A stretch of 64,000 nt of DNA from Pontibacter sp. G13 (GCF_031851795.1 NZ_CP134696.1:496001-560000), one strand, 5' to 3'. Positions 1-64,000 are shown, numbered from the stretch's first letter. Notes: generated from the letters alone by a model not told the origin. Numbers and translations: made by a program.

Positions 1-665
1 CAACTCATTCCCCTGAAGCTCCGAGACTGTCAGGTTCGAAAATACGCCGCTCAAGTCGCCGCCTGCCTGATCCGTAATCAACACATCATTGGTACTGTCG
101 CGGTCGCCCGTGTTGATGAACTCCGTGCCGTTGAGGTCGAGGCCTGCTCCGGCAGTGTATTCTGTGTTGTTGTCAACTGCGGGTTGCCATTGACCAGAGG
201 CGCCATCGTATTTCAAGATCTCGCCTGCTGCGGGCGTCGCTGCGTTCAACTCATTCCCCTGAAGCTCCGAGACTGTCAGGTTCGAGAAGACGCCGCTCAA
301 GTCGCCGCCTGCCTGATCCGTAATCAACACATCATTGGTACTGTCGCGGTCGCCCGTGTTGATGAACTCCGTGCCGTTGAGGTCGAGGCCTGCTCCGGCA
401 GTGTATTCTGTGTTGTTGTCAACTGCGGGTTGCCATTGACCAGAGGCGCCATCGTATTTCAAGATCTCGCCCGCCGCAGGGGTCGCTGCGTTCAACTCAT
501 TCCCCTGAAGCTCCGAGACTGTCAGGTTCGAGAAGACACCACTCAAGTCGCCGCCTGCCTGATCCGTAATCAACACATCATTGGTACTGTCGCGGTCGCC
601 CGTATTGATGAACTCCGTACCGTTGAGGTTGAGGCCTGCTCCGGCAGTGTATTCTGTATTTTCGT
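1..665 (-). repeat. Near-identical 246-bp tandem repeats inside the surface protein gene
   Basis: The motif starting CAACTCATTCCCCTGAAG recurs at 1, 247 and 493, an exact period of 246 bp (82 codons). Copies 1 and 2 differ at only about six positions. Copy 3 matches well to about 660 and then diverges into older, degenerate repeats. The period is a multiple of three, so copy-number change keeps the reading frame. The array continues past the left edge, so the full copy number is unknown. Confidence 0.93.
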
Positions 666-2736
666 CTGGTGCCGGCTCCCAGATTTGGGTCGATCCGTCG
701 AACTTCAAGATATTCCCATTTCCAGGGGCTGCTGCATCTACAGCTCGCCCTTGGATGCTTTTGATAGCCAAGTTGGAGAAAGTTCCAGTAAGATCTCCAC
801 CTGCCTGATCCGAGATCAGCACATCGTCGGAATCATCCAAGTCACCCGTATTGGCAAGGGTTCTGATCCCGCCGGGCAAGTAGGTAATTTCAATTCCGTC
901 TCCTTCGATCATCGAGGGAAGTTCGACATTTCCGCCTTCAGTCAATTTGACGGTGTCTCGCACAGTCGGGTCATTGGAATAGGCAATGGACAAAGATTGA
1001 ATCTCATTGACTGGATCTGCATCGGCATCATCTACCAGATCAGAGGAGACACTCCATTGGCCAGAATTGAATTTCAGAATTTCACCTGCAGAAGGGGCTT
1101 GAGTAGAAAGGGGAATCCCTTGAATTGCATCCACATTGATGTTATCCAATGGTCCTGAAATATCTCCTCCTGCAGATACCGCCACCCATTGTGTGCCATC
1201 GAATTGGTACAACTGACCATTGACTGGTGCAGCCAAAGCAATAGGACGACCTCTCAATTTGATGACGTTGGGTGCCAGCAAATTCCCTGTCAGGTCACCT
1301 CCTACAGTTTGAGTTGGCAGAATTCCCTCGTTTACGATGGTATCTCCAGAAAAGGAAATTCCCTCACCAGCGTTGAGGGTCACAATTCCTCCGCCGGTAG
1401 GGTTAAAGTTTCCACCATCTGACAAATTCAGCTGGATCTTTCCATTGAGGGTGGATTTGGAAAGAACCTGTAGTTCGTTGGAAGGGTCCGCATCACTATC
1501 CTCAATCTCATCGGGTACTACCTGCCATTGTGGGGGAGAAGCGCCCAAATCAAATTTCAGCACGTATCCGTCTCCGGGGAATGGTCCGGGTGAATTGATG
1601 AGATGTCCCAACAAACCGATCACCTCAAAACCCGACTGGTAGGAATTTGAAATATCTCCTGTAAAGGGAGTCGTATGGGTCAAATCATTCGTCGAATCGG
1701 TGTCGCCAATATTGGCGATCGTACCTCCAGAAATAGAAATTCCCGGACCGGGGCTATATGTATTGTTGGGCAAAGTGACTGAACTACCGAGAATCCCGTT
1801 TTCAAGTAGCCTAAGCGTATCTCCCACGAGTTGGAGCCCATAAGAATTGACGGAATCGTCATAGGGAATCCAGGCGCCATTGATCCATTTCAGGACTTGT
1901 CCCTGGGAGGCTCCCAATTGCGGAATTCCAGGGCCATTGGCCAAGGAATCCGGCTTGGCTACCCAAGCCTGTTCGATTGCGTCCCATTTCAACACATCAT
2001 TATGACTGGGAAAAGATGCAGTAGAATCGATCGGATTCCCTGCGATCCCGACCACGCTGAGTGTCGGGAAATTTCCGGTCACATCTCCTCCACTGGGGGT
2101 TGCATTGGTAATATCATCCGAAGGGTCCAAGTCCCCGGTATTGATTACAGAGTCATTGGAAATGGCGATTCCAGCTCCTGGGAATATATTGGCGACCCCG
2201 CCTCCCTGACTGGTTTGTGCGACCCATGCTGCACCATCCCAAGTCAGGACTTCCCCAACCTTGGGTGCCGGCACGATCACATCTGTCAAATCTTCCAATG
2301 CGACACTGAGATTCTCGACGGAGTGAGCCTTTTGGGCATAAAGTGCATAAGGGACGCTCACCAATTGGCTTTCCCCCATATACAAGAAGGTAGACCCATT
2401 GTCCTTCAATTCCACCTGAAGGGTAAAAGGTCCCTGATCCCAGCTCAGCGTATCGAACGAAGTGGTGCTAAATGGCTGCACCGGAACTCCATCCCCCACA
2501 AACAGTCGGAACAACCCGTATGCATTGGTTGTCACATTGACGTGGGTCTCCTGATAATAGGTCGTATTGCCAAGATCCTTGATGGTGAACTTGATCGAGA
2601 TCTGTTCATTGGCCAATAGTTGCCCATCCAATCTGGCAACAGCTTGGTAGGCGAACTTCTGGGGGGTTTGAGCCTGAAGATTGACGACCGCGGCGATCGT
2701 ACACAGCAGAATTAGGCAGATTTTTCGAAAATCCAT
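1..2736 (-). CDS. Secreted repeat-rich surface protein, 5' part only (runs off the left edge)
   Basis: The minus strand is open from an ATG at 2736 down to base 1, giving 912 codons without a stop, so the gene is truncated by the window. The N-terminus begins MDFRKICLILLCTIAAVV, a Sec signal peptide, and is followed by the QKFAYQAVAR...YYQETHV...VSVPYALYAQKA domain seen at the start of many Bacteroidota secreted proteins that resemble phage tail fibres. The remainder is a string of degenerate repeats of the form GGDLSG-F-NL...GEILK-DG..W, with repeated INTGD-D-TNDV segments. The last three visible repeats are almost identical (82 residues each). Proteins of this architecture often end in a peptidase S74 or T9SS domain, but that end is outside the window. 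A surface fibre or adhesin role is inference. The gene has its own upstream region and a candidate promoter. Confidence 0.85.
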   Translation of the reverse strand, partial: MDFRKICLILLCTIAAVVNLQAQTPQKFAYQAVARLDGQLLANEQISIKFTIKDLGNTTYYQETHVNVTTNAYGLFRLFVGDGVPVQPFSTTSFDTLSWDQGPFTLQVELKDNGSTFLYMGESQLVSVPYALYAQKAHSVENLSVALEDLTDVIVPAPKVGEVLTWDGAAWVAQTSQGGGVANIFPGAGIAISNDSVINTGDLDPSDDITNATPSGGDVTGNFPTLSVVGIAGNPIDSTASFPSHNDVLKWDAIEQAWVAKPDSLANGPGIPQLGASQGQVLKWINGAWIPYDDSVNSYGLQLVGDTLRLLENGILGSSVTLPNNTYSPGPGISISGGTIANIGDTDSTNDLTHTTPFTGDISNSYQSGFEVIGLLGHLINSPGPFPGDGYVLKFDLGASPPQWQVVPDEIEDSDADPSNELQVLSKSTLNGKIQLNLSDGGNFNPTGGGIVTLNAGEGISFSGDTIVNEGILPTQTVGGDLTGNLLAPNVIKLRGRPIALAAPVNGQLYQFDGTQWVAVSAGGDISGPLDNINVDAIQGIPLSTQAPSAGEILKFNSGQWSVSSDLVDDADADPVNEIQSLSIAYSNDPTVRDTVKLTEGGNVELPSMIEGDGIEITYLPGGIRTLANTGDLDDSDDVLISDQAGGDLTGTFSNLAIKSIQGRAVDAAAPGNGNILKFDGSTQIWEPAPDENTEYTAGAGLNLNGTEFINTGDRDSTNDVLITDQAGGDLSGVFSNLTVSELQGNELNAATPAAGEILKYDGASGQWQPAVDNNTEYTAGAGLDLNGTEFINTGDRDSTNDVLITDQAGGDLSGVFSNLTVSELQGNELNAATPAAGEILKYDGASGQWQPAVDNNTEYTAGAGLDLNGTEFINTGDRDSTNDVLITDQAGGDLSGVFSNLTVSELQGNEL

Positions 2737-2976
2737 GATTGAGGCGGTTATCAAAAGGCGAGGAAGCCCTTCGAATTTTGACATTATCCAACAAACGCAA
2801 CTCTTACCTGATCATTGCACGCTGGCCGAATTTCAAGCGGCCAAATCATGCCGCCATTACTATATGATCAGATAAACTTCACAAGTAAAAAAATCCCAAG
2901 AGAAAATAAAGTCCCTAAATTCATCCCTCCTTGCGGTAGTGAATGTGTGGAACTATGGCTCAATTTCCCTGTAGGG

Positions 2977-3005
2977 CAAAGATATTCACGCTTTTCGGTG
3001 ACAAA
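2977..3005 (-). promoter_or_regulatory. Candidate promoter for the surface repeat protein
   Basis: On the minus strand TTTG (3002-3005) is followed after 17 bases by TATCTTTG (2977-2984), a perfect match to the Bacteroidota -7 element TAnnTTTG. The start codon is at 2736, which implies a leader of about 235 nt. The spacing is at the short end of the usual range. The rest of the 2737-3122 gap holds no gene that I can see. Confidence 0.4.
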
Positions 3006-3122
3006 GAACTCACGAACAAACCAAGATTACAAAATTTTCTAAACGCAATTTTCCAAAAACGAGTCATTTCCGATTTTATACCGATATGACATCCACTCTT
3101 GATAAATTACGATTTTTAGAAA

Positions 3123-3163
3123 AATAATACTGCATACCTAGCAGGCATACAGCATTATTTTTT
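3123..3163 (-). terminator. Intrinsic terminator of the giant FG-GAP gene
   Basis: A 16-bp stem (3123-3138 with 3144-3159, with some G-U pairs when read on the minus strand) encloses a 5-base loop and is followed by ATTATTTTTC on the minus strand. It lies just after the stop at 3177. The plus strand also ends in T6, so it could work in both directions. Confidence 0.75.
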
Positions 3164-3176
3164 GAGGAAATCTTCT

Positions 3177-6100
3177 CTATTGGAGGATGATTCGATATAC
3201 GGACGACTGGATTCCAGATGCACCAAGTACATTCACCTTGCAGAGGTAAACGCCCGGTGCTGGTGTTCCACTTTGGAGATCGCCCAAGTTCCAGGTGATG
3301 GTTTGATATCCAGGCTTAACCCATTGAGGAGTGGCAACTTCTACCATTTTTCCTGCCAAGTCGAACAGCTCTACCTGTACTTCCACCTCCATGTCTCCTT
3401 CTGGAACACTCACTGGGAAATGGATCAAATCATTGGCAGGATTCGGCCAAGGAATCCCTACATGCACCGTGGATGGCATCGCATGTTCACGGATGAAGGC
3501 CGGATCTCCATAGAAGATCTGGAATTGATGACTGCCTCCTGTTCCAAATGCCACGTATTCGGACACCTCTTCCATATTCACCAATTGCGAGTTCACTACA
3601 TCCAGCAAGTACAGGGATTTCTGATAGGAGGTATTGATATCCGCTGGCCAGTTGAGGACAAGCAGCTCAGATGGACTGTTAGATACTACTTGGAAAGACC
3701 AGACGAGCGAGTCTGATACCGGCCTCACATCGTAGGCAAACCGTTGGTGAAAATATTCAGGGTGGTCGAATGACAATTCCACAAAGTCCGCAAATCGAGG
3801 CGGCGCCATTCTATCCAGAGGATCTCGACTATCGGTGGCAGCTGGGTGCACCCCTACCCCACCTAATCGAGAGGCAGCTCCGCCCTGTGAAACTTCGATG
3901 GGAAGATTCCAGCTTTCCGAGCCCAGTACGCCGGAGAATACAGGATCTGCCGTATAACTTGCCTGACGTTGGATACTTGGATTCTTTCTAACAGGAATCT
4001 TGAGCGCGACATCTTCATGCGCCATGACAAAAGCTCCCTGATAGGCATCGAGCACATTTCTCGCTGCATTGAAGAAATTATCGAATTGGACCCAAGGATC
4101 CACTACCGAATCCGCTACCCCAGGGTTGGCTGCCCGGATGTCTTCCCAAGCAATATTGAAAGGATATGGATTTCCCATCTGGTTCCATCCTCTGCGAAGA
4201 TTCCAGGTGTAGGTTTCCCGATCATTGGACTTGACTACCAATCCGGGGCCGGTATTGTATGGAGCTTCGTTTCTGGTGATGAGCCAGTAACCCAATCCAT
4301 GATCTGCTCGCTCCAAACCATCTTCATATTCCACGAGCAAGGAATCCGTGTACCGGAAGAGCCTCCATTTACGCTTTCGATATCTTCCCAAATCATCCTC
4401 AAGGACATCCACAAAATTTGGACTCTCCAACTGGAGGGGGAATGAAACGATGTTGTAATCAGAAGGCTTACGGCCAAATCCCAGCCCAGTCACATCAAGA
4501 CCAGCGGAATGGTACCGGTAGGTGAAATGGGTATCTGTCTGGGCAGTAAACCCATAAATGCTAATCACCTTGAAGTAGTACTCCAAGCCCATCTCGTCCA
4601 CTTTGGCTAGATCAACTGGAAATTCATAGGTCAGGCCGCTATTGCCCACACTAACGGAATTCCATTCTCCCTCGGCAATTCCTTTGAAATGCACTTCGAC
4701 ATCCTGAATGGCTGTATCTGTCAAGATCGAGATAGAACTCACGACAGCCGGCAGCGAATCCGGATATACCTCTGGGAAGAACTCTTGGGTGATGATGGGC
4801 ACTGGGTTGACAAAATCGAAGGTTATCGGACTCGTGAATGCTCCTCCTTCGAAATCAGCATCAACCGCCTGAACAGCGCAGACATATTGCCCATCAGGAA
4901 TTCCGCTTATGGCCCAAGTATTTCCATGCCCAGCATTGCCCATAGAAACCACCATTCGGTTACCATTTTGCCGACTCAGTGGGGCGACAATGGCAGCGGG
5001 ATTTCCGGCAGTGCCAATATAGATATTGTAGGTGAATGGGAAAGTCGTAGACTGAACCCCTTGAGGCGCATCCCACTTCACAGATACTTCTGGTCCTTCA
5101 ACAGTGACCCGCAAATTCTGAGGAACTCCGGGTGTCTCGTTTTGGGTACTGTCAATGTTGGAGAAAAGCACGAATGAATAGCCCGCGGCGCCTAAGGATC
5201 TGGCAAACGGAGAGAAAATATCCAGCTTCCCGTCCTTATCTACATCTCCGAAAGCGGCGATGGAAATGTCCGCGGAATCCAGATCTCTCGAACTCAGCAA
5301 ATCCAGTTCAAATGCGCCAGCACCCAAGTTGCGGTACAGGCGGGCTTCCATCTCAAACGAGCCTTGAGCCATCCCGGTAATCAGGATATCCGAGAAGCCA
5401 TTGTCGTTGTAGTCGGCGAAACAGGCCGTTCCTCCAGAAAGGTTTTCCAATTCAATTCCCATGAAAGGCTCGAATTGATCCTCGCCTGCATATCTGAAGA
5501 GGCTGGAAACTGGCTCCTGGGTGACAGCATTTATTCCTGAGACCAAAATATCCAGTTGACCATCCTGTTGGATATCTCCCCAAGAGACCTTGCCCTGAAC
5601 TTGTCCTAGTTCCTGAACCAAGCTAAACCTTCCTGTGCCGTCATTCCGATATACCCCTGTGAATCCCGTGCCATTCACGTCACGGCCACTGATGGCTACA
5701 TCCAGTCCATTGGATTGGAAGAAGTCATAGTCGCCAAAAGCGACACTACCACCGGCAATTTGGGCAAAATCCGTAGAAGCCTGACCATCAATCTCCAATA
5801 CTCCATCCACATTTCGGTAAATCAGAACAACTGGCTCTTCCTGATCTGTCACGCCAGAAATCAGCAAGTCCTCATCTCCATCTCGGTCGTAATCCCCCCA
5901 ATCCGAGGCCGCATTCTTAATATCCACCAAGACCTCGTCATTCACAAGATCTTCCACAAACTCCGTCCCGGTATTTTCGAACAACTTGGAAATCGGACCT
6001 TGGCTGTTACCCTGAATACCGGCGATGAACATATCTACATCTCCATCACGGTCATAATCAGAGAAACTTACCGTCGAAAAACCAACACCGGGCAATCCTG

Positions 6101-9100
6101 CCGACCAAGTGGCTGACTCAGACAATTGCCCATTGTCATTGATCAGGACCTTGGTTTCGTACATGGCGAATCCGGCCTTACCTGTAACGACAAGGTCCAA
6201 ATCGCCATCTTGGTCCAGATCCACAAACTCCGCCGTTCCATCTTCCAAACTCGTTGGCACACTTCCAGAGAAGGCAGTTTGGGTAATATCTTCAAATGCA
6301 GGAGGCGTAAAGTCAAATGATGCAGTGGCGAATTCTGATCCTTCAAAATCTTGATCCACAAGCTGAACCCCCCAGTAATAGGTCAAGCCCTCCTGAAGGC
6401 CTTGCACCTCCCATTGGGTTCGATTGCCGATCGCACCTGCCTCAGCCACATACCTCCTTCCGGAGTAAGTCCCACTGAGTGAAGCCTCAATGGGGATAAT
6501 ATTCGCTTCGTCAGGCGCAGTCCCAAGGAAAAGGTTGTAGGTCATTCCCTGAGCTAGTACTGAATCAATTCCAGCTGGTGGCTCCCATTCAAGTCTCAAA
6601 GTAGATCCTTCCAAGACGTAGGATAGATTTTCAGGCTGCCCATAACGGACATTGGAAGAGATCTCGTCATTTCGATAGACCCTCAGGACCTTGGAGGAAG
6701 CATCAACTCCTGTTCGTCCTGCCAATGCCACATCGAGTTTCCCATCTTGATCCAGGTCTCCCCAAGCCGCAGCACTACCAGTCCCAACCGGTGCGAGTGC
6801 CCCTACAAGGGTATCAGCCTCAAATTCGCCATTCTGTTGATTGAGGTAAATGGCAGTCTGGGGAAGCCCCGCGCCATCTTTTCCTGTCAACAATATATCG
6901 GGATAGCCATCATCGTTGTAGTCTCCCCATTTCACATTGCCGAACTCCACCTCTTCCAATGGCGAGGACAGTGCCAAGGCCTCAAATTCAATGGCCTCTT
7001 GATCCAGTCGCTGGAAGATTTGGGTAAATGGTGCAGCACCATCGGCAGTGCCCGAAGCAATCAGATCTTGCCAACCGTCATTGTTGAAGTCGGCCATATC
7101 GAGTGACAGGGAAATCGGATTGAAATCATTGGGGAAAGCATCATCGATCCATGTGAATGAGCCATTGCCCTCATTTTGGTAAAGCCAAGCACTTTTCGTC
7201 CCGTCTACAGCTTCTCCTGCCAGAACCAGATCCTGATACCCATCTTGGTTGAAATCCCCCCAAATGACATCCCCCTGAGCCAATACCGTGAAGGAATTAG
7301 CGGTTGCGGTGAAATTGGCCTGACCATCATTTTCATACAGAATGGTGACTGCATTGGATTGGGCATTCTCTCCGCAAATCAGGAAGTCGATATCGCCGTC
7401 ATTATCGTAATCGGCGGTGGCTACTTTGCCCATCAACAACGATTCGATGCCCGCAGACTTGGCCACAAACTGACCGTTTTGATTAAGGAACACATCAGCG
7501 AAAGCGCCATTGGGATCGGTTCCGACCATGACGACATCCATATCTCCATCTAGGTCGAAATCTTCCCATTCGGCATCCCCGGAATGAATATTGGCAAGAC
7601 CGCCTGCAACGGGTAAGGAAACGAATCCTCTGCCACCTTGATTGGATAGCAGTTGAGTGAGAGGGGAGCCATCCTCGGCCTGCCCCATCACCAGCATATC
7701 CAAAAATCCATCTCGGTCTATATCGGCCAGCTTGAGGGTTGCAAGATCCACTCCCGTCATGGCTGAATCCAACCAGATCGTAGAGACATCGGTCAAGTTG
7801 CCCGGCTCATACTCAAAGGATTGCCAAGGTGCGAAAGGGGAACCTTCATAGTCTGCATCTATCACCTGCACCGTCCAAAAATAGGTACCAGCGGCAAGTC
7901 CCATAACTCGATGAGAAGGTCTCGGCCCGACATTCCCTGAGGATACTACTTTCCTGTATCCGGCATCTGGCCCAGCGATCACACTCAGCGGGGTGATTTC
8001 CTGCGTTCCTCCCAAACTGGTGCCAATGACCACATTGTAGCTCACACCTGCTGGCATAATGGCTGGAGGGTCCCAACTCAACACGACGGAATCGGCATCG
8101 GGGACAGCATCGAGATTCGCGGGAATATCAGCAGTTTGATTAGGCGTCAGGTCACGGTTGAGGTATACCTTCAAGCTTCTGTTGGTGGTGGCCATCCATC
8201 CCGCCAACGCGACATCGATCTTGCCATCTTCGTCGAGATCGCCAAGGGCCAATCGAGCGCCCGTATCGGCAGGGTCCATAGCCAATGACGTCGCATCATC
8301 CATCTCGAAATTCCCAGCACCATCGTTGAGATGCACCTCAACCGCTCTACCTGCTGAACCAGGACGACCCGCGAGGATGATATCCGGATATGAATCGTCA
8401 TTGATATCTGCCCAAACGGCCTCCCCAAATGATATGCCCGTGAGCCCTGTTCCAAATACCTGCTGGAACGTACCGTTTTGGGCCTGGTATTCATACACTT
8501 GTGAGACAGCAGTAAGACCTCCTGTCTCCCCTGAAAGCAACAAATCAAGGTCACCATCCAGATCGAAATCCGCCCAGTCCAAGCTACCGTTAGAGCAAGC
8601 ATTGATATTCGCGGCGGAAGCATTCAATTCCTCAAAACCCCCAAAAATCCCAAGGTTCCGGTAGATTTTGGCGATTCGAAGACTCCCGTTTTTTCCTGTT
8701 AAGGCAAGGTCCTGATCCCCATCTGCATCGAAGTCGCCCCAAGCAACGGCAGAATTGCTGACAGCGGGAAAATCAAACAGGGTATCCATGACAAAACCAG
8801 ATTCCTCCTGACGGTAAAGTCCAGAGAAGGCGCCATTACCATTCAGGCCTGTAATCATTACATCCAGATCCCCATCATTGTCATAATCCGCCCAAGCTGC
8901 ATCTCCTTCGGACAATTCCGGGAACACATCTCCTCGGGCATCGGACACGAATCTTCCAGTCCCGGTATTTCGGTACAGATAGGTCTGCTTGTTGCCTGCG
9001 CCATCTTCTCCCATGACCAATACATCTGCGTCATTGTCTTGGTCAAAGTCGGCCCATGCCATGGAAGAAAACTTGAGGCTATCTATATCGGTCGATGACA

Positions 9101-12100
9101 CCAAATCAGCCTGAAGGACACCTTGGGTATTGCGGTAAATTCTGGTGGAAAGATTGCCCAATCCGCGTTCGCCCAAAATGACCAAATCCAGATCGGAGTC
9201 ATTGTCATAATCCACCCAATCGGCATCCCCGGAAGCAATCCCGAATCCATTTTGACTTGGGATGACCAAATGATTGGCATCAACAAATTTTGGAGCCACA
9301 TAGGTGAACGTCGCCTCACTGGAAAACGGAGATCCCTCGTAATCCGAATCGACAGATTGGATCCGCCAGAAATAGGTTCCAGAAGGAAGATCGTGAAGCT
9401 TCCAGCTTGAAGCTTGGCCCAAGCCGCCATTTCTTACGATCGTCCTCTGTCCGGAGGTCAAATCTGCATGGGCGGGAGAAACATCCGACAAACCCGATGC
9501 CGTCCCCAAAGCCAATTCGTAGGAATTGCCCTGAGCATTCACTGGTGGAGTCCAGAATAGGGTCACGGTATCTGCATCGATCACGCTCACAAGTCCAGTA
9601 GGTGGCTGAGGCGTCTCGTTGCTGACGGTATCGATATTCCGGTAGGCAAACAATTGATAATCGGGATTGGAAAGGTCTGCATTTCCCAAACTCGCCAGAT
9701 CCAGCTTGCCATTCCCGTCAAAGTCTCCAAGCGCCAAGCTGACTTGATGCAGGGGAACCAATGGCAATGATGCGATGTCTTTTTCTACAAAGCCTGCACC
9801 ATTGTTCTGAAAAACTCGATGCACCAAGCTATTGCCCTCTGCCCCGGAAATGACGATATCCGGAAGTTTGTCGCCATTGAGATCTCCCCAGCGCGCATCT
9901 CCATCCTTGACTTGTGGGAGGAAGGTGGTAAGTCTCGTGAATTGAGTGGTGCCTCCATTGTTTCGGAGTACATGTGCCACACCGTTTCCAGCGGAATCAG
10001 TACCCGTGATCAATAGATCAGGATACCCATCCGCATTGTAATCGGCCCAATCCATGGTGGCATTGATGAGGTTGGGAAGGCCTGTGAGCGGCAATAGATC
10101 GAACGTCTTGTTGCCTGTATTCCGGTACATACGAGAAACAGTTGTTCCCCCTGCGCCCTCGCCGGAAAGTAGGAAGTCCAAATGACCATCCTTGTTGTAA
10201 TCCACCCAACTGGCTTCACTTCGCTTGACCGGGGCACTGACCACTTCGAGGACTTCGAATTGGCCATTGCCGACATTTTCATAAATCTTGGCAAAGGTTC
10301 CTGCACCCGGATCACCTGTCAGCAGGAGATCCAAATCCCCATCATAATCCATATCTCCCCAAGTCGCGCTCCCGTTGTACAGGGAATCGAATCCAGCCTG
10401 GACTTCAGCAAATTGGAAGTTTCCGAGATTTTCAAACAACCAAGTTCCTGTTTGCCCATTGTCCGTTTTTCCCAATATGATCAAGTCCAAGTCCCCATCA
10501 GCATCAAAATCGCCAAATTCTGAATCTCCCTGAAATAGGTCCGGGAAATTGGCAGGCGTCTGATCTTGGAACTGGCCATTTGGCTGATTTTGGAAAAGGT
10601 GGGTTTCTGCCCCGTTATCACCCAACCCGAAGGTCAGTAGATCAAGTCTTCCGTCAAGATCAACGTCAGCCCATTCGACATGGCCTTCAGCGAGCCCCAC
10701 ATTATTGCCCGGAAAAACCAGGGCAGTGGCGGATTCAAAGGTTGGAAATTCAAATGTGAAGATCTCTTCGCTCGCAAAAGGAGATCCTTCGAAGTCGGCA
10801 TCGATCGCCTGAACCGACCAATAATAGGTTCCTTCATCCAGATCCTTAATCAGGAGCGATGTGGTATCGGAGACAATCCCCCTGTGAACCATTCTGCGTT
10901 CACCATCGGACAATCTCGCCTCCGGTGATTGGACATTCACCCCAGAAGGTGTCGATCCAATGTAGATATTGTAGGAAAGTCCCGGTGTAATCGCAGCAGG
11001 CAAATTCGCAGGTGCGTCCCAAGACAATCTCACATCAAACCCATCTATCTGGCTCTCCAATCCTGTCGGTGCGGCAGGTGTAGTGGGAACTGAAGGCTCG
11101 ATATTGGCCATAAGGGCAAAAGATGCAAGTCCTTCAACCGACCCGGCAACAGCCAGATCCAGTTTGCCATTTTGATTGAGGTCTCCCCATGCCACAGCGC
11201 CATCAGGTCCGACTTGCGGAAATCCTTGGGTGGCGGTAGATTTCTCTACAAAGGTGCTGCCGAGTTGGTCATATTCATACAATCTCACCGATTGGGTAGC
11301 CGGAACCACTGCATCTTGCCCAGCAGCAATCAAGTCTGGATATCCATCATTGTTGTAATCACCCCAGCCGAGAGTTCCTCCTTTTATCGGGGTAAATGGA
11401 GCTCCTGTAGCTACAAATGCACCGCTTTGGTTATTGCGGTAGATCCCTCCCAGGAAATTGTTGCCGGAATTGTTAGATCCACTAATCGCCAAATCGATCC
11501 ATCCATCCGCATTGAAATCTCCGAATTCCACGGAGCCCTCCTTGACATCCGGTACAGCGCCATCGGCGATAAGCTTAAATCCGCCCTCCTTGTCGGATTG
11601 ATAGAGGAAGGTATTGGCATTGCCGGTGCTCGTTTCTCCCAAGAGGACCAAATCGACATGGCCATCCTGATTGAAGTCTCCTGCATCCGCATCTGAAAGT
11701 GTCAATCCGGGAAGTACGCCCACCAATACTTCGGTGAAGGAGGCATTCCCATCATTTTCCATCAATCGGGTGATTCCTTGTCCTGTACCATTTTCGCCTC
11801 CAAACAGGACGTCCTCATCCCCATCTTGATCGTAATCCAACCAAATCCCAAATCCTTTGGTAACTCCCGTCAAAGAAACCTTATTGGAAGCGGAGAATGA
11901 ACCTCCGTTGTTGAGGTAGATGTCTGTCTCGACAGTCGTTTGTGTAGAACCCGTCACCAATAGGTCCAAGGTCCCATCGTTATTGGCGTCCGCCCAAGCC
12001 ACGCTTCCATCGAAGACATCCGTAATCTGGGCAGAGTTCAATTGGTCCACAATGAAGGTATTCATCGCGGGGTCGTAGATATACAAATTGGACACCGGTG

Positions 12101-15100
12101 TTCCGACCTGATCGCGACCAATGGCAATCAAATCCAGATATCCATCCCCGGAGTAATCACCATAGGCGAGATCTGCATCAATCAAAGCTATCGGACTGAT
12201 CAGCGGAAACAGCGCAATCGTGGAGTCGATGAAAACAGGGTCTTCATACAGGAAGGTCTCAAAATTCGGGAAATCAGATCCTTCATAGTCCTGATCAATG
12301 GCCTGTACGGTCCATTGGTAAGTCCCCGGTGTCAGACCTGATATCAAGATCTTGGTATTGTTGCTCTCTCGTCCAGGTCCCACAAGCCGATGAAATCCAT
12401 CCGTGAGATTCGAGGTGGGAGTCCGGTAAATATTGGTACCAGCCAAATTGCGGATGTACACAGCGTAGGAATATCCTCCCGTAATCAGGGAATCAAGGCC
12501 TGCAGGTGCATATGGTGCGTCCCAACTCAATTCCACATCAAATCCCTTGAGCGTAGCTGCAAGATTCAGCGGAACATTGGGGCTCGCATTGGGAGTTGCT
12601 GAGGTATTGCGAAAAAGCTTAAAGAGTTGTGTGGAGGAGTTAATGGAACCGGACATCATGATATCCAGAATCTGGTCTCCATCGAAATCGCCAAAAGCGG
12701 CATTTGAAGGCCCCATATCCGTCAACTTCACCGAGGAAGAATCATCCCGTACGAAGGTGGTGTTGAAGGGAGAAGCTACCGAAGTGATATCTGCCAAATT
12801 GGAATAGAGGTCCGTCACTGGACCGTTGTCGGTTTCCCCGGTGACCAGCAAGTCTGCAAATCCATCGTCATTGTAATCTCCCCATGAAACCCGTCCATTC
12901 TTGACAGATTCTAGCGGTGCGAATGCCGTGGAAAGTTGGAAGAACTGGCTACTTCCGGGATCAAACATCAAGATCCGAGTGAGAGCGTTGGAGAATTGGT
13001 TTTCGCCGGACATGGCCAGATCGAGATAGCCATCGTTATTTGCATCTCCCCAAGCCAAACTAGCCGCCTGAACCCCTGCAGCAATCGGAACAGATAGCTC
13101 AAGAAATGTCCCGTCTTGCTGATTTTGGTAAATGCGGGTTACGGGCAATCCCAAGCTGGTGGAATACCCTGAGATTGCAAGATCCGGGAATCCGTCCTTG
13201 TCATAATCCCCGAATGCCACAGCAGAATTCCGGACATCGATCAGGTCTGCACTTACGACCGCATCCTCCACAAATGAAACCGTCCCCGTCTGGATGTACT
13301 GGTTGGCAAAAAGCTTGGTGGTGGCTTGATTGATGGAATTATTTCCAGTAAGGAGGATATCCAGATCCCCATCATTGTCGTAGTCGCCCACGCCAATCGC
13401 ACCGGAAGCGACATTACCCAAGCCTGTCCCTGTCAGTTGGGAAAAGGTTCCGCTACCTGTGTTTAGGTGAAGGGAGGTTGACTCATCCCCATTGATATCC
13501 AAACCGATCATAACCAGATCAGGCTGGTTGTCCATATTGAAGTCGCCCCATGCGAGGTCTGCACTGAATAGCGCAGGGAAATTCACACTAGGGTTCAATG
13601 CAAAATTACCTCCGCCCGCATTGGTGTAGAGTGAGGTACGAATATCGATGAATGGCGAAAAGCTCGCAGCTCCATTCATGATGAAGTCCATGTCTCCATC
13701 TACATCGTAATCCACCCATTCCATAGAGCCACTTGCCAATCCTGCAGGGACCGTGACAAATTCGGAATTGGTGACATCCAGAAAGCTCGCGGTGGTCGGA
13801 GCAGTGGAATTGATGGTGAAAGTACCTTCCGCAGAAAAAGGAGATCCGTTGAATTTTGCATCAATTGCCTGGACACGCCAATAGTAAGTCGTTCCAGAAG
13901 CAAGTCCCTGGATTCTCAACGAAGTTCCTTCCACGCTGCCTCGCATGGAAAGCCTTCGTTCTCCCGTGTTAATATCCGACATGGGAGTGCGTACATCGAA
14001 TCCATTGGAAGTCGTGCCAATCACCACCTCATAAGTCAGATTATTCAACAAGCCCGTGGGATATCCCGCAGGAGGATTCCAAGACAACTGGATGGCATTG
14101 CCTGTTTGGAGAGCGGCCAAATTCTGGGGAGCTGTGGGATTCACAAAAGGAGTGAATGCCCCATCGTTTCGATACAACCTCGCGACGCTCGTGGAAAATG
14201 CAGGATTGTAGCCCACCAATACCACATCCAGCAAATCGTCCGAGTTGTAATCGGCCAATTGAACACTGGCCCCGGTATTGACATCCTGCAAATCCGTCGA
14301 TGCCTGGGACAGGAAGGTAAATCCCCCCATTTGGTTGTTGAGATACACCTCCGTTTTGGCAGAAGCGGCGGATGCACCATCCTGACCTGTCAAGACGATA
14401 TCCGAATACCCATCGGCATTGATATCTCCCCATACAGCCTCACCATCTCGGACCCCTGTCAACCCTGCACTGATAGCCGTGAAGGTCTGCAGGCCACTGA
14501 GTGTGCCATCATTGCGATAGACTTCGGCAACTAGCCCAGAGATCCCTTCTCCGGAAATTAGTATGTCTATATCGCCATCTAGGTCATAGTCGGCCCAGGC
14601 CACTGAACCGAGATGGACATTGGGCAATGTAGTGATGATGTCTGAAAAGAATCCATTGCTGTTTCGGTACAAGCGAGTCAATCGCTGCCCTGTACTGGAA
14701 GTCCCCGTTACCAGAAGGTCGAGGTCTTGGTCATTGTCATAATCTCCCAGTGCCAATGAAGCGTTTGAAACTCCTTGAAGAGATGCCTGCAATTGGAAAA
14801 CACTTCCTCCGTCATTTCGATAAATGCGAAGATGTACCCCACTATTATCGGCACCCGATATCACAGCATCCAGGTCCCCGTCATTGTCGATATCTCCCCA
14901 TGCTACTGCACTCTGGTTGACTTGGATAAATGCCGGAGAGGCGGTCAAGTCTTGGGAGAAGGAGTTGGTGAAGGTATTGTACTTAAAAACGCCGGTGAAA
15001 TAGGCTGATCCTCCCACCGTCTCGCCTGAGATCAGCAAATCCAAATCGCCATCCAAGTCATAGTCTCCCCATGCCAATCCGGCATTTCGGACATTTGGCA

Positions 15101-15407
15101 GGGTACTGGCTCCTGCAAATTGAAGAAATTGTCCAGTTCCGGGAATGAACCGATATATCCGGGTTTCGACCGTATTGACGCCAATCTCGCCTGCGACAGC
15201 GAAATCAAGGTATCCATCGGCATCGAAGTCTCCCCAAGCCACTGTGCTTTCGGAACGGCCGGTTGGAGCCAATCCAGAAAACATGCTATTGGTCTGATCT
15301 GAAAATATTTGAGCCGTCCCTGAGAATGGGCCAAAGCATCCCCAGCCAGCCCAAAAGGCCAGCATCAGGGCTCGAAGCCATATCTGATTGGGAGGAAATA
15401 AGGTCAT
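3177..15407 (-). CDS. Giant secreted protein: seven modules of seven FG-GAP blades plus FN3, T9SS sorting domain
   Basis: This 4,076-residue protein starts at the ATG at 15407 (MTLFPPNQIWLRALMLAF, a signal peptide). An in-frame ATG at 15449 would add 14 residues and spoil the signal. After the signal come seven modules of about 500 residues. Each has seven FG-GAP/VCBS blades with Ca-binding cores of the type WGDYDLDGDLD and then a fibronectin-III domain (FN3 starts near residues 422, 938, 1440, 1930, 2425, 2920 and 3425). That makes 49 blades; such blades form beta-propellers like those of integrin alpha chains. A unique region of about 400 residues follows, and the last 85 or so residues (PWPNPANDLIHF...VYLCKV) are a T9SS type A sorting domain. 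The protein is probably exported through T9SS and held at the surface, where adhesion is the likely role (inference). It lies 60 bp (to the ATG at 15449) or 101 bp (to 15407) after the stop of the preceding gene. Confidence 0.95.
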   Translation of the reverse strand: MTLFPPNQIWLRALMLAFWAGWGCFGPFSGTAQIFSDQTNSMFSGLAPTGRSESTVAWGDFDADGYLDFAVAGEIGVNTVETRIYRFIPGTGQFLQFAGASTLPNVRNAGLAWGDYDLDGDLDLLISGETVGGSAYFTGVFKYNTFTNSFSQDLTASPAFIQVNQSAVAWGDIDNDGDLDAVISGADNSGVHLRIYRNDGGSVFQLQASLQGVSNASLALGDYDNDQDLDLLVTGTSSTGQRLTRLYRNSNGFFSDIITTLPNVHLGSVAWADYDLDGDIDILISGEGISGLVAEVYRNDGTLSGLQTFTAISAGLTGVRDGEAVWGDINADGYSDIVLTGQDGASAASAKTEVYLNNQMGGFTFLSQASTDLQDVNTGASVQLADYNSDDLLDVVLVGYNPAFSTSVARLYRNDGAFTPFVNPTAPQNLAALQTGNAIQLSWNPPAGYPTGLLNNLTYEVVIGTTSNGFDVRTPMSDINTGERRLSMRGSVEGTSLRIQGLASGTTYYWRVQAIDAKFNGSPFSAEGTFTINSTAPTTASFLDVTNSEFVTVPAGLASGSMEWVDYDVDGDMDFIMNGAASFSPFIDIRTSLYTNAGGGNFALNPSVNFPALFSADLAWGDFNMDNQPDLVMIGLDINGDESTSLHLNTGSGTFSQLTGTGLGNVASGAIGVGDYDNDGDLDILLTGNNSINQATTKLFANQYIQTGTVSFVEDAVVSADLIDVRNSAVAFGDYDKDGFPDLAISGYSTSLGLPVTRIYQNQQDGTFLELSVPIAAGVQAASLAWGDANNDGYLDLAMSGENQFSNALTRILMFDPGSSQFFQLSTAFAPLESVKNGRVSWGDYNDDGFADLLVTGETDNGPVTDLYSNLADITSVASPFNTTFVRDDSSSVKLTDMGPSNAAFGDFDGDQILDIMMSGSINSSTQLFKLFRNTSATPNASPNVPLNLAATLKGFDVELSWDAPYAPAGLDSLITGGYSYAVYIRNLAGTNIYRTPTSNLTDGFHRLVGPGRESNNTKILISGLTPGTYQWTVQAIDQDYEGSDFPNFETFLYEDPVFIDSTIALFPLISPIALIDADLAYGDYSGDGYLDLIAIGRDQVGTPVSNLYIYDPAMNTFIVDQLNSAQITDVFDGSVAWADANNDGTLDLLVTGSTQTTVETDIYLNNGGSFSASNKVSLTGVTKGFGIWLDYDQDGDEDVLFGGENGTGQGITRLMENDGNASFTEVLVGVLPGLTLSDADAGDFNQDGHVDLVLLGETSTGNANTFLYQSDKEGGFKLIADGAVPDVKEGSVEFGDFNADGWIDLAISGSNNSGNNFLGGIYRNNQSGAFVATGAPFTPIKGGTLGWGDYNNDGYPDLIAAGQDAVVPATQSVRLYEYDQLGSTFVEKSTATQGFPQVGPDGAVAWGDLNQNGKLDLAVAGSVEGLASFALMANIEPSVPTTPAAPTGLESQIDGFDVRLSWDAPANLPAAITPGLSYNIYIGSTPSGVNVQSPEARLSDGERRMVHRGIVSDTTSLLIKDLDEGTYYWSVQAIDADFEGSPFASEEIFTFEFPTFESATALVFPGNNVGLAEGHVEWADVDLDGRLDLLTFGLGDNGAETHLFQNQPNGQFQDQTPANFPDLFQGDSEFGDFDADGDLDLIILGKTDNGQTGTWLFENLGNFQFAEVQAGFDSLYNGSATWGDMDYDGDLDLLLTGDPGAGTFAKIYENVGNGQFEVLEVVSAPVKRSEASWVDYNKDGHLDFLLSGEGAGGTTVSRMYRNTGNKTFDLLPLTGLPNLINATMDWADYNADGYPDLLITGTDSAGNGVAHVLRNNGGTTQFTRLTTFLPQVKDGDARWGDLNGDKLPDIVISGAEGNSLVHRVFQNNGAGFVEKDIASLPLVPLHQVSLALGDFDGNGKLDLASLGNADLSNPDYQLFAYRNIDTVSNETPQPPTGLVSVIDADTVTLFWTPPVNAQGNSYELALGTASGLSDVSPAHADLTSGQRTIVRNGGLGQASSWKLHDLPSGTYFWRIQSVDSDYEGSPFSSEATFTYVAPKFVDANHLVIPSQNGFGIASGDADWVDYDNDSDLDLVILGERGLGNLSTRIYRNTQGVLQADLVSSTDIDSLKFSSMAWADFDQDNDADVLVMGEDGAGNKQTYLYRNTGTGRFVSDARGDVFPELSEGDAAWADYDNDGDLDVMITGLNGNGAFSGLYRQEESGFVMDTLFDFPAVSNSAVAWGDFDADGDQDLALTGKNGSLRIAKIYRNLGIFGGFEELNASAANINACSNGSLDWADFDLDGDLDLLLSGETGGLTAVSQVYEYQAQNGTFQQVFGTGLTGISFGEAVWADINDDSYPDIILAGRPGSAGRAVEVHLNDGAGNFEMDDATSLAMDPADTGARLALGDLDEDGKIDVALAGWMATTNRSLKVYLNRDLTPNQTADIPANLDAVPDADSVVLSWDPPAIMPAGVSYNVVIGTSLGGTQEITPLSVIAGPDAGYRKVVSSGNVGPRPSHRVMGLAAGTYFWTVQVIDADYEGSPFAPWQSFEYEPGNLTDVSTIWLDSAMTGVDLATLKLADIDRDGFLDMLVMGQAEDGSPLTQLLSNQGGRGFVSLPVAGGLANIHSGDAEWEDFDLDGDMDVVMVGTDPNGAFADVFLNQNGQFVAKSAGIESLLMGKVATADYDNDGDIDFLICGENAQSNAVTILYENDGQANFTATANSFTVLAQGDVIWGDFNQDGYQDLVLAGEAVDGTKSAWLYQNEGNGSFTWIDDAFPNDFNPISLSLDMADFNNDGWQDLIASGTADGAAPFTQIFQRLDQEAIEFEALALSSPLEEVEFGNVKWGDYNDDGYPDILLTGKDGAGLPQTAIYLNQQNGEFEADTLVGALAPVGTGSAAAWGDLDQDGKLDVALAGRTGVDASSKVLRVYRNDEISSNVRYGQPENLSYVLEGSTLRLEWEPPAGIDSVLAQGMTYNLFLGTAPDEANIIPIEASLSGTYSGRRYVAEAGAIGNRTQWEVQGLQEGLTYYWGVQLVDQDFEGSEFATASFDFTPPAFEDITQTAFSGSVPTSLEDGTAEFVDLDQDGDLDLVVTGKAGFAMYETKVLINDNGQLSESATWSAGLPGVGFSTVSFSDYDRDGDVDMFIAGIQGNSQGPISKLFENTGTEFVEDLVNDEVLVDIKNAASDWGDYDRDGDEDLLISGVTDQEEPVVLIYRNVDGVLEIDGQASTDFAQIAGGSVAFGDYDFFQSNGLDVAISGRDVNGTGFTGVYRNDGTGRFSLVQELGQVQGKVSWGDIQQDGQLDILVSGINAVTQEPVSSLFRYAGEDQFEPFMGIELENLSGGTACFADYNDNGFSDILITGMAQGSFEMEARLYRNLGAGAFELDLLSSRDLDSADISIAAFGDVDKDGKLDIFSPFARSLGAAGYSFVLFSNIDSTQNETPGVPQNLRVTVEGPEVSVKWDAPQGVQSTTFPFTYNIYIGTAGNPAAIVAPLSRQNGNRMVVSMGNAGHGNTWAISGIPDGQYVCAVQAVDADFEGGAFTSPITFDFVNPVPIITQEFFPEVYPDSLPAVVSSISILTDTAIQDVEVHFKGIAEGEWNSVSVGNSGLTYEFPVDLAKVDEMGLEYYFKVISIYGFTAQTDTHFTYRYHSAGLDVTGLGFGRKPSDYNIVSFPLQLESPNFVDVLEDDLGRYRKRKWRLFRYTDSLLVEYEDGLERADHGLGYWLITRNEAPYNTGPGLVVKSNDRETYTWNLRRGWNQMGNPYPFNIAWEDIRAANPGVADSVVDPWVQFDNFFNAARNVLDAYQGAFVMAHEDVALKIPVRKNPSIQRQASYTADPVFSGVLGSESWNLPIEVSQGGAASRLGGVGVHPAATDSRDPLDRMAPPRFADFVELSFDHPEYFHQRFAYDVRPVSDSLVWSFQVVSNSPSELLVLNWPADINTSYQKSLYLLDVVNSQLVNMEEVSEYVAFGTGGSHQFQIFYGDPAFIREHAMPSTVHVGIPWPNPANDLIHFPVSVPEGDMEVEVQVELFDLAGKMVEVATPQWVKPGYQTITWNLGDLQSGTPAPGVYLCKVNVLGASGIQSSVYRIILQ
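5105..15320 (-). repeat. Seven tandem 1.5-kb modules within the giant gene
   Basis: Fibronectin-III units begin near 14144, 12595, 11090, 9625, 8150, 6655 and 5145 on the minus strand, spaced about 490-515 codons apart. Between them lie blocks of exactly seven DxDxDG blades. The modules are clearly homologous but diverged at DNA level, so the duplications are old, unlike the recent 246-bp repeats at the left edge. Confidence 0.9.
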
Positions 15408-15508
15408 ATTCAACAAGTGTCTGCAGGCCACTGATTGAAAAGTCTGCATAATGTGAGGTTATAGGTAACGGTAGGAATTGTGAGGCGATGGATGCGAGCA
15501 AAGCGGGA

Positions 15509-16219
15509 TTATTCGATATCCTCGAATGGTTTTGGGAGATTTTGGGCCAATATGATCCAAATGACACCGCCGGTAGCCACGACAGCTCCGGGAATGATGT
15601 ATTTGAGGTACTTTTTGTTTTGGATGGAAAAGGAGGAGGTGTAGGCATCCACATTGGAAAGGTCGGTTCCGGACACTCTGATGCGGTATCCTTCGCCTGA
15701 ATCCAATCCACGGGGGACTCGCCAAGTATAGCTATTGGAAGCGTCTACGGTCGCGATGGTATCTATCGGCTCATCGTCTCGATAGAGTGTCATCGTCAAT
15801 GCGTCTTTGTCGGAATTCTTTCCGTACCAGCTGATGGTGTAGGCTTTGCCTTGCATGAAGAGCTGGCCGGATTCGGGGGTGATGAAATAGAAGTTCGGGA
15901 GCGCTCTCACTTCCAACGCGATCTTGCCGCGGTATCTACCGAGTTCCTGCTTGGCGTTCCAGACCACCTCGTGGACGCCTGGGCCGATTTCCTCTCCAAA
16001 TTCTCCGGTCAGGGACGTGAGCTGTTTCAGTCCGGTATCCAGACGAGCAAAAAGGGTCACTTCATACCCCAAGTCCCCAAGGGGTGAAATCAATTCGTAG
16101 GTGATGCGAAGGCTGTCCCCATTGGCCATCTTCTCAATCTCCTCGATCTGTACATGCTGAGCATTTGCCAAGGGTATCAGGGAGCCCCAAACAAGCATCC
16201 AAAGTAGCCATTGCCTCAT
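15509..16219 (-). CDS. Secreted Ig-like (Kre9/KNH-type) protein with a C-terminal membrane segment
   Basis: This 236-residue protein has a signal peptide (MRQWLLWMLVWGSLIPLANAQ). A first domain (about 22-110) resembles the beta-sandwich found in Bacteroidota proteins that report strain or stress values (EVVWNAKQELGRYRGKIALEV). The second (about 113-200), with YFITPESGQLFMQG...YTISWYG and YTWRVP...GEGYRIRVSG, fits the Ser-Thr-rich GPI-anchored (Kre9/KNH N-terminal) Ig-like family. A hydrophobic stretch KYIIPGAVVATGGVIWIILA near 207-226 could anchor it in a membrane, leaving a short acidic tail. It is the first gene of an apparent two-gene unit with the giant FG-GAP gene. A role as partner or anchor of the giant protein is inference; the specific function is unknown. 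Confidence 0.8.
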   Translation of the reverse strand: MRQWLLWMLVWGSLIPLANAQHVQIEEIEKMANGDSLRITYELISPLGDLGYEVTLFARLDTGLKQLTSLTGEFGEEIGPGVHEVVWNAKQELGRYRGKIALEVRALPNFYFITPESGQLFMQGKAYTISWYGKNSDKDALTMTLYRDDEPIDTIATVDASNSYTWRVPRGLDSGEGYRIRVSGTDLSNVDAYTSSFSIQNKKYLKYIIPGAVVATGGVIWIILAQNLPKPFEDIE

Positions 16220-16766
16220 AAGCAGAATTCAACGGTAGAATTTCCAGTCGCTAATCTTTCCCGAAAATCAATTTTTGCCAAAGGCAATAATATGATTAAT
16301 TGCCTTTCAGCCAAACTTTTTTCCGGGGATGTTTGACCTGTGATACAGCGAGATATGGAAACTTGGTATTACAAACTTTCAGGTCCAACGTCATTTCTCC
16401 ATGATGTACGAAAAAGTATGCCGCATTCAAGACCATTTGACCCAACGTAGCTCCACACTCAGTATTATACCACTGGCCCAGCTTTCCAAACCGTTCGCAC
16501 AACCATCCCATCCATACAGGTTACTAACTATCAATGGCTTTGGGGTATTTGTCGTTTGCGAACTGCCCGAATTCCGATACAAACCGTGCAGCAAGCCGAA
16601 CAGTTTGGCCATGCAAAGTTAAAAATTTGGGAGAATCGACTAGTTTAGATTGAGCATTTAAAAAAGAATTTGACAAATTCATTTTCCTCAAATCTTGAGC
16701 ATATAATTTTTATTTCAGTATTTTCTTGCTACATTTCCCAACAATTTTAGCAAAACCCCATCCGCT
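16220..16766. other. 547-bp divergent intergenic region
   Basis: This is the shared upstream region of the minus-strand secreted protein gene and priA. It holds a 9-bp inverted repeat AAAGGCAAT/ATTGCCTTT (16280-16288 and 16299-16307) and an AT-rich stretch just before priA. Short open frames on both strands (for example 16296-16511 minus) overlap one another and show no recognisable domain or signal peptide, so I call no gene here. Confidence 0.5.
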
Positions 16767-19223
16767 TTGGCCACGATCGCCGAAATCATCCTCCCCCTAC
16801 CCGTCAAGTCCAATTTCCACTACATCGCCAAGCCTGACCAAGCGCTTAAAATTCAAGTTGGGAAACGGGTTCTGGTTCCATTTGGCAAACGCAAAATCTA
16901 TACGGGGATCATTCGAGCCATTTCAAACACGCCGTTCAGCGCCAGTGAAATGGACCGCATGCGGGAGATCGATGAAGTCCTAGATATTGAGCCCATCCTC
17001 AACGAGCGACAGCTGTCCCTTTTCGATTGGATTGCCTTCTACTATTTCTGCACTCCGGGTGAGGTATTCAAAGCCGCTCTTCCATTGGGCCTGAAGCCGG
17101 AAAGTTCCCTCAAAATCAGACTGAAGGAACCCAATTGGCACCACCTCACCATGTCGGATGCGGAGTTCCTGCTGATGGAAGCCCTTGAAATCCAAACCGA
17201 GATAGACTTCCAAACGGCAGCGGATATCTGGGAAATCGCCAATCCCAGACCCCGACTGATCCAGATGGAGTCCAAAGGCTGGATTGAGCTGGTCAAATGG
17301 GTGGAGGAAACATACAAACCCAAATTCAAGACTTTTCTGACACTGACAGAGGCTTATCAATCCAGGGATCAACTGGAAGAGGCCTTCGAGTTGGTGTCCC
17401 GGTCCGCCCATCAGGAAAACCTCCTAATGACCGTGGCTGCGGCATTCTACAAAGGAAAATCCGTTCCCAAGACCGAAACCCTCAAGTCCCTCGACATCAC
17501 TTCTGCCGTCAGCAAGGCCCTCGTGAAGAAGGGGATATTGAATGAGGAACAAGTTCAGGTGGACCGGATGGATCTCCACGGATACGAACCGGCCTCGCAA
17601 GATTTGATCCTGACACCGGAGCAGCAACGCGCCTTTGGAGAGATCCAAGGCTATCTGTCTGAACCCTCCAAAAAGCCTATTCTCCTGCACGGCATTACAG
17701 GAAGCGGAAAAACCCATCTGTACATGTCCTGCATGAAACCCATCATCGAAGCAGGCCGCCAAATCCTGTACCTCCTCCCGGAAATCACGCTGACCAAGCA
17801 GATTATCGACCGGATCAGATCGGTATTTGGCGACAAGGTGGGCATTTATCATAGCCGATTCAATGACCATGAGCGGGTCGAAATCTGGCAGAAGGTCCGA
17901 AAGGGCGAGTACCAAATCGTGATTGGTGTCCGCTCTGCGATCTTCCTTCCATTCCCGAATCTCGGCATGATCGTCGTCGATGAGGAACACGACCATTCGT
18001 TCAAGCAATATGAACCTGCGCCCAGATATCAAGCCCGGGACGTAGCCACCTACATGGGTAGACATTTCGACATTCCCGTCATCTTGGGATCGGCGACCCC
18101 TTCCATGGAGACCTATACCAATGCGCTGGAGGGAAAATACCATCTGGTAGAACTCCATAAACGGGCCATTGCCGCCAAGCTCCCCGATATTCAGGTGGTC
18201 GACATGCGCATGCAACGGCAGAAACGCTTGACCAAGGGCATGTTTTCCCAACCTCTGGAGCAAGCCATTCGCGAAACACTTGAGCGAAAGGAGCAGGTAA
18301 TCCTTTTTCAGAATCGCCGGGGCTACTCGCCATACCTGCTCTGCGAAACCTGTGGATATGTCCCCCAATGCATCCATTGTGACATTAGTATGACCTACCA
18401 TAAGGAAAAGGGCCATCTGAGATGTCACTATTGCGGATACACAGATTTCAATGTGCAGAAATGCTCCAATTGCTCGAATTACACGCTCAGGCGGGCGGGC
18501 ATTGGAACCGAAAGAATTGTGGAATCTGTGCAAGAATACTTCCCAGAATATGTGGTCGAACGCATGGACTGGGACACTACACGTACCAAGCATGGGTATG
18601 CCAATCTAATTCAGCGATTTGAAAATCGGCAGATCGATATCTTGGTAGGCACCCAAATGGTCTCCAAAGGATTGGATTTCGAGCATGTGACCCTCGTTGG
18701 CGTGATCCTAGCCGATAACCTGATCAATTTCCCCGATTTCCGGGCACATGAACAAGCCTATCAATTGATCACCCAAGTGAGTGGCCGAGCGGGCCGAAGC
18801 ACCAAACGAGGTCGAGTCATCATCCAGACCATGATGCCGGATTCTCCGATATTGACGCATATCGAACGACCATTCAAAGACTTCTACCAACTTCAACTAG
18901 CGGAGCGGGCACAATTTGCCTATCCCCCACATGCACGGATGATTCGGGTCGAAATCAAACATAAAGATCGAACCTTCATCGAAGCTGAGGCGATGCGATT
19001 GTACAACATCATGCATCCCTCGTTTGGGGCCAATCTGCTAGGTCCTGACTATGCCCTGGTTCCCCGGGTGCGCAATCAGTACCGAATGCAGTTCCTCCTG
19101 AAAATCGGCAAGGAGATTTCCCCCAAAAAACTCCGAACACATTTGGAAGAACTGATCGATCGTTATTTCCAGCAAGCCCCTAAAAAGACCCTGAGAATTG
19201 TGGTGGATATTGACCCCGCCTAA
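16767..19223 (+). CDS. priA: Primosomal protein N' (replication restart helicase PriA)
   Basis: This 818-residue, 3'-to-5' superfamily 2 helicase reloads the replisome at collapsed forks. The N-terminal DNA-binding domain (AEIILPLPVKSNFHY) is followed by the helicase core, with Walker A GITGSGKT near residue 310 and DEEH near 405. A cysteine cluster (CETCGY...CIHC...CHYCGY...CSNC, about 525-571) binds the two structural zincs of the family, and the conserved helicase motif GTQMVSKGLDF follows near 627-637. The reading frame has no ATG at its start; TTG at 16767 is the only sensible initiation codon before an upstream stop, and it gives the expected family N-terminus. The length fits the family (about 730-820). 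It appears monocistronic. Confidence 0.96.
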   Translation: MATIAEIILPLPVKSNFHYIAKPDQALKIQVGKRVLVPFGKRKIYTGIIRAISNTPFSASEMDRMREIDEVLDIEPILNERQLSLFDWIAFYYFCTPGEVFKAALPLGLKPESSLKIRLKEPNWHHLTMSDAEFLLMEALEIQTEIDFQTAADIWEIANPRPRLIQMESKGWIELVKWVEETYKPKFKTFLTLTEAYQSRDQLEEAFELVSRSAHQENLLMTVAAAFYKGKSVPKTETLKSLDITSAVSKALVKKGILNEEQVQVDRMDLHGYEPASQDLILTPEQQRAFGEIQGYLSEPSKKPILLHGITGSGKTHLYMSCMKPIIEAGRQILYLLPEITLTKQIIDRIRSVFGDKVGIYHSRFNDHERVEIWQKVRKGEYQIVIGVRSAIFLPFPNLGMIVVDEEHDHSFKQYEPAPRYQARDVATYMGRHFDIPVILGSATPSMETYTNALEGKYHLVELHKRAIAAKLPDIQVVDMRMQRQKRLTKGMFSQPLEQAIRETLERKEQVILFQNRRGYSPYLLCETCGYVPQCIHCDISMTYHKEKGHLRCHYCGYTDFNVQKCSNCSNYTLRRAGIGTERIVESVQEYFPEYVVERMDWDTTRTKHGYANLIQRFENRQIDILVGTQMVSKGLDFEHVTLVGVILADNLINFPDFRAHEQAYQLITQVSGRAGRSTKRGRVIIQTMMPDSPILTHIERPFKDFYQLQLAERAQFAYPPHARMIRVEIKHKDRTFIEAEAMRLYNIMHPSFGANLLGPDYALVPRVRNQYRMQFLLKIGKEISPKKLRTHLEELIDRYFQQAPKKTLRIVVDIDPA

Positions 19224-19376
19224 CATCTAGCCCCTTTCCTACCGATAAACAATCCCCCAACCCTGCTGTTGCCTGATAGCCGATCGACCAACATAAGTCA
19301 CATGCACCCCTGACAGATTGCCTCGGAATTGCGTGATCGAGGGTGTTGGTTCGCATCGAACCTCAATTCAACAAGC

Positions 19377-20798
19377 ATGGCCGATTCCCGTTACGAAGCG
19401 ATAAAGCGATACCGGAAGAGTCCCTGGCGCCTTGACAACCGCGTCATCCAATTTCTACTCTGCGTAATTGCAGGGTTTTTCTTTACCTGGCTGGCCTCGG
19501 ACTCCACCTTCACCGATTCTCAGACATACACCCTCTTCATCCTGTTTTTTGCCATCGCCCTATGGATCACGGAGGCGATCCCTCCCTTTGCGGTAGGGAT
19601 TTTGGTGATCGGATTCCTGGTCTACACGCTGGGAAGTTCTTATTTGAACTCCGATCCCATGGAGGTCATGATCTATGTAAACTCGTGGTCCAGCGAAGTC
19701 ATTTGGCTCATGATGGGAGGCTTTTTTCTGGCCGAGGGAATGAGAAGAAGTCGGTTGGACTACGCCTTGTTTCGCCTCACCGCTAATATGTTTGGCTCCA
19801 AACCCAAGCGCCTGCTGATGGGGTTGATGCTGACCACCATGGTCTCCTCCATGGTCATGTCCAACACGGCCACCACAGCCATGATGATCGCGGCGATTGC
19901 TCCATTTCTGGCATCATTGGACAAGCGAGCGCCTTTTTCCAAAGCGCTGCTCTTGGGGATTCCCTCAGCTGCTGCCATCGGGGGCATGGGGACGATCATC
20001 GGTAGCCCACCCAATGCGATTGCCACAGGTGCCTTGGAAAGCGTCGGCCAACGCATGGACTTCGTGCAATGGATGGCATTCGGACTGTTGCCGGCTTTGT
20101 TGCTGACCTACATCATGTGGGTAGCATTGCTCAAGAAATATCCTCCAGCCGTCAAAAATCTGGATCTGAGCTTCATCACTTCCCAAAAGGAACACAGGCC
20201 TACTTCCCTGAAACAATCCCAGCGGATGGTCCTCATCAGTTTGGCTGTAACTGTCACTTTCTGGATGACGAGCCCCATTCACAAAATCCCGTCATCGGCC
20301 ATTGCTGGAATCCCGATCATGATGTTGACGATTACAGGGATTTTAAAGGGAAAAGACATCCGGCGGCTTCCTTGGGACACATTGATGCTGGTGGCGGGGG
20401 GGTTGGCCTTGGGGCAGGCATTGCTGGACACAGGTCTAGCGGAGCATTTTGTCGGGCAACTTCCGATAGACAACCTGAACCCATTTTTCACCGCGCTGGC
20501 CTTGTCGTTGACGACTATGGCGCTTTCCAATGTCATGAGTAACACGGCCACCGCGAGTATCCTGATTCCCATCGCCCTGATCGTGATGCGAGACGATCCA
20601 TATTTGGCCGGTGTCAGTATCGGTCTAAGTGCATCTTGCGCCTTGTTGCTACCGGTATCCACCCCTCCGAATGCGATTGCATTCAGTACAGGGCATCTTC
20701 AGCAGTCTGATTTCAGGTTTGGAGGAATCCTGATTGGGCTTTTGGGGCCGCTGGTGGTGACGATGTGGGTATTTTTCTTGACGCGGGTATTTGGATAA
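19377..20798 (+). CDS. DASS-family (SLC13) sodium-coupled anion symporter
   Basis: This 473-residue inner-membrane carrier has about 11 hydrophobic segments. The two inverted-repeat signatures of the divalent anion:Na+ symporters are both present: SNTATTAMM followed by GSPPNAIATG in the first half, and SNTATASILIPIA followed by STPPNAIAFSTG in the second. These bind Na+ and the carboxylate. The substrate is probably a C4-dicarboxylate, citrate or sulfate and cannot be chosen from sequence. The ATG at 19377 (MADSRYEAIKRYRKS) is preferred over a TTG at 19329. It lies 153 bp after priA and 219 bp before lepA, with no clear terminator on either side. Confidence 0.9.
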   Translation: MADSRYEAIKRYRKSPWRLDNRVIQFLLCVIAGFFFTWLASDSTFTDSQTYTLFILFFAIALWITEAIPPFAVGILVIGFLVYTLGSSYLNSDPMEVMIYVNSWSSEVIWLMMGGFFLAEGMRRSRLDYALFRLTANMFGSKPKRLLMGLMLTTMVSSMVMSNTATTAMMIAAIAPFLASLDKRAPFSKALLLGIPSAAAIGGMGTIIGSPPNAIATGALESVGQRMDFVQWMAFGLLPALLLTYIMWVALLKKYPPAVKNLDLSFITSQKEHRPTSLKQSQRMVLISLAVTVTFWMTSPIHKIPSSAIAGIPIMMLTITGILKGKDIRRLPWDTLMLVAGGLALGQALLDTGLAEHFVGQLPIDNLNPFFTALALSLTTMALSNVMSNTATASILIPIALIVMRDDPYLAGVSIGLSASCALLLPVSTPPNAIAFSTGHLQQSDFRFGGILIGLLGPLVVTMWVFFLTRVFG

Positions 20799-21017
20799 AA
20801 AAGGCCGAATCCCCTAAGTCTCAAACCAGAAGCCTCCTACATGGAAAAATTCGGGTGATATCGGGAAAAAATGAATCGTGAAGCGTTTGTGAAATGAGCG
20901 GTCAAGGTCGTAACTTGCGGCTTGCGAGCGCTAGGGAAATTCCATCGGGAAAACCCCATAGTTGCTAGGACATGGAGCGAGCGGCCACCTCCGCCGCCAG
21001 GGACAAATATTTCGACT

Positions 21018-22805
21018 ATGAAACATCTCCGCAACTTTTGCATCATTGCCCATATCGACCACGGTAAAAGTACCTTGGCCGACCGGATGCTGGAGGCTAC
21101 TTCCACCCTCACTCAGCGGGAAATGATGAACCAGGTGCTGGACAGCATGGATCTTGAACGTGAGAAAGGTATCACCATCAAGAGCCACGCCATCCAGATG
21201 CACTATCAAAAGGATGGGGAAACCTATACCCTCAACTTGATCGACACGCCCGGCCACGTGGACTTTTCCTATGAGGTTTCCCGGGCTATCTCTTCTTGTG
21301 AAGGGGCCCTGCTGGTAGTGGATGCCGCTCAGGGAATCGAGGCGCAAACGATCTCCAACTTGTATCTGGCGCTTGAGCATGATCTGGAAATCATTCCGGT
21401 TCTCAACAAGATCGACTTGCCAAGTGCGAGAATCGAGGAAGTGAGCGACGAAATCATCGAAATGATCGGTTGCGAGCGCGAGGACATCATCCACGCCAGT
21501 GCCAAAAACGGGATCGGGATCACCGATATCCTCGATCGGATCATCGATGAGATTCCTGCACCTCAAGGGGAACCTGAAGCTCCCCTCAAAGCTCTCGTTT
21601 TTGACTCTGTATTCAATCCCTACCGAGGGACCATTGTATATTTCCGGATATTCGACGGAGTCCTGAAGCACAAGGATCGCATCCGATTCATGGCGACAGG
21701 TGGAGAATTCCAAGTGGATGAAGTGGGGGTACTCCAACTCAAGCAGCAACCTATGCCAGAGATTGAAACTGGCTCGGTAGGCTACATGGTTGCAGGTATC
21801 AAGAATCTCCAAGATGTGAAAGCGGGTGACACCATCACCTTGTCCGAGCGTCCTGCAGACGAGCCTGTCAAGGGTTTCCAAGAAGTCAAGCCCATGGTCT
21901 TTGCGGGTATCTACCCCGTGGACAAGGAAGACTTCGAACCGCTTCGTGACTCTCTGGAAAAATTGAAGCTGAACGATGCCTCTCTCGTATTCCAGCCTGA
22001 ATCCTCCGCTGCATTGGGATATGGATTCCGTGCCGGATTCTTGGGAATGCTCCACATGGAGATTATCCAGGAGCGACTGGAGCGTGAATTCAACATGACC
22101 GTGATCACGACCGTCCCAAACGTAGGCTACCGTGCCGTGCTGACGGATGAGGAAGTGATCGCCATTAACAGCCCATCGGATCTGCCGGACAATACCCGCA
22201 TCTCCGAACTTCACGAACCATACATCCGTGCACAGATCATCACAAAAGGTGATTTTATCGGAAAGGTCATGGAGTTGTGTATGGAGAAACGGGGCGAATT
22301 CATCAACCAAGTCTACCTGACTACTGACCGGGTGGAGTTGACCTTCGAATTGCCGCTGGCGGAAGTCGTTTTTGACTTTTTCGACAAGCTCAAGACGATC
22401 TCCCGTGGATATGCCTCCTTCGACTATGAGGTAATCGGATTCCGCGCTTCCAAGCTGGTAAAGATGGATATCCTGCTGAATGGCGACCAGGTGGATGCCC
22501 TCAGTTCCTTGATTCACCGAGACAAAGCATTTGACTTTGGAAAAGCGATCTGTCGCAAATTGAAAGAGCTGATTCCTCGTCAGCAGTACGAGGTAGCCAT
22601 TCAGGCGGCGGTTGGTACCAAGATCATCGCTCGTGAAACCGTGAAAGCCATGCGGAAGGACGTTACCGCCAAATGTTATGGAGGGGATATCTCCCGTAAG
22701 CGGAAACTCCTCGAAAAGCAGAAAGCAGGTAAGAAGCGTATGCGTCAGGTAGGTTCAGTGGAGGTTCCACAATCTGCTTTCCACGCGGTCCTGAAACTCG
22801 ACTAA
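21018..22805 (+). CDS. lepA: Elongation factor 4 (LepA), ribosome back-translocase GTPase
   Basis: At 595 residues it has the family length (about 598). G-domain motifs are AHIDHGKS (residues 11-18, G1), DTPGH (76-80, G3) and NKID (130-133, G4). The C-terminal region unique to LepA ends [21 protein letters not shown]. The protein binds stalled or mistranslocated ribosomes at the membrane or in the cytoplasm and affects initiation and elongation under ionic stress. The start is set at the ATG at 21018 ([10 protein letters not shown]); a longer frame from a TTG at 20922 adds 32 residues not found in the family. It has its own terminator at 22831-22862. Confidence 0.97.
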
Positions 22806-22830
22806 CCAAGCGTTTTCAAATATATAATCT

Positions 22831-22862
22831 GGCTGTCCAATCTTCGGGCAGCCATTTTTTTT
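22831..22862 (+). terminator. Intrinsic terminator of lepA
   Basis: The stem GGCTGTCC/GGGCAGCC (8 bp including one G-U) has a 7-base loop and is followed by A and T8. It begins 25 nt after the lepA stop. Confidence 0.9.
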
Positions 22863-22897
22863 GGATCTCTCTCATAGGAGAAATGCCCAAAATCTTG

Positions 22898-23111
22898 GTG
22901 CGGATGGCTTGCGGGGCGTGAGCAGCCTGAAGGTGTAGTCGGTGAGACGAGGAACGATCCACATGGTGATCATTCTGTCTGCGAGACCACAAAGTCTGGT
23001 TTTCATGGATGCTGCCGACCGAAGCGCCAGCGTAGACCGGAAGGGTGCGACCCAGCGACCATACATGCTGGCGCGTAATCCATGCCCAGATCGCTGGGGC
23101 ACGCCCAAATC
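22898..23111 (+). repeat. Dispersed element, copy A; candidate structured RNA or mobile repeat
   Basis: This 214-bp segment matches the reverse complement of 29326-29527. Three blocks are almost identical: GTGCGGATGGCTTG through GTAGTCGGTGAGA; CGACCGAAGCGCCAGCG through GGGTGCGACCC; and GCGCGTAATCCATGCCCAGA through CACGCCCAAATC. The middle is variable. Three nested stems can form: P1 22914-22920 with 23100-23106, P2 22938-22944 with 23013-23019, and P3 23051-23058 with 23091-23098. Changes between the copies preserve P2 and P3. It begins 36 nt after the lepA terminator in a tail-to-tail gap. Open frames crossing it on both strands are not conserved between copies, so I do not call it coding. 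Confidence 0.8.
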
Positions 23112-23182
23112 ATTCAAGCCCAAACAGAAAGGGTCCCATCTCCCTGCGGGAAATAGGCCCTCCACGAGTTTCGGAAATACGA

Positions 23183-23821
23183 CTATAAATTGTAGCCCAA
23201 CATGAGTTGGAATCCGAAATGGGTATTTCGCTCGTCCTCCAGGTCCGCAATATCCGTGAGGCCGATCAAGTATCTCAATTCGATAAATGCGCCAAACGGG
23301 GCCTCCCAGCCCAGTGCGAATGGCACTTCCAGATCAAAGGTTTTCAAATTGTCCAGCGATCCACGGGTTTCCACGGTATCCGAGTCGGTGATCTGCGTCA
23401 ATTGAAATTCGTTGTCCACCAAGAAAGAGGCTTGAAGACCGATCAGCCCATACAGCCCTTCATAAAAATGGTAGCGAAACAAGACCGGCACCGAAATGTA
23501 CCGTGTGGTAATATCCGAGATGTCCGTTTCGAGACCACCGGGGACGACATTGATTTCCTGCCGCCGGTCGCCGTTTTGCCAGAAAAGCACCTCTGTCTGC
23601 AAGCTGTAGGGCTCCCAGGCCAATTGCAGAGAAAGGCCTGCGACGTAGCCGAGCTTGCCCTCATTGACAGTGGAAAGGGCAAGCCCAAAATCTTCGGAAA
23701 TGCGCGTGAGGCTCATCCCGCCTTTGACGCCAAAGTGAAGTTCCTGAGCCTTGAGGAGCGGGAGCGGCCCCACCACCAGCAAGCTGGCCCAGATGAAAAA
23801 ACGCAAAAAGGTCATTCGCAT
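23183..23821 (-). CDS. Outer-membrane beta-barrel protein (PorT-like family)
   Basis: This 212-residue protein has a signal peptide (MRMTFLRFFIWASLLVVGPLPLLKA) followed by ELHFGVKGGMSLTRIS, the GxKGG start typical of Bacteroidota outer-membrane beta-barrel domains. Alternating hydrophobic strands follow, and the chain ends in a strand and aromatic-aliphatic tail (HFGFQLMLGYNL), as expected for BAM-inserted barrels. About eight strands are expected from the length. It starts 2 bp after the stop of the paralogous gene upstream, so the two are co-transcribed. No specific function can be assigned. The lepA-side dispersed element lies just beyond its 3' end. Confidence 0.85.
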   Translation of the reverse strand: MRMTFLRFFIWASLLVVGPLPLLKAQELHFGVKGGMSLTRISEDFGLALSTVNEGKLGYVAGLSLQLAWEPYSLQTEVLFWQNGDRRQEINVVPGGLETDISDITTRYISVPVLFRYHFYEGLYGLIGLQASFLVDNEFQLTQITDSDTVETRGSLDNLKTFDLEVPFALGWEAPFGAFIELRYLIGLTDIADLEDERNTHFGFQLMLGYNL

Positions 23822-23823
23822 GA

Positions 23824-24447
23824 TCAGTCAAGTCCGATTCCCAATCCAAATGAAAGCACGGAATTGTGGTTGTTCGTGGAGGCTTTGGTGACGTCGTTGA
23901 AGGAAATGGTGTAGCGGGCATCCACAAACAAACTAGGCGTCAGATAGAATGCCACACCGACCAATCCATCCACCGCCACCGGCCGAAACTCATCCCGGCG
24001 CTCGTCTAGTCTTTCAGAACTGTTGGAACCGGAAATGCTCACACGATCCCTCGCCCGCAACAATACGCCCACCTGAGGCCCGAGGAGCACGTGAATGCGC
24101 TCGACGGGAGTCCATCTGAACACCACAGGGAAATTGAGGTACTGGAGGTTCATGGAATGGGATTCTGTCGATTGCCCGGAAGTGTCCTGTCTGACGATTT
24201 CGTATCTAGCTCCCTGCTCACTATATCCGACGCCCAGCTGAGCACCAAATAGGCTATTCCAAGTGAGGGTCGAATACAGCTCGGCATTGAAGCCCGCCCT
24301 TGATTTGAAATTGTCATCGGGGAAATCTGGAATTTTCCCGGTGGAGGTGGCGATGTTCACGGCGATCCGGACACCACCGATCAGATTTTGGCTGTGCGCA
24401 GTACTGAAGGAAAGAAGCAAGATGGCCCAGAAGGTCAGCGATCGCAT
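23824..24447 (-). CDS. Outer-membrane beta-barrel protein, first gene of a two-gene unit
   Basis: This 207-residue protein has a signal peptide (MRSLTFWAILLLSFSTAHSQ) and a predicted eight-stranded barrel: GGVRIAVNIAT, a conserved GVGYSEQGARY strand, LNFPVVFRWTP, a VHVLLGPQ-like strand (HVLLGPQVGVLL) and a final VLSFGLGIGLD. This matches the outer-membrane beta-barrel (PorT-like) family. The downstream gene is a diverged paralogue separated by only 2 bp. The 256-bp region upstream is shared with the MbnP-like gene and contains a CAAAAATA at 24581-24588 (TATTTTTG on the minus strand), a perfect -7 element without a clear -33 partner. The function is unknown. Confidence 0.83.
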   Translation of the reverse strand: MRSLTFWAILLLSFSTAHSQNLIGGVRIAVNIATSTGKIPDFPDDNFKSRAGFNAELYSTLTWNSLFGAQLGVGYSEQGARYEIVRQDTSGQSTESHSMNLQYLNFPVVFRWTPVERIHVLLGPQVGVLLRARDRVSISGSNSSERLDERRDEFRPVAVDGLVGVAFYLTPSLFVDARYTISFNDVTKASTNNHNSVLSFGLGIGLD

Positions 24448-24703
24448 AGATTGTGTTTTGATTGAAGCTGTTTCGTGTATTCCGTTTCGGCTAGATGAGG
24501 AGCTAAAACAACTTCATTGAAAATAGCACAACTGGACACTCCTACACACCCAATATTCTCGATTTCCAAACACACCGAGGCAAAAATAATCTGGTACTGA
24601 AATTTTGCCCTCTGCCAAAGGGCCAGCCCTATACCAAAAATTTGTATCTTGAATATGTTTCACCAAGCATACCTTCAGCCTAATTCTTTTTAATTTTTCA
24701 AGT

Positions 24704-25477
24704 ATGAAAATCAACTTTTTACTGATTACAGCTTGTTTGGGAGGTTTTCTCCTGTTCAGCGGTTGTAACAATGAAGGTTGCACCGACCCAGATTCTCTGA
24801 CTTACAGTCCTGATGCCGAAGAGGACGATGGTTCCTGTACCTATCCCGAGGTGATGCTCCACATGCATCCTTCTGTAGGGATGGAAGATCTCGTCTTGGG
24901 CAACACCTACACCGTAAATGGCACAGCCGTCACCTTCAGCGTGGCGCAATTCTACGTTTCGCAAGTTGCGCTTGCTACTGACGGCAATGCTGATTTTTCC
25001 GATGAATACCTCTTGGTCAACGCCGGCCAGATGATGTATGGAATCGGCGAATTCCCAGCAGTTCACAAGCACATGCTGATGCTCAACATCGGGGTAGACT
25101 CCGCCACCAATCATGCGGACCCCACAACCTATGATGCTAGCCACGTCCTTGCGCCCCAATCTCCCAACATGCACTGGAGCTGGGACAATGGATACATCTT
25201 CATCAAACTGGAAGGCATGTATGACTCAGACGGGGACAATGTACCCGATGCCAACTTCGAATACCACATCGGAAAGGACAGCAATCTGAGACGCATTTCC
25301 CTCGAAGTCCATGCTGAATTGGAGAACACCACCGAAACCATCGACTTGATGGTGGACTATGCCGCGTTCCTAGACGGTATCGACTTTGCGACAGAAGCGG
25401 TCAGCCATACTGGAGATTTCCCTGAAGTGGCGGCCAAGATCGTGGCGAATGTGCCCTCCGTGATTTCTGTAGAATAA
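24704..25477 (+). CDS. MbnP-family lipoprotein
   Basis: This 257-residue protein has a lipoprotein signal (MKINFLLITACLGGFLLFSGC, Cys21) and then a CTDPDSLTYSPDAEEDDGSC motif common at the start of Bacteroidota surface lipoproteins. The rest fits MbnP: VSQVAL, HKHMLMLNIGVDS, NMHWSWDNGYIFIKLEG (conserved Trp-rich segment) and a C-terminal beta-rich half. In methanotrophs MbnP is a substrate of the di-haem enzyme MbnH, which oxidises a Trp to kynurenine and creates a copper site. The next gene is exactly such a di-haem enzyme, 112 bp away, which strongly supports the call. It probably acts in the periplasm or at the outer membrane in metal handling; there is no methanobactin gene here. Confidence 0.85.
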   Translation: MKINFLLITACLGGFLLFSGCNNEGCTDPDSLTYSPDAEEDDGSCTYPEVMLHMHPSVGMEDLVLGNTYTVNGTAVTFSVAQFYVSQVALATDGNADFSDEYLLVNAGQMMYGIGEFPAVHKHMLMLNIGVDSATNHADPTTYDASHVLAPQSPNMHWSWDNGYIFIKLEGMYDSDGDNVPDANFEYHIGKDSNLRRISLEVHAELENTTETIDLMVDYAAFLDGIDFATEAVSHTGDFPEVAAKIVANVPSVISVE

Positions 25478-25589
25478 TTGATTGAAAAAACCTTCGCCAC
25501 CGGGTCCTTGGGGATTTCGGTGGCGATTTGTATGTTATCTGCATCGATTTTTTTCGTTTGCCTCCAAGCACCCAATCTCCATCATTTCC

Positions 25590-26609
25590 ATGAAGAATCG
25601 CTGGATTTGGACATGTACATTCGTTCTAGGCACCATCTGGGGGTGTCAACAACTCATGCCTTCCCGTGCCCTCGAAGGATATTCGAGCATGACTCCACGT
25701 GATTTTCCTGAAATGCCCTTTCCGGAAGACAATGCGCCCACCCGGGCTCGCATCGAACTTGGCCGGATGCTGTTTTTCGACCCGATTCTCAGCCGTGACA
25801 CCACCATTTCTTGCGGCACTTGCCATCTCCAATCGGCTGGACTTGCGGATCATGAACGAGTGAGCGTCGGGATCGAAGGGAGAAAAGGGTTTCGCAATGT
25901 ACCCACGCTGACCAATGTCGGCTATCATCCTTATTTTTTCAAAGAGGGCGGAAGTCCAACCCTCGAAATGCAGGTGCTTGGGCCATTGGAAAATGAAGAC
26001 GAAATGGGCTTCAATGCCGCCCTGCTCAATGACCGTCTCCAAGGTCATCCCATTTACGATCCATTGGCGCAGGAAGCATACGGGCGCCCCATCGACATCT
26101 ATGTGGTCACACGTGCCATTGCCGCCTTCGAACGAACCATGATCAGCGGAAATTCCCCCTATGATCAGTTTCAGCGGGGAGATTCGAGCGCGTTGACGCC
26201 CGCACAGATTCGGGGAAAACAGCTATTCTTCAGCCCTGAGGTAGGATGTACCACCTGTCACTCTGGGTTTGACTTCACCAATTATGCCATGGAGAATATC
26301 GGTTCGCATTTTCCCTACGAAGATCTGGGAAGATACCGCATTTCTGGCGATTCGAGTGACATCGGAAAATTCAAGGTGCCTACTCTCAGAAATGTAGCCG
26401 TTACAGCTCCCTACTTCCATGATGGCGGCATTCCGCACCTGTTTGATGTGCTGGAAATCTACAACTTGGGAGGCGTGGGCCATCCGAATCAACATCCAGC
26501 CATTCATCCATTGGGATTGTCGGACGATGAATTGAGAGATCTAGAGGCATTTTTGGAAGCCCTGACCGATGAGGAGTTCCTGAACAATCCCGCGTTTTCG
26601 GCTCCATAG
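25590..26609 (+). CDS. Di-haem cytochrome c peroxidase family enzyme (MbnH-like)
   Basis: This 339-residue protein has two haem c attachment motifs, CGTCH near residue 75 and CTTCH near residue 220. The bacterial CcpA/MauG/MbnH fold is shown by LGRMLFFDPILSRD, LGPLENEDEMGF, AIAAFERTMISG and the C-terminal VPTLRNVAVTAPYFHDGG. The ATG at 25590 gives a lipoprotein-type leader ending WGC (residue 19); an upstream ATG at 25482 adds 36 residues that do not look like a signal. It follows the MbnP-like gene, so the pair probably performs post-translational oxidation of a Trp in MbnP. Plain H2O2 peroxidase activity is the alternative. It may be exported through Sec and lipidated. Confidence 0.92.
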   Translation: MKNRWIWTCTFVLGTIWGCQQLMPSRALEGYSSMTPRDFPEMPFPEDNAPTRARIELGRMLFFDPILSRDTTISCGTCHLQSAGLADHERVSVGIEGRKGFRNVPTLTNVGYHPYFFKEGGSPTLEMQVLGPLENEDEMGFNAALLNDRLQGHPIYDPLAQEAYGRPIDIYVVTRAIAAFERTMISGNSPYDQFQRGDSSALTPAQIRGKQLFFSPEVGCTTCHSGFDFTNYAMENIGSHFPYEDLGRYRISGDSSDIGKFKVPTLRNVAVTAPYFHDGGIPHLFDVLEIYNLGGVGHPNQHPAIHPLGLSDDELRDLEAFLEALTDEEFLNNPAFSAP

Positions 26610-26786
26610 CAAGGATCATCATCCCATCAGGACAATTGATTCAGGAAGACTCAACGTCCCATCCTCGCTGAGCAGACGCTCAGATTTACCATTTACGCAC
26701 CATTGTACCATTCAAGCAAAAAAATTTTATATTACGGTTATTGAAAACATCCTAGTGCTTGATTCCGAGTTCATCCGACCTGTTGC

Positions 26787-28460
26787 ATGAGTCTGCCGAA
26801 CACTCCTTCCCCCACCTTGCCTGCTCCCCTTTCCACTTCTTTGCTCACTGAATTTATAGCTGTCGAACAATCCCATCCAGACACCGTGGCCTTTCGGCAA
26901 TTTCACGGTCAAGAATGGGAACGGTGGACCTATGCAGAAGTGGGCCATCAAGCACGAGTTCTGGTGCAGGCATTTCGCCAAATGGGCCTCGAACCCAAAG
27001 CCAAAATTGGCGTGTATGGGGAATCTTCGGCCTACCATGCGATCACCCATCTCGCCTTGCAAATGGGCGGATTTGTGGCGGTACCCCTCAGCCATCAACT
27101 CTCCGGCAAGGTATTGCTGAACCGAATCCAAGTGGCGGATGTCAAGGCGATGGTCATCGGCAAAATGCCCACTCTCCAGATTTTGGAGGAAATCATGCCC
27201 AAGGGCCTTATCGGGATTGCGAGCCCACTTTGCCCGGAGTCGCATACCTACATGAAGTGGTCCGATATCCAAGCGCAGTTCCCCCCCAGTCAGGGCCTTC
27301 ATCCTAGCTCCCCGATGGACATCACGAGCATTTCCTTCGGAGATCAAGACCAGATGATCCCACATACCTTTCAGGAGATCCAAGCGCTTGGAGAGACCTT
27401 GGAGGACACCTTGGACATGTCCCAGCCTCGGGGCAGTCTGTTCGTTCATCCTGCCTACCCGACTAACTCCTTCCACCACTGGATCTGGACCCTCGGAATC
27501 GCCAAACGAATTCCCGTGTGTTTTGCCTCGCCCAGATCATGGCGAGAAGCGCTCAGGCAATATCCGGCATACAACCTCATCGCACATTCGGATGACTGGC
27601 GTCAACTATTCCAGAAACTCTCCGACATACACGCCTACTGGAAGTGGATGGTTCTGCTGTCTATTCCCATCTTTGATCTCGTCCTGAAGCACCGGACGCG
27701 GAAGATCCTTGGGCTACACAAGCTGCAAGTGGCTGTTTCGGAAGGCCAGCCCCTCTCTCCGCAAGCCCTGGCTCTGTTCCGGAAATTGGGCATTCACGTG
27801 CTCGAAATGTATGGCCATCCCGAGGCCCTGGGTGCACTCACCATCAATCGCCCTGCCCTCATACAAGCAGGAACCAAGGGACAACCATTCCCCAAATGCG
27901 AGCTCAAAGTCCACCGAGAGTCCGGGGAGATCATCGCCAAGGCCCCTTGGTTGGCCAAGCGAAAGCTCGATCCAGAGGCCCCCTCCCGGATTCAGGAAGG
28001 ATGGCTGCACACGGGCAAACGTGGAAGCTGGGCCGAAACCGGGCAATTGATCGTGGAGGGAGATTTGGACAAGCCCTATCCGGCCAAGGGAACTGGAGAA
28101 ATGTGCATTCAGCAGATCGAAGGCAAATTCACCGATATCCACGGGATCAAGCGGGCCGTGATTCTCGAAAAACCCAATGGCAAAAAGTGGGCTTACCTCA
28201 ACATGGAACGCCCATTGTCCGATTTGCTGCCCGACAAACTCAGGAACCAATCCGCCCGGATCTTGAAAAAGGTGAACCAAACCCTTCTTCCTGAGCTGCG
28301 AATTGACCATCTTGTCGTAATGGAAGCTGACTGGACGGCCCATCAAGGCGGACTCTTACCGAGTCTCGAAGCCGACCGCGATTGGATAGCCGACAAGGCC
28401 AGCAAGCTCAAATGGTCCCATCCAAAGCTTCCCGCAGTACTCCTGGAATCGGAAGACTGA
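26787..28460 (+). CDS. Degenerate acyl-CoA synthetase (ANL superfamily) homologue, probable pseudoenzyme
   Basis: This 557-residue intact protein follows the AMP-forming long-chain acyl-CoA synthetase fold: FRQFHGQEWERWTYAEVGHQA at the start, KIGVYGESSAYH, and VLEMYGHPEALG where the family has YGxTE. The Gly/Thr-rich ATP loop (usually YTSGTTGxPKG) is replaced by ISFGDQDQMIPH, the TGD of the DGWxxTGD motif reads TGK (EGWLHTGKRG), and the GRxKD hinge appears as EGDLDKP. These are essential in the family, so ATP-dependent activation is unlikely. The frame is uninterrupted over 1.67 kb, which argues against a decaying pseudogene. A 27-bp gap separates it from the SDR downstream. A binding or regulatory role in lipid metabolism is inference. 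The start is the ATG at 26787. Confidence 0.8.
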   Translation: MSLPNTPSPTLPAPLSTSLLTEFIAVEQSHPDTVAFRQFHGQEWERWTYAEVGHQARVLVQAFRQMGLEPKAKIGVYGESSAYHAITHLALQMGGFVAVPLSHQLSGKVLLNRIQVADVKAMVIGKMPTLQILEEIMPKGLIGIASPLCPESHTYMKWSDIQAQFPPSQGLHPSSPMDITSISFGDQDQMIPHTFQEIQALGETLEDTLDMSQPRGSLFVHPAYPTNSFHHWIWTLGIAKRIPVCFASPRSWREALRQYPAYNLIAHSDDWRQLFQKLSDIHAYWKWMVLLSIPIFDLVLKHRTRKILGLHKLQVAVSEGQPLSPQALALFRKLGIHVLEMYGHPEALGALTINRPALIQAGTKGQPFPKCELKVHRESGEIIAKAPWLAKRKLDPEAPSRIQEGWLHTGKRGSWAETGQLIVEGDLDKPYPAKGTGEMCIQQIEGKFTDIHGIKRAVILEKPNGKKWAYLNMERPLSDLLPDKLRNQSARILKKVNQTLLPELRIDHLVVMEADWTAHQGGLLPSLEADRDWIADKASKLKWSHPKLPAVLLESED

Positions 28461-28487
28461 CCTTTTTCTTCTAAGGACTATTACTCA

Positions 28488-29237
28488 ATGATGAAACTTA
28501 CGGACAAGGTGGCCATCGTGACCGGTGCCAGCAAGGGAATCGGCAAAGCCATCGCCCATGCCTTTGGGTTGGCAGGCGCCAAGGTCGTCGTCAGCAGCAG
28601 AAAGCAGGACGCGGTCGATGAGGTAGCGCAGGAATTCGCAGATGCAGGGATCGAGGCGCGGGCGATCGCCTGCAATGTGGGCGATCCTGAGGCCCGAAAA
28701 GCCCTCATCGATCAGACGGCTGAAGCATTTGGCAGCATCGACATCCTCGTCAACAATGCCGGCACCAATCCCTATTTCGGACCCGTCATGGGTATGGAGG
28801 ACTGGGCGTATGACAAGATCATGGAGATCAATCTCCGAGCCCCATACGAATTGGCGCGACTCGCCTACCCCCACATGAAAGCCGCTGGTGGCTCCATCAT
28901 CAACATTTCCAGTGTGGAGGGACAGACTCCTAGCCCCGGATTGGGCATCTACAGTGTCAGCAAATCCGCCCTGATCATGATGACCAAGGTGCTCGCTCAA
29001 GAGTGGGGCAAGAAGAAGATCCGCGTCAACACCATCGCACCCGGATTCGTCAAGACCAAATTGAGCCAAGCTATCTTCGACAACCCCCAAATGCTGGAAT
29101 ACGTCATGGCCAAACAGGCACTTGACCACCAAGCCGAACCGGAAGATATCGCAGGGGTGGCACTCATGCTGGCCAGTGACGATTCCCAGTTTGTCACCGG
29201 AGCTACCTTCACTGCGGATGGAGGCTTGACCATTTAG
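28488..29237 (+). CDS. Short-chain dehydrogenase/reductase (3-oxoacyl-ACP reductase-like)
   Basis: This 249-residue classical SDR has TGASKGIG (NAD(P) binding, residues 12-19), NNAG near residue 89, the catalytic Ser/Tyr/Lys set (NISSVEG then YSVSK) and the C-terminal GVALMLASDDSQFVTGATFTADGG typical of FabG-like enzymes. It is cytoplasmic and probably tetrameric. The substrate is not determined by sequence; the co-directional acyl-CoA-synthetase homologue 27 bp upstream and fadD on the other side point to fatty-acid or hydroxyacyl metabolism. Two adjacent ATGs (28488 and 28491) make the exact start ambiguous by one residue. Confidence 0.93.
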   Translation: MMKLTDKVAIVTGASKGIGKAIAHAFGLAGAKVVVSSRKQDAVDEVAQEFADAGIEARAIACNVGDPEARKALIDQTAEAFGSIDILVNNAGTNPYFGPVMGMEDWAYDKIMEINLRAPYELARLAYPHMKAAGGSIINISSVEGQTPSPGLGIYSVSKSALIMMTKVLAQEWGKKKIRVNTIAPGFVKTKLSQAIFDNPQMLEYVMAKQALDHQAEPEDIAGVALMLASDDSQFVTGATFTADGGLTI

Positions 29238-29325
29238 CCCGAACATGCAACTTGATCTCCAAAGCCCTGCACGCCCATTGGTATGCAGGGCTTGAGCTTT
29301 TGGGATATCTGGGAAGATTTGGGCG

Positions 29326-29527
29326 TGCCCCCGCGGTCTGGGCATGGATTACGCGCTGGATGTATCGTCGCGGGGTCGCACCCTTCCGGTCTACGCTGGC
29401 GCTTCGGTCGGTGGCACCGATGTCAACCAGCCTGATGGACCTACGGGCAAGATGATGGCCCAGTGGATCTTTCCACCTCTCACCGACTACACCTTCAGGC
29501 TGCTCACGCCCCACAAGCCATCCGCAC
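29326..29527 (-). repeat. Dispersed element, copy B; candidate structured RNA or mobile repeat
   Basis: This 202-bp segment read on the minus strand aligns with 22898-23111. It starts 25 nt past the fadD terminator and 84 nt past the fadD stop; copy A starts 36 nt past the lepA terminator and 93 nt past the lepA stop. It therefore has the same orientation relative to its upstream gene and also lies in a tail-to-tail gap. Its P3 stem is CCCCGCG/CGCGGGG where copy A has CCCAGCG/CGCTGGG, and P2 is GTCGGTG/CACCGAC where copy A has two G-U pairs. The remainder of the 29238-29610 gap holds the fadD terminator and nothing else that I recognise. Confidence 0.8.
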
Positions 29528-29551
29528 GCTTCAATTTATTCCCCTAAAGGA

Positions 29552-29579
29552 AAAGGCCCCCCAAAACCGGGCGGCCTTT
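29552..29579 (-). terminator. Intrinsic terminator of fadD
   Basis: The stem AAAGGCC/GGCCTTT, with a further CCC/GGG pairing inside, is followed by TTCC on the minus strand; the U-tract is short. It lies 32 nt after the fadD stop. On the plus strand it is followed by a later T6 run, so it may also stop transcripts from the SDR gene. Confidence 0.55.
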
Positions 29580-29610
29580 CTGATGATTTTTTCGGTATTG
29601 GAGAAGCGGA

Positions 29611-31275
29611 CTAAGCTTCCTTCAACTTCCGGCGGAGGATTTTGCCTACTGCAGTCTTTGGCATCTCATCGCGGAATTCTACATGCCTAGGCACCTTGTA
29701 ACCCGTCAGGTTCTCGCGACAGAAAGCGATCAACTCTTCCTTGGTGAGGCTATCTTCCTTCTTGACAACCACAAGTTTCACCGCCTCATTGGACTTGGGA
29801 TCTGGCACGCCGATAGCTGCACATTCGAGCACACCCGGGTGTCCCGCTACTACATCCTCGATTTCGTTGGGGTAGACATTGAATCCAGACACGAGAATCA
29901 TGTCCTTTTTCCGGTCTACAATCCGGAAGAATCCATCCTCGTCCATGATCCCGATGTCTCCCGTACGGAACCATGCGCCGTGATGGAAACTAGCTTCATT
30001 TTCGTCAGGACGCTCCCAGTACCCGGTCATCACCTGAGGACCTTTGGCGCAGATCTCTCCGCGTTCACCCAGAGGCACTTCATTGCCATCGTCATCCATG
30101 ATCTTGAGATCTGTGTCAGGCATCGGCAATCCGATGGTCCCGATTCGGTCGGTTCCATTGGTCGGGTTGAACGTCAATACCGGAGAGGTCTCACTCAGGC
30201 CATATCCTTCCAAGATCGGCTTTCCAGTGATGGACTTCCACTTGTCATTGACAGGCTTCTGAACAGCCATTCCACCACCGATGGAGAGCTTCATGTGAGA
30301 GAAGTCCAGATCGGCAAATCCGGGAGCATTCAGCAGGGCATTGAACAAGGTATTCACCCCAGTGATGAAGGTGAACGGATGCTTGGACAATTCCTTGATG
30401 AATCCGGGGATGTCTCGTGGGTTGGTGATCAGAATGTTTTTCGCGCCGAACTTGGTCATCAACAAGCAGTTGATGGTACAGGCAAAAATATGGTACATGG
30501 GCAATGCCGTGATCGCCACTTCTTTTCCTTCGATCAAATCGCGGCCATTCCACTCGCTAGTCTGAAGCAGATTGGAGAGCAAATTACCGTGAGTCAGCGT
30601 AGCCCCTTTGGATCGGCCGGTGGTTCCTCCCGTGTATTGCAGGAATGCGATGGTATCTGCGTCCTGATGAACGGGCTTGAGCGTCTCTTTAGCTCCTTTG
30701 GCGAGGGCGGTCTTGATAGAGACTGCTTGTGGAAGGTGGTATTTGGGGACCATCTTCTTCACGTATTTGACCATGAAGTTGACGATGGAACCTTTTAGCC
30801 CTCCCATCAAATCACCGATCTCGGTGACGATCACATGTTTGACATGCGTCTCGGGAAGCACTTCCTCCAATTTATCCGCAAAGTTGGCGAGAATCACCAC
30901 CGCCTTTGCTCCGGAATCCTCGAATTGGTGGGCCATCTCACGGGCCGTGTACAAGGGATTGGTATTCACCACGACCAGACCAGCACGGATGATCCCGAAC
31001 ATCACGACGGGATATTGAAGGACATTGGGCATTTGGACTGCCACACGATCACCTGCTTGAAGGCCCAAGCTCTGGAGGTAAGCGGCAAATTGCGTGGAAA
31101 GGGTGTCGATCTCCCGATAAGTGAGGGATTTGCCCATGTTTTCATAGGCGGGAAGATCGGCGTATTTCTGGAGACTTTGGCCGATGAAATCTGTTAGCGA
31201 TGCGTAGGTGTCCAATGGGATTGTAGGTCGCACTCCTTGCGGGTAGGCGTCGTGCCAAGCTCGATGTTCCGTCAT
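29611..31275 (-). CDS. fadD: Long-chain fatty acid--CoA ligase (FadD)
   Basis: This 554-residue AMP-forming ligase activates fatty acids to acyl-CoA for beta-oxidation or lipid synthesis at the inner face of the cytoplasmic membrane. All motifs are intact: YTGGTTGRSKGATLTHGNL (ATP loop), GYGLSETSP, WFRTGDIG, the hinge DRKKDMILVSGFNVYPNEIE, and the C-terminal catalytic lysine in PKTAVGKILRRKL. This contrasts with the degenerate homologue 2 kb away. The ATG at 31275 (MTEHRAWHDAYPQGV) matches the E. coli FadD N-terminus; a longer frame starts with TTG at 31347. Upstream, TAATTTCG at 31364-31371 could be a -7 element, but its -33 spacing is poor. Confidence 0.95.
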   Translation of the reverse strand: MTEHRAWHDAYPQGVRPTIPLDTYASLTDFIGQSLQKYADLPAYENMGKSLTYREIDTLSTQFAAYLQSLGLQAGDRVAVQMPNVLQYPVVMFGIIRAGLVVVNTNPLYTAREMAHQFEDSGAKAVVILANFADKLEEVLPETHVKHVIVTEIGDLMGGLKGSIVNFMVKYVKKMVPKYHLPQAVSIKTALAKGAKETLKPVHQDADTIAFLQYTGGTTGRSKGATLTHGNLLSNLLQTSEWNGRDLIEGKEVAITALPMYHIFACTINCLLMTKFGAKNILITNPRDIPGFIKELSKHPFTFITGVNTLFNALLNAPGFADLDFSHMKLSIGGGMAVQKPVNDKWKSITGKPILEGYGLSETSPVLTFNPTNGTDRIGTIGLPMPDTDLKIMDDDGNEVPLGERGEICAKGPQVMTGYWERPDENEASFHHGAWFRTGDIGIMDEDGFFRIVDRKKDMILVSGFNVYPNEIEDVVAGHPGVLECAAIGVPDPKSNEAVKLVVVKKEDSLTKEELIAFCRENLTGYKVPRHVEFRDEMPKTAVGKILRRKLKEA

Positions 31276-31460
31276 AGCGTCGTAGTCTGTTACGTTAAAT
31301 ATGCTTGCATTAGGAATGCTGACCTGATAGCGGGTAGCAAGGGTCAATTAGGTATTCCAGAATCGAAATTATGCCAAACAAAGAAGCAATTTAGCAAATA
31401 CGCAATGAGATGTAAACCCCATCCTCAAATTTCTAGGCCATTTGGCCCAGTCCGAGGAAA

Positions 31461-31492
31461 TTTGCAGCCTACCCTCCCCTTTCGTATTTTCG
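31461..31492 (+). promoter_or_regulatory. Promoter of the superoxide dismutase gene
   Basis: TTTG (31461-31464), 20 bases, then TATTTTCG (31485-31492) match the Bacteroidota promoter with a C in the third last-block position. The start codon is 57 bp further on, implying a leader of about 50 nt. Confidence 0.55.
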
Positions 31493-31548
31493 TATGAAGG
31501 GAACTGGACTTTCCCAGCCCCGGAACCCATTCCTAAACCTCCAATCAC

Positions 31549-32301
31549 ATGGACAAGCGAACCTTTCTGAAAGTATCCGCCCTTGCCTCAGCAGGCTTGG
31601 TTTCGGGTGCAATCTATGGGTGCGATGACCAATCGGGATCTTCCAATGGGGAAGGCTCCGCAGAAAACGCCAACTCCGGCAACGTCGAGGCATTTGTCCT
31701 TCCGGCTTTGCCTTACGCATACAATGCACTTGAGCCTCACATCGATCAGATGACGATGGAGATCCATCACGACAAGCATCACGCAGGCTATGTCAAGAAG
31801 CTCAATGCCGCCCTCGCTGATGGAAGCTACTCCTTCGAATCTCTGGAAGGACTCCTTGCCTCCCTGACAGATGCGGATACCGCCGTCAGAAACAGCGGCG
31901 GAGGACATTGGAACCATTCCATGTTCTGGAACATCATGTCTCCTAAAACTGGACAAGTTCCAGAAGGCCAGTTAGCCGAAGCCATCAATTCCGCTTTTGG
32001 CGATTTCGAGGCTTTCAAAACTCAATTCGGCGAAGCTGCCAAGACGAGATTTGGATCTGGTTGGGCCTGGCTCTCCGTCGATAGCGACAAAAAGCTATTC
32101 GTCTCCTCCACCCCAAACCAAGACAATCCATTGATGACGAACTTGGTCGAACAAGCGGGTACCCCCATCCTCGGGATTGATGTTTGGGAACATGCGTATT
32201 ACCTCAAATACCAGAACCTACGAGGTAGCTACATCAATGAATTCATGACCATCATCAATTGGGAAGAAGTCGCCAAAAGATTCGCGGCGGCGATGTCTTA
32301 A
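31549..32301 (+). CDS. Fe/Mn superoxide dismutase, exported as a lipoprotein
   Basis: This 250-residue protein has the SOD core from about residue 48: [16 protein letters not shown], the first metal ligand in the [15 protein letters not shown] block, [15 protein letters not shown], and the last ligands in [13 protein letters not shown]. It converts superoxide to O2 and H2O2. The unusual part is an N-terminal extension [20 protein letters not shown] ending AIYGC, which combines a Tat-like KRTFLK motif (K in place of the first R) with a lipobox Cys near 25 and a Ser/Gly/Asn-rich linker. That implies a folded, metal-loaded enzyme exported and anchored outside the cytoplasm, defending the envelope. 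The metal (Fe or Mn) cannot be fixed by eye. Confidence 0.93.
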
Positions 32302-32320
32302 TTTAGCCAACAAAACGCAA

Positions 32321-32357
32321 AAAAGCTGCTCATCCTCAAGGGGTTGAGCAGCTTTTC
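32321..32357. terminator. Bidirectional terminator between sod and the SDR gene
   Basis: A 12-bp stem AAAAGCTGCTCA/TGAGCAGCTTTT (32321-32332 and 32345-32356) lies 20 nt after the sod stop. The minus strand continues with T6, so it also serves the convergent SDR gene ending at 32395. Confidence 0.85.
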
Positions 32358-32394
32358 CATTTAAAGCTGTTAGATTCCTTCCAAATCGGAAGCA

Positions 32395-33108
32395 TTATCC
32401 ACGCTTTACGGGACGGACAATCATTTCGGTCATATTCATCTCAGGCGGAAGCTCGATGCATTGCTGGATCAATTTGGCCACTTGCACAGGATCAAGCCCA
32501 TCTTTCAAATAACTGGCCATCTCCTCGCGCAATTCAGGATTGGTCGTTTGAGCCGCGAACTCCGTAGCTACCGCACCGGGAGAGATTGTGGTCGTCCGGA
32601 TCTTGTTTTGCAATTCCAATCGCAAACCTTCCGATAGCGCCAACACAGCATGCTTGGTCGCACAATAGACGACTGAGCGCGGAAAGACATGGTGTGCGGC
32701 CACCGAGCCCAAGTTCACGATATGCCCATCTTCTTGCTTTTCCATCACTGGCAGGACCGCATGGAGGGTAAAGAGCACGCCCTTGATATTGACATCGACC
32801 ATTCGCTCCCAATCCTCGGCTTTTCCGTCCTTGAGAAAATCGAAGGAAGCCATTCCGGCGTTGTTGACCAACACATCGATTCCACCGAATACCTCCACAG
32901 TACGATCAGCCAATGCCTGTACCTGATCAGCTTTGGTCACATCGGTAGGGACCAACAGGATCTGGTCACCATATTGCTCCTTGAGCGCATGTAGCGGCTC
33001 GATATTTCTTGCAGCCAGAGAAAGCTTATGCCCTGCTTGTGCCAATAGCTTGGCGGTTTCAAGGCCGATTCCCTTGCTGGCTCCTGTGAGCAAAATTCGT
33101 TTAGTCAT
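32395..33108 (-). CDS. Short-chain dehydrogenase (SDR family NAD(P)-dependent oxidoreductase)
   Basis: This 237-residue classical SDR has TGASKGIG (residues 8-15), an NNAG near 87-90, the catalytic Ser in NLGSVAAH and YxxxK in YCATK, followed by ISPGAVATEF. The C-terminal third (LDPVQVAKLIQQCIELPPEMNMTEMIVRPV) is typical of the YdfG/serine 3-dehydrogenase-like group of oxidoreductases. The physiological substrate is unknown. It begins 3 bp after the stop of the Rof-like gene, so the two are translated from one message. Confidence 0.92.
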   Translation of the reverse strand: MTKRILLTGASKGIGLETAKLLAQAGHKLSLAARNIEPLHALKEQYGDQILLVPTDVTKADQVQALADRTVEVFGGIDVLVNNAGMASFDFLKDGKAEDWERMVDVNIKGVLFTLHAVLPVMEKQEDGHIVNLGSVAAHHVFPRSVVYCATKHAVLALSEGLRLELQNKIRTTTISPGAVATEFAAQTTNPELREEMASYLKDGLDPVQVAKLIQQCIELPPEMNMTEMIVRPVKRG

Positions 33109-33111
33109 AGC

Positions 33112-33402
33112 TTATTTTTGAGGGTCGATTTCGCAACTGCCAGACACCATGATTCCATCCACGATCCGCAGTTGATCCAATCGAATCTTCACATCGGTAT
33201 CTGTCAACAGGTATTCAACACCTTGTACTGCTTGCAAGTCAGCGATTTTGACTTGGGTCAGGTGTTGTTCCTTTCCATCGTGATCCTCGAACAGAATATC
33301 CACAGATTTTCTGCGCATGGCTCTGATTTCCAGCTCATCATAGATGTTGCAGGAAATGGCTTGATAGGGTTTGGAGGAAGTGTGCATGATATCTGAAATC
33401 AT
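33112..33402 (-). CDS. rof: Rof-like Rho-binding antiterminator
   Basis: This 96-residue protein carries PYQAISCNIYDELEIRA, which parallels the YQPINCDDYDNLELA start of E. coli Rof. A small Sm-like beta fold follows (VDILFEDHDGKEQHLTQVKIADLQ, then VEYLL and IRLDQLRIV). Rof binds the Rho primary RNA-binding site and blocks Rho-dependent termination. Family assignment rests on this motif pattern and the length. ATGs at 33402 and 33387 are both possible; the second leaves more room after a leader hairpin whose stem ends 1 bp before the first. It is translated with the SDR downstream (3-bp gap) and may follow the Old Yellow Enzyme gene (85-bp gap). Confidence 0.75.
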   Translation of the reverse strand: MISDIMHTSSKPYQAISCNIYDELEIRAMRRKSVDILFEDHDGKEQHLTQVKIADLQAVQGVEYLLTDTDVKIRLDQLRIVDGIMVSGSCEIDPQK

Positions 33403-33403
33403 T

Positions 33404-33454
33404 TACCTGCCCAAGAACCACAAACCAAGTGCTTGCGAGATTCTTAGGCAGGTA
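33404..33454 (-). promoter_or_regulatory. Leader hairpin directly in front of the Rof-like gene
   Basis: TACCTGCC (33404-33411) plus AAGAA (33413-33417) pair with TTCTT (33441-33445) plus GGCAGGTA (33447-33454). That is 13 pairs with one mismatch and a 23-base loop. The stem ends beside the ATG at 33402. No U-tract follows, so it is not an intrinsic terminator. It may modulate rof translation or mark mRNA processing between the Old Yellow Enzyme gene and rof. Confidence 0.55.
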
Positions 33455-33487
33455 GTCAAAATAGTCGTTTGGATGTGTGGGGTCAAA

Positions 33488-34585
33488 TCATTCTGTCGGC
33501 TGAAGCGCAGGATAGTCGATATACCCTTTCTCTCCAGGCGTGTAGAATGTGTTTTTATCGGGTGCAGCTAATTCTGCGCCTGTTTCAAAGCGATGGACCA
33601 GATCGGGATTGGCAATGAACGGTACGCCAAATGCCACCAAGTCGGCCAGCCCATCCTCGATCACCTGATTGCCAGATTCGAAGGAAAATCCACGATTGAT
33701 AATCAGGTTGCCTCGGTATTTGGGGCGATATCTCTTGGCAATCTCGGTCACTGCGAATTCCACCCCGGAAACGTCAGTGAAAGGCTCGGACAAGTGCAAG
33801 TAGGCCAGCGGGAATTCATTCAATTGCTCGACAATGTAATCGAAGGTTGGGATGGTATCCTCCACTACAAAAGAGCCTAAAAGCCCGTGTGCAGATGGAT
33901 TCAATCTCACGCCTACTCGGTCCAGAGGGATGACGGCCTTCAATTCCTCCAGCAACTCAAACAAAATCCGCGCCCTGTTCTCTGCCGAACCTCCATACTG
34001 ATCCGTTCGGTGATTGGTGTATGGATTGAAAAATTGGTGGAATAGATATCCATTGGAAGAATGAATCTCGATTCCATCAAATCCAGCTTCCACAGCGTTT
34101 TTGGCAGCTTGAACGAATTCGCGTTTGACTTGCTGAATGTCTTCCAAGGTCATTTCACGAGGGGCGACTGTTTCCTTGAATCCTTCTGGGGTAAATACCT
34201 TTTGCTCGGGGTTCACCCCAGATGGACTGATCGGAAGCGCTCCTTGGTGAAAATCTGGATGGGAGATAGCTCCAACATGCCAAATTTGAATAAAGATCTT
34301 GCCGCCCTTTTCGTGGACCGCCTGTGTGGTCTTTTTCCAACCTTCCACCTGTTCAGGACTGTAGATCCCGGGCGTATTGATGTACCCGACGCCCAAGGGA
34401 GACACCTGAGATCCCTCCGTGATAATCAATCCTGCAGAAGCCCGTTGGGCATAATAGGTGGCCTGCAGATCGCCGGGAACATTCCCTGCATTATCAGCAC
34501 GGCTCCGCGTCATAGGTGCCATGACGACCCGGTTTTTCAGGTCTAGACTTCCAGCGTGGAATGGCTCCAATAATGGCTTGCTCAT
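33488..34585 (-). CDS. Old Yellow Enzyme-type alkene reductase (NemA-like)
   Basis: This 365-residue FMN-dependent (beta/alpha)8-barrel enzyme reduces activated C=C bonds with NAD(P)H. Family features are LKNRVVMAPMTRSRA at the start, QIWHVGAISH, the substrate-binding His/Asn pair in EIHSSNGYLFHQFFNP, TDQYGGSAENRARI, and the C-terminal phosphate-binding LADLVAFGVPFIANPDL. The length is typical (about 360-370). It is cytoplasmic and probably handles electrophile or quinone detoxification. The upstream region has two ATGT-N4-ACAT palindromes that may bind a repressor. No regulator gene lies next to it. Confidence 0.95.
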   Translation of the reverse strand: MSKPLLEPFHAGSLDLKNRVVMAPMTRSRADNAGNVPGDLQATYYAQRASAGLIITEGSQVSPLGVGYINTPGIYSPEQVEGWKKTTQAVHEKGGKIFIQIWHVGAISHPDFHQGALPISPSGVNPEQKVFTPEGFKETVAPREMTLEDIQQVKREFVQAAKNAVEAGFDGIEIHSSNGYLFHQFFNPYTNHRTDQYGGSAENRARILFELLEELKAVIPLDRVGVRLNPSAHGLLGSFVVEDTIPTFDYIVEQLNEFPLAYLHLSEPFTDVSGVEFAVTEIAKRYRPKYRGNLIINRGFSFESGNQVIEDGLADLVAFGVPFIANPDLVHRFETGAELAAPDKNTFYTPGEKGYIDYPALQPTE

Positions 34586-34602
34586 GAGTTAAAGTTGGTT
34601 TG

Positions 34603-34655
34603 ATGTTTGAACATTAGACCACCATACGCCCACATTTGTTCAATGTTGCGACATT
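34603..34655 (-). promoter_or_regulatory. Paired ATGT-N4-ACAT palindromes upstream of the alkene reductase
   Basis: ATGTTTGAACAT (34603-34614) and AATGTTGCGACATT (34642-34655) share the inverted repeat ATGT-N4-ACAT. Their centres are 40 bp apart, close to four helical turns. The first lies 18 bp upstream of the start codon, where a repressor would block transcription. The second touches the stop of the upstream small T9SS gene. Confidence 0.45.
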
Positions 34656-35049
34656 AATCCACTAGCCATGTGAGTTGATGGGTTGTTCCATCCGGCCAAA
34701 TGATTCGAAGGAAATACACCCCCTCATCCAATCCACTGGCTATCAACCGGTCCCCCTTCTCCACGGACTCCCATTTTTGAGCAATTCGCCCCAACACATC
34801 CAAGCAGAAAATATTCGGTTTTTCCCCCTCATAAACGCCACGCCAGCTAATGACGCTTCCAGTCCCTGATACACTAGGGTTTGGGTAAAGAGAGAGTACA
34901 GGCTGAGATTCGGTAGTGGTCGAGACGGCGCCTCCCTGCATTTCGGCCATGGCATGGCCATCCCCTTCTCCCCCCTGAAATGATGCCTGAGCGATTGCTT
35001 GAAAGCTCCCCAAGCAGATGACCAGAAATATGAAAATGGTAGATTTCAT
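34654..35049 (-). CDS. Very small T9SS cargo: signal peptide plus sorting domain
   Basis: This 131-residue protein starts at the ATG at 35049 (MKSTIFIFLVICLGSFQAIAQ, signal peptide). Only about 30 residues of a Gly/Ala/Met-rich segment (QGGEGDGHAMAEMQGGAV) separate the signal from a complete T9SS type A sorting domain (LSLYPNPSVSGTG...FCLDVLGR...GVYFLRIIW). It is therefore almost nothing but the export tag. It lies 10 bp after the stop of the SUMF1-like gene and is in the same operon. It could be a tiny secreted peptide or the remainder of a longer cargo; I do not recognise a function. Confidence 0.78.
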   Translation of the reverse strand: MKSTIFIFLVICLGSFQAIAQASFQGGEGDGHAMAEMQGGAVSTTTESQPVLSLYPNPSVSGTGSVISWRGVYEGEKPNIFCLDVLGRIAQKWESVEKGDRLIASGLDEGVYFLRIIWPDGTTHQLTWLVD

Positions 35050-35059
35050 CAAAAACAGA

Positions 35060-36550
35060 TTATTGGTTTCGGACTCCGCGACCCCCTCCGGTATTTCTTC
35101 GAAGTCCCGGGAATAAGTCCATGTAAAATCGATCCGACACGGCCAAATCCCTAAATTCTCCCTGAATGGCACTGTTCCAAGCTCCTCCCCGATAGCCTGC
35201 TCCAGTAGTAACGGGCCAGGTAGGGACATCTGCCTTGCCCTCAACATCCAACGCTCCATCTCCGTGAGTTCCATCGAATGAAAGGCCTCCACCATTCAAG
35301 GCGACCACAATCTCCCAGAGATTCCCGGAAAGCTCCCAAATCCCCCAATAGCCTGCCCCAGCTTGAAGGCGGTCACTATCCGCCGCACCTCCAAATCCGA
35401 CCCGTAGAGGGCCTTGCGGCCCCAAATAGCCATGCGACCCCAGACCGGCAGTCCCGGTAGCCATTTCAGTGACAGATTCGAAGGGCGTTCCGTCCATTGT
35501 CAGCGTATTGGCATCAACGATCTCAGCAGTCCCCCAAGCAAATTCCCGAGCCAGTGGATAGAGGGGACCTCTTGCCGCCTTTTCAAATTCCAATTCTGTC
35601 ATGGGCCTCAGACCTGCCCAATCGAGGTATGCGGTCACATCTGCCCAATTGAGGAGATTGGCTGCCCGATTTTGTCCATCGGCCACTTCTCCCAAGAGGC
35701 CGTTTCCATTTCCATCGCATCCATATCGAGCCGGGGTATTCGGAGCGACCCCAGCAACTTCGATAGCAATTCCGTTTCTGAACCTCAAAGCGGGATTGGA
35801 GGCCAAAGCCCAACTTCCCGGTTGCGCAGCAGGCGATTGGGACGTTCTTCCTTGCTGCTGCCCAAACGTCAGGCAGTTCAGGAAATCGGCATACTGAGCT
35901 TGGGAAAGCTCGTATTTCATCATCCAAAACCCCGAATAGCCCGCAGGAAAAGATGCAGGAATATGTCCACTCGGAGGATTGGACCCATCGTCCCAGAGCT
36001 TGCCAGCATTGGCGCCTGTCTCGATGACAGAATCCGTGTCGATCAAAAAGGGCAAAGGTTCGGAGCCTGACCGAAAGGTATGTTCACTGATGCTATCTCC
36101 CACCCAGAAAGGCCCTTCTGGAATCCAGACCATTTCAACCGCGAAAAGCCTGACGGCGACCTTGGCCGTATCAAAAGGCTGGTCAAAAGTCAAGGAAGCG
36201 GTCAGCATGGGGGTATTTCCGAATCCTGCACTTGCCCTCCTCAACCAAGTCCCCATGCGATCAGAACTGGCTGTAAGCTCAAAAGCCGCATCTGAAACCG
36301 TATGAGCCGTTTGGGTAGGAGAGAAATGGGCATGATGCCATAATCCCGATCCGTCCTGAATTTTGGCAAACAACCAGATACCGTCCCAATTTCCCGAGAG
36401 CGAATCTTCCGAATATCGCCAACTATGTTGCCATTGAATATCAAACTGAATAGCCGAATCGGAGGACCAGTGAAGGTCTTGGAGGATCACCTGATGACCG
36501 AACAGCGGAACGGCCGAAATCATCCATAGTAAGAAGGAGAAACGCCTCAT
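35060..36550 (-). CDS. Secreted SUMF1/formylglycine-generating-enzyme-like protein
   Basis: This 496-residue protein starts at the ATG at 36550 (MRRFSFLLWMISAVPLFG, signal peptide). An N-terminal beta-rich region (about 20-150) precedes a SUMF1 fold: MVWIPEGPFWVGD, GFWMMKYELSQAQYADFLN, ADVTAYLDWAGLRPMTELEFEKAARG, GIWELSGNLWE and the ending GLRRNTGGGRGVR. It is longer than plain FGE domains and I do not see the paired catalytic cysteines of true formylglycine-generating enzymes, so it is probably a non-catalytic relative, such as the GldJ/GldK type or a carbohydrate-binding form. It is followed after 10 bp by the small T9SS cargo. It is divergent from the metallophosphoesterase, with 114 bp between. 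Confidence 0.85.
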   Translation of the reverse strand: MRRFSFLLWMISAVPLFGHQVILQDLHWSSDSAIQFDIQWQHSWRYSEDSLSGNWDGIWLFAKIQDGSGLWHHAHFSPTQTAHTVSDAAFELTASSDRMGTWLRRASAGFGNTPMLTASLTFDQPFDTAKVAVRLFAVEMVWIPEGPFWVGDSISEHTFRSGSEPLPFLIDTDSVIETGANAGKLWDDGSNPPSGHIPASFPAGYSGFWMMKYELSQAQYADFLNCLTFGQQQGRTSQSPAAQPGSWALASNPALRFRNGIAIEVAGVAPNTPARYGCDGNGNGLLGEVADGQNRAANLLNWADVTAYLDWAGLRPMTELEFEKAARGPLYPLAREFAWGTAEIVDANTLTMDGTPFESVTEMATGTAGLGSHGYLGPQGPLRVGFGGAADSDRLQAGAGYWGIWELSGNLWEIVVALNGGGLSFDGTHGDGALDVEGKADVPTWPVTTGAGYRGGAWNSAIQGEFRDLAVSDRFYMDLFPGLRRNTGGGRGVRNQ

Positions 36551-36581
36551 GGAATTAATTGTCTGGGTCGAATCAATTTTG

Positions 36582-36589
36582 CAAAGATA
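36582..36589 (-). promoter_or_regulatory. Candidate -7 element for the SUMF1-like operon
   Basis: CAAAGATA on the plus strand reads TATCTTTG on the minus strand, a perfect TAnnTTTG match 31 bp upstream of the ATG. The -33 position reads CTG instead of TTG, so the promoter is only partly supported. Confidence 0.4.
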
Positions 36590-36664
36590 GGGGCCCTGAT
36601 TGAAAAACAGGCCGAATTTGGCGTTATTGGTGGCCCTACTAAGCCAAAACTTTTCAATACGACT

Positions 36665-38578
36665 ATGTGGATTGAACGACATCCTACTCAACATATCTTG
36701 ACAGCATTTGCATGCTTGTTGATGGTTACTGGGCAGACTTTCGCCCAAACCCCCAAAGTTCCCAAGGTCCATCAGAACATCACCGTGCAAGATGGGCAGC
36801 TAGGCGTGGAATACAAGGGGAATATCATCTCTGAAAATGACCCAGCCCCCACGCTGACTCTCAAGCAGGTATCCAGCGCTGCGAAAGGAACATCCGAAGG
36901 AATCAGCTTCGATTTTGACATGCCCAACTTCCAGGGCACCCTGTACTACGGATTCATTCCCTACGGAGACTCCAAGCACCCACATCCTGTATTTTTCAAG
37001 CGCACATCTCCCATCGAAGGCGGAAAGGCCACCATCAAAATTGCCGGAAATCTGGAAGGGAGATACGACATGATTGATTGGGCTACCCGCAAGCAAGGAA
37101 CCCTCGGATATCGCATCATGGCCGAAAATGGGACCATCATCTACGACGGCAAAGTAGCCTTCACGGGAAATGGTCCCTTCAAGGTGGTGCCTACAGTGAT
37201 TGAAGGTCCATTTGTCAATAAAGTCACGCCGACCTCAGCGGTCATTTCCTTTGAAACCCAGAAAAAGACCAAAGCAACGGTCACCATTCAGGGAAAGACC
37301 TTCGAAGATGCCAAGTCGGCGCTACACCACGAAATTGAGGTGGCGGATTTGCTTCCCAACACCGAATACACGTATACCGTGGAATCCGAAGGGATTTCCC
37401 AGACCTATACCTTCCAGACTGCCCCTGAAGCAGGAAGTAGAACAAGCTTCTCATTTTGCTATGCCTCGGACTCCCGGAGTGGCCAAGGCGGTGGAGAGCG
37501 TGATATCTATGGCGCGAATGCCTATATCATGAAAAAGATCATGGCGCTCGCCAAGCAACAGGATGTCAAATTCATGCAGTTTTCCGGGGATTTGATCGAT
37601 GGATATTTGACTAGTCCGATGGAAATCAACTTGCAGTATGCCAACTGGAAGCATGCCATTGAGCCCTTTGCCCACTATTTCCCGGTATATGTCAGCATGG
37701 GGAACCATGAGGCGCTGATGCGTACGTTTGTGGGGGAAAAAAATCGCGTATTGGTAGACAGATTTCCCTATGAGACGGAATCTGCGGAAGCGATTTTCGC
37801 CAACCACTTTGTGCAACCCACCAATGGGCCCGCAAGTGAAGACGGCGCCTCCTACGACCCGCGTCCCAACAAAACCGATTTTCCGCCATACGACGAAAAC
37901 GTTTTCTCCTACAGCTATGACAATGTAGGATTCGTGGTCCTGAACTCTGATTACTGGTATGCTCCGAATGCAGGCGCGATTCCACTCGTAGGAGGAGGCC
38001 TCCACGGGTATCTCATGGATCAGCAGATGGAATGGCTCAAGGAGACCTTGACAGCGTTTGAAAATGATCCGAATATCGACCATGTGTTCGTCACCCAGCA
38101 CACCCCTGCATTCCCTAATGGTGGTCACGTGTCGGATGACATGTGGTATCGGGGCAATAACGATATGCGACCCTATGTCGCTGGCCAACCGCTTGGCAAA
38201 GGCATCATCGAGCGCCGAGATGAATACCTCACCCAATTGATCAATGAGCATACCAAGGTGATTGCGATTTTGACGGGTGACGAGCACAATTACGCACGCA
38301 CCGAAATCGGTCCGGAGACGCCCATCTACGACGAGAAATTCCCTGAAAACATGCGTGTGAAGCTAGATCGCACCATCTATCAGGTCAACAATGGGGCTGC
38401 AGGCGCGCCTTATTACGCACAAGAGCAGACTCCTTGGAGTGAATTTGTGAGTGGATTCACAACCCAAAATGCGCTGGTATTCTTCGATGTTGATGGAAAG
38501 AAATTGAGCATGCGCGTCCTCAACCCCGATACGCTGGAGGAAATCGACACGCTGACTTTGAGAAATGGGGAGAAATAA
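36665..38578 (+). CDS. Secreted metallophosphoesterase with N-terminal fibronectin-like domain
   Basis: This 637-residue protein has a signal peptide (cleavage near QTFAQ, about residue 28). A beta-rich region precedes a purple-acid-phosphatase-type FN3 domain (about 180-255: VTPTSAVISFETQKKTKATV...LLPNTEYTYTVESEG). The calcineurin-like phosphoesterase core has GDLIDG, MGNHE, VTQHTPAF and GDEHNYAR, which supply most of the two-metal site. The first metal motif appears as SFCYASDSRSG, with Arg where the family has His. It probably removes phosphate from an extracellular or periplasmic ester. There is no T9SS tag. A terminator follows, and the gene is transcribed alone. Confidence 0.9.
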   Translation: MWIERHPTQHILTAFACLLMVTGQTFAQTPKVPKVHQNITVQDGQLGVEYKGNIISENDPAPTLTLKQVSSAAKGTSEGISFDFDMPNFQGTLYYGFIPYGDSKHPHPVFFKRTSPIEGGKATIKIAGNLEGRYDMIDWATRKQGTLGYRIMAENGTIIYDGKVAFTGNGPFKVVPTVIEGPFVNKVTPTSAVISFETQKKTKATVTIQGKTFEDAKSALHHEIEVADLLPNTEYTYTVESEGISQTYTFQTAPEAGSRTSFSFCYASDSRSGQGGGERDIYGANAYIMKKIMALAKQQDVKFMQFSGDLIDGYLTSPMEINLQYANWKHAIEPFAHYFPVYVSMGNHEALMRTFVGEKNRVLVDRFPYETESAEAIFANHFVQPTNGPASEDGASYDPRPNKTDFPPYDENVFSYSYDNVGFVVLNSDYWYAPNAGAIPLVGGGLHGYLMDQQMEWLKETLTAFENDPNIDHVFVTQHTPAFPNGGHVSDDMWYRGNNDMRPYVAGQPLGKGIIERRDEYLTQLINEHTKVIAILTGDEHNYARTEIGPETPIYDEKFPENMRVKLDRTIYQVNNGAAGAPYYAQEQTPWSEFVSGFTTQNALVFFDVDGKKLSMRVLNPDTLEEIDTLTLRNGEK

Positions 38579-38611
38579 TATTTTCCTTTTCCATATCAAA
38601 AAGACTTCAAA

Positions 38612-38640
38612 GGGCAATCGTATATCGGTTGCTCTTTTTT
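38612..38640 (+). terminator. Terminator of the metallophosphoesterase gene
   Basis: The 9-bp stem GGGCAATCG/CGGTTGCTC (two G-U pairs) has loop TATAT and is followed by T6. It lies 33 nt after the stop. Confidence 0.8.
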
Positions 38641-38812
38641 AAAATGCTCATATCCTTCTGGGAATGGGATGCATCGGTTTGGGCATGAAATTCTTCGATT
38701 TACCCGAAATCTGATCTCTTGCGCATCCTTGGTATTAACTTGTAATTGGATGAACCTGCTTTTTGGGCGGGTGCGTCCAACACGAATGAATGACCCAAAT
38801 TCTCAGAAATCT

Positions 38813-39229
38813 ATGTTGAACAAGCGCCTCGTTTCGATCCTGGTGCCGCTCTGTTTGCTGATGGTGCTCATTAGCTGCACGTCAACTCCCGACAATTCCA
38901 ATGGTGCGGTGGTCTACCGGCAGTACTGCATGCAATGCCATCAAGCAGATGGAGCTGGAGTTGCCAACCTGAATCCTCCTTTGATCCAAACCGAATGGGT
39001 CCTCGGAGACAAAAGCAGGCTAATTGGGGTGGTTTTGAATGGACTGAGCGACCCCATCGAGATCAATGGCGAAACCTTCCGCAATGTCATGGCTTCACAC
39101 GCTTTCCTGAGTGATCAGGATATTGCAGACGTTTTGACTTATGTGCGAAGCAGTTTTGGAAATGAAGCATCTGCGGTAACGCCTGAAGAGGTGATGGCAG
39201 AGCGCCTCAATCAAACTCACGTGGACTGA
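38813..39229 (+). CDS. Class I cytochrome c lipoprotein
   Basis: This 138-residue protein starts at the ATG at 38813 (MLNKRLVSILVPLCLLMVLISC, lipobox Cys22). A single c-type domain follows: VVYRQYCMQCHQADGAG carries the haem motif CMQCH, and a Met ligand is likely in the MASHAFLSDQDIADVLTYVR region typical of these small cytochromes. It would be anchored to a membrane facing the periplasm and transfer electrons. An alternative ATG at 38786 adds 9 residues. It stands alone and ends in a strong bidirectional terminator. Confidence 0.9.
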   Translation: MLNKRLVSILVPLCLLMVLISCTSTPDNSNGAVVYRQYCMQCHQADGAGVANLNPPLIQTEWVLGDKSRLIGVVLNGLSDPIEINGETFRNVMASHAFLSDQDIADVLTYVRSSFGNEASAVTPEEVMAERLNQTHVD

Positions 39230-39245
39230 CTACTCCCGCTTCTAC

Positions 39246-39282
39246 AAAAAGCCCCGTTCGGTCATACCGGACGGGGCTTTTT
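39246..39282. terminator. Strong bidirectional terminator after the cytochrome c gene
   Basis: AAAAAGCCCCGT pairs with ACGGGGCTTTTT around a small loop that can pair further (CGGT/ACCG). The outer A5/T5 arms make a U-tract on both strands, so it serves the plus-strand cytochrome gene and the minus-strand metal operon ending at 39341. Confidence 0.92.
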
Positions 39283-39340
39283 GCATTTGAGGCGGTTCGA
39301 AAATGAACATCCGAAAACAACTCTCAGGATCGAATCTGGC

Positions 39341-39934
39341 TTAGTACACGACCGCGTCGATCAGAATATAGTTCAGCTTGTCGATGTCGGAATCATTGAG
39401 GACAAAAGTTCCTCGAAAGGTGCGCCATTCGTCTGTGAGGAAGATTTGTTTGGAATCGTCTCCCTTGAGATCGAGTTCGATGACAGACTCCGGCCCTGCC
39501 CCACCACAGAAAAAGCAGCTAGAGAACGGATTGGCAGAGAGCACATATCGGCCGGGTTCTACCGGAAGCACGTATCCTGAGATGTACACCTCTTGAGCTT
39601 CCAATCCTTTCACAGCATCTGAAAACATGGGATACAGCAGATAATCGTCAATTTCCTCGTAGTATCGGGTCTCAAAATCCACTTGGGCAAGCGTTTCCCA
39701 TTTGAGATCGAGGAGATTAGGGTCGGGATTCACAACGCCCGCCTCGATTCTGATGGGGTGGAAATCTGAGGCCTCGCTCAAGCTATCTTGTGGGGTATCT
39801 CCTTGTTCTCCCCCTTCATTCGCAGATTCCTTACAGCCATTTAGACCGATAGCAACCACCGTCAAAGCCATGAAGGCTCCCATCTTGAGGACATTCAGCA
39901 AAGGGTCGAAACTCCATTTATCACCTTGTACCAT
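39341..39934 (-). CDS. Lipoprotein with CFFCG motif (DUF3299-like), last gene of the ABC operon
   Basis: This 197-residue protein has a leader ending in IGLNGC (lipobox Cys34), then an acidic linker and a domain (about 75-195) homologous to the preceding gene's product: VYISGYVLPVE, NPFSSCFFCGGAGPESVIEL, TFRGTFVLNDSDIDKLNYIL. The fold outline (GKxVxIxGYxxP, a central Cys motif, LNYIL end) resembles DUF3299 proteins that travel with zinc-regulated ABC systems. The canonical ACIHVPPPP segment is replaced here by SSCFFCGxxGPESV. The two Cys could bind a metal. It is 29 bp downstream of its paralogue. Confidence 0.72.
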   Translation of the reverse strand: MVQGDKWSFDPLLNVLKMGAFMALTVVAIGLNGCKESANEGGEQGDTPQDSLSEASDFHPIRIEAGVVNPDPNLLDLKWETLAQVDFETRYYEEIDDYLLYPMFSDAVKGLEAQEVYISGYVLPVEPGRYVLSANPFSSCFFCGGAGPESVIELDLKGDDSKQIFLTDEWRTFRGTFVLNDSDIDKLNYILIDAVVY

Positions 39935-39963
39935 GAGTATTCTAGTCGTTCGTGTAGCTACAA

Positions 39964-40404
39964 TTAATCCAACAATCGGGCATCTTCCAAGATATAACTT
40001 AATTCCATCTCGACGTCATTCAATCTGAGCGTGCCCACCATGGTGACTTCTGCATCCATGGCAAATTTCTTTTTCTTTTTACGCAAATGCAGTTCCATCA
40101 CCGATTCAAGCCCAGCAGCACCGCAAAAGAAGCAGCTACTGAATGGGAATGCAGACAGAGCGTACAGATTACTGATCTCATTGAGCGGCAGAATATACCC
40201 TGTGATCACCACCTCTTTGCCTTCCAGAGCTTTCAGATCCTCTGGAAACGTAGGCGTTCCGTACCAATAAGTCTGGCCTTCTTGCTGGACGTATGAATAT
40301 TCCACCTCCGCCAATTGAGGCCACTTGATACGCGTCTGCGCATGAGCCTTCACTCCACCGAGCATCAAGACCCAAAGGCCTATCATCCATATTTTTTTAT
40401 CCAT
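39964..40404 (-). CDS. Secreted CFFCG-motif protein (DUF3299-like)
   Basis: This 146-residue protein has a signal peptide (MDKKIWMIGLWVLMLGGVKAHAQ) and the same domain as the lipoprotein downstream: VVITGYILPLN, SAFPFSSCFFCGAAGLESVMEL, TLRLNDVEMELSYIL. A run of lysines follows the Cys motif (RKKKKKFA). It overlaps the end of the permease gene by 8 bp, which indicates translational coupling and a shared role with the ABC transporter, most likely as a periplasmic metal-handling component (inference). Confidence 0.75.
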   Translation of the reverse strand: MDKKIWMIGLWVLMLGGVKAHAQTRIKWPQLAEVEYSYVQQEGQTYWYGTPTFPEDLKALEGKEVVITGYILPLNEISNLYALSAFPFSSCFFCGAAGLESVMELHLRKKKKKFAMDAEVTMVGTLRLNDVEMELSYILEDARLLD

Positions 40405-41587
40405 CTGCCAATGTCTGTGAAATATTCAATCTAAACGCCTGCAAACCGGGAATTGCTGCTGCAAGAAACCCAATTCCCAAGGTAACCACCACCAACGTCC
40501 ATTCGTCAGTCAGAAGTCCCATATGGCTGAAGTCGTAATGATACGTCTCAATGATGGTCTTGTTGAGCACCCACAAACCCAGCCGGCTAATCAAGAGGCC
40601 CAATAAGGCCCCTACCGCAGCAAGCCAAATTCCTTCCATCACCACGATCCAAAATAGCTGAAGGCGAGATGCACCCATCGTACGCATAAGTGCAAGTTCG
40701 TACTTCCGATCTTTGAGGCTATTGAACAATGAAATGAATACACTAATCGCGGAGATCACAATGATGGCCAATGCGATGCCCTGTCCGGTATTGATGGCAA
40801 TTGGGAGGATTTTGGTAGTTAGCTTATTGATTTCGATGGCCGGTAATGCCGCCATCATGGAGGTCTCCTGATTGATCATCCGAGGTAACTGAACCATTCC
40901 CATAGGAGATCTGAAAGCCACCAACATGGAGGTATATTCTCGGAGCGAATCAGCCATAGGTTCTGCTCCATGCCCATCGTGAATCCCCCAAACGCTGGCG
41001 ATGTTGGTCAATATCATCTGGTCCAAAACAGTCCCGCTTGGCTCCAAAATCCCTACTACTTGATAGGCGTGGCTATCGTGAACATCCGCATCACTCACCA
41101 ATCCGTGGCTACCGAAAAACTCATCTCCGACCGAAAGCTCCAATCGTTTAGCGGTAGCGGCTCCCAAGGTCACCTCATAGTCGGCCTCCCAGAGCTTTCC
41201 TGCTCCCAGAGCTACTCCATAGGTTTCCACATAGTCGTGATTGGTGCCCAGGATTCGATATCCTTTGTAGTTGTCGCCATAAGCAAGCGGAACCGCACTT
41301 TCTACAAGTGGGTGCTTGGCAATCCGATCGGCTTCAACCTTGGGGATATTCCCAGTAGGATCATCAATATGGTAAATGCTCGAAAGGATCAATTGCATCG
41401 GAGAACCTTTGGCTCCCAAGACCATATCGATATCGCGCACATTCTTCCTAGAATTGTCTTCGATCTGGACATTGAGCAATAGGAGGAGCGAAATGATACT
41501 CACCCCCAAAGTCAGCAACAGGAGACTCAGTAGCGTGCTGAGTGGCTTGGCGGCCAAATTGTTCCAGCTGATGGAAAAAATATTCAT
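40397..41587 (-). CDS. MacB/FtsX-type ABC transporter permease
   Basis: This 396-residue protein has one N-terminal membrane helix (about 15-40), a large extracytoplasmic MacB_PCD-like domain (about 45-265, with the conserved VLGAKGSPMQLILSSIYHID segment) and three C-terminal helices containing the FtsX signature FNSLKDRKYELALMRTMGAS. Proteins of this type act as mechanotransmission permeases rather than classical importers. It is encoded 18 bp after the ATPase and overlaps the next gene. As I recall, zinc-regulated Vibrio systems (Zrg) combine the same components, which suggests metal uptake here too; a lipoprotein- or peptide-handling role is the alternative. Confidence 0.9.
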   Translation of the reverse strand: MNIFSISWNNLAAKPLSTLLSLLLLTLGVSIISLLLLLNVQIEDNSRKNVRDIDMVLGAKGSPMQLILSSIYHIDDPTGNIPKVEADRIAKHPLVESAVPLAYGDNYKGYRILGTNHDYVETYGVALGAGKLWEADYEVTLGAATAKRLELSVGDEFFGSHGLVSDADVHDSHAYQVVGILEPSGTVLDQMILTNIASVWGIHDGHGAEPMADSLREYTSMLVAFRSPMGMVQLPRMINQETSMMAALPAIEINKLTTKILPIAINTGQGIALAIIVISAISVFISLFNSLKDRKYELALMRTMGASRLQLFWIVVMEGIWLAAVGALLGLLISRLGLWVLNKTIIETYHYDFSHMGLLTDEWTLVVVTLGIGFLAAAIPGLQAFRLNISQTLADG

Positions 41588-41605
41588 GGAAATACAGCTT
41601 GGGGA

Positions 41606-42235
41606 TTAGGATAAAAGCACTGAACGAGAAAACCGAGACTTCAGGCGATTGTCGTGGGTGACGATCACCAGACTGGCACCAGCATCCTGTGCCTGCTCTT
41701 CCAAGAGCTTGACGACCTCTTCGGTATGATAATCATCCAAACTAGAGGTAGGCTCATCCGCCAACAGCACCTCTGGTCTATTCAGCACAGCACGTGCAAT
41801 GGCTACGCGTTGCTGTTCTCCAAGGCTCAATCGCTGGGTGGGTTGGTGCAGTTTCGAGAGGATCCCCAATCGATCCAGAACCTCCTCGATTCTACCCATA
41901 TCCGTTGGCAACCCTGCCAAATACTGGGCGAGTTTCAAGTTTCCAGCGACGGTCATTCCCTGCACAAAATGGGCTCGCTGAAAGACGATGCCGATATTTT
42001 TGCCACGAAATGCGTCCAGCCGTTTGAGACTCAGGCTGGAAAGATTCTGTTGCCCAATGAGAATCTCACCCGCTGAAGGCCGCAACAGACCAGCGAGCAG
42101 GTGGAGGAGGGTGGTTTTACCTTTTCCAGATTGTCCCAAGATCAGCAAAGATTCTCCTGATGGGCATTGGATATCAGGGAATTGAAACACTTGGGAGGGA
42201 TTATATTGGAATTGGAGCGAGGTACTTTTGACCAT
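41606..42235 (-). CDS. ABC transporter ATP-binding protein (LolD/MacB-like)
   Basis: This 209-residue nucleotide-binding subunit has Walker A GQSGKGKTT near residue 34, a Q-loop in GIVFQRAHF, signature LSLGEQQR near 137, Walker B VLLADEPTSSLDD near 157 and the switch His in VIVTHD. It drives the permease encoded 18 bp downstream. It is the first gene of a four-gene operon (ATPase, permease, two CFFCG proteins), divergent from the MerC-family gene, with a perfect palindrome in the shared upstream region. Confidence 0.93.
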   Translation of the reverse strand: MVKSTSLQFQYNPSQVFQFPDIQCPSGESLLILGQSGKGKTTLLHLLAGLLRPSAGEILIGQQNLSSLSLKRLDAFRGKNIGIVFQRAHFVQGMTVAGNLKLAQYLAGLPTDMGRIEEVLDRLGILSKLHQPTQRLSLGEQQRVAIARAVLNRPEVLLADEPTSSLDDYHTEEVVKLLEEQAQDAGASLVIVTHDNRLKSRFSRSVLLS

Positions 42236-42327
42236 GAATGTCGGGAGCGTGTGAAATACTTCGAATATGCTAATCTAATCATTGGAGGGCTGCCATGCCA
42301 ATTTTGAACGGAAAGCCGCCCTCTTCA

Positions 42328-42342
42328 TGCAACCTTGTTGCA
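42328..42342. promoter_or_regulatory. Perfect palindrome TGCAAC-CTT-GTTGCA, candidate metalloregulator operator
   Basis: A 6-3-6 inverted repeat lies in the 151-bp region between the ABC operon and the divergent MerC gene. Its right half contains the TTG (-33) of the merC promoter, so a bound repressor would block RNA polymerase. The binding protein is not encoded nearby. A Fur/Zur-type regulator is the best guess, from the metal-related neighbours. Confidence 0.5.
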
Positions 42343-42367
42343 AGTAATAATAAATGGTGTACCTTTG
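42338..42367 (+). promoter_or_regulatory. Promoter of the MerC-family gene
   Basis: TTG (42338-42340), 19 bases, then TACCTTTG (42360-42367) form a full match to the Bacteroidota promoter. The ATG at 42387 follows after 19 bases, giving a leader of roughly 15 nt that is A/T-rich. Confidence 0.65.
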
Positions 42368-42386
42368 CACAATCAATCTTTTTTTC

Positions 42387-42851
42387 ATGGACCCATCTCA
42401 GCCAACTAGCCAACGCTCTTACTCAGATTATCTCGGTATCGCTTCTGCCCTACTCTGCCTCGTCCACTGTCTGGCAGGGCCTATATTCTTGGGATTTTCC
42501 ATGCATACCCATAGTCATGGAACTGAAGCTCACGCCCATACTGAAGATCTTGGGACTTGGGCATGGGTATTTGATCCTAATTGGGACTTCCTCTTTTTGG
42601 CTATCGGATTTGTAGCAGTGTGGTTTTCCTCCAAGCACACCCATCAGAATTGGATGAAAGGCGTGATGTGGGGAACTTTTGCCTGCTTGTCAATGGCCAT
42701 TCTTTTGGAGCGGTTCGAAGTCTTCTTCGAATATTTGGTATATGCGGGTTCTGCGGCGCTTATCCTTGTTCACCTACTGAATATCAAGCACATGCTACGC
42801 CCTTCTGCTCCTAGCAAAACTCCAGAGCTGGCACCTTCACGTGTTCAATAG
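42387..42851 (+). CDS. MerC domain-containing membrane protein
   Basis: This 154-residue protein has four predicted membrane helices. The first helix holds CLVHC (Cys24, His27, Cys28), the paired Cys site of the MerC family, and a His-rich loop follows (MHTHSHGTEAHAH). MerC proteins bring Hg2+ into the cell in mercury operons, but there is no merA here, and chromosomal relatives in Bacteroidota are more often associated with zinc or other metal homeostasis. The divergent ABC operon and shared palindrome support a metal role. The start is the ATG at 42387; an upstream frame from 42354 overlaps the promoter and is unlikely. Confidence 0.88.
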   Translation: MDPSQPTSQRSYSDYLGIASALLCLVHCLAGPIFLGFSMHTHSHGTEAHAHTEDLGTWAWVFDPNWDFLFLAIGFVAVWFSSKHTHQNWMKGVMWGTFACLSMAILLERFEVFFEYLVYAGSAALILVHLLNIKHMLRPSAPSKTPELAPSRVQ

Positions 42852-42959
42852 TTCTTGATAGCGATTCTCGATCAGGTTGTTAAGGGATTGGTTTTTTCGA
42901 ATTTTCCCTTATTTCATTTTTTGGCATTTTCAGGAAAACAAATAAAAATTCCTGCTCTT

Positions 42960-43469
42960 ATGCCTCAAAAAAGACCTTCTCGCATCCAGCTTTCTTCCCG
43001 TCATGTCCAATCAGTTTCGGTCCGGGAAAAAATCACCCATCTCACCAAGGCAATCTCAATCGTCGCATTTGCGGTATTTGGCGTCCAAACGTACCAATAC
43101 GAGATGCCTGAAGACTTTGTGGACCTACGGAATCTGCAAGCTACTCAACTTCAAACTGGCTGGGTGAATCTCCACTGGAATACCCAATCCGAGCAGGACA
43201 CTGATTTTTTCATCGTCGAACGGAGCTCAGATGGCATTCACTATGAACGAGTAGGCACGCTAGCAGCTGCTGGGTATAGTGAACTTCCTCTCAAATACGA
43301 ATATGTAGACAACACCCCTCGGACGGGCGTATCCCATTATCGAATATCTGTGGTGAACCTTTCAGCTGTTGCCCATCCGATTGACGAGGTGATGGTCTTG
43401 GTGGAATTTCCGCAAATTTCTGGGAAGCATCCTGCCCCATTGGGACAGAATCAGCCATTGATCCCATAA
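42960..43469 (+). CDS. Membrane-anchored protein with one fibronectin-III-like domain
   Basis: This 169-residue protein starts at the ATG at 42960 (MPQKRPSRIQLSS). A basic N-terminus is followed by one hydrophobic segment (ISIVAFAVFGVQTY, about 36-49). A single beta-sandwich domain (about 60-150) follows, with VNLHWNTQSEQDTDFFIVER, DGIHYERVGTLAAAG and VSHYRISVVN, the pattern found just before T9SS sorting domains in larger Bacteroidota proteins. Here the sorting domain itself is missing and the chain ends in a Pro-rich tail. It could be a truncated relic of a larger cargo or a small envelope protein. The function is unknown. Confidence 0.7.
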   Translation: MPQKRPSRIQLSSRHVQSVSVREKITHLTKAISIVAFAVFGVQTYQYEMPEDFVDLRNLQATQLQTGWVNLHWNTQSEQDTDFFIVERSSDGIHYERVGTLAAAGYSELPLKYEYVDNTPRTGVSHYRISVVNLSAVAHPIDEVMVLVEFPQISGKHPAPLGQNQPLIP

Positions 43470-43546
43470 CGAGCGAAAGAGATCATACTGAACATGCCCC
43501 TGACTGGTCATTTTCCCTTCAAAACATAAAACCTCAAACAGCTTCG

Positions 43547-43577
43547 TTGTGAATCCTCCGTGGAGGACATATCTTTG
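43547..43577 (+). promoter_or_regulatory. Promoter immediately in front of the DUF192 gene (possibly leaderless)
   Basis: TTG (43547-43549), 20 bases, then TATCTTTG (43570-43577) is a perfect match. The ATG is at 43582, only 4 bases after the -7 element, so the transcript would begin at or very near the start codon. Confidence 0.6.
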
Positions 43578-43581
43578 AGGT

Positions 43582-44121
43582 ATGCGCAACAAAATTGTCA
43601 TCTACATCGGGGTCGGATTGATGGGCCTCGCACTGCTTGCCTTCCTGTTTGTCTCACCAAATCCGGGAGCAAGCCAGAATGCCAAACCAGCTACCACAAC
43701 GGCTGTACAAGGATTTGAGCCTCCATTTGTCCAAGAAGGGGAATTGACATTCTTCGACCACGAAACCGAAGCTCCTGTAGGAAAAATCGCGATTGAAATT
43801 GCCGATAATGAACAGGAGACCACGCAGGGCTTGATGTACCGGAAGTTTATGGAAGAAGATCAGGGCATGCTGTTTCTTTTCGATTCTATGGAGCCCAGAT
43901 CCTTTTGGATGAAAAACACCCATATCTCTCTGGATATCATCTATGTAGATGAGTACTACCGGATTGTATCCATCGCCAAGCAAACTACGCCATACAGTGA
44001 AATTTCGATTCCTTCAGAGGCACCCGCTCAATATGTAGTGGAAGTGAATGCAGGCTATTGCGACCGTCACGGCATCCAAAAAGGAGATCGAGTTCAGTTT
44101 AATCGTATACCCGCCCAATAA
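43582..44121 (+). CDS. DUF192 family protein, membrane-anchored
   Basis: This 179-residue protein has an N-terminal membrane anchor or signal (IVIYIGVGLMGLALLAFLFV) and then the DUF192 domain: TTQGLMYRKFMEEDQGMLFLF, RSFWMKNTHISLDIIYVD, and the end YVVEVNAGYCDRHGIQKGD. DUF192 proteins are small beta-barrels found in envelopes of many bacteria and archaea without an assigned activity. The predicted promoter puts the transcription start almost on the ATG. A bidirectional terminator follows, so it is monocistronic. Confidence 0.92.
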   Translation: MRNKIVIYIGVGLMGLALLAFLFVSPNPGASQNAKPATTTAVQGFEPPFVQEGELTFFDHETEAPVGKIAIEIADNEQETTQGLMYRKFMEEDQGMLFLFDSMEPRSFWMKNTHISLDIIYVDEYYRIVSIAKQTTPYSEISIPSEAPAQYVVEVNAGYCDRHGIQKGDRVQFNRIPAQ

Positions 44122-44227
44122 TCGCGCATTGTGTCGGACACTCGACACCCCGGAATTACCGGTTGCGATAACTTTCAAACATAGATGCAGATTTGTGCGT
44201 CTGAACGTTTTTTGGGTTGCTGCAAAA

Positions 44228-44268
44228 GGGCATCTTTCGCGTTGGGGCGTGAAGATGCCCGTCTTTTT
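44228..44268. terminator. Bidirectional terminator between the DUF192 and serine hydrolase genes
   Basis: The 9-bp stem GGGCATCTT/AAGATGCCC has a 15-base loop, with GTCTTTTT after it on the plus strand and TTTT after it on the minus strand. It sits between two convergent genes. Confidence 0.75.
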
Positions 44269-44277
44269 GGAGAATGA

Positions 44278-45459
44278 CTAGTTTTGCATCAGGCCCCAAA
44301 TCCAATTCGCCAAAGCTTCCTCGACCTCATAGAAACCGCTTTCTCCTTCTTTTACCTCAGCGCTGTTCAACAAAACCACAAACCCCTTTCCTTCCGCTGG
44401 AGCGACCCAAAGCATACTGTGGAGTCCATAAGCGTCTCCCGTGTGTCCAATGAGGCGAACGCCTGGGATCAGCGCTTCGGTGATATGCAGTCCCAACCCG
44501 TATTCCTTGAAGGCTCCTTGTCCTGAAATTCGCATGGATTCAGAGGCCATCTGAGCTAAATGTGATTTACCTAGAAGCGCGCCAGACTCATTCCCCTCCC
44601 ATGACAGCCAGAGCTTACCGATTTCCATCAGTTCTTGAGCAGACACCCTAAGTCCCCCCTGAGGCCCAAATTCGATTCCATTGTGGCCATTTTGGTAAGA
44701 TTCCCAATGACTTTTACTCAGGGTAGGTTCGACTTCCCAATCATCCACCTGTGGCACCCATTCGCCTTCGTTTCGGCGATAAAGCGTAGAGAGTGTCTTC
44801 CGTTCGGGCAGCGAAGCTTTATTGAAACTGCCTTGGATACCAAGTGGCACAAGCAGTTCTGTTTTCATCACTTCATCAAATCGAGCATCCAAGGTACGCT
44901 CCAAAATGGCTCCAATGATCCCGTACCCAAGATTGGAGTATCGAAACTGGGTTCCCGGCTCGGCTTCCGTCCACATTTCCTCCGTACCGCCACCTTGTAT
45001 CAATTCTGCCAAAGCGGGGTTTTCAGCTGCATAAGTAGCTCTGAGAAATTTCACATACTCGGGTCCATCAGCCAATCCGCTGGTATGTTGGAGCAAATGC
45101 CTCAAGGTAATGGGGAGGTCTGGAAAAATGGGATGAAATACAGGATAGCCCAGCAGGTCTCCTATTTGATCGTCCAATCGCAGCTTGCCCTTCTCCACTT
45201 GTTTCATGACGACTAGCGCTACCGCTAATTTTGAAATCGAAGCGATGCGATATCGAGTCTCAGGCCCCACTGGAATCTTTTGGTCGATCTGACTCCACCC
45301 ATGATAACACGCTAGGGAAACCCCCGAGTCCGTCCAAGCAATGATACTCGCTCCAGCTATGTCGAAGGAATCACACAGCTTTGCGAAATCTGAATGGGGA
45401 GATTGAGCCATAATTGGAGTAACAAGGAGGCAGGAAATCAGCAGAGAAAGGAACCGCAT
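44278..45459 (-). CDS. Secreted serine hydrolase (class C beta-lactamase/DD-peptidase family)
   Basis: This 393-residue protein starts at the ATG at 45459 (MRFLSLLISCLLVTPIMAQ, signal peptide). Motifs are the nucleophile SxxK in RIASISKLAVALV (near residue 80), YSN in FRYSNLGYGIIG (near 174) and the third motif as HTG in IGHTGDAYGLHSM (near 338). This is the esterase/PBP4-like branch that cuts peptides, esters or D-amino acids rather than a resistance enzyme, although the fold is that of AmpC. It acts in the periplasm or outside. The longer frame towards 45636 overlaps tRNA-Leu and is rejected. Confidence 0.9.
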   Translation of the reverse strand: MRFLSLLISCLLVTPIMAQSPHSDFAKLCDSFDIAGASIIAWTDSGVSLACYHGWSQIDQKIPVGPETRYRIASISKLAVALVVMKQVEKGKLRLDDQIGDLLGYPVFHPIFPDLPITLRHLLQHTSGLADGPEYVKFLRATYAAENPALAELIQGGGTEEMWTEAEPGTQFRYSNLGYGIIGAILERTLDARFDEVMKTELLVPLGIQGSFNKASLPERKTLSTLYRRNEGEWVPQVDDWEVEPTLSKSHWESYQNGHNGIEFGPQGGLRVSAQELMEIGKLWLSWEGNESGALLGKSHLAQMASESMRISGQGAFKEYGLGLHITEALIPGVRLIGHTGDAYGLHSMLWVAPAEGKGFVVLLNSAEVKEGESGFYEVEEALANWIWGLMQN

Positions 45460-45552
45460 AGGAGGCTTGTGATTGAGGGCCTGACAAGTTTCCAATAAAC
45501 AAAATGTTCCCGAAATGACCTCAGCGGGCAAGCGGTGATTACAGGTTGGGAA

Positions 45553-45590
45553 GGCACAAAATAAAAGGGACACCTCGATTGGCGTCCCTT
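45553..45590 (-). terminator. Terminator of tRNA-Leu
   Basis: On the minus strand a 10-bp stem AAGGGACGCC/GGTGTCCCTT (one G-U) with a 6-base loop is followed by TTATTTT. It begins 3 nt past the tRNA 3' end. Confidence 0.8.
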
Positions 45591-45593
45591 GAG

Positions 45594-45679
45594 TACCCGG
45601 AGCCGGACTCGAACCGGCACGGACATTACTGTCCAAGAGATTTTAAGTCTCTCGTGTCTACCAATTTCACCATCCGGGC
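45594..45679 (-). tRNA. tRNA-Leu (anticodon UAA)
   Basis: This 86-nt class II tRNA is read on the minus strand. The acceptor stem is GCCCGGA with TCCGGGT and discriminator A73 (the first pair is G-U). The D-arm is GGTGAAATTGGTAGACAC, and the anticodon stem AGAGA/TCTCT encloses loop CTTAAAA with UAA at the anticodon. A long variable arm typical of leucine tRNAs is followed by the T-arm GCCGGTTCGAGTCCGGC. CCA is not encoded. It has its own promoter and terminator. Confidence 0.97.
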
Positions 45680-45732
45680 ATCTTGGTAGGGTTTTGGGAG
45701 GAGTTTTCATGGCCCCTTCCGCAAAAGCAATG

Positions 45733-45762
45733 CGAATTTAGGAAAAGGAACCTAGTATACAA
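45733..45762 (-). promoter_or_regulatory. Promoter of tRNA-Leu
   Basis: On the minus strand TTG (45760-45762), 19 bases, then TAAATTCG (45733-45740) match TTG-N19-TAnnTTYG. The tRNA 5' end is about 50 nt downstream, leaving a short leader for RNase P. Confidence 0.5.
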
Positions 45763-46220
45763 AACGATTTTTCAACCTTGGGATAATTCAAGGTTTGCAT
45801 ACAATTGTTAAGCATTGATTGGGAGGGATTTGGTAAAAAGAAGCCTTCCCAAGGTAATGGGAAGGCTCTAAACATTAACTCAATTATAAACCAAATTCTT
45901 GATCATTCACGCAAGAAGCATGACAGGAATAACAGGCTCCTGGTTGGCTTTCAATACGGAAGAATGGAAAATCGGTTGATCAGAAGGTAGGTGGGAAAAT
46001 GATTTGGCTTAACCTCACGTCCTTCAAGTAAATTCCTTCACAAAGCCCAATCATGTCCTCAAGATGACACTTTTGATTCACAAAATCAAAATTATTTGGG
46101 CAGTGATGTAACGATTTGGGCAAAAATGCTAGCTAGGCGGGAAAATTTGGCAACTTAAAATAGCGGATAAGCCACTTAATTGATTCACTCTGAACACCTC
46201 CATCGCACGCTTGTGGGCGA
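45763..46220. other. AT-rich gap with a terminator-like hairpin
   Basis: No convincing gene is seen. AGCCTTCCC (45842-45850) pairs perfectly with GGGAAGGCT (45859-45867), and the minus strand continues TCTTTTT, so a minus-strand transcript would end here, 350 nt after the TPR gene stop. The region therefore holds a long 3' UTR or a small RNA. A 60-residue plus-strand frame at 45805-45990 has no recognisable feature. Confidence 0.5.
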
Positions 46221-46934
46221 TTAGTTGTTGCAATGCTCCTGAATCATGGTGTAGGCATTTACGTCTCCTAGTTCACCAGCTTTGGACCAATCCAAGCAAG
46301 CACCATCGAGATCCCCTGCACTGAGTTTGATAGAAGCTCTAGCGAAGTAAGAACTTGGGTCAGAGGGATTGAGGCTGACGATAAAGTCAAGGTCTTTGAT
46401 GGCAGGTTGAAAATCCTTCAAATTGATATAGGCCATAGCCCGATCGAAGATATACGGAGTTTTCTTTTTGTTGCTCAATTTGATGGCCTTGTCCAAATCA
46501 CTGATGGCACCCCGGAAGTCCCTGAGACCACTTTTGGCTTGGGCTCGGGCTTGGAAATATCGATCCTCCTTGCGTTTTCCCTTAATGGCAGTATTGAAGT
46601 CCAGCATCGCTCCGAGGAAATCTTCCAATCTCAGCTTGGCATTTCCACGATGGAAATAAGCCTCAGCATTTGCGGGATTGATCTGTAGATATTGATTGAA
46701 ATCCTGAATGGCTCCGGAATTGTCTCCTTGAAGCAATCTGGAAAAGCCCCGATTGTAGTAGGCCGCCTCATTGCGCGGATTGAGTTTCAGGACCATGGAG
46801 AAATCGGTCTCAGCCCCAGAAAGATCCTTGGATTCCAACTTGCTCATGCCACGCTTGAGCAATTGCCGCTCTGTCTGACCGAATGCGGGCAGGCAGAGGA
46901 GGACCAAGAACGACAGCAGCATTACATTTCTCAT
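46221..46934 (-). CDS. Secreted tetratricopeptide-repeat protein
   Basis: This 237-residue protein has a signal peptide (MRNVMLLSFLVLLCLPAFGQ) followed by six TPR units, recognisable by the A-x-x-D-F--(A/V)-L-LNPRNEAAYYNRG pattern (AETDFSMVLKLNPRNEAAYY, AIQDFNQYLQINPANAEAYF, AMLDFNTAIK, AISDLDKAIKL, AIKDLDFIVSLNPSDPSSYF, and the last ACLDWSKAGELG). Such superhelices bind partner proteins, and the envelope location is inferred from the signal. The ATG at 46934 is chosen because longer starts at 46970 or 46958 overlap the predicted transcription start. It is monocistronic with its own promoter. Confidence 0.9.
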   Translation of the reverse strand: MRNVMLLSFLVLLCLPAFGQTERQLLKRGMSKLESKDLSGAETDFSMVLKLNPRNEAAYYNRGFSRLLQGDNSGAIQDFNQYLQINPANAEAYFHRGNAKLRLEDFLGAMLDFNTAIKGKRKEDRYFQARAQAKSGLRDFRGAISDLDKAIKLSNKKKTPYIFDRAMAYINLKDFQPAIKDLDFIVSLNPSDPSSYFARASIKLSAGDLDGACLDWSKAGELGDVNAYTMIQEHCNN

Positions 46935-46967
46935 GTCAAACATTTTCAAAAATCGCATTATATTGCT

Positions 46968-46999
46968 CAAATTTAATCAAAAGGTGTTCGAATTTCAAA
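46968..46999 (-). promoter_or_regulatory. Promoter of the TPR gene
   Basis: On the minus strand TTTG (46996-46999), 20 bases, then TAAATTTG (46968-46975) is a perfect match. The transcription start near 46963 excludes the most upstream ATG of the frame and supports 46943 or 46934. Confidence 0.6.
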
Positions 47000-47121
47000 G
47001 CCAGTTGCCCAGCGGTATAACGTCCCCCGAATCCCCTGAAATTCCCGTTTCCGCAATCATCTGAATGCTTTAGGAAACGAATCAAAATGCCTAATTTGCA
47101 CCTCAAATTACTGGGAGGGAT

Positions 47122-47868
47122 ATGAAAAAAGCGTTGCAGGCCATACTGCAGAGGATCTTGGGGTTTGACCGGTACTTGTTCTGGTTCTCCCTTTTCAAGA
47201 TCAATACCATCAGATTCGAAGGACACAACAAAGAGGGAGATTTCCTCCACTTTCTAGGCATGCTCAATCCCAATGACCATGTATTGGACATCGGCGCCAA
47301 CATCGGGATCATGTCTGTACTCCTAGCGAAAAGATGCCCAGAGGGCCAAATTCACGCTTTCGAGCCCGTAGAGGAAAACCTCAAGGCTCTCAGAAAGGTC
47401 GTTGCTCACCATGACCTTCCTCAGGTTCACATTCACCCGATTGCCTTGGGCAAGGATGTACGGAAGATCCATATGCACATGCCCATTTTGCAAGGGGTGC
47501 GCATGCAGGGGCTCAGTCATGTCCAACATGAGACCATCGAAGGCTACGAGAGCGATGCTGTACAGTATGAAGTTCAACAGACGAGTCTAGATGAATGGCT
47601 CTCCAAGTATCCTCACGCCATCAATGCCATCAAGATGGACGTGGAGAACTACGAGCAATTTGTACTGGAGGGAGGCATGGAAAGCCTACGAACTCACAGG
47701 CCGATCATCTATTGTGAGCTTTGGGACAATGAAAACAGAGCCAATTGCATGGACATTTTGGAACGATTGGGGTATTCAACTCAAGTACTCATCAAAGACA
47801 TGCTTGTCCCCTTTGAAGCCGCCAAGCATCCGCACCATAACTTCTTTTTTATTCCCAATCCTGCCTAG
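47122..47868 (+). CDS. FkbM family methyltransferase
   Basis: This 248-residue SAM-dependent methyltransferase has VLDIGANIGIMSVLLAKR near residue 53 (SAM-binding motif I), IHAFEPVEENLKALRK (motif II), TSLDEWL and AIKMDVENYEQFVLEGGMESL, which together define FkbM-type O-methyltransferases. These usually methylate hydroxyls of glycans or lipids, but no glycosyltransferase cluster surrounds the gene, so the substrate is unknown. The next gene, aroA, starts 119 bp downstream in the same direction. Confidence 0.92.
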   Translation: MKKALQAILQRILGFDRYLFWFSLFKINTIRFEGHNKEGDFLHFLGMLNPNDHVLDIGANIGIMSVLLAKRCPEGQIHAFEPVEENLKALRKVVAHHDLPQVHIHPIALGKDVRKIHMHMPILQGVRMQGLSHVQHETIEGYESDAVQYEVQQTSLDEWLSKYPHAINAIKMDVENYEQFVLEGGMESLRTHRPIIYCELWDNENRANCMDILERLGYSTQVLIKDMLVPFEAAKHPHHNFFFIPNPA

Positions 47869-47987
47869 ACGCCCCTTCAACCGCCTTCGATTCCCCCGAA
47901 AAAATCACGTCAGCCCCCAGATCATGGACAGGTTTGTGTAACTTCCGCCTGTCGCTAAACAACCAAATCAGCGTTGAAACTACCCCT

Positions 47988-49214
47988 ATGATCTCATTGA
48001 CTGCCGCTCAGCGACGGCTAAATGCCCGTATCGCACTGCCTGCATCAAAAAGCGAAAGCAATCGGGCCCTGATTATCAAAGGGCTATCGAAGGAACCCAT
48101 CGAACTGCTCAATCTTGCCTCTGCTCGGGATACCCAGACGATGATTCGACTCATGGAGTCTGAAGGACACGTTCTGGATGTCATCGACGCCGGCACCACC
48201 ATGCGATTTCTTACTGCCTTCATGGCTGCTCAAGGCAGAGACCAGATCCTTACCGGAACTCCGAGGATGTGCAAGCGTCCTATTGGAATTCTGGTTGATG
48301 CGCTCAGGTCCCTCGGAGCCGAAATCCAGTATTGGAAGCAGGAAGGCTATCCCCCATTGCACATTGTGTCTAAGGGCACACAGATGGAAGGAGGTGAAAT
48401 CGAGATTGCGGGAAATGTCTCTAGCCAGTTCATTTCTGCCATCCTCATGATTTCCCCAACCCTCAAGCAAGGGGTGAAGCTGCACCTGACGGGCGATATC
48501 AGCTCAAGACCTTACATTGACATGACTCGCGGACTGATGTCCCACTTTGGAGTCGAATCACACTGGGAAGGCGCGACGATTGTCGTTCCGGAGCAATCCT
48601 ACCAAGGAGGCACGCTCACCATTGAATCGGACTGGTCAGCAGCTTCTTATTGGTATAGCATGTTGTCCATCGCTACAGAAGGAGAAGTATTTCTGGAAGG
48701 ATTGAAATCCAATTCGTGGCAGGGCGACCGTGGCATCTCCGATATCATGGTTCATTTCGGAATCCAAACCCAATTTGAAGAAGGCGGAATCCGCCTTACC
48801 AAGATTCCCATGGAAGACCCTCAGGGGCTCTTGGAATGGGATTTCACCAAAACGCCCGACCTTGCCCAAACCATGGCTGTGGTCAGTGCAGCAACCGGCA
48901 AACCCATCAAGATGTCTGGACTGCACACCCTCCGGGTGAAGGAAACTGACCGGATCGAGGCGCTTAAGGAACAGCTCGCCAAATTTCAGGTGGACTTTTT
49001 GGTGGAAGGAGACACCGCTACCGTTCGGAAGCAGGCGATTTTCACTGAGGCCCTCATAGAAACCTATGATGACCATAGAATGGCTATGGCCTTTTCGCCG
49101 TTGGTTTATAAATTTGGAAAACTACAACTGGATGATCCCGAGGTTGTCCAGAAGTCATACCCTGAATTTTGGCAACACCTGGCATCTGCTGGAGTAGCCA
49201 CGCAGGAGTGGTGA
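47988..49214 (+). CDS. aroA: 3-phosphoshikimate 1-carboxyvinyltransferase (EPSP synthase)
   Basis: This 408-residue enzyme catalyses step six of the shikimate pathway (shikimate-3-phosphate plus PEP to EPSP) in the cytoplasm. Recognisable motifs are LPASKSESNRALI, AGTTMRFLTAF, GTPRMCKRPIGILVDAL, GNVSSQFISAILM, DWSAASYWY, LRVKETDRI and YDDHRMAMAFSPL. The length is slightly under the usual 420-430, as in other Bacteroidota. The ATG at 47988 (MISLTAAQRRLNAR) is preferred to a TTG at 47934. proC follows after a 109-bp gap containing a perfect hairpin. Confidence 0.96.
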   Translation: MISLTAAQRRLNARIALPASKSESNRALIIKGLSKEPIELLNLASARDTQTMIRLMESEGHVLDVIDAGTTMRFLTAFMAAQGRDQILTGTPRMCKRPIGILVDALRSLGAEIQYWKQEGYPPLHIVSKGTQMEGGEIEIAGNVSSQFISAILMISPTLKQGVKLHLTGDISSRPYIDMTRGLMSHFGVESHWEGATIVVPEQSYQGGTLTIESDWSAASYWYSMLSIATEGEVFLEGLKSNSWQGDRGISDIMVHFGIQTQFEEGGIRLTKIPMEDPQGLLEWDFTKTPDLAQTMAVVSAATGKPIKMSGLHTLRVKETDRIEALKEQLAKFQVDFLVEGDTATVRKQAIFTEALIETYDDHRMAMAFSPLVYKFGKLQLDDPEVVQKSYPEFWQHLASAGVATQEW

Positions 49215-49245
49215 CAACCCAACTCGCCCACCCCCGTAGTGTGAT

Positions 49246-49272
49246 CCCATGCCGACTGAACGTCGGCATGGG
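49246..49272 (+). other. Perfect 11-bp hairpin between aroA and proC
   Basis: CCCATGCCGAC (49246-49256), loop TGAAC, GTCGGCATGGG (49262-49272). No U-tract follows, so it is not a standard intrinsic terminator. It could stabilise or process a shared aroA-proC mRNA. Confidence 0.7.
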
Positions 49273-49323
49273 CATGGTATCAGCCCAATCGCCCCGAGGT
49301 CATGCATACCAAACACGCAGACA

Positions 49324-50148
49324 ATGAAGCAGATTTTGATCATTGGAGCTGGAAACATGGGTTATACCTATGGAAAGAGTTTTCTGGACTCCAGTCAGGT
49401 TACCCGCGAACGCTTGTTCTTCATCGACCAAGATGCGGACAAGGCGGAACGTGTCATGACCCTATCGGACAATCCTTTTCACACTGAACCATCAGGCTTT
49501 GTGAGAAGCATGGACTTGATCCTGTTGTGCGTCAAGCCCCAGGATTTCCGACAACTCTCCAATAGACTCCTCCCCTACCTCAGCCCAGATTCCATCGTTA
49601 TTTCCATCATGGCAGGGGTTAGTATCGAGTCGATCCGATTTGAGTTAAACTGCCAAAAGGTCGTTCGGGCCATGCCCAACCTTCCTGCTGCCATCGGGAA
49701 AGGGATGACCGTATATACTTGCCAACAGCTTTCACAGACAGAATCCCATGAAGTATCCAAGCTACTCGGGAGTACTGGAAAAGCATTGGAGGTGGAGCAG
49801 GAGGATTTGCTAGACGCCGCTACGGCAATTTCCGGGAGCGGTCCCGCCTATGTGTACATTTTCATGAAGGCCATGCAACAAAGTGCGGAGGCCATGGGAT
49901 TTGATTCTGAAGCTGCCGAGCTTTTGGTTCGGCAGACATTCGAGGGATCGATCGATCTGCTTCAACAATCGGAAGACGGCCTGCAAGTCTGGATTGATCG
50001 GGTATCTTCCAAGGGAGGCACGACAGAAGCGGCTAGGAATACCTTCGACGAACAAGATCTTGAGTCTGCCATTCATGCTGGCCTGGAGTCTGCGAGAGTC
50101 CGTGCCGGAGAACTTCGGGAAGCCATCAAGCGTTCCCCAGCAGGCTAA
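49324..50148 (+). CDS. proC: Pyrroline-5-carboxylate reductase
   Basis: This 274-residue enzyme performs the last step of proline synthesis (P5C plus NAD(P)H to proline). It has an N-terminal Rossmann fold with IIGAGNMGYTYG, VRAMPNLPAAIGKGM, and the C-terminal dimerisation domain with AISGSGPAYVYIF and SSKGGTTEAA, the family signature. The ATG at 49324 (MKQILIIGAGNMG) gives the family start; a longer frame from 49249 runs through the hairpin. It is cytoplasmic and is followed by rpsU, which has its own promoter. Confidence 0.96.
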   Translation: MKQILIIGAGNMGYTYGKSFLDSSQVTRERLFFIDQDADKAERVMTLSDNPFHTEPSGFVRSMDLILLCVKPQDFRQLSNRLLPYLSPDSIVISIMAGVSIESIRFELNCQKVVRAMPNLPAAIGKGMTVYTCQQLSQTESHEVSKLLGSTGKALEVEQEDLLDAATAISGSGPAYVYIFMKAMQQSAEAMGFDSEAAELLVRQTFEGSIDLLQQSEDGLQVWIDRVSSKGGTTEAARNTFDEQDLESAIHAGLESARVRAGELREAIKRSPAG

Positions 50149-50179
50149 TTAGCATGAATGATTGCATGAAAGTATGATT

Positions 50180-50209
50180 TTGAATGTTCGTAAGGGTTCT
50201 GTACCTTCG
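50180..50209 (+). promoter_or_regulatory. Promoter of rpsU
   Basis: TTG (50180-50182), 19 bases, then TACCTTCG (50202-50209) match TTG-N19-TAnnTTYG. The leader to the GTG at 50271 is about 58 nt. Confidence 0.55.
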
Positions 50210-50255
50210 TGGAAACTTTAAAGGTCCGTCTCAGCGGATATCAATACCACAAGAG

Positions 50256-50273
50256 AGGAGGTAACAAGACGTG
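50256..50273 (+). promoter_or_regulatory. Strong Shine-Dalgarno sequence with GTG start for rpsU
   Basis: AGGAGGT (50256-50262) lies 9 bases, counted from GGAGG, before the GTG at 50271. Bacteroidota genes normally lack such sites, because bS21 helps hide the 16S tail. A strong site on the bS21 gene itself fits the autoregulation described in Flavobacterium: ribosomes without bS21 can use the site and restore bS21. Confidence 0.75.
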
Positions 50274-50465
50274 ATCATTATTCGAGTAAAAGAGGGCGAA
50301 TCCATCGACCGAGCACTCAGACGATACAAGAAAAAGTTTGAGAAGACAGGCGTTTTGAAGGAAAAACGTAGAAGAATGTTCTACAAAAAACCTTCTGAGG
50401 TCAATAAAGAGGTGATGAAAAAAGCGGTTAACCGCCAACGCCACTTCGCGAACGAAAACTACTAA
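50271..50465 (+). CDS. rpsU: 30S ribosomal protein bS21
   Basis: This 64-residue basic protein reads MIIIRVKEGESIDRALRRYK and continues KKKFEKTGVLKEKRRRMFYK, the standard S21 pattern, with an extended C-terminal helix. It binds the platform of the small subunit near the 3' end of 16S rRNA, where in Bacteroidota it contributes to occluding the anti-Shine-Dalgarno. The GTG start is fixed by the strong ribosome-binding site and by homology. It is monocistronic, with its own promoter and a terminator 28 nt after the stop. Confidence 0.97.
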   Translation: MIIIRVKEGESIDRALRRYKKKFEKTGVLKEKRRRMFYKKPSEVNKEVMKKAVNRQRHFANENY

Positions 50466-50492
50466 GCCAGTCTTTCAAGTTTTCAAGATACC

Positions 50493-50522
50493 AGTCCATC
50501 GGCATGCCGATGGACTTTTTTT
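50493..50522 (+). terminator. Terminator of rpsU
   Basis: The perfect inverted repeat AGTCCATCGGC/GCCGATGGACT with a 2-base centre (in practice a 4-base loop) is followed by a run of T (50516-50522). Confidence 0.93.
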
Positions 50523-50568
50523 ATGCCCTAGCCTACCAAAAGTCAAAGTCAGGATATGCCGGAAAGCG

Positions 50569-50576
50569 TATTTTTG
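50569..50576 (+). promoter_or_regulatory. Candidate -7 element for xerC-hpf
   Basis: TATTTTTG is a perfect TAnnTTTG match 32 bp before the ATG of the recombinase. No TTG is found at the expected -33 distance, so support is partial. Confidence 0.4.
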
Positions 50577-50608
50577 ATTATTACGAATTTCAAGATATTC
50601 AATAGACC

Positions 50609-51529
50609 ATGTTGAAGACGAAGTTCCAGCAATTCCTGAAAGTCGAAAGACAATATGCCCCCAACACACAGAAGGCATACCTTCGGGATTTAGCGGACTT
50701 CGATGCTTGGCTGGAAAGCCAAGCGATGGGCTCGCTATTTGATGAAGAGGGCATATTGGCCATCACCCATCGACATATTCGGAGTTGGATGGGAGAATTG
50801 CTCCATGCAGGAATCTCCCGGAGGAGCGTAGCCCGTAAGGTTTCCACCCTCAAAACCTATTTTCAGTTCCTTCAGCGGCAGGAGCTTATCACCCGGAATC
50901 CCGCCAATCGGGTCAAGGTTCCGAAGTTCGACAAGAAGCTCCCCGTATTTCTCAAGGAGACTGAAACAGAATCCTTATTCGACGTGTTTACGTTTGATAA
51001 CTCCTTCGAGGGGATCAGAGATCGGTGTATGCTGGAAATCCTTTATGGATGCGGGCTGCGAAAATCCGAACTGATCAATCTGCGTATAATAGATGTTGAT
51101 GTCCACGAGCGATCCATCAAGGTCCTCGGGAAGGGCAACAAGGAGCGGATACTCCCATATGGCAAACATGTCGCAGAGGCCTTAAAACGGTATCTAGCTG
51201 CTGCCGAGGGAGATGGGATAGAATTATCGGAAAATCTCTTTGTTAGAAAATCAGGAGAAAAGCTTTATCCGAAACTTCTATATAACATTGTCCGTAAATA
51301 TTTACAGCAAGTGAGTGTTCAAAACCAGAAAAGTCCACACGTTCTAAGACATACCTTTGCAACCCACTTGCTGGATCATGGAGCAGACCTGAATGCAATC
51401 AAAGAACTGCTCGGGCATAGTTCACTGGCTTCCACCCAGGTATATACCCATAACAGCATTCAGAAACTCAAAAGCGTACACAAGCAGGCTCACCCTCGAG
51501 CCTCGAACCATAAAGATGAGTTGTTATGA
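50609..51529 (+). CDS. xerC: Tyrosine recombinase, XerC-like
   Basis: This 306-residue recombinase has an N-terminal SAM-like DNA-binding domain (YAPNTQKAYLRDLADFDAWL) and a catalytic domain with the first Arg in GCGLRKSELINL (near 149), a beta-hairpin Lys in VLGKGNKERILP, HVLRHTFATHLL (His/Arg), LGHSSLASTQVYTH with the second His and the nucleophile Tyr (near 279). Xer recombinases resolve chromosome dimers at dif during division. With no integrase-type accessory genes and a housekeeping context, XerC/D is more likely than a phage integrase. It overlaps hpf by 4 bp (ATGA), so the two are co-translated. Confidence 0.92.
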   Translation: MLKTKFQQFLKVERQYAPNTQKAYLRDLADFDAWLESQAMGSLFDEEGILAITHRHIRSWMGELLHAGISRRSVARKVSTLKTYFQFLQRQELITRNPANRVKVPKFDKKLPVFLKETETESLFDVFTFDNSFEGIRDRCMLEILYGCGLRKSELINLRIIDVDVHERSIKVLGKGNKERILPYGKHVAEALKRYLAAAEGDGIELSENLFVRKSGEKLYPKLLYNIVRKYLQQVSVQNQKSPHVLRHTFATHLLDHGADLNAIKELLGHSSLASTQVYTHNSIQKLKSVHKQAHPRASNHKDELL

Positions 51530-51828
51530 AAATTACTATTCAAGCGATCCACTTCACTGCAGCTGACCACCTCAAAGATTTTATCCAAAAAAAGTGTGAC
51601 AAGCTGGATCATTTTTTTGACCGAATCACCGACGGCAACGTAATCCTCAAGGTTCAACACGAGGAAAACAAAGCCAACAAGTATGCTGAAATCATCGTCA
51701 ACGTACCCGGTGAAAAACTCGTCGCCCATGCCAATGGTGCAAGCTTCGAAGAAGCTGTTGACACGGTTACCAACAAATTGAAAGAACAACTCAGACGATA
51801 CAAAGGCAAAATGAAGGCCCACGTATAG
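51526..51828 (+). CDS. hpf: Ribosome hibernation promoting factor, short form
   Basis: This 100-residue HPF/RaiA (S30Ae) domain protein reads MKITIQAIHFTAADHLKDFI and continues KKCDKLDHFFDRITDGNVIL, then NKYAEIIVNVPGEKLVAHA, FEEAVDTVTNKLKEQLRRYK. It binds the decoding centre of idle 30S subunits and promotes 100S dimers or dormancy. It lacks the C-terminal dimerisation domain of long HPF, so it is the short type. It is translationally coupled to xerC through an ATGA overlap, as in many Bacteroidota, and ends in a hairpin terminator. Confidence 0.94.
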   Translation: MKITIQAIHFTAADHLKDFIQKKCDKLDHFFDRITDGNVILKVQHEENKANKYAEIIVNVPGEKLVAHANGASFEEAVDTVTNKLKEQLRRYKGKMKAHV

Positions 51829-51874
51829 TCCCCTACATGCAAAATATCGGAAACAGCTAGGTTTCCACAACATG

Positions 51875-51908
51875 AAGGGCTGCCAAATGGCAGCCCTTAT
51901 CATTTATA
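51875..51908 (+). terminator. Terminator of xerC-hpf
   Basis: The 10-bp stem AAGGGCTGCC/GGCAGCCCTT has loop AAAT, followed by a broken U-tract (ATCATTTAT). Confidence 0.7.
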
Positions 51909-51929
51909 TGAACTTCTGATTCAGCCGAT

Positions 51930-51972
51930 CCCAAATAGAAACAGGGACTACACTCTTGCGAGCGAGTCCCTG
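51930..51972 (-). terminator. Terminator of the starch utilisation operon
   Basis: On the minus strand the 8-bp stem CAGGGACT/AGTCCCTG with a 15-base loop is followed by TTTCTATTT. It lies 25 nt past the last gene of the SUS operon. Confidence 0.65.
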
Positions 51973-51996
51973 CGCATTTCCAGTTACGAAAATCTA

Positions 51997-52878
51997 TTAT
52001 TCATTCAGTAGGTAGAAATTGAATTCCCCATCTACTGCATCATTCTGGGAAGTCGCAAACGGCTTGGCCATTTGAAGACGAAGGCGAACGAGCTTCTTAC
52101 CAGCAGGAATGTCATAGACCTCAGAAGGAATGACAGACCATCTGAATAGGCCTTCTCCGACATTGTCCATTCCCAATTCTGGGAAGTTTGCAATCTGACC
52201 CAAGTTGGCAACCTTGATTTCAGAGCCGTCATCTAGAATCGCACGTGCATATACATACAATTCAGACGCATCTTGCATGGACGCTTTCTCCTCCAGCGTA
52301 TTGTCATAGAAGAGCGTAAATACGTCGTCCGCATTTTGGTACAAGGTATCCTCACTAGCAGTTGCAGGGAAGGAATACACCTTTTGAGGGCCTGTAACAG
52401 GAGGATCTACCGGGATGAACAAGTCATCAGATTTACGGTCAGGGTCTCCATAGCCACCACCGTCTTTAGGCTTGACGAGGAAGGAGATATCGTTTGCGTA
52501 TACCGTAGCCGCATCCACCTCATAGAAATCAGTTGGAGTCATGGTAAAGGTAAACACGTAACTCTCACCCACTCGGGTCAATTTCAATGCTTCGTTGGAA
52601 TCTTTCCAAGGCGTAGATCCAGTACCATTGGCCAAGGGGTGCCCTTGAGCATGCTCAGCTGGCGCCCATGTCCAGATATAGAGATCTTCGCCACCGTCTA
52701 CGATGTCCTTCAAGCTTTCCTCACAAGATCCACAAACTGGAATGGAAGCCACATCGATGGAGATTAGGATCTCCTGAGTAGGCACAACCACTTCGGGATC
52801 AGTAGTAACCTGAGCCATCACAGCTGTCGGCAACATCAATGCTCCTGCTGCGAGGGATAGAATATGTCTGATAGTCAT
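51997..52878 (-). CDS. Secreted SUS-operon accessory protein (DUF4961-like, probable starch binding)
   Basis: This 293-residue protein has a signal peptide (MTIRHILSLAAGALMLPTAVMAQ). Two beta-rich halves follow. The first has LYIWTWAPAEHAQGHPLANG and the segment ISFLVKPKDGGGYG, similar in outline to the N-terminal domain of the amylase at the head of the operon; the second has ELYVYARAILDDGSEI and KLVRLRLQMAKPF. It occupies the place of SusE/SusF in the Bacteroides operon, so a glycan-binding role is reasonable, but it lacks a lipobox. The DUF4961 name is from memory of similar loci. It is 11 bp after the DUF5004-like gene and last in the operon. Confidence 0.72.
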   Translation of the reverse strand: MTIRHILSLAAGALMLPTAVMAQVTTDPEVVVPTQEILISIDVASIPVCGSCEESLKDIVDGGEDLYIWTWAPAEHAQGHPLANGTGSTPWKDSNEALKLTRVGESYVFTFTMTPTDFYEVDAATVYANDISFLVKPKDGGGYGDPDRKSDDLFIPVDPPVTGPQKVYSFPATASEDTLYQNADDVFTLFYDNTLEEKASMQDASELYVYARAILDDGSEIKVANLGQIANFPELGMDNVGEGLFRWSVIPSEVYDIPAGKKLVRLRLQMAKPFATSQNDAVDGEFNFYLLNE

Positions 52879-52889
52879 GATAACCTAGA

Positions 52890-53372
52890 TTAGTTTTGGC
52901 GAACAAAAGTGAAGTTGTACCCGACCGTGCTTTGGCCACGGAAGCTACGGGAAACTTGAAACTCGAGCGTCTCATCTACGGTGCGGATGGTTTTCAGCAT
53001 TCTCAACGTCTGCTCAACTCCATTGGCATTCAAGATGATGGCAGTTGGATACTCATCATCATCGAATGACCAAGACCCGCCTCCGATCAACAATTGAGGG
53101 CTGTCTCCAGCTTCCACCACCACGGTCATTTCGGAAGAATTGAAAGCCAAGGTCATCGGCGTTCCTTTCAGGAATACACTGGATACATCCAAGGTGCTAT
53201 CTGCAGACAAAGTCAATTTATCCACTTGCTCCACGGAAGTAAGCTCCCAGGTATCGGCGATTCCTTCCAATTTGCTGTATGGCTCGCCAAATTCGTAGTT
53301 TTTATTGTTGTCGCATGCTGTCATGAACAGACCCACCAACAACATCAGAAAAGGAATATGAATTTTTTTCAT
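52890..53372 (-). CDS. SUS-operon lipoprotein (DUF5004-like, lipocalin fold)
   Basis: This 160-residue lipoprotein has a signal MKKIHIPFLMLLVGLFMTAC with lipobox Cys20. The rest looks like a small beta-barrel: KLEGIADTWELTSVEQVDKL at the start, MTLAFNSSEMTVVVE, GGGSWSFDDDEYPTAII, and ending STVGYNFTFVRQN. This pattern, with an initial GxWxLTSVE and a closing YxFxxR, matches lipocalin-like proteins of SusCD loci that I recall as DUF5004. It probably sits at the outer membrane with SusCD. It lies 49 bp after susD and 11 bp before the last gene. Confidence 0.75.
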   Translation of the reverse strand: MKKIHIPFLMLLVGLFMTACDNNKNYEFGEPYSKLEGIADTWELTSVEQVDKLTLSADSTLDVSSVFLKGTPMTLAFNSSEMTVVVEAGDSPQLLIGGGSWSFDDDEYPTAIILNANGVEQTLRMLKTIRTVDETLEFQVSRSFRGQSTVGYNFTFVRQN

Positions 53373-53421
53373 GAGATTCAGTTGAAGTGGGAAGACTCGA
53401 AGTCTTCCCTGGGTTGATCAA

Positions 53422-54834
53422 TTAGTTACAGCCTCCTTCTTCATTCGGGATCATGTCCCCGTTGCCCTGCAATTCCGTATCTGGAATTTGGGCAACCAGA
53501 CCCGGACAAGTCCAGATCGCTCCACGGATCTTGAGGCTCGCATCGCCATTGGCAGCTTGACGCTTCAACTCGTGCATGCGGTTTCCTTCTCCTACCAATT
53601 CAAGCTCACGCTCAACACGGATTGCGTTGATCAGCAATTCAGCCACGACAGCACCATCGTAAGCGGTCAATCCAGCCCGCGTACGGATTGCGTTCAAGTC
53701 AGCTTCAGCTGTAGTAACATCTCCCAATTCAGCAGCAGATTCACCACGGATCAGCATCATCTCGGTCAAGTGTGCGATGGGTACCTGAGCTGCGCTATCC
53801 GTTGGGAACTTGGTCAACATGAAGATATCACGTGCACCTCCGGTATTCGCGTCATACCAAGCAAATCCACGCTGATCCAAAGGATCGGTAGTAGCCTTGC
53901 TGGCAATGGTGCGGTCCAAAGTGATGTTCGGCACATTGTTGTTGGCAGGATTCGGCAGGAAGTTGCCACGGAGGTATCCACCAGAATTGTCGAGGGCGAG
54001 GTCTGTAGACACCAATTCGAAGATGGACTCTGTCGTTCCACGGAAAGAGAAACGAGCCTTGAGGTCTGCATCGAGCTCAAATGGGCCGTTCTCGATCACA
54101 TCAGAAGCATACATTTCCGCATTTGCGAAATCGTTCATCTGGAAGTAGACTTTGGCGAGGTACGCCTTTGCAGCCCAAGAAGTCGCGTAACCGTTATTGA
54201 AGGTCGGCAGATCAGCAGCCGCGTCCATCAAGTCAGCCAAAATCTGATCATAACATTCCTTCACAGAGCTCCGACCTACCAGATCACGTCCAAATTCGGT
54301 ACGAATCGGCAGTCCCAAGTGGGAGTTGTCAGCAGTGTAGCCGTAAGGATGGGCAAAGATACGCACCAATTCAAATAGCGCTACCCCACGGAGAAACTTA
54401 GCCTCGGCAGTCACGCGAGTGGCTTCGTCAGCAGAAAGTCCTTCCACGGTTTCCATCTCTCCCAACGCGAAGTTGGCACGAGCAACCACTTTGTAACCAT
54501 CGTTCATGATGGAACGAGTAGTTCCCAAGAAAATGTCAGTGGTACGGGTGTAATGTGCCGCCCAGTCACCGTTGAGGGAAACTGTGGTCGCATCGTAGTG
54601 ATCAGCCATCAAGTCAGCTAACACCCAAGCTTGTCCTCCCATGAAGTTTCCGGAACGGAGTGCATCGTAGGAGCTATTCAATACCTGCTGAAGATCTTCA
54701 GGCGTCTTTACGAATTCAGACTCATCGATTACCTCTTCAGGTACAATCTCGAGGAAGCCGTCATTACATGCACTGGTTACAGCCACTAGTGCGAGCAGAA
54801 CCCATGTGCGGATATATGAGAATGTTCGAAACAT
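53422..54834 (-). CDS. susD: SusD/RagB-family outer-membrane glycan-binding lipoprotein
   Basis: This 470-residue lipoprotein has a signal MFRTFSYIRTWVLLALVAVTSAC with lipobox Cys23 followed by NDGFLEIVPE, the classical SusD start. TPR-like helices follow (AEAKFLRGVALFELVRIFAHPYGY; SWAAKAYLAKVYFQMNDFANA), and the C-terminal AELGDVTTAEADLNAIRTRAGL and IRVERELELVGEGNRMHELKR are family hallmarks. It forms the lid on the SusC porin and captures oligosaccharides. It lies 24 bp after susC. Here starch or maltodextrin is the likely ligand, because the operon opens with an alpha-amylase. Confidence 0.94.
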   Translation of the reverse strand: MFRTFSYIRTWVLLALVAVTSACNDGFLEIVPEEVIDESEFVKTPEDLQQVLNSSYDALRSGNFMGGQAWVLADLMADHYDATTVSLNGDWAAHYTRTTDIFLGTTRSIMNDGYKVVARANFALGEMETVEGLSADEATRVTAEAKFLRGVALFELVRIFAHPYGYTADNSHLGLPIRTEFGRDLVGRSSVKECYDQILADLMDAAADLPTFNNGYATSWAAKAYLAKVYFQMNDFANAEMYASDVIENGPFELDADLKARFSFRGTTESIFELVSTDLALDNSGGYLRGNFLPNPANNNVPNITLDRTIASKATTDPLDQRGFAWYDANTGGARDIFMLTKFPTDSAAQVPIAHLTEMMLIRGESAAELGDVTTAEADLNAIRTRAGLTAYDGAVVAELLINAIRVERELELVGEGNRMHELKRQAANGDASLKIRGAIWTCPGLVAQIPDTELQGNGDMIPNEEGGCN

Positions 54835-54858
54835 AAAATTCAGTCGTTCAAGTGGAGA

Positions 54859-57800
54859 TTAGAAGGTCAAGTTCACACCGAAGTTCATCGTTTTCTCCTG
54901 AGGAGGAACGAGATAGGTCACATTGGTACCACCGACGTTACGCTGTTGTGGGCTGGTACGACCACGCGCAACTTCTGGATCCCACCCGCTATAGTTGGTG
55001 AAAGTCAGCAAGTTGGTACCGGAAACAGTGAATCGGAGGTTGTCGAATGGAAGGCTTTCCATGATGGCCTTAGGCAAGGTGTAGGAAAGAGAAACGTTAC
55101 GCAGACGTGCGTAAGAAGCGTCTTCCATCCACAGGGTGTGGTTGTTCTGCCAGAAGTTGGCGTTACCTCCCCAGTTGATCATGGAGTGAGTCAACTGTGG
55201 GTAGGAAGCTTGATCTCCAGGCGCTCTCCAGCGGTCGAGAACTTCGCGACGCATGTTCCAGTCAGAGGTTACAACCCCCAATTGGCGCTTGGCTGCATCG
55301 TCATAGATTTCGCCGCCTACGCTGAATACAAACAGGAAGTTGAAATCAAATCCCTTGTATTTGAAGCTGTTGGTCAATCCACCGGTAAACTCAGGGATAC
55401 CTGCACCCGCAGGCACACGGTTTCCGACTACAGAGTAAGTAGTGGTCTCTTCACCATCGGCAGTCAGGTAAACAGGACGGCCTGTATTCTCATCTACGTG
55501 GGAGAATTGAACGATGAAGTTGGTATTTACCGGATATCCAGGAACTGCACGGGTATCACCGAATCCTCCATCCAAAGCGTCAGGGGTAGCAGTACCTACA
55601 TCCAGTACTTTGTTCTGGTTTCGAGCGATGTTGAAATCGGTCGTCCACTGGAAATTCTTGGATTTGATGTTGTAGGAGCGGAGAGAGAACTCAACCCCTT
55701 TGTTTTCAATCTCACCTACGTTCTCGGCAAAGGTCAACGCCTCAAGTCCGGAAGAAGCCTGCAAAGAAGTGAAGATCACTGCGTCGGAAGTCTTCTTGTA
55801 GTAATAGGTGAAATCCATGGTCAAGCGGTCGTTGAAGAAGCCCAACTCGATCCCACCGTCGATGGTGCTGTTTCGCTCCCACTGAAGGTCTGGGTTGGAA
55901 AGCTGAGTCTGGTTACGGACAGGGTTTCCGTTGTAACCTTGGCCACGTACTTCGCCATTGAACAAGCTGTAGTAGTATCCGGGGAACTGCTCACGCCATC
56001 CAATACCTGCATTACCAGTCAGACCCCAGCTCGCCTTCAACTTCATGTAGTTGACGACCGGATTCTCGAACCAAGATTCTTCGGAGATGATATACCCTGC
56101 ACCGATAGCTGGGAAATCACCAAAACGGCGGTTTGGACCAAAGCGGGAAGAACCATCACGACGGTAGGTTCCTTGCACCATGAACTTGTCCTTGAAGGTA
56201 TATTTTACACGGGTAAAGACGGAAGCAAATTTCCAGCGATCAATCTCGTAGGACTGATTTACCGCAGTATCCATTCCGGAAGCATCAGGGTTGTTGTAGA
56301 GCAATTCGCCCAAACCATTGATCTGAAGCTGATCCTGCGTATTGCGGGACTCTTGGTACTCCAAACCACCCAAGAAGTCGAGACGGTGGCTAGGGGAAAT
56401 TTCCCAAGAATAGTCAGCAGTCAAGAAGCCGGAGAAGTTCACCACCTTGGATTGGTAGGACTTGGAGATATCTCCAACAGTCGTCCAAAGGCTGTCTTCA
56501 AGGAAGTAATCGCCCAAATCCATGTAGTCAAAGCTACCAGAAGCACTGATATTCAAATCCTTAACAGGAGAATATGCGATCTTCACGTTGTTGATAGAAC
56601 GAAGCTCCAATGTTCTCCAATCTTTCAATTCACGCTGAGCAACAGGGTTTCCATAGAGGTTGAACCAGTCGCCATTTTCGTCAGTCACCGGGAAGATCGG
56701 CAAGGCTGTAGATTGGGCAAATCCCAGACCACCGGACCATGCCTGATCGATTTGATCTTTCAAACCACCCGCCAAAGAGGTAGATGCCTGAACACTCAAA
56801 TTTGGAAGAATGCGGTAATCGACGTTGGCACGAGCAGTCAAACGCTTGAAAGAGTTGCCGATCTGGTATGACTCAGCATCAGAGTAGGAAACACCTGCAT
56901 AGGTATTCAACTTCTTGCCGCCTTGACGGAAGCTTAAGTTGTACTCTTGCTTGATTCCAGTGTGGATGACTTGATCGATCCAGTCAGTGTCAACGCCCTC
57001 GATATCCTCGTAAGTCAAGTTTTGTGGCAATGGGTAGCGGCCAGTGTTGCCGTCATTTTCCCATGCTTCCTGCTGAACCATCACCCACTCTTCGGCATTC
57101 AAGAACTCCAATACGTTGGTCGGTTGGGAAGTACCGATACGAGAGGAGAATTCAAATACAGGCTTTCCAGTCTTACCGCGCTTGGTGGTAATCAAGATAA
57201 CCCCATTGGCACCACGAGAACCGTAGATAGCCGCTGCGGAAGCATCCTTCAAAACGTCGATGGTCTCGATGTCATTCGGGTTGAGGGAAGAAAGTGGGTT
57301 GTTGTTGAGTCCCCCTGTCTCTCCTTGGAGGAAAGGATCCTGCGTAATCGGAATTCCATCCACAACGATCAATGGATCGCCACTGGAGGAAATAGAGCCA
57401 ATCCCGCGTACACGGATGACGGAACCGCCACCTGCTACCCCACTGGACTGGACAATCTGTACACCAGGGGCTTTACCTTGGAGAGAGGTCTCCACGGATG
57501 CACCGATGGTTTCATTCAAATCTTCTGCGGTTACCTGAGCAACGGAACCGACCAAATCTCTTTTGCGAGCAGTACCATAGCCTACCATGACCACCTCTTC
57601 CAGAGTCACATTGCCCTGTTCGAGGCTAAAGTTCAAGGTGATGTTCTGACCATTCACTACAGTAGCGGTAGCAGTCTTCTTCTCGAAACCCAAGAAGGAA
57701 GCCATTACGGTCACGTCGCCAGCGGCAACATTCTGGAGACGGTAGCCCCCACTTTCATCGGTCAATGCCCCATTCTGGGTACCTTGTACCAGGACAGTTG

Positions 57801-57930
57801 CCCCGATGATGGGATCTCCGTTGCCATCTGCAACCTTACCACTGATAGATCCCTGAGCGATCAGGTCATTCACCAGCAAGCAGCAGAAAGCGACGATCCA
57901 TAAACTAAATAAGCGTCGAAAAAACCTCAT
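54859..57930 (-). CDS. susC: SusC/RagA-family TonB-dependent transporter
   Basis: This 1,023-residue outer-membrane porin has a signal peptide (MRFFRRLFSLWIVAFCCLLVNDLIAQ), a carboxypeptidase-D-like regulatory domain (about 27-112: GKVADGNGDPIIGATVLVQG), the TonB-box-like EEVVMVGYGTARKRDLVGSV, a plug (KAPGVQIVQSSGVAGGGSVI; VLKDASAAAIYGSRGANGVI) and a 22-strand barrel ending in VNLTF with terminal Phe. With SusD it forms the pedal-bin complex that imports oligosaccharides using TonB energy. It lies 65 bp after the amylase gene and 24 bp before susD, all on one strand. Confidence 0.96.
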   Translation of the reverse strand: MRFFRRLFSLWIVAFCCLLVNDLIAQGSISGKVADGNGDPIIGATVLVQGTQNGALTDESGGYRLQNVAAGDVTVMASFLGFEKKTATATVVNGQNITLNFSLEQGNVTLEEVVMVGYGTARKRDLVGSVAQVTAEDLNETIGASVETSLQGKAPGVQIVQSSGVAGGGSVIRVRGIGSISSSGDPLIVVDGIPITQDPFLQGETGGLNNNPLSSLNPNDIETIDVLKDASAAAIYGSRGANGVILITTKRGKTGKPVFEFSSRIGTSQPTNVLEFLNAEEWVMVQQEAWENDGNTGRYPLPQNLTYEDIEGVDTDWIDQVIHTGIKQEYNLSFRQGGKKLNTYAGVSYSDAESYQIGNSFKRLTARANVDYRILPNLSVQASTSLAGGLKDQIDQAWSGGLGFAQSTALPIFPVTDENGDWFNLYGNPVAQRELKDWRTLELRSINNVKIAYSPVKDLNISASGSFDYMDLGDYFLEDSLWTTVGDISKSYQSKVVNFSGFLTADYSWEISPSHRLDFLGGLEYQESRNTQDQLQINGLGELLYNNPDASGMDTAVNQSYEIDRWKFASVFTRVKYTFKDKFMVQGTYRRDGSSRFGPNRRFGDFPAIGAGYIISEESWFENPVVNYMKLKASWGLTGNAGIGWREQFPGYYYSLFNGEVRGQGYNGNPVRNQTQLSNPDLQWERNSTIDGGIELGFFNDRLTMDFTYYYKKTSDAVIFTSLQASSGLEALTFAENVGEIENKGVEFSLRSYNIKSKNFQWTTDFNIARNQNKVLDVGTATPDALDGGFGDTRAVPGYPVNTNFIVQFSHVDENTGRPVYLTADGEETTTYSVVGNRVPAGAGIPEFTGGLTNSFKYKGFDFNFLFVFSVGGEIYDDAAKRQLGVVTSDWNMRREVLDRWRAPGDQASYPQLTHSMINWGGNANFWQNNHTLWMEDASYARLRNVSLSYTLPKAIMESLPFDNLRFTVSGTNLLTFTNYSGWDPEVARGRTSPQQRNVGGTNVTYLVPPQEKTMNFGVNLTF

Positions 57931-57995
57931 AGAGTAGCCTGGTTTTAGAGTTTTAGAAGGTTTTGGATTATGAATAATTCAGGGATTCCTCCGAC

Positions 57996-60791
57996 CTAGC
58001 GAGTTTTCACCGCTTTGATCGTAGAAGTCCAACCGTTTGATTGTATGCGTACCAAGTAAGTTCCTACAGGAAGCTCTTCTCCAGCTTGCCACTGGAGCAT
58101 TTGGTCCCCAGGAGCCATCCATCCCTCATGAAGCACTTGTAATCTCCGACCTGTCAAATCGTACAGCTCAGCAGAGACTTCAGCGCCCTCAGGTTGGGTC
58201 CAATGCACATGTAGCGCATCGGAAAATGGATTGGGAAAGGCTCCCAGCGAAACTTGTTGAAACAATGGCGACTGTGAGAGGGAAATATCCGGGGTGTTCA
58301 GCTTGCGATCTGTGTACAGATGGTATTCGCCCGGAGCGAGCGATATCTGCTGATTCACCTGAGTGATGTCGATGCTGTCTCCTGTGAAGAAGTCGTACCA
58401 CATCCCTGTCTGGTGGAAATCTGGATTTCCCGAAACTGAAGAGGTGCCAAAATTACCAATAATCACGACATTCATCGTAGGATCGTCCAACTTTATCCGT
58501 TTGAAGTCTCCCGACACAGCAAAATTCATGTTACCACTTCTGAATACCGACTCATCGGCGCGAAGATGAAGGAGCGCAGCATATACCTTGAAGAGGCGCT
58601 TACGCTCGGCAACATCCAGATAATTCCATAGTATGGGTTTCTCTCCCGTTCTTCCATTCTGGTCGATGGAGATATCGTATCCCATTTCCCCAAATTGCCA
58701 GATCATCTTAGGACCGGGAATGGTCAGGAAGAAAGTCGCGGCCATGCCTGCACGATCCAAAGCCGTTTCCAACTCGGTGATCTGGTAGCTTCCGCTTCCA
58801 TTTCCGTATTCTTGGGCCTTGAACATCATGCGCTCTTCATCATGGCTCTCCATGTATCCGATCGCATGGGGGACAGACCAGCCTCTGGAAGTATGGGCAA
58901 TCCAGCTGAAATCAGAGTTGCTACCAGTATTGTAGCCCATAGCGCCCTCGGTATAGGCGTGATTGAGATTCCCCCAAATCAACATACCATATTCAGCCAG
59001 TTCCTTTTCTTCTGTGTTGTTGGCGAAGTGTTCCAGAACGAAATACACAGAAGGATCTACCGTGCGGAGTTGATCGAACATACGCTTGAGCAGGGCAATA
59101 CGGCCTGCGTCGTAGTTGCTCCAAGCCCCTACATCGTTGCCGTAATCTGTCTGGGTGAATCCTTTGGACAAGTCCATACGGAATCCATCAAAGCGGAATT
59201 CCTCTACCCAATATGCCAAGATTCGGTCTGAATAATCCTTGACTGCCTGACTCTCATGATTCATGTCATACCCCACGTTAAATGGGTGTTTGGCAATAGG
59301 ATTGAACCAAGGGCTTGCGGGAGATGGACGATTATTCGCAGCATCCCAATACAATTGCACCAAAGGAGATTGGCCGAAATGATGGTTGATCACCATGTCG
59401 AGCAATACCACCATTCCACGAGCATGGCATGCGTCGATGAATGCTTTCAGGTCATCTTTGGTCCCGTAGTACTTATCCACTGCGAAGAGATAGCTCGGAT
59501 TGTAGCCCCAGCTATTGTTCCCTTCAAACTCCATGATCGGCATCAACTCGATAGCATTGACACCGAGAGATTCCAGATAATCCAAGGTATCGATCAAGGT
59601 CTGATAGCTATGGGTAGCCACAAAATCCCGGACCAACATTTCATACACCACCAAGTCCTCTGGAGCAGGACGTGTCGGTACGGGATGTTGCCAAGCATAT
59701 TCTGTCTGGGCAGTCTGGAAGGTAGAGACAATGCCCGTGGTTTTCCCTGTTGGGTATTCCTTCAAGTTTGGATACACAGACGCAGGGATGTAGCTGTCAT
59801 TCCACGGGTCCAGCACTTTGTCCGTGTAGGGATCTGCAATTCTCAAGGAGCCGTTGACCAAATATTGGAAGGCATATTCCTGTCCCGGAGTAACCTGAAG
59901 ATCGATCCAGTAGACAAATTGATCGATGGATCGCTTCATATAGTAGGCGGAGCTAGGCTGCCAATCATTGAAATCGCCCAAGACATACACATAGTTCTTG
60001 TAAGGAGCGTGAAGCACCAGACGAACGGTAGAGTCATTGAGGTAATTGATTCCGTAACGGGAGCCAGCAGGGACATTTTCAGAAACGACATCTCCTCGAA
60101 CCACGACTAGGATGGAATCCATCACAGTCGTATCGCCATTGGTGGCAGAAAGTGTCATCCAATAATCACCCGCTGTGTTTGCCTGCCAAGCATATTCCAA
60201 CGCTTTTCCATTGGCAGTGGCAACGGGATTTCCATTTTGGGTCAACTCCAAGGAAGCGCTATCGGAAGCCGCTACTTTGATTTTGATGGAATCGCCAATC
60301 TCATACACTGTGGAGTTCTCCGGCTCCAGAAAGGCAGTCTCCAATACCCCGCCATTGTAGACTTGGTAGTAGATATCGGAACCATCGGAGGAGCGTCCTA
60401 CCTTGGAACCATCCGCATTGCGGAATACAAAAGCCAAGGAGACCACATCTTCATTGGCGGGAACGCCATAGTAGGACCGGATGTGGTATTTGATTTGATG
60501 CAACCCATTTCCAAGGTCGGTCATCAAGGTATTGGGATCAGCAGATCCCCAGTTGCCTTGAACGTATTTCCAATCGGAAGGGGAAGTACTGGTAGTTGTG
60601 ATTACCCCTGCGTGCGCATACACGGGAGAAACGCCGACCAATTCGCCATTGCCTTCATTGGCATTGTAGACGATGGTCACCGTATCTTCGGTGGTTGGGA
60701 AAATCGGTTCTACTGAGAGGATTTGTCCTGTAGCTGATCCTAGGGTAAAGATCGACAGGATGCAAAGCAACGAGTGTCGAAGCTGCTTCAT
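57996..60791 (-). CDS. Secreted GH13 alpha-amylase with T9SS sorting domain
   Basis: This 931-residue protein has a signal peptide (MKQLRHSLLCILSIFTLGSATGQ), two N-terminal Ig-like domains (about 25-235), a CBM48/E-set-like domain (about 250-330, VYVLGDFNDWQPS) and a GH13 barrel (about 385-740). The barrel has DMVINHH, the nucleophile Asp in GFRMDLSKGF (near 540), the acid Glu in VLEHF (near 584) and HDEERM (Asp, near 648). The last 85 or so residues (GAFPNPFSDALHVH...GTYLVRIQ) are a T9SS tag, so the enzyme is exported by T9SS and held at the surface. It cuts alpha-1,4 bonds of starch-type glucans and heads the SusCD operon. Pullulanase-type specificity is not excluded. Confidence 0.94.
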   Translation of the reverse strand: MKQLRHSLLCILSIFTLGSATGQILSVEPIFPTTEDTVTIVYNANEGNGELVGVSPVYAHAGVITTTSTSPSDWKYVQGNWGSADPNTLMTDLGNGLHQIKYHIRSYYGVPANEDVVSLAFVFRNADGSKVGRSSDGSDIYYQVYNGGVLETAFLEPENSTVYEIGDSIKIKVAASDSASLELTQNGNPVATANGKALEYAWQANTAGDYWMTLSATNGDTTVMDSILVVVRGDVVSENVPAGSRYGINYLNDSTVRLVLHAPYKNYVYVLGDFNDWQPSSAYYMKRSIDQFVYWIDLQVTPGQEYAFQYLVNGSLRIADPYTDKVLDPWNDSYIPASVYPNLKEYPTGKTTGIVSTFQTAQTEYAWQHPVPTRPAPEDLVVYEMLVRDFVATHSYQTLIDTLDYLESLGVNAIELMPIMEFEGNNSWGYNPSYLFAVDKYYGTKDDLKAFIDACHARGMVVLLDMVINHHFGQSPLVQLYWDAANNRPSPASPWFNPIAKHPFNVGYDMNHESQAVKDYSDRILAYWVEEFRFDGFRMDLSKGFTQTDYGNDVGAWSNYDAGRIALLKRMFDQLRTVDPSVYFVLEHFANNTEEKELAEYGMLIWGNLNHAYTEGAMGYNTGSNSDFSWIAHTSRGWSVPHAIGYMESHDEERMMFKAQEYGNGSGSYQITELETALDRAGMAATFFLTIPGPKMIWQFGEMGYDISIDQNGRTGEKPILWNYLDVAERKRLFKVYAALLHLRADESVFRSGNMNFAVSGDFKRIKLDDPTMNVVIIGNFGTSSVSGNPDFHQTGMWYDFFTGDSIDITQVNQQISLAPGEYHLYTDRKLNTPDISLSQSPLFQQVSLGAFPNPFSDALHVHWTQPEGAEVSAELYDLTGRRLQVLHEGWMAPGDQMLQWQAGEELPVGTYLVRIQSNGWTSTIKAVKTR

Positions 60792-61118
60792 GTTCGAATA
60801 GTAGTTGGTCCTGTAGAGATGATAAATGCGAATTCTATCAAGTGGAGAGCTCGCATGATTATTTCCAAGATAGGACCAATTGATGACCCTGTTCGAACCA
60901 GCGGATCATTTGACACAAAATGGCACTTTCCTAAAGTTTCAATACATGATATGACCCTAGTATCTTTTTGAAAATCAATCAGTTGAAAAAATCGCGCTTT
61001 TCGTCACGCTGACAAAAAAAATCGGCCCGCAAGGGACCGATTTGAGCGATCCCGTACAGGCGGGTAACGCGTATCTTTCGAAGGGTTTTTCCGAAATCGT
61101 TATCGGTTTTGACGCATA
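60792..61118. other. 327-bp gap between the amylase operon and the GH31 gene
   Basis: It contains the upstream region of the SUS operon (minus strand) and the GH31 terminator. I find no full TTG-N19-TAnnTTTG promoter: the nearest candidates (TATCTTGG near 60868-60875, and TAGAATTCG with the wrong spacing near 60833) are imperfect, which could mean an activator-dependent promoter. No coding region is visible. Confidence 0.5.
61012..61043 (-). terminator. Terminator of the GH31 alpha-glucosidase gene
   Basis: The minus-strand stem AAATCGG plus CCC pairs around a GCAA-type loop with one bulged base and is followed by T8. It lies about 75 nt past the stop. Confidence 0.85.
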
Positions 61119-63533
61119 TTAGGACTTTTTGGATCTTGCTTTAGACTGCTTGGCGTGAATGACCAATTCGTCAAAATTCTTGGGAACCTCAATGAATGGA
61201 ATTTTCTGAAGCCCTTTCTGAACCTTCATGACATTTCCATCGACCTTGGCCGAACCCGGAATAAAGTCCAAGCCATGAAGGTGAAATTTGAAATGGGTAC
61301 AGGCTGAATTGAAGCGCCCCGTTTTCAGCTGACGAATCACCACTTGGGATTCAGAGGTAATTTGGGTGAATGTGCGGACCATGTGATTCCCCAATTCATA
61401 ATCATAGTATTCGCCGGCATCCTCATACAGCTGAGAACTGAATACCCCTTCCTGAACATACACATGCATATCCACAATGGGAATGTTCCGCTTCGATGTG
61501 GATTGAAGAACCGGATAATGTGGCAAGATCGCTCCTGCCCGCACAAAACACGGGATTTGATCGAGTGGGGCATTCACCCAGAGCTCCTGCTTCCCTTCGT
61601 ATTTGTCATCCGTCCAATAGTCGAACCAATCCCCATCCGGCAAATAGAGATTGCGTCCAGTAGAATCTGGCGCAGACACCGGACAAACCAGCACATTGGC
61701 ACCGACGCCAAACTCATCCATCCGATAATAGGTCTCCGGATCAGTCTGATCCATAAACACCAAGGGACGAATAATGGGCGTACCAGCCTTCACATGGCGC
61801 CAAAACATGGTATAGATGTAGGGCAGCATCTTGTAGCGCAATTCAACCGCTTTACGAACGGCATCCGTGTATGGCTCTCCGAATGACCAGGGCTCTTGAT
61901 CTCCGTGATCGCCCGATGAGTGCACACGGAAAAAGGGATGAAATGCGCCCATTTGCATCCATCGCACAAACAATTCCCCCGTGCATTCTCCGATGAATCC
62001 GCCGATATCTGATCCACAGAATGACACCCCGGACACGCTCAGGCGCTGACTCTGCACATTGGCCATCCACAGATGTTCCCAGGTGGAGAGGTTGTCCCCC
62101 GTCCAGACCGCGGCATAGCGTTGCAACCCGGCATAGCCCGATCGCGTGATCAAAAATGGTCGACGGGGGTAGACATTCCGCTTGGTTCCCTCCCAAGAAG
62201 CCCGGGCCATCTGCATCCCGTACACATTGTGGGCTTTGCGGTGGCTACAGGGATGACCATCAAAATCGTGTCTTGTATCGTTGGGGAATGTCCCAATTTC
62301 GAGGACAGCAGGCTCATTCATGTCATTCCAAATGCCATGAACGCCCGATTTCATGAATTCGTCAAAAAGCGTGGACCACCATTCGCGAACTGCCGGATCA
62401 GTAAAATCAGGAAAGTGACAAGCGCCCGGCCAGACATTTCCTTCCAGCAAGGGACCATCAGCCCTCCGGCAAAAATAGCCCGAATCCACACCTTGGCGAT
62501 AGACGAAGTATTCCTTGTCAATCTTGATGCCCGGGTCCATGATGACCACGGTTTTGATGCCATCATGCTCGAGTTCGGCTATCATGCGTTTGGGATCGGG
62601 AAATCGATCTTTGTCCCAAGTGAAACACCGAAATCCATCCATATAGTCAATATCCAGATGGATCGCATCACAAGGAATTTCGAGCTCTCTGAGTCGCTTG
62701 GCGATATCCTTGACGCGTGACTCGGGATGATAGCTCCATTTGGATTGATGGAATCCAAGCGCCCAAAGTGGGGGCAACTCAGGCTTACCGGTGAGATTGG
62801 CATAAGTCTCGGCGACCTTCAACAGCGATGGTCCTCCGATAAAGTAATACCGCATCTCTCCCCCCGGTGCCCAAAAGCTACAGATATCGCCACGTTCATG
62901 GCCAAAGTCAAAAGTGGTACGGAAGGTATTGTCAAAGAACATTCCGTAGGCCATTTGGTGGTGAAGCCCATAGAAAAAGGGGATGTTCTTGTACAGCGGA
63001 TCAGAAGTGCGCTCAAACCCATAGGCATCTGAACCCCAGTTCTCCAACCTCAACCCTCTGAGATTAAACCGATTGGACTTATCCCCTAAGCCGAGAAAGC
63101 ACTCCTGTTCTTGTATTTTGCGGGAGCAATAGACTCGGTTTCCGCCATGCTGCTGATCGCGCTCAAAGTGGAATCCACGCTCATCTTCGGAGAGTAAATT
63201 TCCTTCACGATCAAATATGCTAATGTGGAGCGTCCGGGAGATCTTGACTTTCAATTCGTCAGTCGTCAGGTGAAATTCATCTCCTATCTCCTCAAACCAA
63301 TAATCAATTTCTTCATCGGGCTGTACAGGTCCCCTCGTCACAGCATAGGAGAAATCGTCCTCAAATCGCCCATTCGGGGAAAAGCGAAAACGCAAGACAT
63401 TCACCCCGAATACCGAAATTTCTAGAACGGTCTCCTTGCAATAGAGGAAAAATTGGCTTCCATCTCGCTTCCAAGATTGGACCAATTGTGGAGCTCTTTT
63501 TCCCAATGATTTGTTGTGGTGACTTACTTCCAT
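61119..63533 (-). CDS. GH31 alpha-glucosidase, cytoplasmic
   Basis: This 804-residue glycoside hydrolase family 31 enzyme has an N-terminal beta-sandwich (about 10-240), a (beta/alpha)8 barrel with DAIHLDIDYMDGFRCFTWD and the nucleophile Asp in GIWNDMNEPAV (near 404), then RPFLITRSGYAGLQRYAAVW and GVSFCGSDIGGF, and C-terminal beta domains ending in a Lys/Ser-rich tail (AKQSKARSKKS). No signal peptide is present, so it acts on imported maltodextrins in the cytoplasm and releases glucose from non-reducing ends. The neighbouring SUS operon and the sugar-kinase fragment upstream fit that pathway. It is transcribed on its own or after the kinase gene (140-bp gap). Confidence 0.95.
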   Translation of the reverse strand: MEVSHHNKSLGKRAPQLVQSWKRDGSQFFLYCKETVLEISVFGVNVLRFRFSPNGRFEDDFSYAVTRGPVQPDEEIDYWFEEIGDEFHLTTDELKVKISRTLHISIFDREGNLLSEDERGFHFERDQQHGGNRVYCSRKIQEQECFLGLGDKSNRFNLRGLRLENWGSDAYGFERTSDPLYKNIPFFYGLHHQMAYGMFFDNTFRTTFDFGHERGDICSFWAPGGEMRYYFIGGPSLLKVAETYANLTGKPELPPLWALGFHQSKWSYHPESRVKDIAKRLRELEIPCDAIHLDIDYMDGFRCFTWDKDRFPDPKRMIAELEHDGIKTVVIMDPGIKIDKEYFVYRQGVDSGYFCRRADGPLLEGNVWPGACHFPDFTDPAVREWWSTLFDEFMKSGVHGIWNDMNEPAVLEIGTFPNDTRHDFDGHPCSHRKAHNVYGMQMARASWEGTKRNVYPRRPFLITRSGYAGLQRYAAVWTGDNLSTWEHLWMANVQSQRLSVSGVSFCGSDIGGFIGECTGELFVRWMQMGAFHPFFRVHSSGDHGDQEPWSFGEPYTDAVRKAVELRYKMLPYIYTMFWRHVKAGTPIIRPLVFMDQTDPETYYRMDEFGVGANVLVCPVSAPDSTGRNLYLPDGDWFDYWTDDKYEGKQELWVNAPLDQIPCFVRAGAILPHYPVLQSTSKRNIPIVDMHVYVQEGVFSSQLYEDAGEYYDYELGNHMVRTFTQITSESQVVIRQLKTGRFNSACTHFKFHLHGLDFIPGSAKVDGNVMKVQKGLQKIPFIEVPKNFDELVIHAKQSKARSKKS

Positions 63534-63582
63534 CTACCCGTATAAGCTGCTTCACATGTTTGGGACCTATTCCCAGTTACTA

Positions 63583-63610
63583 ATTCCCCAAATCCTTCCA
63601 CTTGGGGAAT
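63583..63610 (-). other. Inverted repeat upstream of the GH31 gene
   Basis: ATTCCCCAA (63583-63591) and TTGGGGAAT (63602-63610) are perfect inverted repeats with a 10-base centre, 50 bp upstream of the GH31 start and 64 bp after the kinase gene stop. It could be a weak terminator hairpin or an operator. No U-tract follows. Confidence 0.45.
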
Positions 63611-63673
63611 ATCCATATCCAGAATAAATATAATTGTCCCTAGAGGCTTTTCAAACCCACAATTCTCTGGATA

Positions 63674-64000
63674 TCATGCACCGTGATAGCGTCTCAATCC
63701 ATCGATAGGAGCCTTCGATATAGCCGTTAGCTTACCGCCGAATTCGTCAATTGTCTCTGTCAACACCGCCTGAAAAAAATAAGCCACAGAACCCACCAAA
63801 TACAGAGGCTTCTGTTGCCAACCTTCATATCGGACAAATGTAGATTCGACATAAGCCCTAAACCGACTGACCACCAATTCTTTGACAGGAGGAACATCCA
63901 AACATTTTGCCATCGGCTTGGTGAATTGCCCCAAAAAGGCATTTGGTCGCTCCTCTTTATAGGTTTGGCGCTTGATCTGCTCCAGCGTCATTCCAGCATG
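63674..64000 (-). CDS. BadF/BadG-type sugar kinase (N-acetylglucosamine kinase-like), 3' part only
   Basis: The frame is open to the right edge, and the last 108 codons are visible. Residues such as RPNAFLGQFTKPMAKCL, LVVSRFRAYVESTFVRY, the family motif LYLVGSVAYFFQAVL and the ending APIDGLRRYH match the C-terminal part of the ASKHA N-acetylglucosamine/glucosamine kinase family. The N-terminal phosphate loops are outside the window. An internal ATG at 63991 is not the start, since the frame continues upstream (HAGMTLEQ). Next to alpha-glucosidase and SUS genes it could phosphorylate glucose or an amino sugar released from the glycan. Confidence 0.8.
   Translation of the reverse strand, partial: HAGMTLEQIKRQTYKEERPNAFLGQFTKPMAKCLDVPPVKELVVSRFRAYVESTFVRYEGWQQKPLYLVGSVAYFFQAVLTETIDEFGGKLTAISKAPIDGLRRYHGA

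Follow-up and report, generated by a model that had tools for sequence, protein, structure and literature searches.

Three-way-junction repeats of Pontibacter sp. G13, related to Flavo-1, carry stem changes that look like selection on folded DNA

We describe a multicopy intergenic element of Pontibacter sp. G13 which, in our judgement, has about an even chance of being a non-autonomous 170–250-bp repeat of a Flavo-1 superfamily, a large REP/BIME-like unit that folds as single-stranded DNA. The element was studied from two copies in a stretch of 64,000 nt (GCF_031851795.1 NZ_CP134696.1:496001-560000), referred to here as the window. A wider reading, which we hold more tentatively and as possible rather than probable, is that the element belongs to a phylum-wide class in the Bacteroidota of which the Rfam 'Flavo-1 RNA' would be a fragment; this class would be selected as folded DNA, its three-way-junction strand being recognised by a putative DNA-processing enzyme or architectural protein, and would have been copied into inverted doublets at the edges of repeat islands that contain no genes and lie between convergent genes. 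What is new is the almost exclusively Watson-Crick nature of the stem changes, the head-to-head arrangement of near copies and the rule that a second repeat family is found 5′ of the element in every case that could be resolved.

The two window copies, at 22898–23111 (plus strand) and 29316–29527 (minus strand), are 85% identical over ~212 nt (E 5e-61), far above chance, which confirms the homology proposed in the initial annotation; the ends given there for copy 1 were correct, while copy 2 had been drawn 10 nt short at its 3′ side. A covariance model run on the window matched these two copies only, at 188 bits each. Coding content was considered and rejected, no conserved reading frame being found between them; the earlier description of a non-coding multicopy element is supported. 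Copy 1 begins 92 nt past the stop codon of a lepA-like gene, whose intrinsic terminator (22830–22862, plus strand) precedes the element, and copy 2 begins 83 nt past the stop of a fadD-like gene, with its terminator at 29551–29579 (minus strand); the distances to stops and terminators in the initial annotation were right, as was the tail-to-tail placement. That annotation had missed the far side, where the stop codon of the opposite convergent gene lies 68 nt (copy 1) or 75 nt (copy 2) past the 3′ end of the element, with a terminator-like hairpin in between: the intrinsic terminator of an SDR gene for copy 2 (29263–29292, plus strand) and, for copy 1, a hairpin with a weak T run (23129–23160, minus strand) that may terminate the minus-strand gene at 23183–23815. 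Given the second convergent gene and this hairpin, both copies lie between two opposed terminators. Their shared orientation relative to the lepA-like and fadD-like genes had also been stated correctly, but it is uninformative, because an element placed tail-to-tail between two genes is always sense to one of them, whichever way it points.

In order to estimate copy number, the genome (7.67 Mb) was searched with two covariance models. R1, built from 29 copies, gave at least 150 candidates, all of those listed scoring at least 94 bits; R2, built on another subfamily, 'Y', gave at least 150 further matches at 111 bits or more, two of them on contigs C2 and C3. Together with matches in fetched loci, these define at least 318 distinct places on contig C1, which bears out the expectation of many copies. 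Relatives were found in other genomes: one genome from the same family has 30 copies, and other families have fewer; these copies measure 120–180 nt, compared with 170–250 nt in Pontibacter sp. G13, and most lack the GTGCG end. Searches of plasmids, phages and IMG/VR viral contigs gave no match. In the search for empty sites, the lepA loci of relatives from other genera showed no element and a different sequence behind the gene. A scan with the fadD-like gene (29611–31347) returned mostly gamma-proteobacterial sequences (Shewanella, Pantoea, Photobacterium) as best relatives in the scanned genomes, at ~60% identity, and this gene was possibly acquired by transfer.

One strand of the element folds into a three-way junction, formed by a closing helix P1, a long arm P2-P3-P4 and a hairpin P5. 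The same core fold was obtained by reading the sequences by eye, by unaided RNAalifold and from pair counts compared with shuffled and slid controls. In copy 1, which is of type X and lies wholly on the plus strand, the conserved 5′ tail GTGCGGATGGCNNGNGG (22898–22914), with the 5′ boundary at GTGCGG, stands outside the junction. P1 pairs GGCGTG (22915–22920) with CACGCC (23100–23105) and P2 pairs GCA.CC (22922–22927) with GG.TGC (23043–23048); a 4×4 purine-rich internal loop, TGAA/GGAA, separates P2 from P3, in which GGT (22932–22934) pairs with ACC (23036–23038). P4 is formed by GTCGGT (22938–22943) and GCCGAC (23014–23019), P5 by CCCAGCG (23051–23057) and CGCTGGG (23092–23098), and the conserved 3′ end CAAATC (23106–23111) marks the vicinity of the 3′ boundary. 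Conserved unpaired motifs are present in the junction. The apical loop of P4 (22944–23013 in copy 1) is a copy-specific 70 nt without internal structure; loops of ~70 nt are found in type A copies, and in another subtype the loop is replaced by a hairpin. Reading the ~70-nt loops as guide RNAs was considered, as they are copy-specific and unstructured (mean z −0.06), and was rejected, as matches outside elements were almost nil in 0.89 Mb sampled; the few that occurred were degenerate copies in one array and some short matches.

The core fold is common to 25 relatives, including some from other families, and is maintained in spite of considerable divergence. Covariation is very strong: in the MAFFT alignment A2, made without fitting to the structure, both partners had changed in 17 of 29 pairs, with a covariation score of 0.361 against 0.100 for shuffled and at most 0.070 for slid controls. 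All 20 core pairs are Watson-Crick in 140 of 183 copies, and 36 more have a single deviation, although at unpaired columns even nearest neighbours are only ~67% identical. P1, for example, changes jointly from GGCGTG/CACGCC to GGGGTG/CACCCC and to GGGGTA/TACCCC.

The nature of these changes bears on which molecule folds. The core helices of the 183 aligned copies contain 3607 Watson-Crick and 18 G-T cells (18/3625, 0.5%), whereas tRNAs of the same genome have G-U in 17 of 264 pairs (6.4%; Fisher p 1e-11, for a small control of 12 tRNAs and for element copies that are not independent and come from windows picked around the best matches). At some pairs G-C and A-T replace each other in a quarter of the copies, one of these pairs being G-C in 125, A-T in 52 and G-T in none, and even in comparisons of closest relatives double changes from one Watson-Crick pair to another are ~20 times as common as G-T differences of a single step. 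The covariance-model alignments are structure-fitted, and the unfitted alignment A2 gives the same pattern. Flavo-1 of Flavobacterium behaves similarly, with 3 G-U among ~370 pairs and C-G/T-A interchange at three variable pairs without a G-U intermediate. It is mainly on account of the Watson-Crick-only changes and the near absence of G-T that we propose DNA as the folded molecule: to judge from the sequences, the stem changes look like selection on folded DNA and not on RNA, which casts doubt on the cataloguing of the related Flavo-1 as an sRNA. If it is indeed DNA whose fold is read, an 'sRNA' family that has been catalogued and is widely annotated would be misfiled, and the scarcity of G-U, close to complete, would provide a cheap test to tell DNA-structured repeats from RNA genes.

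The alternative that survives best is that the element is a structured small RNA family, whose copies are transcribed and whose RNA fold is seen by selection, which we regard as doubtful but deserving of serious weight. A complex junction with conserved unpaired bases speaks for it, such motifs being just as typical of RNA, individual copies have very few broken stems, and the related motif is filed as sRNA in Rfam. Moreover, the residual mismatches on the folding strand favour G-T over A-C (18:5, p 0.01), an asymmetry from which we conclude that one specific strand folds, and which RNA would explain as well. Set against this are the scarcity of G-U both in the element and in Flavobacterium Flavo-1, the hundreds of copies and the absence of any orientation preference relative to neighbouring genes. 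The transcriptome of F. psychrophilum shows no consistent Flavo-1 transcript, although these data are equivocal (PMC9723704).

Flavo-1 RNA itself is Rfam family RF01705 (Weinberg et al. 2010, PMC2864571); the literature we found gives no function for it and describes copies that lie on either strand of transcripts. It shares with our element the occurrence in Bacteroidota, the multicopy character, a long arm with GATTGNAGCGGAAATCC...AAAGATTGNAGCG and covariation almost without G-U. The two differ in that RF01705 models the long arm only (76 nt), whereas the element is a three-way junction of 170–250 nt with P1 and P5, a 5′ tail GTGCGGMTGG and an arrangement in doublets. RF01705 had no match in the Pontibacter sp. 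G13 genome at the gathering score, and an Rfam scan of 15 loci gave no Flavo-1 match up to an E value of 5. The link between the two depends mainly on a single copy from a relative (L036), although relatives share the fold; this copy scores 49.5 bits with RF01705 (gathering score 42) and 26.5 bits with R1. Because it passes the Flavo-1 threshold and carries P1 and P5 of the element, we interpret the family as an extended and hitherto unrecognised variant of a putative Flavo-1 superfamily, which is not a member by the Rfam criterion.

Near-identical copies in unrelated flanks show that the element has been mobile in the past, with sharp ends GTGCGG...CGCCCAAAT. One such pair, at L143 and L144, shares 97% identity over 192 nt between unrelated flanks; in a second, at L074 and L149, identity is 89% over 168 nt and is lost at the same ends. 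Conservation drops sharply at GTGCGG and near CGCCCAAAT, outside of which only weak A/T- and C-rich preferences are seen. Terminal inverted repeats or target duplications were not recognised in aligned recent copies and boundary profiles. The element resembles MITEs such as ERIC, RUP and NEMIS in being small, non-coding, intergenic and present in many copies, but differs from them in the selection on a three-helix junction. An autonomous version carrying an ORF was considered and rejected, given that the 3′ half lies within 145 nt for 189 of 193 5′ halves; the exceptions fall in one RHS-like gene array.

According to the model that we favour, in which the element is a non-autonomous repeat, the form that matters would be folded DNA, either a single strand or a cruciform, and a putative trans-acting enzyme would recognise the fold and copy the element to new sites. 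Insertions would survive mainly where they hit no gene, promoter or terminator, and would consequently pile up between opposed terminators, with partner copies and other repeats gathering at the 5′ end. Insertion of single strands as in IS200/IS605 would give a replication-strand bias. We count against the model that no such bias is seen (168 leading and 150 lagging among the 318 places on C1) and that no enzyme was found, the RAYT gene of the genome, described below, not being near copies. With several hundred copies per genome, the family would, if the fold is read as DNA, offer a natural system for finding an enzyme or architectural protein that recognises DNA structure in the Bacteroidota, and for asking what makes paired elements and repeat arrays gather in convergent gaps.

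Placement was analysed with gene calls from a simple codon score. Both neighbours were called for 185 copies, of which 99 lie in tail-to-tail gaps, 45 between codirectional genes in antisense, 35 between codirectional genes in sense and 6 in head-to-head gaps; the 519 reference pairs of neighbouring genes comprise 134 convergent, 319 codirectional and 66 divergent pairs. Considering codirectional gaps, sense and antisense did not differ (26 versus 36, p 0.25), and the small number in opposed-promoter gaps, six copies, is what survival of harmless insertions alone would predict. No more than avoidance of promoters and genes is needed to account for this placement.

The enrichment in convergent gaps could instead mean that these are BIME-like 3′-flank elements maintained because they are useful in place, the proposed roles being insulation of transcription, stabilisation of mRNA ends or binding of a nucleoid or topology protein. 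Head-to-head pairs do sit between convergent genes, and stems are intact in nearly all copies despite their wide divergence. Truncated copies are almost absent outside one array, which is unusual for a decaying mobile repeat and suggests that copies are either useful in place or lost whole. We nevertheless find maintenance for such a role unlikely, since 80 of the 185 copies lie between codirectional genes in either orientation, most sampled codirectional gaps contain no copy, and often each of the two neighbours is already provided with its own intrinsic terminator.

Copies less than 500 bp apart are arranged head-to-head in 28 of 31 cases and tail-to-tail in 3, with no tandem arrangement (p 3e-14). 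Doublet spacers cluster near 11–19, 43–49 and 78–96 nt and are wholly different between homologous doublets; the head-to-head doublets at L089 and L133, for instance, have arms that are 90% identical and 19-nt spacers of completely different sequence. An origin of doublets by local inverted duplication was rejected, as the partners are often of different subfamilies. We also discarded the idea that copies are transposon ends around cargo genes, as the head-to-head bias fades beyond 500 bp and nothing unusual marks the genes that distant pairs enclose.

The element shares with REP/BIME/REPIN sequences an intergenic location, a copy number in the hundreds, inverted doublets and variable spacers (PMC3116915, PMC6006769), and the compensatory changes fit folding of single-stranded DNA in both; the differences are units of 170–250 nt with a three-way junction instead of hairpins of 20–40 nt, no GTAG foot and no adjacent RAYT. 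The genome encodes one RAYT (L052:7077-7622, minus strand), a protein of 181 aa with NHIH, WQ and YIHQNP motifs that matches NCBIfam REP_Tyr_transpos and belongs to TnpA_REP subclass 2.6. In Bacteroidetes, RAYTs of this subclass are reported to have 'atypical secondary structures' at their flanks, of which further copies occur elsewhere, and their repeats lack the GT[AG]G foot (PMC6006769), so that the absence of this foot from the ends of our element is not decisive. That the element is a REPIN mobilised by this RAYT would agree with these reports and with the doublets (PMC3116915), but appears very improbable: what flanks the RAYT gene is another repeat of ~45 nt, CGCGGACTACGCGGCAGGCCGGCGCACGGTCCGGAAGTCCGCG, in several copies, the nearest element copies are 3.3 and 5.3 kb away, and neither R1 nor R2 matched at any of 20 RAYT loci taken from Pontibacter sp. 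G13 and further Bacteroidota. Flavo-1 occurs at one of these 20 loci, more than 1 kb from the gene. Many RAYT relatives in other genomes are flanked by short repeats of their own, those of related Flavobacterium RAYTs being of the GGCACGGATTGCAAATCCGCGC type, and such flanking repeats may be the 'atypical' repeats of subclass 2.6. The Rfam model of the IscB omega RNA (HEARO) had no match in the loci scanned, and PF14239, for an RRXRR/IscB protein, had none in the genome, in a search whose control also matched nowhere.

The initial annotation had proposed that the element chooses terminators as landing sites in the manner of group IIC introns. Its concentration in tail-to-tail gaps and frequent position just beyond terminators stand, but terminator targeting fails as a mechanism. 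Tabulation of 61 single tail-to-tail copies detected a hairpin upstream in 25 and downstream in 23, at 8–56 nt from the 5′ end (median ~27) and 9–84 nt from the 3′ end (median ~28), one outlier apart in each case, so the distances are alike at both ends while orientation is random. The sole reverse transcriptase detected in the genome (L158:6232-7623, minus strand) best matches the defence class UG17. A retro-mobile RNA, group IIC-like or another ribozyme, that lands behind terminators is hardly credible: the position 20–40 nt past terminators of many copies and the resemblance of the 5′ end GTGCG to the group II intron 5′ consensus speak for it, but there is no orientation rule, no match to Rfam group II models was obtained in the loci scanned, no group II domains or group II reverse transcriptase were found, the element is far too short, and most relatives, at 120–180 nt, lack the GTGCG end.

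A second repeat family forms arrays with periods of 228–417 bp. Of 35 matches to it, 30 are located 5′ of the neighbouring element and the other five between two copies; two further matches have no element in the same gap. This 5′-side rule was unexpected.

Intergenic islands that contain no genes, the largest exceeding 2 kb, consist of tandem units (periods 228–417 bp) of smaller palindromic repeats, for example TCCCGCATAAATTT...AAATTTTGCGGGA, and were seen in this genome at L048, L049, L059, L074, L077, L098, L105, L136, L144 and L156. For the repeat family that was searched, all island arrays that could be resolved lie 5′ of a Flavo-1-like element. Acido-Lenti-1 RNA was described from Acidobacteria and Lentisphaerae. 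Matches to it (RF01687) at L144:3504-3549, L143:2436-2481 and L290:6-241 are intergenic repeats in this Bacteroidota genome, beside elements and the RAYT gene; it is thus a multicopy 'RNA' motif in the same islands, although a separate one of 46 nt that lies outside the element. Finally, L051:3000-17300 and L052:1700-5600 hold an array of C-terminal gene fragments of the RHS type, in which an element copy immediately precedes the start of several fragments, and this array is nearly the sole site of degenerate or split copies, some of them with a palindrome, CCCCGGATCAAGTCCGGGG, inserted.
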